DNA from: a virus
Length of the DNA: 29,102 nucleotides
Virus record (IMG/VR): IMGVR_UViG_3300009436_000073
Coordinates: 1 to 29,102 of that record
Strand: one strand, 5' to 3'
The position numbers and the translations under genes were made by a program. Under the pieces are notes generated by a model. That model saw nothing but the letters and a program-made list of their open reading frames with translations, ran no database searches and had not been told where the DNA came from. Shown piece after piece: positions 1-29,102 of the stretch (within the stretch, counting starts at the first letter, position 1; the number at the start of each line of letters is the position of its first letter).

Positions 1-726
1 GGCATCGAAGCAAACCGAGCGCAGCAGAACGCGCAGATGGGTCAACAGAACCAACAGTTTAACACCGGACAGTCCAACAACATGTTGTCGCAAGGCATTA
101 ACACCGCCACAGGTGTGGATGCGATGAACACTGGCTATCGCCAGCAGCAGGGCATGGCGAACCAGAACTCGGTCAATCAGTTTACTGGTCAAGGTTTTGG
201 CATAGACGCGGCAAGGGCCAGCCAGAACGCCGGTTTCGACCAACAGTCCGACATGTTCAACGCTGGAGCCGGTAATGCTCTGCTCGGTCAAGGCTACGGT
301 ATTGGCGCTTCTCAGCTTGAATCGAATTTGGGGAGACAGCAGCAAGGTAATCAGTTCAATGCTGGACAGTTCAATCAGGCGCGACAGTTTGGCACTGGTG
401 TAGGGCAAAACGCATTTAACACGAATCAACAGAATCAACAGTTTGGTGCCAGTTTGGCTGCACGGCTTGGGGCGCAAGGCACTGCCGATATGCGCACTGG
501 TGCGGGAATGTTCAACACTGGCGTGGGCCAACAGCTTGCGAGTGGTCAGTACGGCAGAGACTACGAACAGCAGCTTTATAATCAGCAGTTCCGTCAACAA
601 ATGGCACCTTACAATTCGTTGAACTTCTACAACCAGATTGTTGGTGCGCCTAATAACTTGTCATCGGCTACCAGCAGCAGCACGGGTAAGAGCAGCGGTA
701 TGAATGTTGGCTTCGGCTTTAAATAA
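1..726 (+). CDS. Gln/Asn-rich repetitive virion protein, 5' partial
   Basis: The frame is open from the first base, so the start probably lies upstream of the window; an internal ATG is at 37. The visible 241 residues are extremely rich in Gln, Asn, Gly, Ala and Phe, with repeated short units such as QFNAGQ, NQFTGQ and FNTG spaced along the chain, and a Ser/Gly-rich tail ending in NVGFGFK. No enzymatic motif, signal peptide or membrane segment is seen. Its place at the head of a tight run of virion genes suggests a structural or ejected protein of a podovirus-like particle; low-complexity Q/N-rich proteins of this kind occur in virion clusters of marine phages. The next gene starts 11 bases after its stop. 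Function is inferred from context only. Confidence 0.7.
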   Translation, partial: GIEANRAQQNAQMGQQNQQFNTGQSNNMLSQGINTATGVDAMNTGYRQQQGMANQNSVNQFTGQGFGIDAARASQNAGFDQQSDMFNAGAGNALLGQGYGIGASQLESNLGRQQQGNQFNAGQFNQARQFGTGVGQNAFNTNQQNQQFGASLAARLGAQGTADMRTGAGMFNTGVGQQLASGQYGRDYEQQLYNQQFRQQMAPYNSLNFYNQIVGAPNNLSSATSSSTGKSSGMNVGFGFK

Positions 727-737
727 AGAGAAAAGTA

Positions 738-2309
738 ATGGGAATATTTAGTTACATAGCTGACAGCTTCACTAACCGTGGGGCGTTGGATCTTGTTGGC
801 TCGAAAGATGATGAGAGCATTAATAACGCTCAGTTCTTGGCGGAGAACAAGCCAATAACGCAAGCGTATACGCCGCCGTCTCGAAGCATGGTGGCGCAAG
901 AGTTTGCGGAGCAAACTATGACTGCTCTGCCCCGCACGCCTCAAGAACTAGCTATAGGTGAAATGGGACCGCCTTTGCCTAACCCGCAAACATACCGCGA
1001 TCCAGCGGCTGCAACCCGTGCTTATTACGACAGGTTAGTTGATCAAGAGCGTGCCAGAGAGACAGCCAGAGCGAAGGAGCAGTTGAGTGATCCAATGTTC
1101 CGCTTCAGAGACACTGTAACCGATGTGGCTCGAAACACTATCGGTTTGCCCTTCCATATTATGTCTGGGGGTCAGGCTTTCAATAACGACCCTAGCCGCG
1201 AAGTGCAGTCACGCCATAAAGATCGTCTAAAAGAACTTGATGCGCTCAACGGCACAAATTCTGAACTGTACGATAAGGCTAAAGATAGTCGATTTATTGC
1301 GTTAGAGGCTGCTCGAAATCAAAGATATGTAGCTTCTACTAACCGTTTGAATGCAAACAATCAAAGTTCTTTTTTCAAATCCCCTAACCCTGATTTCTAC
1401 ACACCCGAATCAACCGCAAGGGCACAACGATTGATAGAGCAGGGTCGCCCTCATTCTGAGGCGCATGATGTGCTGAAATTGAAAGACAACATAGTTATGG
1501 CATCGGACGCAAACGGCAGACCTATTATGGTCAACAAAACGGACGGAAGTGTTATTGGTTATGCGACTAACTTTGAAACCGAGCTAAAGCAAAAGGAAAT
1601 GCTGGCTACATCTGAAAACTACACCGCAGCACAAGGTGTGTACCACGCAGACAGACCCCGTATGCAAAGAACAATACGAAGTTTTTCTAGCAAACGAGAT
1701 GATATTGAGAGAGAAGTGAAAGAGGTTATGAGCCTGTTGGAAGGATCAACCCGCGCAATCGACGGTGTTTTGCAGTACATCCCAGGAACTGATGAAAAGA
1801 CGATACAAGGCAAGTTAGAAATGCTTGTGGCAAACATCGGTTTTGCCGAAATACAGAAGATGCGAGAGCAATCCAAAAGTGGCGGTGCTTTAGGTCAGGT
1901 GACTGAAAAAGAACTTGCTTTTTTACAAGCAGTTTTGAATAGACTTTCACTGTTCGATAAGCCAGAAATTTTGCGAGAGAATCTAGGAATTGTTTTAGAA
2001 AGTTATGACGAATCTGTCACTTCTTTGGAATATAACCTCTCAGAAATGGACGGTCTATACGGAAGTAGCGCAACCAACCGTAAGGTATTCAACCCGAACA
2101 TAGCCTACGACGGAAACACTGCGTTTGAAGCTTTGTTAGAAGATCCTAAATTCGAAGACTCTTCTGCTAACAGTGCGGGGCCGCAAAGCGGTGCGCTCAC
2201 CGAAACGCCAGCAGCACCAAATACGGCGGCATCCCCGTTGAATGAAGAGGAGCAAGCTGAGTTAGAAATGCTAAGGCGTAACCGCGACGAAAGACAGGCG
2301 GCTAACTGA
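738..2309 (+). CDS. Probable internal virion protein (523 aa)
   Basis: I do not recognise a named family with certainty. The protein is soluble-looking, 523 residues, with helical charged segments. Around residues 375-395 it carries MREQSKSGGALGQVTEKEL, a motif of the kind seen in many phage virion or internal proteins (hydrophobic-R-E-x-S-K-x-G-G-A-L-G-x-V-[ST]). The C-terminus is Glu/Arg-rich (about residues 490-523). A purine-rich GAGAAAAG precedes the ATG. Its stop TGA overlaps the ATG of the next gene by one base, which indicates translational coupling. Position after the Q/N-rich virion gene and before two more virion-like genes suggests an internal or ejected protein; this is inference. 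Confidence 0.75.
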   Translation: MGIFSYIADSFTNRGALDLVGSKDDESINNAQFLAENKPITQAYTPPSRSMVAQEFAEQTMTALPRTPQELAIGEMGPPLPNPQTYRDPAAATRAYYDRLVDQERARETARAKEQLSDPMFRFRDTVTDVARNTIGLPFHIMSGGQAFNNDPSREVQSRHKDRLKELDALNGTNSELYDKAKDSRFIALEAARNQRYVASTNRLNANNQSSFFKSPNPDFYTPESTARAQRLIEQGRPHSEAHDVLKLKDNIVMASDANGRPIMVNKTDGSVIGYATNFETELKQKEMLATSENYTAAQGVYHADRPRMQRTIRSFSSKRDDIEREVKEVMSLLEGSTRAIDGVLQYIPGTDEKTIQGKLEMLVANIGFAEIQKMREQSKSGGALGQVTEKELAFLQAVLNRLSLFDKPEILRENLGIVLESYDESVTSLEYNLSEMDGLYGSSATNRKVFNPNIAYDGNTAFEALLEDPKFEDSSANSAGPQSGALTETPAAPNTAASPLNEEEQAELEMLRRNRDERQAAN

Positions 2310-3865
2310 TGGATATATCTGAAATAAGAGACAACATCCGAATAGCGGAGCTAGAACGAAACCCTTCTAACGAGCTAAAGTTTCGTCGGATGCTGAGAGA
2401 CGCGGAAGAAACTGCCGCGTCCGCTAACGAAGGCGTGGATTTTGACCTAGGCACAATGGTTAGCAACATACCATCAAGCCTCTACAACGTGGCGGCAGAT
2501 ACGGCGCAAGCTGTGATGAACCCAATAGACACACTTTATGCTGCGGGTTCTTTGGCTAAGAGCGGTTTGCACAATGCTGCTCAAGAAGTTAACGAGTTTA
2601 TTGGGCCAGAAAAAACGGCTGCTATAAACAGATTTGGCAATGCTATTGGTTTGCAAGAAAGGCCCACTACCGTAGAAGGGTTAGAGGGTTATCAAATTAA
2701 AGGGCAAGGCGAAGGTGAAGCGTTTGCCGGTGCGCTTGATGACCGATATGGTTCTGTTGATAACGCTAAAACAACATTGATGGAAGACCCTGCGGGAATG
2801 TTGCTTGATGTAGCCAGTTTGGTTTCAGGAGCCGGTGCGGGAGCTAAAGCTGGCTTAAAATCCGCTGGATTAGACACACAATTAGCAGACTCCGTGATTA
2901 ATGCCGGTACTAGCTTATCCCCGTTAAGCGGTTCAGTCCGAAGACCAACAGCGGTTGTGGAGGAGCTTATGGGTCAGCCTTTGTCGCGTAAGCTATACCA
3001 AAGCGCGATGAAGCCGAGCACAACTTTGCCTGAAGCAGAAAGGGCTAGACTGCTTGACGCTGGATTAGAAGTTGGTGCCACACCAACAAAAAGAAGTTCG
3101 GAAAAGGTGCAAGGTAAGAAAGAAAAGCTAGGCGCGGCTATTGGTGCGGCAGAAGGCGCGTTGACTCAGAAAGACATTGAAATACCTTCAAACAAACTAT
3201 TTACCTATGTCGATGAGGTGGAAAAAGATTTCATTCCTCTCAACCCTAACGCTAAAAGCAACATGGCAAAAATTGATAAAGTTGTCGAGGATATGATGGA
3301 CGGCATTTTTTATGCCGGTGGTCGGCTTACGCCTCAAGACGTAGCAAAAATAAAACGAAACATCTATCAGACTGTGAGCTACGACAAAAAGCTGGGCGAC
3401 AACAGAAAGATAGACGATGTACAAGAAGCCACTTTAAAAGCCATAGCGAAAGCAGCTAAAGAGCAGTTAGAGATACTCGACCCCCAACTGGCTAAAATCA
3501 ATGCTGCCTACGGGAAGGTTTCCGAAGTGCAACGAAAAATACAAAATCCAGCCGCTGCCAGAATTGGAAACAGAGACTTAGTTGGGATCGGTGCTCCACT
3601 TAAAATAGGCGCGGGTGCAGCAACTGGAGGAGGCCCAGGGGCAATACTTGGTGCTCTCCAAGGAGTGATAGACGCGCCAACTGTGAAGTCTAATTTAGCA
3701 ATACTTACAAACCGAACAGGAAAATTGCTCCGCGACCCAACGTACCAAAAGTTGGAAATTGCTGCGGGGCAGGGTGGACGGCTTGAGGAAGAAGCGTTGA
3801 GCCAGTTTGATAAAGATATGAATGCCTTGATGGGCGGTGTGTTAGACACAAGGAAGGTCAAGTAA
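2309..3865 (+). CDS. Probable virion or ejection protein (518 aa)
   Basis: No firm family assignment. It has helical N-terminal and central regions. Residues about 165-190 and 425-450 are Gly/Ala-rich hydrophobic stretches (for example LVSGAGAGAKAGLKSAG and GAATGGGPGAILGALQG) that could insert into or cross a membrane, as ejection proteins of podoviruses do. The middle, residues 240-410, is rich in Lys and Glu and probably coiled-coil. The last 19 residues, FDKDMNALMGGVLDTRKVK, closely match the last 19 of the next gene product. ATG overlaps the previous stop by one base, and its own stop overlaps the next ATG, so three genes are coupled. Injection or internal virion role is inferred from hydrophobic stretches and context. 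Confidence 0.72.
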   Translation: MDISEIRDNIRIAELERNPSNELKFRRMLRDAEETAASANEGVDFDLGTMVSNIPSSLYNVAADTAQAVMNPIDTLYAAGSLAKSGLHNAAQEVNEFIGPEKTAAINRFGNAIGLQERPTTVEGLEGYQIKGQGEGEAFAGALDDRYGSVDNAKTTLMEDPAGMLLDVASLVSGAGAGAKAGLKSAGLDTQLADSVINAGTSLSPLSGSVRRPTAVVEELMGQPLSRKLYQSAMKPSTTLPEAERARLLDAGLEVGATPTKRSSEKVQGKKEKLGAAIGAAEGALTQKDIEIPSNKLFTYVDEVEKDFIPLNPNAKSNMAKIDKVVEDMMDGIFYAGGRLTPQDVAKIKRNIYQTVSYDKKLGDNRKIDDVQEATLKAIAKAAKEQLEILDPQLAKINAAYGKVSEVQRKIQNPAAARIGNRDLVGIGAPLKIGAGAATGGGPGAILGALQGVIDAPTVKSNLAILTNRTGKLLRDPTYQKLEIAAGQGGRLEEEALSQFDKDMNALMGGVLDTRKVK

Positions 3866-4347
3866 TGGGACTATTAGACAGCATTATGGGCAGGGCATCT
3901 AAGGCTTTTAGCAGTTTAGGTGGCGGTGAGTCGGGCGGCACCGCAAACATGCTAAGTGATTTAGATCAGCAGTACGGAACCAGCGTGTTAGGTTTTATCA
4001 ACAACCCTGCAACAGCTACGCCTACGGGCATGGTTGATAGTGGGTCACTGCTAAAACAGATCAATCAGTCGGCTGGTGTGCAGGACGCATCTGGCATGTT
4101 GTCGGGCGGTCTGCCTTCGTTGGCTACTCCACCGCCCCCACAATCTATGGTCAGTGTTGACCCCCGAAAAGCAATGGGCGGCGGCGCTTTAGAGGAAGCC
4201 CCGCAACCTTCTTATGGAGATTTAGCGCAGCAAATGCTAGATGACTATTCCAACTTAGCGAACCCGAATGATTCAAACGAGAGCCAATACGAAAGGGACA
4301 TGAGAGCAATCAATAGTGGTCTGCTCGACACTAGGATCATCAGATAA
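3865..4347 (+). CDS. Small virion-cluster protein with LDTR C-terminal signature
   Basis: A 160-residue protein, Gly/Ser/Pro/Gln-rich and probably disordered in the middle (residues 60-110 include a PPPPQ run). It begins MGLLDSIMGRASKAF, a short amphipathic helix typical of proteins that dock on membranes or other virion proteins. It ends YERDMRAINSGLLDTRIIR, matching the tail of the preceding protein residue by residue in pattern. The ATG overlaps the previous stop by one base. No catalytic motif is seen. A role in the virion interior or in ejection together with its neighbour is inference. Confidence 0.68.
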   Translation: MGLLDSIMGRASKAFSSLGGGESGGTANMLSDLDQQYGTSVLGFINNPATATPTGMVDSGSLLKQINQSAGVQDASGMLSGGLPSLATPPPPQSMVSVDPRKAMGGGALEEAPQPSYGDLAQQMLDDYSNLANPNDSNESQYERDMRAINSGLLDTRIIR

Positions 4348-4351
4348 CCAT

Positions 4352-4795
4352 ATGATCCTCGAAGCGGTAGCGGCGGTTACAGCAGCCTGCAAAACTTTAG
4401 AAATGGCGGCTGGCGCGGCTAACAATATTGAAAGCCTTGGCGCTTTCATAGGCCGCATGGGCGCTGCTGAGTTCGATCTGCAAAAAGCCAAGAACTCTAC
4501 CCGCACGATGAGCGAGGCAGAGGCTGCAAAGGCCGTAATGGCTGAAGAGATGGTTCGTCAGTCCCGACAAAGAATGAAGGATTTATTCTTGTCTTTAAAT
4601 CGGACTGACCTCTGGAATGACATGCAGCAGAAGATGGCTGACGCTAGAAAAAATCGCCAAGAAGAAGTAAAACGCCTTGAAGCATTGAAGCGTAAAAAGC
4701 GAAAACAAATGATTGAAATGTTAACAATTGCGGCCTTGTGCCTTGGCTTAGTCCCTCTGGCTGTCGCCTTGGTTCTGTGGTGGGCCGTGAGCTAG
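4352..4795 (+). CDS. Coiled-coil protein with C-terminal membrane segment
   Basis: I chose ATG 4352 rather than an in-frame GTG at 4316, because the latter would overlap the previous gene and adds a non-conserved-looking 12 residues; 147 residues result. The N-terminus (about residues 1-35) is Ala/Gly-rich and hydrophobic (MILEAVAAVTAACKTLEMAA). The middle is a charged helix rich in Lys, Arg, Glu and Met, likely coiled-coil. A basic stretch KRKKRKQ leads into one strong C-terminal membrane helix (ML..AALCLGLVPLAVALVLWW). Topology would place the C-tail in the membrane and the bulk on the cytoplasmic side. It could be a lysis-related or membrane-anchored virion protein; neither is proven. No strong ribosome site is seen. 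Confidence 0.65.
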   Translation: MILEAVAAVTAACKTLEMAAGAANNIESLGAFIGRMGAAEFDLQKAKNSTRTMSEAEAAKAVMAEEMVRQSRQRMKDLFLSLNRTDLWNDMQQKMADARKNRQEEVKRLEALKRKKRKQMIEMLTIAALCLGLVPLAVALVLWWAVS

Positions 4796-4804
4796 GAGAA
4801 AATA

Positions 4805-4972
4805 ATGCCTACGAAGAAAAAAGGTCTTTATGCTAACATCGCTGCAAAGAAGAAAAGAATTTCAGCGGGTTCAAAAGAAAAGATGCGCAAGAAGGGCAGT
4901 AAAGGCGCACCCTCTGACTCTGACTTCAAAGCTGCCGCAAAGACGGCAAAGAAGAAAAAATCAAAAAAATGA
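4805..4972 (+). CDS. Very small Lys-rich protein
   Basis: A 55-residue ORF starting at ATG 4805 with a good AGGAG site 5-6 bases upstream (AGGAGAAAATAATG). The product reads MPTKKKGLYANIAAKKKRIS, then KMRKKGSKGAPSDSDFKAA, ending in a Lys run; about 40 percent of residues are Lys or Arg. Peptides of the type KKKGLYANI..KK.RI..GS.EKMR..GSKGAP recur at the end of virion clusters in marine phages. It probably binds DNA or another acidic partner; function unknown. It is the last gene before the integrase region. Confidence 0.7.
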   Translation: MPTKKKGLYANIAAKKKRISAGSKEKMRKKGSKGAPSDSDFKAAAKTAKKKKSKK

Positions 4973-5062
4973 ACCAAAAACGAACCAATCGGCTCTAAGT
5001 CATTGATTTGTAAGACCTATCATTTTATCCATCATCCCCCACAACATATAATAATTGATAAT

Positions 5063-5075
5063 AATCAATAACTTA
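5063..5075 (+). promoter_or_regulatory. IHF consensus site
   Basis: AATCAATAACTTA fits the IHF consensus WATCAANNNNTTR at every defined position and sits in an AT-rich stretch about 100 bases before int. IHF bends attP DNA in lambda-type integration, so the site supports an attP assignment. A match could still arise by chance in AT-rich DNA. Confidence 0.5.
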
Positions 5076-5090
5076 ACATAACGGAGGGGT

Positions 5091-5171
5091 TGTACCAGTG
5101 GTGCAATTCTCGTTGTCAATTAACGATTGACCATTTACACTAATGCTCATCATGTACCAATAGGTGTACCA
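5091..5171 (+). repeat. Three TGTACCA direct repeats before int
   Basis: TGTACCA occurs at 5091-5097, 5153-5159 and 5165-5171; the last two are extended (TGTACCAA) and 12 bases apart, about one helical turn, ending two bases before the int ATG. This fits integrase arm-type sites or an operator that lets integrase or another factor control int translation and transcription. The role is inferred. Confidence 0.5.
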
Positions 5172-5173
5172 AA

Positions 5174-6232
5174 ATGGGCAGCATTAATAAGCACGGAAAA
5201 GGCTATAGGGTTCTGATCCGCAGAGTCGGAATAGACACAATCTCAGAGAGTGGCTTTCTCAAAAAGTCTGAGGCTGAAGCTAGAATGAAAGAGATAGAAA
5301 CCGCATTGAACAAAGGCACTTGGTTTGAGGACACTTCAAACCTTGGAGTGTTGATCACTACTTATCTAGAAGAGTACGGTCCTTTCCGTAGAGATAAGGT
5401 GGGTCACCTTAAAGGTGTAAAGCAGGAACTGGGTCATCTAAACCTTAGCGAACTAACGTCTCCAGTAATAATTAAGTTTGCCAAAGAGCGCGGGAAGAAA
5501 GTTCATCCCAGCACAGTGCAAAAAGACATGCTTTATTTAGGCAGTCTGCTAAAAGCGGCTGAAGCAGCATACGACTGCACACCTAAATTGGACGAATTCA
5601 GAAAGGCTTCGCACTTCCTCAGATCAATGCGGATCGTGTCAGAAAGTGATGAGCGAGAAGTCAGGATGACTGATGCAGAAATTGACAAGGTAATCAGCAG
5701 CGTTAGCACTAAAATGCCGTTTGCGGATATTGTTAAGTTTGCTGTTTTGTCAGCTATGCGCCGTGGCGAGATACTCAACATGACTTGGGATGAGTTAGGT
5801 GAGGATGGTCGAACAATCGGTTTGTGGAGAAAGTGTCCAAAAAAAGGTAAGAGGTATGTGCGCGTACCTTTGCAAGAGGAAGCAGCTAAGATTGTTCAAA
5901 GGCAAGAGAGAGCCAGTTCTAGGATATTTCCCTACCGCGATGAGACACTGAGCAACCGTTGGAGAGCAGCGGCTAAAAAAGCCGGTCTGCAAGTGCGCTT
6001 CCACGATTTGCGGCACGAGGGTATCAGCCGCTTGTTTGAGCTTGGTTACGACATTATGCGCGTACAACTTTTCTCAGGTCACAGAGACTTGAACATGCTC
6101 AAGAGATACACGCACCTAAACGCCGACAAGGTGGTGGCAGCTATGGATGCTGAATCGAACAGTGATCTATTAGTCGAGCTAGATACCATTGCGCCTTCTG
6201 TAGATCCTGCACCGCTTGGCCTTTATGCCTAA
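5174..6232 (+). CDS. int: Tyrosine recombinase, phage integrase
   Basis: A 352-residue integrase of usual length. The N-terminal part (about 1-55) resembles an arm-binding domain, residues 55-150 a SAM-like core-binding domain, and 160-325 the catalytic domain. The active-site set is complete: R196 in AMRRGE, a Lys in the beta-hairpin near residue 224, H277 and R280 in FHDLRH, H303 in SGHRD and the nucleophile Y312 in KRYTHL. It catalyses integration and, with a directionality factor, excision at the att sites. An AGGTG ribosome site lies 8 bases before the ATG. The last 30 codons overlap the convergent DUF3310 gene by 92 bases. Family assignment is firm; the target site in the host is unknown. 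Confidence 0.96.
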   Translation: MGSINKHGKGYRVLIRRVGIDTISESGFLKKSEAEARMKEIETALNKGTWFEDTSNLGVLITTYLEEYGPFRRDKVGHLKGVKQELGHLNLSELTSPVIIKFAKERGKKVHPSTVQKDMLYLGSLLKAAEAAYDCTPKLDEFRKASHFLRSMRIVSESDEREVRMTDAEIDKVISSVSTKMPFADIVKFAVLSAMRRGEILNMTWDELGEDGRTIGLWRKCPKKGKRYVRVPLQEEAAKIVQRQERASSRIFPYRDETLSNRWRAAAKKAGLQVRFHDLRHEGISRLFELGYDIMRVQLFSGHRDLNMLKRYTHLNADKVVAAMDAESNSDLLVELDTIAPSVDPAPLGLYA

Positions 6233-6398
6233 AGCGGTGCATGTACTTTTTCACGTTGCCTTCAAGGTAGAAAGAGTACCCATCACCTAAATTATCCTGT
6301 AAGTAATCTATGCATTCGATCTCCCCTTGGTTGTAGTGGGGGGGTCGATTTACATTGTCTTGCTTCGCGTTTGCCCATTCAGCCATATCATCTACCAT
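6141..6398 (-). CDS. DUF3310 family protein
   Basis: An 85-residue product (a second in-frame ATG gives 81). It has the DUF3310 pattern: RPPHYNQGEIECIDYLQ, followed by FYLEGNVKKYMHRFRHKG and LQKAQWYLARLI. The family is frequent in phage genomes, is sometimes labelled nucleotide kinase-like, and has no well-established function that I can state with confidence. It is the last gene of the long leftward transcription unit and its 3' 92 bases overlap the integrase 3' end in antisense. No terminator is seen between the two convergent genes. A GTTG/CAAC dyad lies just upstream. Confidence 0.85.
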   Translation of the reverse strand: MVDDMAEWANAKQDNVNRPPHYNQGEIECIDYLQDNLGDGYSFYLEGNVKKYMHRFRHKGQAVQDLQKAQWYLARLIDHCSIQHP

Positions 6399-6414
6399 AA
6401 AGTAACTCGATTTA

Positions 6415-6432
6415 ATGTTGTGTAAACAACAT
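6415..6432. promoter_or_regulatory. Palindrome, probable operator
   Basis: ATGTTG-TGTAAA-CAACAT is a perfect 6+6 inverted repeat with a 6-base centre, between the AlpA-like gene and the DUF3310 gene. It has the same GTTG-N6-CAAC geometry as the dyad at 21674-21687. It lacks a T-tract, so a terminator is unlikely. Binding by the phage repressor or the AlpA-like protein is inferred. Confidence 0.5.
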
Positions 6433-6632
6433 CATGTTGTAATGTTTTGTAATCCTTCAAGCCGTCGAGCTTCAAAAAATGTCTCCACAACAATCTTATC
6501 AGCAACTCTTTGTCTGCCAAGTCGGTAAGTAGGCACGGGGAACTCAGCGCGTGAAATCGAGTTCATCAAAGCGCCTTTGCTGATGCCGAAAAGATCGGCA
6601 AGCTCGACGGATGTTAGGTACGGTTTGTCCAT
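6432..6632 (-). CDS. AlpA/excisionase-like winged-helix DNA-binding protein
   Basis: A 66-residue protein with a MerR/AlpA-like winged helix: YLTSVELADLFGISKGALM forms the helix-turn-helix, and VPTYRLGRQRVADKIVVETF the wing and following strand. Such proteins act as excisionase/directionality factors or as small transcription regulators. GGAG lies 6 bases before the ATG. It starts two bases after the stop of the repressor-like gene, so the two are co-transcribed. An excisionase in the same unit as a lysogenic repressor would be unusual, so a regulatory role is equally possible. Confidence 0.8.
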   Translation of the reverse strand: MDKPYLTSVELADLFGISKGALMNSISRAEFPVPTYRLGRQRVADKIVVETFFEARRLEGLQNITT

Positions 6633-6634
6633 TG

Positions 6635-7273
6635 TTACTCCAAATAAAACGGTATTTTGGTGTCGCCAACAAGATACTTTCTTTTTGACGGGTTGGTTAT
6701 TTTCAGCACAGACATACTGCCTTTCTTTTTAGATTCAGATTTCCATATTTCAGGTTTAACAATCAAAAAATCAAACGACAAACTACTGTTTTGTGTCTTA
6801 ACCGCAACAATGGGGGTGCTTAAAGAAAGGCTGCTTGACGGAAACCGCACAAACATACCCTCTTCAGCAGACTCGACTGCGCGTACTGTAAATTGGTTCT
6901 GCTCTCCGCCGTGGATGCTAACTACGTCTGTGTCGCTGTCGCTTTGTTCAAACGCTGCGCTGTATCCTTGTTCAAGCATAAAAGCCATAAAAGCGTAGAC
7001 GGCGGAATCCTGCCGCTGCGCAGCCACTTTTTTTATTTCTATTTCGCCGTGCTCTGTCCCCATCATTAGCCAAAGGTAATCAACCTTCAGCAGCTTCGCT
7101 AACTTTCGAGCGGTTGGACTCTTTGGCTTACTTTCTCCGTAAAACCATTTTCTGACAGCTTCTTGACTAACTCCAAGATTTTGCGCCAAAAAAGTTTGTT
7201 GCCCCCTGTTAAAAGGTGGGATGTCTGGGTTGTCTAAACACGCTTTCGCAAATCTATCTTTAAATTCTTTCAA
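6635..7273 (-). CDS. XRE/HTH repressor-like protein with atypical C-domain
   Basis: A 212-residue protein. Residues about 25-65 form an XRE-type helix-turn-helix (FLAQNLGVSQEAVRKWFYGE, then ARKLAKLLKVDYLWLMMG), as in lambda CI-type repressors. The remaining part (residues 85-212) does not show the S24/LexA self-cleavage signature with its Ser and Lys dyad; it reads as an alpha/beta domain of unknown family with motifs AVYAFMAFMLEQGYSAAF and PIVAVKTQNSSLSFDFLIVK, slightly like a degenerate nuclease-fold domain. The start is TTG with a strong AAGGGAG four bases upstream. A perfect TTGACA box overlapping an operator-like dyad lies about 60 bases upstream. It is probably the lysogeny repressor. 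Confidence 0.75.
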   Translation of the reverse strand: MKEFKDRFAKACLDNPDIPPFNRGQQTFLAQNLGVSQEAVRKWFYGESKPKSPTARKLAKLLKVDYLWLMMGTEHGEIEIKKVAAQRQDSAVYAFMAFMLEQGYSAAFEQSDSDTDVVSIHGGEQNQFTVRAVESAEEGMFVRFPSSSLSLSTPIVAVKTQNSSLSFDFLIVKPEIWKSESKKKGSMSVLKITNPSKRKYLVGDTKIPFYLE

Positions 7274-7318
7274 AACGCTCCCTTGGGCAAAATATGTAAG
7301 CGCGAATGTACCATAGTC

Positions 7319-8662
7319 TTAAAGAGTTTTGTCAACTTTTTGTTGTCTTTGCTTCATAAAATGTACAAAAGAAAACAATGCGTTCTGCTCTGTTTCTTTA
7401 TTCACCAAAACGTTTTTGACCATGTAATCCGCGCTTGTGTTCGCCAGAAGGTGGATTACACGCACTGGTTTCTTTTGCCCCTGTCTGTGCAAACGCGCAT
7501 TAAATTGCTGATATAACTCTAAAGACCAAGAAAGTCCGAACCAGACTATTAGCGACCCACCATGTTGTAAATTGAGGCCATGCCCCGCGCTGGCAGGGTG
7601 CGCAAGCATCAACGGAACGTCACCTTGGTTCCATTTTTCTATCAAATTCGTGTTCTTTCCTAACACCTTTGCACTTTTTATAGCTTTGCAGATCCTATCT
7701 GCGTCAGCTTTGAAGTTGTACGCCACCAGAACAGGTTCGTTTGAGGCTTCTACAATCTCTTTTAGCGCCTCAATCTTTTCGTCATGTAAAACCGTGTACC
7801 CATCTTCGGTGTAAACGGAGCCAGAAGAAACTTGCAGTAGTTTGTTTACTTTTACCGCAGCGTTAGCCGCTAAAACCTCACCGTCATCAAGATCTATCAA
7901 GAAATCTTTTTCCATTTGCTCGTAAGCTTTTTTCGCTTTGGGCGGCAACTGCACAACTACGTTGCTGTCTATGCGGTCTGGTAATTCCAAGTAGTCTTTT
8001 GCAGCTAAGCGCAGAACTAAATCAGCAACTCGACGCTGCAAAGCCTCTTTCATGTCTGCGCGGACTTCATATTGGCTCCATTGCGGATTGCCGACCTGTT
8101 TGCAGAATGTGTCAATGAACTTTCCACGGGTGTCGCCTAATCTTTTGCCGCCATCAAGAAGGTAAATCTGAGGCCACAATTCCATCAAACTGTTTGGTGA
8201 CGGTGTCCCCGTCAACTGAACCATCCGTTTGATCTTGCCCGTCTTCACCACCTGACGCAGCGCCTTCCATCTCTGGCTGCTGTGACTTTTGAAGCTGCTG
8301 GACTCGTCGATTACTACGCTGTCGTAATGCCAATTGCGCCCTAAATTTTCTACGAGCCAAGGTAGGTTCTCTCTGTTGATGATGTGTATATGCGACGAAG
8401 AGTGCATAGCCTCTTCTCTTTTAATAGGACTCAACCCAGCTAGGACAGAAAACCGTATGGCTTTCAGGTGCGACCAGTTTTGAATCTCTTGAGGCCATGT
8501 GTGTTGCGCGACACGCAGAGGCGCAATAATAAGAACCTTTCTCACTTCTTTGGTCACAATTAAATCGACTAATGCAGTCAATGTGCTAACAGTCTTGCCC
8601 AGTCCCATATCCACCCAGAGGGCGCACTTTGGATTGTCTTTTATGAACTGAGCGGAGCGCAA
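7319..8662 (-). CDS. SF2 (SNF2-like) DNA helicase
   Basis: A phage SNF2-type helicase of about 447 residues. Motif I is DMGLGKT (residues 18-24), motif II VVIDES (about 116-121), motif III QLTGTPSPN (about 149-157), and motif VI QQFNARLHRQGQ near residue 400, with ATP-dependent translocase function expected. It belongs to the known module VRR-NUC plus SNF2 helicase in phage replication clusters. The start is uncertain: TTG 8662 is the first canonical start, but the frame is open to 8710, and the extra codons encode DHSDLHQYQ, the Q-motif region expected in this family. Three ATT codons (8701, 8698, 8695) follow AAGGA there. The upstream gene ends at 8689 within this extension. Confidence 0.9.
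   Translation of the reverse strand: MRSAQFIKDNPKCALWVDMGLGKTVSTLTALVDLIVTKEVRKVLIIAPLRVAQHTWPQEIQNWSHLKAIRFSVLAGLSPIKREEAMHSSSHIHIINRENLPWLVENLGRNWHYDSVVIDESSSFKSHSSQRWKALRQVVKTGKIKRMVQLTGTPSPNSLMELWPQIYLLDGGKRLGDTRGKFIDTFCKQVGNPQWSQYEVRADMKEALQRRVADLVLRLAAKDYLELPDRIDSNVVVQLPPKAKKAYEQMEKDFLIDLDDGEVLAANAAVKVNKLLQVSSGSVYTEDGYTVLHDEKIEALKEIVEASNEPVLVAYNFKADADRICKAIKSAKVLGKNTNLIEKWNQGDVPLMLAHPASAGHGLNLQHGGSLIVWFGLSWSLELYQQFNARLHRQGQKKPVRVIHLLANTSADYMVKNVLVNKETEQNALFSFVHFMKQRQQKVDKTL
7330..7345 (-). promoter_or_regulatory. TTGACA promoter box with CAAC/GTTG operator
   Basis: On the bottom strand CAACAAAAAGTTGACA combines a perfect CAAC-N5-GTTG dyad (7333-7345) with a perfect -35 hexamer TTGACA (7330-7335). 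TACATT lies 19 bases further on as a weak -10 box. It is placed to drive the repressor-like gene from within the last codons of the helicase gene, and a repressor bound there would cover the -35 box. The -10 spacing is not ideal. Confidence 0.5.
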
Positions 8663-8688
8663 TTGATATTGGTGAAGATCGCTGTGGT

Positions 8689-8949
8689 CTAAAATAATAA
8701 TTTTCCTTGGGCTACGTTATCCACGACATAAACGTGGAAGCCATGTTCTTTCAATCGTTTATGAATTGCGTGTTGGTATGGAGTGGGTCTTTTGCCTGGG
8801 GCTTTGAACTCGATCATCAAGCATTCGCCATCGCGGAAATAAATCATGTCTGGCACACCGCGCTGAGAGGGAGAAGTCCATTTGAACGCCAACCATCCTT
8901 CCCCTCTGGCGTAGCTGTTGACAGTCTGCTCGACGTTGGACTCTCTCAC
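8689..8949 (-). CDS. VRR-NUC domain nuclease
   Basis: An 86-residue stand-alone VRR-NUC protein of the PD-(D/E)XK fold. The active-site pattern is visible: an early Glu in ESNVEQ, SQRGVPDMI with the catalytic Asp, MIEFKAPGK with the E-x-K pair, and PYQHAIHKRLKEHGFHVYVVD. Such phage proteins cut branched or structured DNA during replication and recombination and commonly sit beside an SNF2 helicase. The start is GTG overlapping the polymerase stop by four bases (GTGA), so it is translationally coupled to the polymerase gene. Confidence 0.93.
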   Translation of the reverse strand: MRESNVEQTVNSYARGEGWLAFKWTSPSQRGVPDMIYFRDGECLMIEFKAPGKRPTPYQHAIHKRLKEHGFHVYVVDNVAQGKLLF

Positions 8950-10415
8950 TTCCGGTATCTCTCCGACTCATAGCCCTCAACGTCCACGGGTAAACCCCTA
9001 GCCCATGACGGCAGCTTGCACATTAAAGAGTTAAATTCGTCTAACGATCCAAAATCTTTGGGTACGTCCGCGACAATTTCGTCATGCACAGTGAGCACAA
9101 CGGGGTAGCCAGCGTTTTCAATATTTAGTACCGACTGCGCCAACAGATCTCTAGCAACCGCTTGAGTGATGCTCTGCACAAGCGAACCGCCGTAGCTGTC
9201 TATCTGACCCCATCGGTGCGTGTGATTGTTGATGCCTTCGTAGATTAGCTTTTCACCGTATGCGCCGTCAGTCAGTGAGGCTCTGGGGAATGAAAGTATT
9301 CGTTTCGATGGCAGCTTGAAGAGAAGGTCGCTTTCAACAAATTTAAACGATCCACAACGGGTATCCTGCTCAGTGCCGTAGCGCACCGCGTTCATCGCTG
9401 CGCGTTCGACTTCGTTCCACAACCTAACTATCGGCTTGTTGGCTGCACGCCAATCGTCTCTTATCTTGATGGCACTAGGTTCATCCACGTTAGTACCGTA
9501 GTTCTCTGACATTTTTTGGAAGGCGCGAACACCACCCTGATAGGAAAGTGCTAGGCTTGCTACTTTTCCTCGAAATCGTTGATCCTTGTCCACATCGTCG
9601 TAGTCGCAACCCTCCATTGCTGCCGCTGTAACTTTGTACAGATCAAGACCTTCTCGAAATGATCGCAACACCGTGTCATGCCCTGCAAGCCAAGCAATGA
9701 CCCGTGCTTCGATGGCGCTGTAGTCGCTAACTATAAGCCTGTTACCTTCACTGGCAATCAACATTCCCCGCAAACAACTGGACAGTGCCTCCATCGGTTC
9801 GCATGGAAAGAGTGACGGATCTCTGTGTTTGAATAGGTCGATGACTGCGTCAACGTCATCGACTGTTGGGCGCGGTAAGTTTTGAGGTTGGAAGTGACGG
9901 CCTGTCCACCGCCCTGTGGCAGCGCCACAATAAATCATGCTGCCATGCGCTCTGCCATCGCGGCCCAAACAAGACAACATAGCTTGATACTTCTTCGTGC
10001 TACTGCGCGACAGCGCCTGTCTGATTTGCAGAAACCGCTCAACCTTTGGAGGGCAAAAACCCTCTAACGCGCAAACAACAGCAGCTTTGTCGTAGCTTTC
10101 CATCGACACACCTTGGCGGTTAATCCAATCCAGAGCCTTTGCGCGGCTGCTGGTTGATGACATCTCGCCATCGGTAAGATCAAACACTTCGGCGTTTAGC
10201 TTTTGCTCTACGTCCGCGATGATCGCCAACGCATGTTCAATGTTCTCTTTATCTAAACGCACACCCCGCCAGTTAATCTTCTGGTCAAGCTCCCATATTT
10301 GGCGCTCAGTCCCGCGCAGATCGCGCAGACGTTTTCGTATTTCGCTCTCTGCAACAACGTCCTGTTCACAGTAGTCGTACATTTCCTTTAGCAGTTCTGG
10401 ATCTCTATTTCGCAC
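8946..10415 (-). CDS. Family A DNA polymerase, polymerase part
   Basis: 489 residues with all polymerase motifs of the DNA polymerase I family: motif A IVSDYSAIEARV (D231), motif B RFRGKVASLALSYQGG (R280, K284, Y292) and motif C LTVHDEIVAD (H444, D445, E446). Near the N-terminus, YCEQD (Y15, D19) is the Exo III motif of a 3'-5' proofreading domain whose Exo I and II motifs are encoded by the preceding, differently framed ORF. The start GTG has AAGGG 7 bases upstream, so separate translation is possible. A TAA lies four codons upstream in this frame. Either a +1 frameshift joins the two parts, or the gene is really split, or a base is wrong in the assembly. Confidence 0.93.
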   Translation of the reverse strand: MRNRDPELLKEMYDYCEQDVVAESEIRKRLRDLRGTERQIWELDQKINWRGVRLDKENIEHALAIIADVEQKLNAEVFDLTDGEMSSTSSRAKALDWINRQGVSMESYDKAAVVCALEGFCPPKVERFLQIRQALSRSSTKKYQAMLSCLGRDGRAHGSMIYCGAATGRWTGRHFQPQNLPRPTVDDVDAVIDLFKHRDPSLFPCEPMEALSSCLRGMLIASEGNRLIVSDYSAIEARVIAWLAGHDTVLRSFREGLDLYKVTAAAMEGCDYDDVDKDQRFRGKVASLALSYQGGVRAFQKMSENYGTNVDEPSAIKIRDDWRAANKPIVRLWNEVERAAMNAVRYGTEQDTRCGSFKFVESDLLFKLPSKRILSFPRASLTDGAYGEKLIYEGINNHTHRWGQIDSYGGSLVQSITQAVARDLLAQSVLNIENAGYPVVLTVHDEIVADVPKDFGSLDEFNSLMCKLPSWARGLPVDVEGYESERYRK

Positions 10416-10845
10416 GTTTGGCCCTTACTTTTTGTGGTTTACACAACCGCTGAATTAGCAGCTTTCCGCGCTTATCTTTAGCTTGGTCACCTTCCAGCCC
10501 CAAAAACGTGCCACAGTTACCCAGCGCACGGGGATAAGCCTGTACTGAGCTGAGGGCTGCGGTGTCATTCCACTGCCTAAAAGGGACGCGAGGCCAGTCT
10601 AAAACTAAATTCCAAATACACATCTCAAAGAAACTGTTCCACGCCCATATTTGTGCGCCTTTCTCAATGTAGTGAAAAAGCTGCACGGGGAGGGGATCTC
10701 CCCAAAGCCAAAGCTCTGGGGGTTCCTCGTTGACGCGCCAAGCCAAGCAGATCACTTCCGTGCTAGGGTGGTCTGCGTAGGCATATGCGCCAGCGGAGCG
10801 AATGTCACTTTCGCTGTAAGTCTCAAAGTCGATTGAGATGATCAC
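10405..10845 (-). CDS. DNA polymerase 3'-5' exonuclease part, separate frame
   Basis: 146 residues matching the N-terminal proofreading domain of phage family A polymerases. Exo I is SIDFETY (D6, E8) and Exo II is WNSFFEMCIW (N70, E74). The usual third motif is missing here and is found at the start of the next ORF. The end, LIQRLCKPQKVRAKRAK, stops at a TAG 11 bases into the polymerase ORF. Start GTG overlaps the DUF2815 stop (GTGA). As a lone product the domain would lack one metal-binding Asp, so it is unlikely to be an active exonuclease unless joined to, or complemented by, the polymerase part. Confidence 0.88.
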   Translation of the reverse strand: MIISIDFETYSESDIRSAGAYAYADHPSTEVICLAWRVNEEPPELWLWGDPLPVQLFHYIEKGAQIWAWNSFFEMCIWNLVLDWPRVPFRQWNDTAALSSVQAYPRALGNCGTFLGLEGDQAKDKRGKLLIQRLCKPQKVRAKRAK

Positions 10846-11402
10846 TCGAAAAACGAGTCCTCTGCTTCAGCAACGACATCAGCAGCGGCTTCGTCCCCTA
10901 TGTCATCTAAGAGGTTGGCTTTGCTACCACCACCACCGCCAAACCGATCACCTTCTTTGACAAACTGAATCAGGTCGAGATTCGCGTTTACGCGCTTGCC
11001 ATACTGGTTGTCTTGCACCCATAGGCCTATTACCGCGTTGACGTAGCAACCGGAGTAGGGCTTGTCATCTAGCTCCACTAACTCCATTTTGTCGCGATCA
11101 ATAATTTCCGGTTTTCTGACAGTGCTTGCGCTGACAAACATCTGGCCTTCGTAGCCTTCATAAGATTTTTCTTCGCCATCGCCCAGACACCGCTTGATGC
11201 CTTTTGGTGGTTTGCCGTTGAAAAAGTCTAACGCCATTTCTTGCATTTTCTTTTCTAACGCTTTTATTTGATCACCTTGCGTCTCTTTATCTAGCAAAAA
11301 GTTGCAAGAGTATTTTAGCGGCGACCCTGGGTTGAAAGCCTTTGGTTGCCAGATGTCCGCAAATGACAAACGTACATTTTTCAAAACTACAGTCTTATCC
11401 AT
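10842..11402 (-). CDS. DUF2815 single-stranded DNA-binding protein
   Basis: 186 residues. The pattern LKNVRLSFADIWQPKAFNP, then YSCNFLLDK, GYEGQMFVSAS, PYSGCYVNAVIGLW and GKRVNANLDLIQFVKEGDRF is typical of DUF2815, a family with an OB-like fold whose Enc34 member binds single-stranded DNA. A Gly-rich linker (GGGGGS) and an acidic tail ending EDSFFE follow, a layout like bacterial SSB, where the tail recruits replication partners. ATG follows AGGT. It is in the order DUF2800, DUF2815, polymerase, the standard phage replication module. Confidence 0.92.
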   Translation of the reverse strand: MDKTVVLKNVRLSFADIWQPKAFNPGSPLKYSCNFLLDKETQGDQIKALEKKMQEMALDFFNGKPPKGIKRCLGDGEEKSYEGYEGQMFVSASTVRKPEIIDRDKMELVELDDKPYSGCYVNAVIGLWVQDNQYGKRVNANLDLIQFVKEGDRFGGGGGSKANLLDDIGDEAAADVVAEAEDSFFE

Positions 11403-11417
11403 AATACCTATTACCTA

Positions 11418-12560
11418 TTAGTCTAATTTATCTAGCAGATCTGCCGGTTTACTGATTGCCTGTCTCTTGTCTGACACAGGAACCAGTGTCGGTTTCCCCG
11501 CTGGTTTGACGATGATCGAATTTACGTCATCGCATTTCGCTCCCAGCAAGCTAATGGCTTGGGTTGGCGAAATTGGTTTAGCCGAATAGACCGGCTCATT
11601 CGTTAGTCGCTGCATCACTCGTATAGCTTCTTGATCGTCGGACCAGCGTCTGTTTGTTCTCGATTCGACAAGCTTGTAACCAGCGATTTCTTGACCGTCC
11701 CGCGCTAGTTCCGATGCGTGGGCCGCAACTTTGTCGCACCAAGATTTTATTAATCCAAGCTCTGGCAGCAGCTTTGAGATTTCTTCAACAGATAATGTTT
11801 CAGGCTCTGGTGGTGTGATTGGCTCATCTATCGCGGCTTGAAGCAGTTCCATGTTGTGCTCAGATAAGGCTTTGCAAGTTGGCGCGGCTTTGCAGTAGCG
11901 GCATTGGCTCTCACCAACTTTGAATTCGGGGCTGTCGCCTAGTGCGGCTGTGGCAGCAGGTTGCAATACATTCTTAGCCCACTTCAGCAACTCTTTTACG
12001 CGCATTGTGTGGGTGTCTGTGTGATGTAGACGCGGTTGCACTATCGTCATATTGACAATGTCGATCTGAGCGTCGAAACCAAACGCGCTGATAACGCCAA
12101 GCGCGTAAACTTTTAACTGGTCGCAATCCGCGTAAACGATGTTTCGTCCAAATTTCAAATCGACTACCCACGCTTCGCCTTCTCGTATTGACACAAAGTC
12201 CGCCGTTCCGAACCCGTCAGGCACCCACATAGAAAAATCTAATCGCTGCTCTATGTAGCTTCTGCTCTGTGGCAGCGCACGGCAGAAATCGACGTAGCCC
12301 TGCACGCCGTCCGCCATCTCTTTGTTAACTGTGTAACCGTTAAAGGTTTCGCCTAAAAAATCGTGGGGTTGTGAGTTGGTAAGTAAGCAACGCTCCGCAA
12401 GTTCGTGAGCGGCTGTCCCTTCAGCGGCTGCGGGACCAGAACTGTCAGGCATCCCTCTGCTTGCTTGAACGCTTGCAGGGCAGGCTATCCAACGGTGCGC
12501 AGAGCTTGCGCTTAACTCAGCATGGGCGAGGCCGTCCAGTTCTAAATCAAATTGCTGCAT
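11418..12560 (-). CDS. DUF2800 protein, PD-(D/E)XK Cas4/RecB-like
   Basis: 380 residues. The core GTADFVSIREGEAWVVDLKF holds the D-x(n)-D-x-K of a PD-(D/E)XK nuclease (here ADF and VVDLKFG), with QLKVYALGV after it. Four candidate Fe-S ligands are present as in Cas4 and AddB-like nucleases: an N-terminal Cys in WIACPAS and CRYCKAAPTC near residue 220-230. Members accompany DUF2815 and a family A polymerase in temperate phages and probably act in recombination or DNA end processing. GGAG lies 6 bases before the ATG. It is the first gene of the leftward early unit, and an operator-like dyad lies 18 bases upstream. Confidence 0.92.
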   Translation of the reverse strand: MQQFDLELDGLAHAELSASSAHRWIACPASVQASRGMPDSSGPAAAEGTAAHELAERCLLTNSQPHDFLGETFNGYTVNKEMADGVQGYVDFCRALPQSRSYIEQRLDFSMWVPDGFGTADFVSIREGEAWVVDLKFGRNIVYADCDQLKVYALGVISAFGFDAQIDIVNMTIVQPRLHHTDTHTMRVKELLKWAKNVLQPAATAALGDSPEFKVGESQCRYCKAAPTCKALSEHNMELLQAAIDEPITPPEPETLSVEEISKLLPELGLIKSWCDKVAAHASELARDGQEIAGYKLVESRTNRRWSDDQEAIRVMQRLTNEPVYSAKPISPTQAISLLGAKCDDVNSIIVKPAGKPTLVPVSDKRQAISKPADLLDKLD

Positions 12561-12674
12561 TAACGCTCCAAAAATATCAACAAAATGTTGAAAGTGATAA
12601 TTTAGGTTGCAAAGCGTATTTGCCCTCGTTTATCTTGTCAACATGAAATCGCAACTAAAAGGAGATTTTGCGAA
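12561..12674. promoter_or_regulatory. Divergent early control region
   Basis: The region separates the leftward DUF2800 unit from the rightward Cro-like unit. It carries the dyad CAACAAAATGTTG (12578-12590). On the top strand TTGCAA (12607-12612) and TATCTT (12631-12636), 18 bases apart, form a possible promoter. On the bottom strand a perfect TTGACA (12636-12641) has TACGCT 17 bases further on. AAAGGAGA (12658-12665) serves the Cro-like gene. The overlap of dyads with both directions suggests a two-way switch controlled by the repressor or the Cro-like protein. The -10 boxes are weak. Confidence 0.6.
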
Positions 12675-12950
12675 ATGCGTTATCAAAGTGATCCGAATCG
12701 AAGAAAAGCCATCGAGCAACTTGACTTTGCCTGTCATCTTTTAGCCAACGATTCTTTTAACAGACTCGCTGGGCGACTCGACGTTACGAAACAAGCCATC
12801 AGCAAGTGGCGGACAAGTGGCGTGTTGCCAGCGTCTAGAGCCTGCCAAATCGAACTTCTCACTAAGGGTGAAGTGACATGGCAATCTTTGTGCCCCGATC
12901 TAGTCGCCTCAACCGAACAGTTAGCGACTGAGTGGAAGAAGGGTCTATGA
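12675..12950 (+). CDS. Cro/YdaS-like HTH regulator
   Basis: 91 residues with one helix-turn-helix: FNRLAGRLDVTKQAISKWRT followed by GVLPASRACQIELLTKGEV, the pattern of the Cro/YdaS-like family common at the start of phage early operons. It probably represses the divergent promoter from which it is expressed. ATG is 10 bases after GGAG. Its TGA overlaps the ATG of the next small gene by four bases (ATGA). Placement next to a divergent control region rather than next to the repressor-like gene, which is 5.4 kb away, is unusual. Confidence 0.85.
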   Translation: MRYQSDPNRRKAIEQLDFACHLLANDSFNRLAGRLDVTKQAISKWRTSGVLPASRACQIELLTKGEVTWQSLCPDLVASTEQLATEWKKGL

Positions 12951-13093
12951 AACATTACCTATATAAAACGTTGGGCTACACAGCCAAGGTTTTTGAAATC
13001 ATATTCCTGTTTCTGGCTGCTCTTTTTGAAATGGCTGGGGAGAGATGCCGCGAATGCGTTGAATATTGCGATCAAATGACCGGCAAGATTTAG
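12947..13093 (+). CDS. Small membrane peptide (48 aa)
   Basis: ATG overlaps the stop of the Cro-like gene (ATGA), implying coupled translation. The 48 residues hold one hydrophobic helix (about residues 14-28, VFEIIFLFLAALFEM) and then a Cys-rich tail CRECVEYC. It lies 15 bases before the primase-helicase ATG. No family is recognised. It may be a membrane-active early protein; support is only the overlap, open frame and plausible membrane segment. Confidence 0.5.
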   Translation: MKHYLYKTLGYTAKVFEIIFLFLAALFEMAGERCRECVEYCDQMTGKI

Positions 13094-13108
13094 TTTAAAG
13101 GGGGAGTT

Positions 13109-15373
13109 ATGTTGGAAGAAATAGGAACGCGGTTAATAGACCGTGGCTATAAAGTCATCCCTATCAAAAAGGGTAAGAAGTTTCCGTGCATAGACGAGTG
13201 GCAAAAAGCCAACGCCACGCATGAGGATCTAGCGCGTTGGTCGCAAGAGTTTCCAGAGAGCGGCATCGGCGTGCTGTGCAAAACCACAATTGCTGTTGAT
13301 GTCGATTGCCGAAACGTAAGTTTAGTGAAGTTGTGCGCAAAGTGGCTTGAAGAGAATGTGGGAATAGCCGCAGCACGCATCGGCAACCAGCCTAAAATGC
13401 TGTTCGCGTATCGCGGAAACCCGCGTAAGAAGATCAAATCCGCTGAGTTTGAATGTCAAGAAGGCAATAAGCACGCCGTCGAGGTGTTAGGTGACGGTCA
13501 GCAGTTTGTCGCCTTCGGAGTGCATCCAGATACACAGAAGCCGTACCGTTGGCTAAAATCATACGCCAGCTTAGATAGTGTGAATCACGATGAACTTCCA
13601 GAATTGACCGAAGACATGGCGCGGAGGTTCGTAGAGTTCTTTGAGCGCAAGGCACGCGAGGCCGGTTGGCAGGAAAGCCGTAAAGGTATGGACAGCAACC
13701 TCAGTGAGTACGACGAATTGCTTGCTCTGCGTCCTAAGTTTGAAGCAGAAGTCGAAGACGTAAGCGAAATGCTAAGCAAAGTCGATCCAGACATCGACCA
13801 CGATCACTGGTTCCGAATCGGGATGGCTCTGCACCACCACTTTGACGGCGATGACGAAGGACTACAGCTTTGGGCTGAATGGTCTGCTGATGGTGAAAAG
13901 TTCAAAGACGGAGAGTGCGAAAAGCGTTGGAACAGTTTCGACAGCAGCGGGAAGGTGCCTGTCACTCTGGCGTATGTGGCATCCCTCGCTAAGAAAGAAG
14001 AGGCCGAAGAGGTCATGCGGGAAAAGGTCGAGGGGGTTTTACCGCATATGCTGGAGAACTGGTCGCTGGTGCTGGTTGAGGGCCATGCACGGGTGGTGCG
14101 AGATGACATATTCCAAGATCGGACAGTCTTGTACGGCTTGGAGGACGTAAGAAAAGAGTTTCAAAACCAACGGGTTATGAGCTATGAGGGCAAAACGCCA
14201 CGGCTAGTCAACCTAGTCGATATGTGGTTAGAGCATGAGGAACGCAAGACATACGCAGCGGGTCTGGCGTTCAGCCCTGACGGCGAGTCAGTAAATCAAT
14301 ACAACCTCTGGCGCGGCTGGTCGGTTGATCCTGTACAGGGAGATGTGCAGCCTTGGCTCGACTTTATAACGTACGTTATTGCGGACGGGAATGTCGCAAA
14401 CGCGAACTGGATTATCGCATGGGCCGCGCAGATGGTTCAGCAGCCGCAGGTCAAAATCGGTATTGGTCTGGTGCTTAGAGGATTGAAGGGCACAGGCAAG
14501 ACCAAATTTGCGGAGTTGCTGGGCTGGCTTGTTAAGAGCCACTTTACCAGTGCCAGTAAGGCTGAACACATCACCGGCAACTTTAACAAGCACCTCCAAG
14601 AGACGTTGCTGCTGGTAGGCGAAGAGGCGTACTGGGCCGGTGCCAAGGCTGCGGAGTCGGCGCTAAAAGACTTGCTGACTGCCAGCCAGATTTTCGTAGA
14701 AAAGAAAGGCGTTGATGGCTACATGGCACCTAACTACACGCGGATCGTTTTCACCAGTAACGATGACTTCGTTGTGCCCGCCACGCTGGATGAGAGAAGG
14801 TTTGCAGTTTTTGATATCAGCGACTGCCGCAAAGAAGACAGCAAATATTTCGAGTCTTTAGATTCTTGGTTTCACAACGGCGGCGGCTCTGCTCTGCTCT
14901 ACTACCTCAAGCACTTTGACCTATCGTCAGTTAACGTGCGAAAGGCACCGCAGACTGCTGCTCTGGACGAACAGAAGTTGGAAAACCTGAGTGGGGTCGA
15001 TGCGTTTTTGTTAGCCAGTTTGCAGAACGCAGAATTCAGAGAGCATAAGATAGCAGGCGAATCGCTTCAGTTTGGTGAAGAGGTCAGCAAGACTCAGCTT
15101 TACGCCATCTACACTTCAAGCGTGAAGGGTAGGTATGAGGCCGTAACCCGTGAAAACAGTTTCTGGAAGGCGCTGCGCAAGACCGGCATATACACGGAGG
15201 AAGTTCACAAGCGTGCCGGTGGTGCGCGGTTCAGGGCGGTGCAGTTAGAAACTTTGAAGAAAGCGCGGAAAAGCTTTGAGGAGTATCTGGGCATAACCGT
15301 TGAGTGGACGGAAGACGATAGGTTAGACCCGTTAGACCCAAGCAACTGGGGCGACGATTTAGTGCCGTTTTAG
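13109..15373 (+). CDS. Primase-helicase (Prim-Pol plus D5/VapE-like helicase)
   Basis: A 754-residue multidomain replication initiator. Residues about 1-180 are a bifunctional primase-polymerase domain: D64 and D66 in AVDVDCRN, E125 in HAVEVLGDGQQ and H139 in FGVHPDT. Residues about 215-300 resemble a primase C-terminal domain (DHDHWFRIGMALHHHF, ending GKVPVTLAYVASLAKK). Residues about 430-600 form an SF3/DUF5906-type helicase with Walker A GLKGTGKT (458-465), Walker B-like LLLVGEEAYW and the Arg-rich sensor LDERRFAVFD. It would unwind and prime phage DNA, probably at the repeat-rich region near 17.7-18.15 kb. GGGGGAG precedes the ATG. Confidence 0.93.
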   Translation: MLEEIGTRLIDRGYKVIPIKKGKKFPCIDEWQKANATHEDLARWSQEFPESGIGVLCKTTIAVDVDCRNVSLVKLCAKWLEENVGIAAARIGNQPKMLFAYRGNPRKKIKSAEFECQEGNKHAVEVLGDGQQFVAFGVHPDTQKPYRWLKSYASLDSVNHDELPELTEDMARRFVEFFERKAREAGWQESRKGMDSNLSEYDELLALRPKFEAEVEDVSEMLSKVDPDIDHDHWFRIGMALHHHFDGDDEGLQLWAEWSADGEKFKDGECEKRWNSFDSSGKVPVTLAYVASLAKKEEAEEVMREKVEGVLPHMLENWSLVLVEGHARVVRDDIFQDRTVLYGLEDVRKEFQNQRVMSYEGKTPRLVNLVDMWLEHEERKTYAAGLAFSPDGESVNQYNLWRGWSVDPVQGDVQPWLDFITYVIADGNVANANWIIAWAAQMVQQPQVKIGIGLVLRGLKGTGKTKFAELLGWLVKSHFTSASKAEHITGNFNKHLQETLLLVGEEAYWAGAKAAESALKDLLTASQIFVEKKGVDGYMAPNYTRIVFTSNDDFVVPATLDERRFAVFDISDCRKEDSKYFESLDSWFHNGGGSALLYYLKHFDLSSVNVRKAPQTAALDEQKLENLSGVDAFLLASLQNAEFREHKIAGESLQFGEEVSKTQLYAIYTSSVKGRYEAVTRENSFWKALRKTGIYTEEVHKRAGGARFRAVQLETLKKARKSFEEYLGITVEWTEDDRLDPLDPSNWGDDLVPF

Positions 15374-15385
15374 TATAATTGAGCA

Positions 15386-15868
15386 ATGAAATCACAAAAA
15401 TGCGTTGTCTGTGGGGAGGACAAGCAAACCAGTCTGTTCTACAGGAGGCCAGACGGTTCCGTTGAGAAAACCTGTAGGAAATGCCGCACCGAAGCAGAGT
15501 TCCGCACACAGCACAACAGTCCTAGAGACTACCTGCGCAACACCGTTGCTAAAGCAAAATACGGAGCCAAGAAGCGCGGTCTTGAGTGGGACATCGACAT
15601 AGAGCGAGTAATGCAAATATGGCAAGAGCAGGACGGGCGCTGCGCCCTGTCCGGTGTGCGGATGCAAGCAGCTAAAGATGGTAAGGGGCGCAAGGGCAAA
15701 GACATGAACGTGTCTCTTGACCGCATAGATCAAGATAAGGGCTACGTTTTTTCTCCTCGAAATGTACAGCTTGTATGTTTGCGCGTAAATCTGATAAAAC
15801 ATGACATGGATGAGCACGATCTTTTTTGGTGGTGTCACAACATCGTCGATAAAAATGTAATGCAGTAA
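15386..15868 (+). CDS. HNH-family endonuclease-like protein
   Basis: 160 residues. An N-terminal zinc ribbon has two CxxC pairs (KCVVCGE and TCRKCR). The C-terminal half has the phage HNH pattern: GRCALSGVRM, VSLDRIDQDKGYV and NVQLVCLRVNLIKHDM, where LDRID and the following Asn form the core. A metal-dependent nuclease acting in DNA processing, or a free-standing homing endonuclease, is likely. It starts 12 bases after the primase-helicase stop with only a weak GAG ribosome site. The base use is like its neighbours. Confidence 0.85.
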   Translation: MKSQKCVVCGEDKQTSLFYRRPDGSVEKTCRKCRTEAEFRTQHNSPRDYLRNTVAKAKYGAKKRGLEWDIDIERVMQIWQEQDGRCALSGVRMQAAKDGKGRKGKDMNVSLDRIDQDKGYVFSPRNVQLVCLRVNLIKHDMDEHDLFWWCHNIVDKNVMQ

Positions 15869-15906
15869 CATTTTTAATTTTTAATGTAATCAAAGAGTTG
15901 ATAAGT

Positions 15907-15919
15907 TAACTTTTTGTTG
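15907..15919. promoter_or_regulatory. CAAC/GTTG operator-like dyad
   Basis: TAACTTTTTGTTG is one base off the CAAC-N5-GTTG dyad and has the same T5 centre as the site at 7333-7345. It lies 31 bases before the ATG of the next gene, in an 81-base gap, which suggests a separate regulated promoter. No good -10 box is obvious. Confidence 0.4.
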
Positions 15920-15949
15920 TTAGATTCTTGGTCAAGCAATAACGCTGTT

Positions 15950-16516
15950 ATGGTTTTTCCAAGGGAGAATGATGTGCCATATGTTACGAAGAACGCGCAG
16001 ATACTTAATTTGACGGATTTAGCGCGGGAACGGTTGATAGAAGTAAACGAACTGCAAAAGGAGAAAGACCAACTAATTAAGGATCGAAACGAGAGGCAGG
16101 AAATTACTGCCGCCGCTTTCGACAGAGAAAACACCTACCGTTGCCAGCGGGAAGAATTAGATAGCCTGCGTCAGCTAAAGTTCAAAGCTGGAGACATCTG
16201 GGACTTATCCGCGCAACTCACCATAGAAGATATAAGCGACCTGCTGAATATTTTCCGAGATCGCATTGTCGTTGAAGACTGCGACTCGCCTTTCACCCAC
16301 GAAACTAATTTCAACGAATCGTTCTGCTACAGAGATAAGAGTGCAGCGGTAATTGCTCAAACTTTGAGCGCAGCATACCGCAGTGATGATCTTAAAAAAG
16401 GCAGCACTTTTGCGGAGTGGCTACAGTACGCCCCGCAGAACGTTGAGCACGATTATGATGAGGCCAACGTCTACACAGACGGCGTGAAAATCAAATTCCA
16501 CCTAGACAACACATAA
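15950..16516 (+). CDS. Unknown coiled-coil protein (188 aa)
   Basis: No family recognised. The N-terminal part (about residues 25-70) is a charged helix likely to form a coiled coil (ARERLIEVNELQKEKDQLI). The C-terminal part is acidic with aromatic residues (FAEWLQYAPQNVEHDYDE). ATG 15950 has no Shine-Dalgarno sequence; an in-frame GTG at 15974 has an excellent AAGGGAG with 6-base spacing and may be the true start, giving 180 residues. A TTG at 15914 is less likely because it lies inside the operator-like dyad. It is part of the rightward early region; a regulatory or host-directed role is guesswork. Confidence 0.7.
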   Translation: MVFPRENDVPYVTKNAQILNLTDLARERLIEVNELQKEKDQLIKDRNERQEITAAAFDRENTYRCQREELDSLRQLKFKAGDIWDLSAQLTIEDISDLLNIFRDRIVVEDCDSPFTHETNFNESFCYRDKSAAVIAQTLSAAYRSDDLKKGSTFAEWLQYAPQNVEHDYDEANVYTDGVKIKFHLDNT

Positions 16517-16703
16517 TAGGGGGCGCACTTCCTCAACAGGCGAGTAGCAGCGTCAGTTTGTGCGCAAAAAAAAGCTTTTCATAAGCTGGTTTCCTGCGAC
16601 GAGAAATAGAGTAGATGAACATGGTGGCCCCCGAAACATCATATACGCCATCAATCTGCTCAACTGCTACGTTTTATTTCAACAAAAAGTGGTGTATACA
16701 ACA
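16517..16703. other. 187-base intergenic region with operator-like site
   Basis: No convincing gene is seen; an open frame from GTG 16560 merely extends the next gene upstream. It holds an inverted repeat GCGCAC (near 16524) and GTGCGC (near 16560) followed by a run of A, with a 30-base loop that is too long for a standard terminator. At 16680-16692 CAACAAAAAGTGG matches the recurrent dyad with one altered half-site, followed by GTGTATACAAC, a small palindrome ending at the next ATG. Confidence 0.5.
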
Positions 16704-16958
16704 ATGAGTAATTTATTCTATCAAGCTACAAGGGTAGCTGTTGATGGGCGTTTGCTGCGAATTTTCAACGGCTCTTGCTTAAACGGATCGAAGCCTTTGA
16801 GGCTTGATCAAAACGAAGAAGTAGTGAACACGATTGTCGGTGACAGCCGTAGAGGTGATAGCTCAAAGCAAATAGCACGAAAGCTAGGTATCGCACCGAG
16901 CACGGTAACCAAAATAAAAGATATTTTCCGTGAACGCTGGGAAGGTTTTAAGGAGTAA
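16704..16958 (+). CDS. Small HTH protein
   Basis: 84 residues from ATG 16704. The C-terminal half, VVNTIVGDSRRGDSSKQIAR then KLGIAPSTVTKIKDIFRERW, forms a resolvase/sigma-like helix-turn-helix. The N-terminal half is beta-like (YQATRVAVDGRLLRIFNGS). I prefer this start to GTG 16560 because the upstream extension looks non-coding. There is no Shine-Dalgarno sequence, and the ATG is 12 bases after an operator-like dyad, so a leaderless or repressor-controlled message is possible. A transcription regulator, perhaps of middle or late genes, is likely by context. Confidence 0.7.
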   Translation: MSNLFYQATRVAVDGRLLRIFNGSCLNGSKPLRLDQNEEVVNTIVGDSRRGDSSKQIARKLGIAPSTVTKIKDIFRERWEGFKE

Positions 16959-16960
16959 TT

Positions 16961-17137
16961 ATGAACGTAGCGACAAGTGCCGTTTTAGCGGCTCTATTTT
17001 TCGCTCTCTTAGGGTTCGTAGGGGAGCAGGACTATCAGGACGCATTAGCTTCCGAGTCCGCCTACTGCTCTCGTTTGGCGGACGGTCTTCATGCCGACTA
17101 CTTAGGGATAAGGGAGGTGTGCAGTGACAGATTATAG
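16961..17137 (+). CDS. Small protein with N-terminal membrane segment
   Basis: 58 residues with a strong AGGAG 6-7 bases before the ATG, three bases after the previous gene. Residues 3-20 are hydrophobic (VATSAVLAALFFALLGFVG), followed by a short soluble part, DYQDALASESAYCSRLADG, ending in IREVCSDRL with two Cys residues. Similar small proteins with a membrane anchor and a DYxDALA..YC pattern occur in temperate phages of Gram-negative bacteria. Function unknown; an inner-membrane or periplasmic role is suggested by the segment. Confidence 0.65.
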   Translation: MNVATSAVLAALFFALLGFVGEQDYQDALASESAYCSRLADGLHADYLGIREVCSDRL

Positions 17138-17297
17138 ATGCTGCAAGTGCCACAAACTTTGTGACGTTATCGAGGAAATCTGCATAGACATGGAGCCGTA
17201 TGGGGACCAGCGGGTGGAGAGGTGGACTTACGAATATTGGTCAACTTGCTGCCGGTGGGAAGTCGATTTTTTAGAGATTGAGGAGACAATCCATTGA
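17124..17297 (+). CDS. Small Cys-rich zinc-finger-like protein
   Basis: 57 residues from GTG 17124, which overlaps the end of the preceding gene by 14 bases and follows GGGAGG 7 bases upstream. Cys residues are clustered: YRCCKCHKLC near the N-terminus and STCCRW near residue 40, enough for one zinc site. The rest is acidic with several aromatic residues. Its stop overlaps the TTG of the next ORF. No family recognised; protein or nucleic-acid contact is probable. Confidence 0.55.
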   Translation: MTDYRCCKCHKLCDVIEEICIDMEPYGDQRVERWTYEYWSTCCRWEVDFLEIEETIH

Positions 17298-17506
17298 GGC
17301 CATCTACTGATCCAAAGAGAGAAGCTGAAAGGCGAAAAACTGCTGATGCGGTTCAGAAGTTTCTGGATGATGGTGGAGAGATCCAAGTTGCTGACTCGAC
17401 CATGTACAAACGTGAGCGGGGGATATTGACCAGGGAACAGATCGCAAAGACATTTGCTTATCAGAGCCAGATAGGCAAAATAAAGAAACAGCATCAAAGC
17501 TCGTAA
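17294..17506 (+). CDS. Small charged protein of unknown function (70 aa)
   Basis: The first possible start is TTG at 17294, overlapping the previous stop; no good alternative ATG is near. The 70-residue product begins MRPSTDPKREAERRKTADAV and continues with FLDDGGEIQVADSTMYKRER, then TREQIAKTFAYQSQIGKIKK. This mix of a basic helix and a GGEIQ turn is seen in small phage and host regulators that touch RNA polymerase or DNA, but I cannot name the family. It is the last gene before the terminator. Confidence 0.6.
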   Translation: MRPSTDPKREAERRKTADAVQKFLDDGGEIQVADSTMYKRERGILTREQIAKTFAYQSQIGKIKKQHQSS

Positions 17507-17515
17507 GGAGGTGAT
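17504..17515 (+). promoter_or_regulatory. Perfect 12-base Shine-Dalgarno with no gene after it
   Basis: TAAGGAGGTGAT, starting in the stop codon of the preceding gene, is complementary to the last 12 bases of bacterial 16S rRNA. No ATG, GTG or TTG follows at usable spacing; the only nearby short frame begins at ATA or TTG and ends within 12 codons before the terminator. Its role is open. Confidence 0.45.
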
Positions 17516-17550
17516 ATCTCTCTCGCGTTTGACCCCCACCACCACCTAGA

Positions 17551-17574
17551 CCCCTCTCCTCAGAGGGGTTTTTT
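17551..17574 (+). terminator. Rho-independent terminator of the rightward early unit
   Basis: CCCCTCT (17551-17557), loop CCTC, AGAGGGG (17562-17568) and a TTTTTT run form a standard 7-base-pair terminator, 45 bases after the last rightward gene. Confidence 0.92.
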
Positions 17575-17700
17575 ATTTGCAAAATTAAAAATGATTATTA
17601 AAACCGTTCAAGATTTTTGACTTTTCAGGTTTGGTTTTCAAAAACGACCCCAAAACACCTCAGAAGCAAATCTGCCAGAAAAAACTGGTGAGAAGATGCA

Positions 17701-17852
17701 TTTTGACGGTAGGCACAGGCTGGGCCAAAAGGCACAGGGTAGGCACGGGTTGAGGGCGTGCGAACCTGTGCCTAACCAATGGCACGCGGAACCCGATCAC
17801 TTTTGACGGTAGGCACGGGTTAGGCCAAAAGGCACAGGGTAGGCACGGGTTG
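17701..17852 (+). repeat. Two 52-base direct repeats at 100-base period
   Basis: 17701-17752 and 17801-17852 differ at only 3 of 52 positions. Each contains three GGCACRGG units and GGCCAAAA, and each is followed by an inverted unit AACCTGTGCC (17763-17772 and 17862-17871), so each copy can fold into a GGCACGGGTT/AACCTGTGCC hairpin. Confidence 0.9.
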
Positions 17853-17928
17853 GATTTTCGCAACCTGTGCCAAGAAATCCCGCTGCGTTGCGGCTTTGCA
17901 GGTAAGGAACGGGTGGTACAGGTTATTA

Positions 17929-17944
17929 CTCTTAATTTTAAGAG
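17929..17944. repeat. AT-rich palindrome at the repeat-array centre
   Basis: CTCTTAA-TT-TTAAGAG is a perfect 7+7 inverted repeat inside a 46-base AT-rich stretch. TAAGAGTA at 17952-17959 can pair with TACTCTTA at 17927-17934 as an alternative. It is a candidate unwinding element. Confidence 0.6.
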
Positions 17945-18038
17945 AATAATATAAGAGTAGTATCTTTAGCCGTTCCGCCGTGCCCGCTGGCCCCGTGCCC
18001 GCACGCGCACACCTGCCCCCCAGCAAACTGGAAAACAA

Positions 18039-18064
18039 CCCGTGCCACCCGTGCCACCCGTGCC
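18039..18064 (-). repeat. Three tandem 9-base units
   Basis: CCCGTGCC occurs at 18039, 18048 and 18057, spaced by a single A each, giving three tandem CCCGTGCCA units. They are exact copies of the array unit in bottom-strand orientation. Spacing of 9 bases is close to one helical turn. Confidence 0.85.
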
Positions 18065-18090
18065 TTCGCTCTAACCCATTGATTTATAAG

Positions 18091-18129
18091 CAAAAAAAGG
18101 CACGGGTTAGCAAAATCCAACCCGTGCCT
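18091..18129 (-). terminator. Terminator of the leftward accessory unit
   Basis: On the bottom strand AGGCACGGGTT (18129-18119), a 10-base loop and AACCCGTGCCT (18108-18098) form a perfect 11-base-pair stem, followed by seven T (18098-18092). It lies 26 bases beyond the last leftward gene. The stem arms are the same sequence as the origin-like repeats. Confidence 0.85.
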
Positions 18130-18154
18130 AACGTGCTCTAGCCTGTGCCCTGCC

Positions 18155-18556
18155 TTAAATCATCGCGGTAACGTCTAAATTTTCACTTGTGAGGCGCATT
18201 AATTCAGTTTGTCTCGTAACGTTAGCCAAAAGCATAGCTTGGCCTTCTTTGTCGGTCTTGAAGGTGAAAGCGATGGTATCGCCTACGCTGGCCTGAGCGC
18301 GTAAGTCCGCCGCTGGGATGCTGTAACGCTTATCTTTGCGCCCACCTTTACCCGTTACACGATAAAAGCGGATAACGCTCTCACTGCCATCGGTAAACGC
18401 CAGCGGCAACTCGACACGCTGCCCGTTTTCTAGCGCGTTGAAATCGACACCAAACAAACGGGCAAACGTTGCTAGTTCTGCCCAGCAATCGGGATTACCT
18501 TTTTCTATCATTGTTTTGGTCAGAGTTTTAAAAATTGGCGGTATTACTTTTTGCAT
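18155..18556 (-). CDS. Unknown accessory protein (133 aa)
   Basis: No family recognised. The 133 residues include a helical N-terminal half (FKTLTKTMIEKGNPDCWAEL) and a beta-rich C-terminal half (RVTGKGGRKDKRYSIPAADL, DTIAFTFKTD). AGGTGA lies 6 bases before the ATG. It overlaps the preceding gene by 13 bases and is the last gene of the leftward unit before its terminator. The codon use and lack of a signal peptide suggest a normal cytoplasmic protein. Confidence 0.75.
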   Translation of the reverse strand: MQKVIPPIFKTLTKTMIEKGNPDCWAELATFARLFGVDFNALENGQRVELPLAFTDGSESVIRFYRVTGKGGRKDKRYSIPAADLRAQASVGDTIAFTFKTDKEGQAMLLANVTRQTELMRLTSENLDVTAMI

Positions 18557-18852
18557 TTTTTCACCTGCTGTTCGTTTTTCTTGTTTTTTGTTTCTTCAGC
18601 AACCCAGCGGCTCCAAATGGCTTTGGCCTCGTTTTCTGCGCTTACTTCAATGCCCTTAATCGCGTGGTAGTGAATCATCTGGCCGCAGTCTCTCCCAATT
18701 TTTCTATCCTTACCCACCCAGATTTGTATGTTTTCAAAGTCGCCCAATAAAAGGGTGTGCGAATTTGTGGCTTCATGTTCGCAATCTAAATCCGCCGCAA
18801 TGGTGACCCCAAATAACAACGCGGCTAATTCTCTTTCGCTTTTTATTTCCAT
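18544..18852 (-). CDS. Unknown accessory protein (102 aa)
   Basis: 102 residues with mixed alpha/beta pattern: LAALLFGVTIAADLDCEHEA, HTLLLGDFENIQIWVGKDRK and AIKGIEVSAENEAKAIWSRW, ending in a Lys/Glu/Gln-rich tail. AAGGAAG lies 6 bases before ATG. It is separated by 88 gene-free bases from the DUF2786 gene upstream and overlaps the next gene. No family recognised; a role against or with the host is only a guess from its place in a cluster of small unknown genes. Confidence 0.72.
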   Translation of the reverse strand: MEIKSERELAALLFGVTIAADLDCEHEATNSHTLLLGDFENIQIWVGKDRKIGRDCGQMIHYHAIKGIEVSAENEAKAIWSRWVAEETKNKKNEQQVKKCKK

Positions 18853-18940
18853 TTTTTACTTCCTTAATTTTCTGAATGACACCGGAGCGGCATCGCGGAA
18901 CGCACCACCGGAGTGATGCGCTCGACGCTACCGCTTTCGG

Positions 18941-19615
18941 TTATCGGATAGCGGAGCGGCTGGTGCCGCCGATTTGGGAAGTTAAAGACACCTTCTTACC
19001 CGCTGCCAACCCTGCGCGGTAACTGGTAACACTGGAAACGGTAACGGGCTTGGCTTTGCGATAGCGTAGGTTGAAGGTGCTTTCGATCAGAGCGCCCTTG
19101 GCTTCAACTAGATCGGTGCCGGTGGTGTTCGCTTGCGCAAAAGCTTCGCGCCGTTCTTGTTGAATTTTTCTAGCGGAGCCGCCGATGCCCATTACCGCTC
19201 CCATTTTGAAAGCGTTTCGTTCCGAACGGGTTCCCGTGTAGTTTTTGGCTAATCGCTCGACTACGTTTGTGAGATAGTCGAAAAACATCAATGCAACTTG
19301 TACGTCTTCAGTGACACCGACAAAATTTACAAGCCCCCCGCGCTTAGTGGGTTTCGTGTCGGTAACGTCTGCCGCTGCCCAAGCCAAAAACCAAACCCAT
19401 AAACTATTACGGCTTTCGTTGGTGTCGCCGCGCATCATGTCATCTGCTCTAAGCTTGCTTGCTTCTAGTTCGGAGTGAGCGATGTCAAAACGGCGCATCA
19501 AAGACTCCGCTTGTCTTAGAGCGGTTGCCGCTTCGTTTTCATTGCTTGCGTTGTGTTGCGCCATGCTTAATAGCTTGCGCACCTTGTCGATGTATTTTTG
19601 TCGGTTATCGGTCAT
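18941..19615 (-). CDS. DUF2786 family protein
   Basis: 224 residues. The N-terminus, YIDKVRKLLSMAQHNASNEN followed by EAATALRQAESLMRRFDI, is the DUF2786 signature; the remaining part (a long helical region through residue 150 and a basic tail) is common in family members from phages and plasmids. Function is not known to me; members often lie in accessory clusters of mobile elements. ATG follows GGGG. It overlaps the preceding 63-residue ORF by 11 bases. Confidence 0.85.
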   Translation of the reverse strand: MTDNRQKYIDKVRKLLSMAQHNASNENEAATALRQAESLMRRFDIAHSELEASKLRADDMMRGDTNESRNSLWVWFLAWAAADVTDTKPTKRGGLVNFVGVTEDVQVALMFFDYLTNVVERLAKNYTGTRSERNAFKMGAVMGIGGSARKIQQERREAFAQANTTGTDLVEAKGALIESTFNLRYRKAKPVTVSSVTSYRAGLAAGKKVSLTSQIGGTSRSAIR

Positions 19616-19796
19616 TTTGAACCCCTTGGTTAGATGTAAGAATTGAATACTCGTTTACTAATTTTTGTAGCTGCTTTATGTGACATTGGTTTTTGTTGGG
19701 CATTTGGTGCAAATGCTTAATGCTTCGGCGGACGAAGCGCAGGCGCAAACCGCTATCTTGTAGCTGCTTGTCGGGAGTGTTAGGTGATATGTTCAT
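19605..19796 (-). CDS. Small unknown protein (63 aa)
   Basis: A short basic protein with several Gln, Asn, Arg and Lys residues (LRLRFVRRSIKHLHQMPNKN). It overlaps the DUF2786 gene by 11 bases and starts three bases after the DUF7227-like gene ends, as expected in a packed operon, but its ribosome site is weak and composition is not distinctive. It may be a real small gene or a gap filler. Confidence 0.45.
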   Translation of the reverse strand: MNISPNTPDKQLQDSGLRLRFVRRSIKHLHQMPNKNQCHIKQLQKLVNEYSILTSNQGVQNDR

Positions 19797-19799
19797 TGC

Positions 19800-20483
19800 T
19801 TAACGCCTCGCTATGATGTCGGCGCTTTTTGCGCGGGTGCCGTGTACCGTGAAGCCAACGATTGTTTTGCGCGTGGCATAGCTGCAAAGCTTGCAAGATT
19901 TACAAGTAACGCCCTCTTTGTATTCAGCGGGGCATTGGACGAATCGCACGCCGCTGCGCTCAAATCCGCGCCAGTTTTCGCCCCGTTCCTGCTTGCTGAT
20001 AATGGCTACCGTTGGTAGGTCGCGCTTGGCGTATTCAATTGCTTGCGCTTCGGTGTTGGCGCTTGCGTTGATCGTGAATCCGCTGGCGTTAGCTGTGCGG
20101 ACGATGCGCGAGTTGACGCGGTCCATTGGATAATGGGTGTAGGTAAACCCGCGCTTGCCTTTATTAGCCGCGACCAATTCGGACACTTTGGATTCGTCTA
20201 GTTGGTCGGGCGCGATGGGTGGTAGGTCGCCGCTGACATTGTGCCGCCATAACGTACCATCGGGCAGCGCCGCGATATCCGCCACGAATTCGCGCCATTC
20301 TTTGCCACGCTCACCTGCGTCGAGTTTGTCCCAATTTAAACGGGTATGGAAACCCGCCTCAGCATAGCAACCACCGGCACCCGCCAACGGGCAAGCTGGC
20401 GGACACGAAGCGCGTGCGCTGTTAGTTGCTGGGATAGGCCCTATTTTGGCGTTGCTAGATTTTTTTACTAGTTGGAAGTGCAT
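19800..20483 (-). CDS. Cys-rich DUF7227-like phage protein
   Basis: 227 residues. The N-terminal part holds ARASCPPACPLAGAGGCYAE, a CxxxCPLxxxGCYA motif, and further Cys residues lie in CKSCKLCSYATRK near residue 195-205. LPDGTLWRHNVSGDLPPI and KGKRGFTYTHYPMD are recognisable blocks of the phage family I recall as DUF7227, related in Cys pattern to Gp37/DUF5131 proteins. The Cys clusters probably bind metal, maybe an Fe-S cluster. GGGAG precedes the ATG, which overlaps the preceding stop (TAATG). Function unknown. Confidence 0.82.
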   Translation of the reverse strand: MHFQLVKKSSNAKIGPIPATNSARASCPPACPLAGAGGCYAEAGFHTRLNWDKLDAGERGKEWREFVADIAALPDGTLWRHNVSGDLPPIAPDQLDESKVSELVAANKGKRGFTYTHYPMDRVNSRIVRTANASGFTINASANTEAQAIEYAKRDLPTVAIISKQERGENWRGFERSGVRFVQCPAEYKEGVTCKSCKLCSYATRKTIVGFTVHGTRAKSADIIARR

Positions 20484-20770
20484 TACAAAGATCTCCCAAA
20501 AATTGACATAAATTGACGCGCAAAATTAGCGACTTCATATTTTGGGAGCTGCGTTTCTACATCCAGCATAGCGTCAAAATACTTCTGCTCTAACGCTAAG
20601 TGTTTACGTTCAAGCTTTTCATTCTCGACATCTTGAGCAAAGCTTGCTTGGTCAACGTGGAAATCTACGCGGCGGTTCAACTGCGCAAGCTTAGATACCA
20701 TTTTTTGGTGGGCTGGGTTAACGGCGGTAATTGCCGCGACATCGTCTAGATATGTTTGCAGTTCCATCAT
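20483..20770 (-). CDS. Unknown coiled-coil-like protein (95 aa)
   Basis: Mostly helical and charged; the stretch FAQDVENEKLERKHLALEQK likely forms a coiled coil. ATG 20770 overlaps the previous stop TGA by one base; GTG 20773 and ATG 20767 are alternatives, differing by one residue each. GGGGTG precedes the start. The stop overlaps the ATG of the next gene, so it is translationally coupled on both sides. No family recognised. Confidence 0.7.
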   Translation of the reverse strand: MMELQTYLDDVAAITAVNPAHQKMVSKLAQLNRRVDFHVDQASFAQDVENEKLERKHLALEQKYFDAMLDVETQLPKYEVANFARQFMSIFGRSL

Positions 20771-21009
20771 CACTTAACACCCCGCTTAACGTGGGTGTCT
20801 AATTGGGTGTTGCACCCGTTTTCAGTCTCCGCGAATTGAATTACGGCATCGCGCAAACATCGGTCTGCAACGATGCTATCGAACTGGGCGCGTTGCCCTA
20901 GGTCAAGCGCACAATAGGCGCTGAATAATTCCTTCATCGCAGCGCGAAGCGGGAAAGCCCGTGAATCAACAACGCCGTTACTTATTAGAAAGTCTGAGTA
21001 GTTTGTCAT
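20770..21009 (-). CDS. Unknown small protein (79 aa)
   Basis: I chose ATG 21009 (MTNYSDFLISNGVVDSRAFP) because AAGGTAACCAAA lies just before it; an upstream start at 21063 would add a basic 18-residue leader that looks like untranslated sequence. The product is helical (AMKELFSAYCALDLGQRAQF) with no clear motif. It sits in the packed leftward cluster of small unknown genes. Confidence 0.65.
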   Translation of the reverse strand: MTNYSDFLISNGVVDSRAFPLRAAMKELFSAYCALDLGQRAQFDSIVADRCLRDAVIQFAETENGCNTQLDTHVKRGVK

Positions 21010-21086
21010 TTTGGTTACCTTGTTTGGTTTTCTAATACGCCTCGCGGCGTTTCGGTTGGTCACCAGCCAACGCTCGTCAGTTAGAA

Positions 21087-21419
21087 CTAGCAGCCAAGAC
21101 CCATTTCAGCGCGGTACGTTATGTAGTCCGCGTGCCGATCTTCTGCCTCTTGCCGCCGCTCGATTGCGTAGTTTTCAAACTGTTCTGGAGTTAGCGATGA
21201 AAGGTCATCTACTTTGACGGTAGTTCTGCCGCTGCAATCGGAGCAGGAAACGTCATAGTCACCAGAAAAATAGCCGTCTAGGAATTCATCATCGAAATCA
21301 TTTAAAGAAGCGCCATCAAAAGCAGGGTTGCCATGACTACCCGCACCCGCGCAGCGTGGGCAAACCTCCCAGCGAGTACCTATCTGAACGGTTTCGCCAT
21401 CGATATAGATTGTTTTCAT
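21087..21419 (-). CDS. DnaJ-type zinc-finger protein
   Basis: 110 residues. EVCPRCAGAGSHGNPAF and VSCSDCSGRTTVKV give two CxxCxGxG-type half sites, separated by an acidic loop, as in the DnaJ Cys-rich domain; one zinc ion would be bound. The C-terminal half is a charged helix (FENYAIERRQEAEDRHADYI). No J-domain is present. GGGG lies 7 bases before the ATG. Small proteins with this zinc motif are common in phage accessory regions, and their function is usually unknown. Confidence 0.8.
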   Translation of the reverse strand: MKTIYIDGETVQIGTRWEVCPRCAGAGSHGNPAFDGASLNDFDDEFLDGYFSGDYDVSCSDCSGRTTVKVDDLSSLTPEQFENYAIERRQEAEDRHADYITYRAEMGLGC

Positions 21420-21421
21420 TT

Positions 21422-21622
21422 TTAAGCCCCCAACGCTTGCGCCAGCTTCGATTGATTTTGAAGGGCCACGCTGTAACCCAAACGTTTAACGTTGCTAATG
21501 GTTTCAAGCGTCAACGTTTTGGTGCCTGCGATTTGCGCAAAGGTGTGCGCATTACCGCAAACTGGGTAGACAGTCTCGATGCCGTAGACCGTTTTGATTG
21601 TTACTGTGATTGATTTAGTCAT
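21422..21622 (-). CDS. Unknown small protein, first gene of leftward cluster
   Basis: 66 residues from ATG 21622 (MTKSITVTIKTVYGIETVYP), preceded by AAGGTAATGAACAA. Upstream in-frame codons to 21730 exist but cover the operator-like dyads and encode a Phe/Leu-rich leader that is unlikely. The product is beta-like at the N-terminus and then helical (LETISNVKRLGYSVALQNQS). It is the first gene of the nine-gene leftward cluster and so probably expressed early. No family recognised. Confidence 0.68.
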   Translation of the reverse strand: MTKSITVTIKTVYGIETVYPVCGNAHTFAQIAGTKTLTLETISNVKRLGYSVALQNQSKLAQALGA

Positions 21623-21673
21623 TTGTTCATTACCTTGTGTTGTTATTGATGAGGCCAACAATATCAACCTAAA

Positions 21674-21718
21674 GTTGTCAAAGCAACTAGATGTAAACAA
21701 AAAAACAACAAAAAGATG
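21674..21718. promoter_or_regulatory. Two GTTG/CAAC dyads before leftward cluster
   Basis: GTTG-TCAAAG-CAAC (21674-21687, with flanking A and T extending the palindrome to AGTTG/CAACT) and CAACAAAAAGATG (21706-21718) lie upstream of the leftward gene at 21622 and the rightward terminase unit. A perfect TTGACA (bottom strand, 21676-21681) overlaps the first dyad. This is the same arrangement as at 7330-7345. Confidence 0.5.
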
Positions 21719-21808
21719 AAATAAATACAAAAGGTAGATAAATCAATAGGTTACACGGACGATCCGGTGGCATAATTGCCGCACATTTACACGCTAAATG
21801 AGGCACAA

Positions 21809-22204
21809 ATGGCGCGATTACCCGTAGACATAGACATTGACCAAGTAAGGCAACTTGCTGCGCAAGGTATGTCTGAGATTCAAATAGCGCAATCGTTAGG
21901 CGTTAGCCCGTCAACTATCGATAGACGCAAGCGTGGCGATCCTGACGGTTTTGGGTGCGCCATTAAAGAGGGGCGTGCGGAAGGCATTAAAGCGGTCACA
22001 TCAAGCTTGTTTCAGGCGGCTACGGACCCAGACCGCCCAAACGTGGCTGCGGCACAGTTCTACCTCAAGAACCGTGACAGGCAGAATTGGAGCGACAGAC
22101 AAGAACATGACGTATCAGGCCACATAAGCCACGACCACGACCACAACGTGCAACGAGCAATGCAGACTCTCATTGACAACGGGGTTGATCCTGCGAGCCT
22201 TTAA
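21809..22204 (+). CDS. terS: Probable terminase small subunit
   Basis: 131 residues from ATG 21809 (GAGG 5 bases upstream); TTG 21776 would add 11. An N-terminal helix-turn-helix (IDQVRQLAAQGMSEIQIAQS, then LGVSPSTIDRRK) would bind the packaging site. The middle helices (EGIKAVTSSLFQAATDPDRP) and AAAQFYLKNRDRQNWSD are typical of small terminase subunits. The C-terminus has a His/Asp-rich stretch HDHDHN. It lies just upstream of the large terminase, after a 327-base gap. The assignment rests on HTH, oligomerisation-like helix and gene order. Confidence 0.82.
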   Translation: MARLPVDIDIDQVRQLAAQGMSEIQIAQSLGVSPSTIDRRKRGDPDGFGCAIKEGRAEGIKAVTSSLFQAATDPDRPNVAAAQFYLKNRDRQNWSDRQEHDVSGHISHDHDHNVQRAMQTLIDNGVDPASL

Positions 22205-22544
22205 CGTTGTGTTGGATGCGGCATCAACCGCAACGGTCAGCGGGGCAGGGGTTTGCGCCGTGATTGGTGCAGCTATCGGCGCATCGGTGCCCTTAGATGG
22301 GTGTATCGGCACCCTTACACGCCTTAGCGCCTTAAGGGAATCACATAGCGCGGGCACCCATCTACCCTTGCGCACCATTGCAGAAACGTTAGTCGTCGGC
22401 ACCCCTGCATCACTTTGCGGCGTTGCTAAGTCGTTAGACGGCGTAGCTAAGTCGTTAGGCTTCGCAAAAATGGGACTCCGGCAGGGGCGGGTACGGGGCC
22501 ATATGCTGAGATACATACTTGGGGCGGTTTTATGGCGGAAGTGA
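22173..22544 (+). CDS. Doubtful ORF between terS and terL
   Basis: A frame open from TTG 22173 (inside terS) to 22544 (13 bases into terL), 123 codons, is the only long top-strand frame over the 327-base gap 22205-22531. There is no ATG start or ribosome site. The product is Ala/Gly/Val/Leu-rich with one hydrophobic region (AGVCAVIGAAIGASVPL) and an in-frame duplication GVAKSLD-GVAKSLG. The DNA also carries inverted repeats TAGATGGGTG (22294-22303) with CACCCATCTA (22355-22364) and GGTGCC with GGCACC (22286-22313). It may be non-coding, for example a packaging site or structured RNA. Confidence 0.25.
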   Translation: MTTGLILRAFNVVLDAASTATVSGAGVCAVIGAAIGASVPLDGCIGTLTRLSALRESHSAGTHLPLRTIAETLVVGTPASLCGVAKSLDGVAKSLGFAKMGLRQGRVRGHMLRYILGAVLWRK

Positions 22545-24022
22545 CTTCGCAAAAAGAGGGTTCGCAAAAAGGGACTCCAGTATTAACAGAGGCCCAGCAA
22601 GAGAAAGCGGAAGAACTGGCGCAAGCGATTGAACTGGTAAAACAGCACAGGCGCGAGAACCGCATGTCGTTTTTCAAACCGTACCCGTGGCAAGCTGATT
22701 TCTACAAATCCGGTAAAACGAACAAGCAGCGTCTTCTCATGGCTGCAAACCGTGTCGGCAAAACTGCGTCTATGGCTTTAGAGGTAGCGTTCCATCTGAC
22801 AGGTGAATATCCAGAGTGGTGGGAAGGCGTTCAATTCAATCGGCCTGTGAACCTTTGGTGCCTTGGGGTGTCCGGTGAGCAGTTACGCGATGTGTTGGTC
22901 AAAGAACTTTTCGGTGCCTACCTTGGTGACGGCAAGTTTGATGGCTCTGGATTGATTCCGCAAAAACTGGTGTATCAAGTTACCCCCGCAATGGGAACGC
23001 CACGGTTGCCCAGGGACGTTGCAGTGCGACATGCCAGAGGCAACACAAGCACGGTCAGCTTCAAAAGTTACACGCAGGGGCAACACGTTTTGATGGGGTC
23101 GAGCCAAGACTTTATCTGGATCGACGAGGAACCTGTTGACCCCACCATCTACCCACAATGTTTAACCCGTACAGCCACTGGCAACGATGGCAAGGGTGGG
23201 TATGTTGTTATGACGTTCACTCCAGAAAATGGTGTGACTGAGTTGGTGTCCCAGTTCATGGACAACCGAGCTAAGGGGCAGCATCTGGCAAACGCCACAT
23301 GGGAGGATGCAACGCACTTAGATAAGGATACGAAGGAACAGTTGCTTGCTGCAATTCCTGAATATCAGAGGGATATGCGGAGTAAGGGCATACCCGTTTT
23401 GGGCGAAGGCATGGTGTTCCCGATAGCGGAAGAGGCTGTGAAGTGCGAACCGTTTGAGATACCGCCTCATTATAAAAAACTGGCTGCAATTGACTTCGGT
23501 ATCACGCACCCAACCACCGTTGTTTGGACTGCCTATAACGCGGATACGGATACGATATACGTTTATGACGTTTACAAGAAAGCCGATGAGGTTCCAGCGA
23601 TACATGCAGCGGTAATCAAGTCCAGAGGCAAAGATATTCCAGTTATCTACCCCCACGATGGCGATTCGACGGAGAAGGGCAGCGGCAAGACCTTGGCTGA
23701 AATGTATTTAGAAGCTGGAGTGCTGATGATCGGCAAATTTAGCAATCCAGACGGCACAAACTACGTCGAACCCGCGCTTATGGAAATGTTAGAACGTTTT
23801 CGCACAGGCCGATTGAAGGTTTTCAATAACTTGTTACCTTGGTTTGAAGAATTTAGAAGGTATCACCGCAAAAAAGGCAAGATTCACAAAGAGTTTGATG
23901 ACCTTATGGACGCGACACGCTATTCGGCAATAAGCGTGACCCGTTTTGGTCAAAATCGAGCAGAGCGTGAGAATGTCGGCACACGAACAGGAGCTTATAC
24001 AAGCCATGATTACGACTATTGA
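22532..24022 (+). CDS. terL: Terminase large subunit
   Basis: 496 residues, normal length. The ATPase domain has a Walker A-like AANRVGKT (residues 71-78) and a Walker B FIWIDEEP (194-201). The RNase H-like nuclease domain follows, with LAAIDFGITHP (D321), HDGDSTEKGS (about 376) and FDDLMDATRYS near the C-terminus providing the acidic metal ligands. It pumps DNA into the prohead and cuts it. The N-terminus holds a duplicated SQK-x-G unit (SQKEGSQKGTPV), reflected in repeated DNA TTCGCAAAAA at 22461, 22546 and 22561. The stop lies inside the next gene. Confidence 0.97.
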   Translation: MAEVTSQKEGSQKGTPVLTEAQQEKAEELAQAIELVKQHRRENRMSFFKPYPWQADFYKSGKTNKQRLLMAANRVGKTASMALEVAFHLTGEYPEWWEGVQFNRPVNLWCLGVSGEQLRDVLVKELFGAYLGDGKFDGSGLIPQKLVYQVTPAMGTPRLPRDVAVRHARGNTSTVSFKSYTQGQHVLMGSSQDFIWIDEEPVDPTIYPQCLTRTATGNDGKGGYVVMTFTPENGVTELVSQFMDNRAKGQHLANATWEDATHLDKDTKEQLLAAIPEYQRDMRSKGIPVLGEGMVFPIAEEAVKCEPFEIPPHYKKLAAIDFGITHPTTVVWTAYNADTDTIYVYDVYKKADEVPAIHAAVIKSRGKDIPVIYPHDGDSTEKGSGKTLAEMYLEAGVLMIGKFSNPDGTNYVEPALMEMLERFRTGRLKVFNNLLPWFEEFRRYHRKKGKIHKEFDDLMDATRYSAISVTRFGQNRAERENVGTRTGAYTSHDYDY

Positions 24023-26096
24023 TGAAAACGAACTGCTGAGTACGCTTGAGCAGAATATTGACAGTGCAGACACCTACGCGAACAGCGAGGTTGGTGAGCA
24101 AAGGGATAAAGGTCATCGATACTACTACGGTGAACCTATGGGTAACGAAATCCGTGGTAGGAGCCAGCACGTTTCGATGGATGTGTTCGATGCGGTTGAG
24201 GGCGTAAAAGCTTTATTGTTACAAACCTTTAGTGCAGACAAGAACATCTGCCGCTTTGACGCTCAATCTCCTGAAGATGTCATGGGCGCACGCATGGCTA
24301 CAGCGTGGGTTAATTACAACTTCTTCCGACAAAATGACGGAATGAGAATTCTTTCGTCAGTTATTCACGATGCGCTCATTGCTAAAACTGGGATAGTTAA
24401 AAGGTACTACAAGGACGATTACCGTTACGAAACGATGGAGTTTGAGGGCATCAGCGAGGCTGAGTTCAATGTGATGATGTCCGACCCCTCTATGACACCT
24501 TTGGAAATCGTAGAGGACATGGTTTCTACAGTAGACCAACAAACAGGTGTTGAGTATGCGGAAATGTCTATCTCAGGCACTGCACACAAGCGTATAGACA
24601 CCAGTAAGGTGTGCGTTGAGACGGTAGAGCCAGAAGATTTCTTGATCAGCCCACGGGCCAAGGACATAGAGACAAGCGACTTTTGCAGCCACCGCATGGC
24701 AAGGACTCGCGGTGAGCTTCTAGCGGAAGGGTTTGAACAGTCAATTGTAGATCGTCTTGATGAAGAAGAAATGTTGAAGGAAGACGGCTCGTTAGGGCGG
24801 GACTCTGTAGACAGCTTCCGAAAAGACTCAACGGGCATAAATGACTCTAAGGATAGAGAGTACGTCACGCTGTACGAGTCCTATATTAAGAAGTACGACG
24901 AAGAGATCAACGCCTGTGTCTACTATAAGGTCATACACAGCCGACGAGTAATGTTAGACGTTGAGTTAGTCAGTGAGATGCCATTCCGCAGCTTCTGCCC
25001 ATTTCCGTTACCGCATCGCTTCTACGGCATGAGTCTTGCTGATGTTCTATGCGACTTGCAGAAGACGCAGTCATCGTTGAAGCGAGGCGTGGTCGATCAT
25101 TTGTTCTTAACTACAACAAGCCGTTGGGTAGCCAACTTGTCGTTGGTTAAGAATCCAAGAGACTTGCTGGACAACCGTGTTGGTGCGGTGATTGACGTTA
25201 ACTCACCAAACCCTGAATCCGTGGTTAGACCTCTTCCAACTCCGCAGCTAAACGGAAACGTTTACACAGCTATTGAGAATTTTGAGAAAGAGAAAGAAGC
25301 GCGTTCTGGTTCAAGCCGCATGAGCAGGGGCATGGACTCTACTGCTGTCAGCAAGCAGAACTCAAGTGATCTAATTAACACGTTTATGAACGCCAGTAAT
25401 CGGCGTGTGATGATCATGGCGCGTAACTTGGCTGAGAACTTCCTAAAACCTTTGATGCATGATTTGTACAGGCTTGCGGTTGAGTACGAAAAAGAAGAGA
25501 AGCTGTTACAGCTAGACGGGCAGTTTATTCCGGTAAATCCTGCGTTCCTTGGTGATCGAACTGAGATGACCGTTGCAGTTGCGCTAACACCAGATGAGCA
25601 GGCACAAGAAGCTCAAATGTTGTTGAGCTTGGACACCCAGTTCACACAAAACCCTCAAGATCCAACCCTTGGCGGTTTGTATGGTCAGCAGCAGCGGCAC
25701 GCGATGCTCAGTAGAGCCTTTGACCTATTGAACATTAAAGATGCGGCTGCGTATCTGGCAGATCCAAACTCGCCAGAGTTTCAGCAAATGCAGCAGCAGC
25801 AACAGCAGCAGCAGCAGGAAGAGGCGCAGCGCCAAGAGCAGATGCAGATGGAGCAAGTTGAGTTTCAAGCCGAAATGCTTCAACGGCAGGTTAGCGTTCA
25901 AGAGGGCCAGTTAGAGCTAGACATCTTGAAAGAGCAAAACCGCAGCGTAATAGAACGCGACAAGCAAGAGCACCAAGAAGAGAACGAGGACTCTCGTTTG
26001 CTTATGGATGCAGAAAAGATGAAGCACCAAATGAAAATGGACGAAGCTGAACTGGTTCTTGAAAAGACGCAGAACCGCAACGTGAGTATCGGCTAA
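23973..26096 (+). CDS. P22-like portal protein
   Basis: 707 residues from ATG 23973, overlapping terL by 50 bases; a TTG at 23946 and an ATG at 24006 (AGGAG 12 bases upstream) are alternatives. The body has blocks typical of the P22/SU10-type portal: YYYGEPMGNEIRGRSQHVSM, AWVNYNFFRQNDGMRILSSV, KRYYKDD, PEDFLISPRAKDIETSDFCS and FCPFPLPHRFYGMSLADVLC. The dodecameric ring would sit at the capsid vertex and bind terminase. The C-terminal 130 residues are a Gln-rich coiled coil with a Q9-Q10 run encoded by CAG/CAA repeats (25787-25817). Confidence 0.95.
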   Translation: MSAHEQELIQAMITTIDENELLSTLEQNIDSADTYANSEVGEQRDKGHRYYYGEPMGNEIRGRSQHVSMDVFDAVEGVKALLLQTFSADKNICRFDAQSPEDVMGARMATAWVNYNFFRQNDGMRILSSVIHDALIAKTGIVKRYYKDDYRYETMEFEGISEAEFNVMMSDPSMTPLEIVEDMVSTVDQQTGVEYAEMSISGTAHKRIDTSKVCVETVEPEDFLISPRAKDIETSDFCSHRMARTRGELLAEGFEQSIVDRLDEEEMLKEDGSLGRDSVDSFRKDSTGINDSKDREYVTLYESYIKKYDEEINACVYYKVIHSRRVMLDVELVSEMPFRSFCPFPLPHRFYGMSLADVLCDLQKTQSSLKRGVVDHLFLTTTSRWVANLSLVKNPRDLLDNRVGAVIDVNSPNPESVVRPLPTPQLNGNVYTAIENFEKEKEARSGSSRMSRGMDSTAVSKQNSSDLINTFMNASNRRVMIMARNLAENFLKPLMHDLYRLAVEYEKEEKLLQLDGQFIPVNPAFLGDRTEMTVAVALTPDEQAQEAQMLLSLDTQFTQNPQDPTLGGLYGQQQRHAMLSRAFDLLNIKDAAAYLADPNSPEFQQMQQQQQQQQQEEAQRQEQMQMEQVEFQAEMLQRQVSVQEGQLELDILKEQNRSVIERDKQEHQEENEDSRLLMDAEKMKHQMKMDEAELVLEKTQNRNVSIG

Positions 26097-26332
26097 TGAG
26101 TGACGTTTCACGATTCAACAGCTTTATTAAAAAGGCCGCAGACCAGAAGAAGTCTTCTCACAAAAACGTCAAGCAAGCCTTCAAAGAGTTTTCGGAGTAC
26201 AGGGAGCAGCAGTCTGCTGCGACCCCTCCAGAAAAGAAACCTCGAAAGAGGAAACCTAAGCCAAAGCAACCCGTAAAGGACTTTAATGATGAGCGACCTA
26301 GAAACGATGGAACTGAACGAAATACAAGCTAA
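26096..26332 (+). CDS. Small basic head-cluster protein
   Basis: 78 residues; ATG overlaps the portal stop (TAATG). The N-terminal half is helical (FNSFIKKAADQKKSSHKNVK), the C-terminal half disordered and basic with a Pro/Lys/Arg run (EKKPRKRKPKPKQPVKD). It overlaps the next gene by 47 bases in a different frame. No family is recognised; it may assist head assembly or bind DNA. Confidence 0.7.
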   Translation: MSDVSRFNSFIKKAADQKKSSHKNVKQAFKEFSEYREQQSAATPPEKKPRKRKPKPKQPVKDFNDERPRNDGTERNTS

Positions 26333-26552
26333 AGCAGATCAGGCTCAAAACCTGATGAACTCGCAAGTTTTTAACGAAGCGTTCCAGATGATGAACCAGG
26401 GGATAGTAGACCAAATATTGCAAACTCCGTCTGAAGCACAAGAAGAGCGCGAAAGGCTTTACTCAATGTTTAAGTCGGGGCAGATGTTCGTGCAGCAATT
26501 TGCTCAATTAATCAACAACTTAGAGTTGCGTAAGCAACAAGATGGTGAGTAA
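26286..26552 (+). CDS. Small head-cluster protein (88 aa)
   Basis: Starts at ATG 26286 (or 26289) with AAGGA 5-8 bases upstream. Strongly helical, rich in Gln, Met and Leu (AKADQAQNLMNSQVFNEAFQ and MFVQQFAQLINNLELRKQQD). It lies between the portal and scaffold genes, a place often occupied by small head-assembly factors. No family recognised. The start falls inside the preceding gene. Confidence 0.75.
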   Translation: MMSDLETMELNEIQAKADQAQNLMNSQVFNEAFQMMNQGIVDQILQTPSEAQEERERLYSMFKSGQMFVQQFAQLINNLELRKQQDGE

Positions 26553-26553
26553 A

Positions 26554-27519
26554 ATGGCAGAATTAGAAAACGAATTAGGAGAACAGACCTTAGAGGACTC
26601 TTCTAGTTCAAGCGAGATCGACAGATTAACCGCGCTCTTGGAATCCGAATTGGAACAACCCGAAGGTGAGGAAGAATCCGGTCAAGAGGCTGACGAAGCC
26701 GAAACGGTAGACGCAGAGTTTGAAGAGGCACCAGAAGAAGAAGCCCCTGAAGATGAGGAGGTCGATAACGACCCAACCGATGATTCTGAGGAGGAAAAAT
26801 CTGAAGAGATGAAGTTTGAGGTTGATGGCGAGAGCTTAACAGCCGAAGAACTAAAACTTGGTTACCTGAGACAAAGCGACTACACAAAGAAGACGCAATT
26901 GGTAGCGGAGCAGCGGAAGGCTTTTGAAGCCCAAACCGAGCAGACCGAAGCAACCATGAATGCCCTTCTATCTGCTGCTAACGCTGACATTTCACGCTTT
27001 CAAGGTGTGAATTGGGAAGCTGTAGCCGTAGAAAATCCTGATCAGTATAAGCAAGCTAAAGCTGCCTTTGAGCAAACTCAGTCCACCTACAACTATATAC
27101 AGGCGCAGGCGACTCAGTTTCAGGAACAACAACAGCAACAGAACGAGAAAGCCCACAAAGAAGCTGCGGCTGAAAGTCTGACTGTTTTGAAAACGAATAT
27201 CCCCAACTGGAATAACGATCTGTACTACAAGATCGGGGATTTTGCTCAGAAAGATTTAGGTGTGGCAAGTGAGGAGTTTAATCAAATCACCGATCACCGA
27301 GTCATAACAGCGTTGTGGAAAGCGATGCAATTCGATCAGGCAAAACAGGTTACGGCTAAAAAGAAAATTAAGCCGTCACCAACTAAAACTTTGTCAGGTG
27401 GCAAAGCGGATTCTAGCAAAGCGGTTCAGTCCGAAAGCTCTCGTAAAACGCGAGAACGATTAAGGAAGTCCGGTACGTTAGACGATGCGGCTGCTGCCCT
27501 TTTGAATAGGATTAAATAA
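26554..27519 (+). CDS. Capsid scaffolding protein
   Basis: 321 residues from ATG 26554 (GGTGAG upstream, two bases after the previous stop); ATG 26542 would add four. The N-terminal third is very acidic (EEAPEEEAPEDEEVDND). Residues 90-130 carry LTAEELKLGYLRQSDYTKKT, a block seen in phage scaffolds, followed by a long Gln-rich coiled coil and a basic C-terminal helix region (KKKIKPSP, RKTRERLRKS, DDAAAALLNRIK), as in P22-type scaffolds that bind capsid through a basic C-terminus. Place between portal and capsid genes supports this. Confidence 0.9.
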   Translation: MAELENELGEQTLEDSSSSSEIDRLTALLESELEQPEGEEESGQEADEAETVDAEFEEAPEEEAPEDEEVDNDPTDDSEEEKSEEMKFEVDGESLTAEELKLGYLRQSDYTKKTQLVAEQRKAFEAQTEQTEATMNALLSAANADISRFQGVNWEAVAVENPDQYKQAKAAFEQTQSTYNYIQAQATQFQEQQQQQNEKAHKEAAAESLTVLKTNIPNWNNDLYYKIGDFAQKDLGVASEEFNQITDHRVITALWKAMQFDQAKQVTAKKKIKPSPTKTLSGGKADSSKAVQSESSRKTRERLRKSGTLDDAAAALLNRIK

Positions 27520-27520
27520 A

Positions 27521-28420
27521 ATGCCAACAGTATCAGGCACCCTCAAAACTTTTGATCAGGTCGGAAAGCGCGAAGACGTAGAAGACATCATTTACGATAT
27601 CTCGCCAACAAACACACCAATGCTTTCTAGCATCGGCTCTTCAACTGCGTCAGCTACTCTGCACCAATGGCTCCAAGACGAATTGGCTGCTGTGGCGGTG
27701 AATTCTAAAATCGAAGGTTCCGATGCGGGTACAGCCTCTACGATCACTCAGACCGTAAAGACTGCTAACACGCAAATCTTCGACAAGGTAGTTCAGGTTT
27801 CTGGCACCGCAGAAGCAGTAGGCACCTATGGTCGCACCAGCGATCTAGCATACGCTATTGCTAAAGCCGGTAAGGAAATCAAGCGCGACATCGAGCACAG
27901 CTTCGTAGGCGCTGGACAAGCTGGAACCGCTGGTAACGGCACAACTGCGCGTCAGTTAACTTCTGCTGCGAATCAGATCGCTTCAGCAACGACTAACACC
28001 GCTGGCTCGAACAGAGCACTAAGCGAAGCATTACTGTTAGACGTTTTGCAAAAGTGTTACGAGGAAGGTGGTGAGCCAAATCAGGTTCAAGTAACTCCTT
28101 CGCACTCTGTAACGGTTGCAGGTTTCGCAACAGCGTCAGGCCGTCAGCGTGATTTCGCTACCGGAACCACTCTGGTTAATTCTGTGGATATAATTATAAG
28201 TCCATTCGGCCAGGTATCAGTCGTCCCTAACAGATTCCTCAATGCGAACACCGTGTTGGTTCTGGATACTGAGTATTGGTCACGCGCCGTACTGCGTCCT
28301 ATGCAGACTGTTGTACTGGCTAAAACCGGCGACTCAGATCGAAGACAGATGCTTACCGAACTAACCTTGGTTTGTGAAAACGACAAGGCAAGCGGAAAGA
28401 TCGACGCGCTAACTGCGTAG
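27521..28420 (+). CDS. Major capsid protein, SU10-like (DUF5309)
   Basis: 299 residues. The start MPTVSGTLKTFDQVGKREDV and the next block DIIYDISPTNTPMLSSIG, then QVSGTAEAVGTYGRTSDLAY and AGKEIKRDIEHSFVGAGQAG, are typical of the SU10 major capsid protein family (DUF5309), which has an HK97-like fold. The C-terminal domain has VVPNRFLNANTVLVLDTEYW and AVLRPMQTVVLAKTGDSDRR. It starts one base after the scaffold stop. A strong terminator with a UUCG loop follows, separating it from the tail-completion genes. Confidence 0.96.
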   Translation: MPTVSGTLKTFDQVGKREDVEDIIYDISPTNTPMLSSIGSSTASATLHQWLQDELAAVAVNSKIEGSDAGTASTITQTVKTANTQIFDKVVQVSGTAEAVGTYGRTSDLAYAIAKAGKEIKRDIEHSFVGAGQAGTAGNGTTARQLTSAANQIASATTNTAGSNRALSEALLLDVLQKCYEEGGEPNQVQVTPSHSVTVAGFATASGRQRDFATGTTLVNSVDIIISPFGQVSVVPNRFLNANTVLVLDTEYWSRAVLRPMQTVVLAKTGDSDRRQMLTELTLVCENDKASGKIDALTA

Positions 28421-28448
28421 AGTTTGCTCACTCCTCCCCTGAGCAAGT

Positions 28449-28476
28449 CTCCCCCTTCGGGGGGAGGCACCTTTTT
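28449..28476 (+). terminator. UUCG-loop terminator after the capsid gene
   Basis: CTCCCCC (28449-28455), loop TTCG, GGGGGAG (28460-28466), then GCACC and TTTTT. The UUCG tetraloop with a C-G closing pair makes a very stable hairpin. A second hairpin, GCTCA/TGAGC, lies just before it at about 28426-28444. It would limit transcription past the capsid gene or stabilise its 3' end. Confidence 0.88.
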
Positions 28477-28526
28477 CTGCGCCTTAGAATACAACCTCAA
28501 ATGGTTAAAACTACACAGGGTTAGAT

Positions 28527-28826
28527 ATGTCTGATTTAAAATCCCACATAGTTCACGATGAGATGGAAGATAAGCTGCATGTAGCGCACACGCAGGATGT
28601 CTCACCGATTATTTCTCGAAACATTCGAGATGCAAACGAAGTGGATAAGCACGCTAAGTGGGGGGACACCGCCAGAGTAGCGTCTATACCCGCCGTGGTT
28701 ATCATGGAGTGGATGAAAGAAGGGATCAACATGATGGCTCCGACTTACGAAGACCAGCAAAAAATTAAGAAAAAGCTTAACTCGCCAGAATACGCATATT
28801 TAAGAACTAGAGGCGGAAGGCTATGA
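28527..28826 (+). CDS. Small head-tail cluster protein (99 aa)
   Basis: 99 residues, AGGG 7 bases upstream. It reads MSDLKSHIVHDEMEDKLHVA, then SRNIRDANEVDKHAKWGDTA, ending in NSPEYAYLRTRGGRL. Proteins of this size and start recur just after the capsid gene in SU10-like and marine phages. Function unknown; a head-completion or capsid-accessory role fits the position. It overlaps the adaptor gene by four bases (ATGA). Confidence 0.75.
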   Translation: MSDLKSHIVHDEMEDKLHVAHTQDVSPIISRNIRDANEVDKHAKWGDTARVASIPAVVIMEWMKEGINMMAPTYEDQQKIKKKLNSPEYAYLRTRGGRL

Positions 28827-29102
28827 GCCTCACAACATATGACGGTCTTAAGCTATCCGTAGCGGATTGGCTAAACCGCGAGGATTTATCGTCGGTCATT
28901 CCAGATTTTATCGAGCTTGCGGAGAATAGAATCTTCCATGAGCTTCGAGCACCAGTTAACGAGAAGACGATCCTTCTAACTCTGAGCAACGATGGATACG
29001 CCACTCTGCCCTCTGATTTTCTTGAGGTGAAGGATCTGTTTTGGAACTACAACCCACTAGAACGCATAAGCCTTTCGCAACTCCACAGCTATATTCCGCG
29101 AA
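28823..29102 (+). CDS. Phage adaptor (head-tail connector) protein, 3' partial
   Basis: Begins ATG 28823, overlapping the previous stop, and runs off the window after 93 residues. MSLTTYDGLKLSVADWLNRE, followed by DLSSVIPDFIELAENRIFHE, then LRAPVNEKT and YATLPSDFLEVKDLFWN match the N-terminal half of the adaptor proteins found next to SU10-like capsids. It would form the ring linking portal and tail. The rest of the gene is outside the window. Confidence 0.85.
   Translation, partial: MSLTTYDGLKLSVADWLNREDLSSVIPDFIELAENRIFHELRAPVNEKTILLTLSNDGYATLPSDFLEVKDLFWNYNPLERISLSQLHSYIPR

Follow-up and report, generated by a model that had tools for sequence, protein, structure and literature searches.

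A phage family A DNA polymerase gene divided within its exonuclease domain into two overlapping reading frames

Introduction

How might a proofreading DNA polymerase be made from a gene whose 3'-5' exonuclease motifs are divided between two reading frames? The question is raised by a locus in a tailed-phage record of IMG/VR (IMGVR_UViG_3300009436_000073), of which positions 1 to 29,102 (29,102 nucleotides, hereafter the window) were analysed. The record contains integrase, repressor, terminase, portal, scaffold and major head protein genes; with this gene content, the phage is probably temperate. A preliminary description placed the Exo I and Exo II motifs in one ORF (exo) and Exo III at the start of an overlapping polymerase ORF (pol), and offered three explanations: a programmed frameshift, a true split polymerase, or an indel in a short homopolymer.

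Results

Inspection of the ORFs bore out the coordinates, frames and overlap of that description, and the placement of Exo I and Exo II on one product and Exo III on the other (Table 1). The pol ORF lies in the +1 frame relative to exo. It matches the Pfam DNA_pol_A family (E 1.5e-21), and both ORFs match PHROG 17 (DNA polymerase; pol E 4.2e-96, exo E 1.2e-13), while a sequence search of the exo ORF against the PDB gave nothing significant. In relatives a single ORF encodes this polymerase, and the exo and pol ORFs each match a part of it. A TAA codon in the pol frame (10427-10425) lies just four codons upstream of the pol GTG, which is therefore the only early start shared by all relatives. 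The TAAGG ahead of it includes both this TAA and the AGG proposed earlier as a slip codon; the distance of 7 bases previously given between AAGGG and the GTG is correct when counted after AAGG, but is 6 nt after AAGGG. The overlap of start and stop at the exo/pol junction resembles the neighbouring junctions of the same operon, in which the TGA of the ssDNA-binding protein gene overlaps the exo GTG (GTGA, 10842-10845) and the VRR-NUC GTG overlaps the pol TGA (GTGA, 8946-8949).

Table 1. Features of the divided polymerase locus and its neighbours (window coordinates)
Feature	Coordinates	Strand	Description
exo ORF	10405..10845	(-)	146 aa, carries Exo I and Exo II; N-terminal portion of the 3'-5' exonuclease domain
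pol ORF	8946..10415	(-)	489 aa, Exo III helix and entire family A polymerase domain
exo/pol overlap	10405..10415	(-)	11 nt, GTGCGAAATAG
pol start GTG	10415-10413	(-)	inside the 11-nt overlap
exo stop TAG	10407-10405	(-)	inside the 11-nt overlap
TAAGG, ribosome-binding-like	10423..10427	(-)	7 nt ahead of the GTG, counted from the last G
Exo I codons D6-F-E8	10822..10830	(-)	exo ORF
Exo II codons N70-S-F-F-E74	10624..10638	(-)	exo ORF, stretch WAWNSFFE
Exo III codons Y15-C-E-Q-D19	10359..10373	(-)	pol ORF
Enc34-type ssDNA-binding protein gene, upstream	10842..11402	(-)	Pfam PF10991, E 3.7e-37
VRR-NUC nuclease gene, downstream	8689..8949	(-)	Pfam PF08774, E 2.5e-6

The residues of all three exonuclease motifs are present, D6, E8, N70 and E74 on exo, and Y15 and D19 on pol. 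In exo, D6, E8, N70, F73 and E74 are invariant (22 aligned relatives), and Y15, C16, Q18 and D19 of pol are invariant in the pol alignment (A1). Exo II does lie in the exo ORF, as first described, but the match to Klenow D424, judged by spacing from D6 and E8, is E74 and not N70. The position of this Klenow aspartate, assigned by residue spacing, is occupied by glutamate (N-x-x-F-E) in split and whole forms alike.

Scans with each product found the same junction (split A) in 14 further IMG/VR contigs at 88-97% amino acid identity, and a scan with the exact pattern recovered the same 14. All 15 contigs, window included, contain the GTGCGAAATAG overlap and share the junction pattern TAAGG-NNN-AAR-CGTGCGAAATAG. 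TAAGG is kept in every one of them, including the most divergent member (L013), which also keeps the GTG and TAG, has an A run of four and no GGG, and is altered in the bases between and around the GTG and TAAGG. Split A forms a single clade (support 100/100), sister to a clade that contains whole genes and a second split described below, and a wider tree, from which only the topology was taken, agreed.

Since the same arrangement is found in 14 other contigs, the split is real, beyond chance or error. A sequencing or assembly error in a short homopolymer would explain the window, where a one-base difference near the GGG would unite the frames, but the junction recurs in 14 independent contigs, and L013 is split without the GGG and with a shorter A run; we regard the chance of such an error as negligible. 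The junction contains no long homopolymer, with CAAAAAG and GGG as its only runs. Transcriptional slippage was also rejected, the A run of just 5 (4 in L013) being well under the length of at least 8 that is typical (PMC3711429). An intein, intron or homing gene at the split was rejected because the ORFs overlap, leaving no insert.

To assess selection on the two parts, dN/dS was computed by the Nei-Gojobori method, pairwise within groups. In split A pairs, from 15 contigs whose synonymous divergence reaches ~1.1, exo gave 0.015-0.11 and pol 0.041-0.059. The values are low in both split ORFs, as in whole genes, for which dN/dS was 0.05-0.15 in the exo part and 0.04-0.09 in the pol part. Pairs from the second split gave 0.07-0.08 for exo and 0.04-0.06 for pol, where computable. 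On these substitution rates, both ORFs are maintained as proteins by purifying selection. A split is the usual sign of gene decay, in which a frameshift mutation would have inactivated proofreading or the polymerase and left the pieces as remnants, and a distant prophage copy, in Streptococcus phage Javan269 (L130), does look decayed: a break separates the exo and pol parts of its polymerase gene, several stops lie in between, and the annotation gives two DNA polymerase I genes. Decay of split A is nevertheless very improbable, given the low dN/dS of both its ORFs across the 15 contigs and the invariant catalytic residues in both parts. The homopolymer indel suggested in the preliminary description likewise fails against a junction found in 15 contigs with purifying selection on both parts, and of its three explanations the true split polymerase is the best supported.

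Comparison with homologous polymerases, as had been proposed, showed that single-frame relatives exist more widely and that close relatives carry the same split, so that the site is not, as might have been the case, always in one frame in relatives. In one comparison the gene was in one frame in 83 of 86 relatives, the other three being L138, L142 (contig of L004) and Javan269; in two further comparisons, all relatives outside the two splits were in one frame where both parts could be tested. All matches in INPHARED were below 60% identity, and three odd ones among the matches listed were checked, none of which had this split. A scan of bacterial genomes gave 8 relatives, none of them split where both parts could be tested, and found no host. 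Searches of the open-access literature turned up no family A polymerase described as broken between Exo II and Exo III.

The second split (split B) lies ~20 codons upstream of the split A point and was found in six contigs (L014, L015, L081, L105, L138, L226). Over 786 nt, L226 shares 98.9% identity with L015 and so may not be independent. The exo frame terminates in GM[D/G]DE before its stop (MEMDDE in L105), and the pol frame starts with M[N/S][N/K]LKDKRGK, its ATG lying within ATGA[A/G]TAA in all six contigs, with an overlap of 8 nt. Whole genes with 92-97% pol identity to L015 (L099, L102-L104, L106, L107, L112, L116) are interleaved with split B. The existence of two different split points implies at least two events. 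In the wider tree, split B is scattered among whole genes (L037, L099, L107, L111-L116), and L138 stands in a separate subclade; this patchy distribution means repeated origin, transfer or re-fusion.

Between pol and VRR-NUC, a C5-cytosine DNA methyltransferase-like ORF was observed in one split A contig (L009:4837-5649) and one split B contig (L081:6842-7888), and in each contig another long ORF, on the same strand but in a different frame, overlaps it (L009:4874-5584, L081:6804-7808). The window has no methyltransferase-like ORF at this position.

Whole relatives read ...LCKPYRGKRNRDPELL at the split A site, and split A reads ...LCKPQKVRAKRAK followed by a stop, plus (M)RNRDPELL. When these sequences are compared by eye, about two extra codons in split A appear to bring in GTAAGG, and about four extra bases appear to make the GTG and set the TAG in the exo frame. 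For split B, an out-of-frame ATG is already present at the same GATG in most whole neighbours; a net +1 change, again judged by eye, probably put the stop right after it. The result at both splits is a start codon overlapping a stop. Overlapping gene pairs are translated in tight coupling, and subunits of complexes are over-represented among them (PMC6728339, PMC10666635). GeneTack takes co-located start and stop codons as a mark of coupling, and at both splits a conserved start lies no more than 10 nt from the upstream stop, as its criterion specifies (PMC3711429). The computed Shine-Dalgarno pairing of TAAGG is modest, at -3.6 kcal/mol (-5.2 in L013), and that of the split B starts is -5.3 to -7.1 kcal/mol, against a background with a median of -1.9 and its lowest 10% at -5.0 kcal/mol.

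A programmed +1 frameshift at AGG_G or AAA_TAG, by which some ribosomes would make a fused polymerase of ~640 residues alongside a short exo product, would account for the pol ORF being in the +1 frame at both split sites, and fused whole-gene relatives exist. Re-pairing is possible, as the preliminary description supposed for AGG_GCC: of the 15 split A contigs, 14 allow AGG to re-pair with GGG, but in L013 the site is AGG_ACG and the third base of the re-pairing is lost. AGG is also not the rare Arg codon it was taken to be, since it accounts for 43 of the 6969 codons in the phage, equal to CGG. The pause signal of a stop or rare codon in the A site is absent at AGG, the stop following five codons further on; the weaker AAA_TAG site does have a stop, and AAA can re-pair with AAT at two of three bases. 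At split B, the stop is preceded by GAA or GAG, neither of which can re-pair at +1, so that the sister split has no plausible +1 slip site. The overlap of start and stop codons conserved at both splits, GeneTack's mark of coupling (PMC3711429), and the conserved TAAGG also count against a frameshift. The RF2-type (prfB) +1 frameshift shares with the window two ORFs at a +1 offset, but the AGG site of the window lacks an A-site stop and a close upstream Shine-Dalgarno-like sequence, and here a start overlaps the stop. Between AGG and TAG the exo frame is slightly less variable than the pol frame, which weakly suggests that translation in the exo frame continues to its own stop. A frameshift at AGG_GCC is thus disfavoured relative to a true split, and we consider programmed frameshifting at either site unlikely; some +1 shifting at low frequency may occur in split A.

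To locate the two cuts in the fold, a whole relative (L037, 625 aa) was modelled with AlphaFold2 (pLDDT 87.0, pTM 0.83). The model is of the Klenow type, with Z scores of ~22-24 to Bst, Taq and E. coli Pol I, and a Foldseek match to phiVC8 DpoZ (7PBK, E 2.3e-15). Within the exo domain, confidence is lowest at residues 121-140 (block means 68 and 65), a stretch that covers helices 118-122 and 126-135, ahead of the Exo III helix (146-169). Split B maps to ~120, at the start of this stretch, and split A to ~139-145, at its end; in the model, confidence in the exo domain is poorest where the two cuts fall, at a stretch of low confidence (121-145) in the same predicted loop, directly ahead of the Exo III helix. 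The region between helices E and F of DpoZ is mobile and solvent-exposed (PMC8599892), and residue spacing suggests that both splits lie in the equivalent region. When the exo fragment of the window was modelled alone, its strands were kept, with a confidence of 72.5 and pTM of 0.58, and residues 17-28 and 136-146 fell under 50. This lower confidence, obtained with an input alignment that differed from that of the whole protein, would fit a part that needs its partner.

Discussion

In our view, the most likely explanation of the locus is that a family A polymerase gene underwent fission into two cistrons coupled in translation, and that their two chains together rebuild the proofreading site. 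In the loop that separates the Exo II part from the Exo III helix, small insertions would have made a stop in the upstream frame and, just before it, a start in the +1 frame. Ribosomes would end the 146-aa exo chain at the TAG and re-initiate at the overlapping GTG with the help of TAAGG, producing the 489-aa chain of Exo III and polymerase, and the two chains would associate non-covalently to rebuild a proofreading polymerase. We infer the re-initiation, the reassembly and the proofreading activity; the error-correcting site is most likely assembled from two separate proteins.

Split phage polymerases are already known, and in those we found described the break lies at another place in the protein or surrounds an inserted element; here the proofreading site itself is divided, and nothing is inserted. 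In the T4-related Aeromonas phages 25 and 44RR, one polymerase is likewise made as two chains, gp43A and gp43B, from adjacent genes, and those of phage 25 co-purify with polymerase activity (PMC2988022). The gp43 proteins belong to family B, and their genes are separated by a seg homing-endonuclease gene (phage 25) or untranslated intercistronic sequence (44RR) (PMC2988022), whereas the window has a family A polymerase in overlapping cistrons without an insert. The OM43 phages MEP401 and MEP402 (PMC10580990) also have a marine phage family A polymerase in two ORFs, but there the break is inside the polymerase domain, with a small ORF between, while the overlapping ORFs of the window are broken within the exonuclease domain, after Exo II and before Exo III. 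In phiVC8 DpoZ (7PBK, PMC8599892), a whole family A phage polymerase with its exonuclease domain is a single chain, in which the E-F region is mobile yet unbroken. Coupled overlapping gene pairs (PMC6728339, PMC10666635) show the same layout of start over stop and often encode subunits of one complex; they commonly overlap by 1 or 4 nt, whereas split A overlaps by 11 nt and split B by 8 nt, and the products are halves of one ancestral domain.

A further reading, to which we give little credence, is that proofreading is optional, with pol alone acting as an exonuclease-deficient polymerase and a docking exo chain restoring fidelity. If this were true, the phage could adjust its mutation rate through the relative amounts of the two chains or their affinity for each other, and the recurrence of splits at one loop in two sister clades would reflect adaptation rather than neutral change.

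The natural series of whole, split A and split B genes in closely related uncultured phages offers a direct means of asking whether a proofreading site can work across two chains, whether it is neutral for a replication enzyme to undergo fission, and how an overlap of start and stop codons allows a gene to break while its subunits stay in balance.

Follow-up and report, generated by a model that had tools for sequence, protein, structure and literature searches.

The window is a 29,102-base phage record from IMG/VR, and the genomes of relatives carrying the array described below are about 39 kb long. Its genes encode an integrase, a repressor, a replication block (helicase, PolA, SSB and exonuclease), a Cro-like protein and a primase-helicase, followed by terminase, portal, scaffold and capsid proteins. 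Between 6635 and 15373, the order of the replication genes (repressor, helicase, polymerase, SSB, exonuclease, Cro, PrimPol) is the same as in Casjensviridae phages, as seen against Burkholderia phage AH2 (L256), while the capsid protein resembles those of tf/NV1-like podoviruses at 37–44%. DNA polymerase A is encoded on the minus strand (8946–10845) in two pieces, one exonuclease-like (146 aa) and one with the polymerase (489 aa), which overlap by 11 nt in a +1 frame. The same split occurs in L006, L008, L014, L015, L026, L109 and L197, and a single ORF of 637–648 aa is found in L024, L079, L094, L073, L107, L118 and L091; the split may reflect a frameshift or two separate chains. Neither of two adjacent ORFs of 518–523 aa (738–3865) has a Pfam match, and a weak PHROG match was obtained for the first alone.

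A non-coding stretch between the last rightward and the first leftward gene lies 2.3 kb to the right of the primase-helicase stop codon. This stretch is occupied by an array of short repeats, or iterons, on both strands (17712–18149), which we propose as the replication origin. The array comprises 15 exact GGCACRGG units together with degenerate copies, and no protein gene is evident across it. The whole window contains 17 such units against 1.41 expected, and local dinucleotide shuffles (n = 2000) averaged 0.09 units and never exceeded 2, compared with the 15 observed. An earlier note on this DNA, which had described about 15 units within some 440 bases of gene-free DNA and a primase-helicase 2.3 kb away, was accurate on these points, as it was on two 52-base repeats set 100 bases apart. 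The first copy (17701–17752, plus strand) carries iterons at 17712, 17731 and 17742, a spacing of 19 and 11 bp, and the second (17801–17852, plus strand) carries them at 17812, 17831 and 17842; the copies are 94% identical with a start-to-start distance of 100. On the right side, three minus-strand iterons with 9-bp spacing (18039–18064) are kept in relatives.

Between the two sides lies an AT-rich core (17922–17970), the proposed DNA unwinding element, with an A+T content of about 80% at 17926–17965. An AT-rich unwinding region within the array is a feature of the SaPI Rep type, and its AT-richness is kept in relatives. The earlier arrangement of top-strand units to the left and bottom-strand units to the right holds for 12 of the 15 units (Fisher p = 0.04). 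The left side has six plus and two minus units and the right side one plus and six minus units, so that three lie on the wrong strand and the mirror symmetry is only approximate; in its strict form it is not conserved. The array folds strongly as a single strand (z −8.4); since this follows from iterons lying on both strands, it was left out of the evidence. Comparison of the array DNA with cultured phages revealed no similarity, an Rfam scan returned only a sub-threshold miRNA match that was treated as chance, and a tRNA search found none.

Transcripts converge on the array, as the earlier note had stated. A terminator-like hairpin at 17548–17571 (plus strand) ends the rightward transcripts, and an iteron pair at 18098–18129 (minus strand) forms a terminator-like hairpin ending the leftward ones. 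Two flanking terminators, one of them partly made of iterons, would also suit a transcription-control or insulator region, either an operator array or terminators with repeats, that plays no role in replication. We regard this explanation as highly improbable: no promoter-like excess was found at the array, an operator would not usually comprise 15 sites over 440 bp around an AT-rich core and lie where transcripts end, and the iterons co-vary with the winged helix of the primase. A perfect match to the IHF consensus, WATCAANNNNTTR (AATCAATGGGTTA), at 18072–18084 on the minus strand marks a putative bending site. Such perfect matches occur in 16 of 43 arrays against 0.7 expected from shuffles, many of the 16 arrays being related to one another; as only 16 of the 43 have it, the site is not essential. 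No phage-encoded HU/IHF-like protein was found in the records of seven relatives. GC skew, suggested previously as a check, follows gene direction in this genome and so cannot test the origin idea, and GC3 skew split by gene strand displayed no consistent switch at the array.

The primase-helicase gene (13109–15373, plus strand) encodes the proposed initiator, which combines a Prim-Pol domain (PF09250), a PriCT-2 region, an SF3-type helicase (DUF5906) and a predicted C-terminal winged helix. The full-length model matches the C-terminal region of NrS-1 PrimPol (6lrb, E = 1.6e-14) and the SaPI5 primase-helicase (7ola, E = 2.8e-8), as well as 7pds. Two features of SaPI-type initiators, the SF3-type helicase (DUF5906, PriCT-2) and the SaPI Rep-like fold (7pds, 7ola), are both present. 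The winged-helix domain (aa 657–725, codons 15077–15283, plus strand) is the proposed iteron reader, as suggested by the structure model and by co-variation. Its fold matches are all individually weak and mostly winged-helix proteins, including Orc1/Cdc6 on origin DNA; a PDB sequence search with a C-terminal profile gave nothing significant. TubR is among these weak matches, and winged-helix-bound repeat arrays are also found at partition sites, which would fit a centromere-like site of a plasmid-like prophage. No ParA/TubZ-like gene was recognised in scans of the window, and the integrase points to chromosomal integration, making a partition site extremely improbable.

Conservation was assessed among close relatives of the phage. 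The array is kept in all six relatives that have a near-identical primase-helicase and enough downstream DNA (L005, L006, L008, L013, L014 and L015), at a distance of 1.7–2.4 kb from the primase and in differing gene surroundings. Five further close relatives have no array, and their contigs stop less than 1.5 kb after the primase, short of the array position. Loss of the array from relatives with the same primase-helicase, which the earlier note had named as evidence against an origin, is thus not seen in any close relative with enough downstream sequence. In four relatives of 38–39 kb, the array site occurs once per contig. A search of the collection with a 15-mer iteron yielded mostly single matches attributable to chance.

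Some elements of the array are more variable. The second 52-base copy aligns with the left block common to all relatives, and the duplication itself is restricted to L005 and L014; because it is absent from L006, L008, L013 and L015, it is not essential. The palindrome CTCTTAA-TT-TTAAGAG, earlier placed at the center of the array, does lie inside the AT-rich core at 17929–17944, but the exact palindrome is absent in close relatives, where only AT-richness is retained. It was rejected as the functional core for this reason. Reading the array as an origin is supported by its retention while flanking genes were swapped and by the single array per genome in four contigs, and further by the AT-rich core, the enrichment of the IHF consensus and the flanking terminators.

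Further loci were gathered by profile searches, and arrays were detected by k-mer counts with thresholds of our own choosing; the iteron consensus is weak for L026, L091, L105 and L085. Distant relatives (about 50% identity) show the same anatomy in the same place with different iterons, approximately ten sites having changed in concert. The iterons found there include CGCACGGG, GTACRRGG, GGTCAAGG, GTTCARGG, CTCACAGG, GTGYCGGG and others, with the general form NNNNNRGG. Most of the distant loci with enough downstream DNA carry a two-strand array about 0.5–3.5 kb past the primase. Contig ends explain some of the loci without one, and for L069, whose Tyr at residue 700 predicts TTCAAGG iterons, a direct check confirmed a contig that stops where the array would lie. 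The window and L024 space their first three iterons identically (19 and 11 bp) despite their different sequences. The origins of L067 and L079 are alike in layout, and their iterons changed together from GTTCAAG to GCACAG. The earlier proposal of a candidate origin is thus supported by an array that is kept in close relatives and an anatomy that is kept with new iterons in more distant ones.

Two additional repeat features were observed at the distant loci. Tandem repeats of the ACCGCGACAAA type, with a period of about 14 bp and 6–13 copies, adjoin the array or follow the primase in L018, L019, L020, L022, L024, L106 and L182. In the arrays of L109, L124, L197 and L230, an inverted repeat (AATCCATATG...CATATGGATT), identified by eye, flanks the core and possibly forms a hairpin.

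Several cultured phages with primases of only 25–32% identity also have two-strand arrays, namely Burkholderia AH2 (12 copies of AGGTCCGAA), Rhizobium RHph_X2_30, Roseobacter RDJL6, Rhodobacter RcSimone-Hastad (13 copies) and Pectobacterium MA12 (9 copies). These arrays, in phages with a primase of the same family, are analogous to the one in the window and speak for the origin reading. Weaker arrays, or arrays seen by eye, are present in Klebsiella KPN N54, Pseudomonas SS2019XI, Mallos and DLP4. No clear array was found in the cultured relatives Ab18, PaTs-2, AAT-1 and Rostov 6, which counts against that reading, and for BSPM4 the examined stretch stopped at the end of the record.

The position of many relatives' arrays, 15–240 bp upstream of terS, raises the question of a pac site, at which the small terminase subunit binds repeats to start packaging. 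Pac sites are common just upstream of terS. However, terS lies 2.8–3.6 kb away in the window group, behind inserted genes, and in RDJL6 over 3 kb separate the array from the gene annotated as the large terminase. The TerS proteins of L017 and L024 are 82.5% identical yet the iterons differ, those of L016 and L017 share only 69.8%, and those of L094 and L103 share 69% with the same iterons. TerS was rejected as the iteron reader, since its identity does not track repeat type, and we judge a pac site to be very unlikely.

Iteron type does follow the winged helix of the primase-helicase. Two sister clades, L018/L024/L106 and L016/L017/L084, are 92–95% identical over aa 1–640 and only 44–46% identical in the winged helix, with DNA identity falling to 50–65% across this domain and recovering after it; their iterons are GGTCAAGG and G(T/C)AC, respectively. 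Between L016 and L084, whose iterons change from GTAC to GCAC, the primase has 11 differences in 752 residues. Four of these differences (K684R, G688N, C697T and N698H) fall in helix 3, the recognition helix, and in the wing. The winged helix is saturated once identity is under 88%, where pairs with the same and with different iterons show no difference; the link at the level of the domain therefore rests on about three events. The earlier link of the array to the 13109–15373 product is supported by this strong co-variation, and an association of the iteron changes with the winged-helix domain is well supported by the sequence comparisons.

A different protein could read the iterons of the origin and recruit the primase-helicase. 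Candidates would be a small or HTH protein whose gene lies between primase and array, the Cro-like protein and a host factor. In favor of this, L018 and L017 also have different genes in the primase–array interval, and 16560–16958 is HTH-like. On the other hand, L016 and L084 differ in their iterons, yet most of the stretch from primase to array is 88–100% identical outside one divergent block (2932–3171) and a gap, and the amino acid changes of the primase concentrate in the contact surfaces of the winged helix. Moreover, the window and L014 have the same iterons, yet blastn finds no similarity between their intervening genes. We consider a separate reader unlikely, and the primase-helicase itself very probably reads the iterons.

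At the residue level, aa 691 and 700 of the window protein are the only ones differing in all three sister contrasts (0.15 expected), and residue 700 is the top protein column for iteron base 3 (z 8.0, 25 representatives); the contrasts and the rule for residue 700 were noticed in the same data that scored them. In the window this residue is His700 (codon 15206–15208, plus strand), in the first wing strand. In a tree-aware count, it ties for first among 566 variable columns with a nominal p = 0.004, which fails correction for the 566 columns. L075, L197 and L235, with Arg at 700 and GTGCCGGG-type sites, fit the rule; they were examined afterwards and come from clades already seen. As the p-value fails correction and L105 breaks the rule, a single-residue code at position 700 is a hypothesis only. 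It is conceivable, if on balance somewhat doubtful, that a wing code at iteron base 3 (R-G, Y-T, N-A, H/Q/M-C) lets these phages re-tune all copies of their origin at once, so that it stays separate from the origins of close relatives sharing the cell.

The comparisons demonstrate an array that is conserved, is present once per genome and changes all its iterons together with the winged helix. We consider it highly probable that the array is the phage replication origin, bound by the phage's own primase-helicase through the C-terminal winged helix, with oppositely facing iterons placing helicase rings around a melting AT-rich core. Copies of the protein would bind the iterons, residue 700 perhaps directly contacting base 3, and the two opposing iteron sets would load rings on both sides of the core. 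IHF may assist at the origin. Once the core has melted, the SF3 motor would unwind the DNA and the Prim-Pol domain would then prime synthesis, leaving extension to the phage PolA, SSB and helicase.

With this reading, a family of Prim-Pol phages, found in this analysis chiefly in metagenomes, is assigned an origin and its probable reader; the same goes for several cultured phages, whose arrays carry no annotation in the records examined. No description of these arrays was found in the literature searched, mostly outside subscription journals. The natural matched pairs, in which the same enzyme carries a swapped winged helix and swapped iterons, offer a ready experiment on the joint change of an initiator and its 10–15 binding sites. 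They might also supply replicons for the laboratory that do not interfere with one another.

Among known systems, the AEP-SF3-winged-helix initiators such as pRN1 ORF904 and the BIP-1 type share with the window an AEP primase, an SF3 helicase and a winged helix in one protein, and an origin downstream of the gene. The single generalising paper that we found on these initiators proposed a stem-loop origin and expected stem-loops rather than iterons (PMC4234260). In contrast, the array described here is iteron-based, and no large pRN1-type stem-loop was found right after the primase (15374–15674, folding z −0.9). NrS-1 PrimPol has the same domain order and is the closest solved fold for the helicase part (6lrb). 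Its priming site TTTGGTTA is present in two genome copies and read by a helix-bundle domain (PMC7102993, PMC8718748), unlike an array read by a winged helix. Co-variation of initiator residues with iterons between related viruses is known for the iteron-related domain of geminivirus Rep (PMC10653810), an unrelated rolling-circle initiator, whereas here it concerns the winged helix of a primase-helicase.

P4 alpha combines three activities in a single protein, namely binding of the origin repeats through a winged helix, unwinding and priming (PMC4234260). Its primase is described as Toprim type, in contrast to the archaeo-eukaryotic Prim-Pol found here. Phage P4 replication also needs a second site, crr, whereas four relatives of 38–39 kb have one array per contig. 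In the staphylococcal pathogenicity islands (SaPIs), Rep is an initiator helicase that loads itself; the short iterons read by its C-terminal domain lie in non-coding DNA downstream of its gene (PMC7581432). The window likewise has an iteron cluster in non-coding DNA near and downstream of the initiator gene, and the SaPI5 Rep, like the protein described here, is a primase-helicase. Differences are that the origin usually lies 0.5–3.5 kb downstream with genes in between, and that it belongs to tailed phages of metagenomes with GGCACRGG-like iterons that switch type within the group. In its anatomy the array agrees with the SaPI type in every feature tested and, by analogy, is best read as one that would work like SaPI Rep/ori and P4 alpha/ori.
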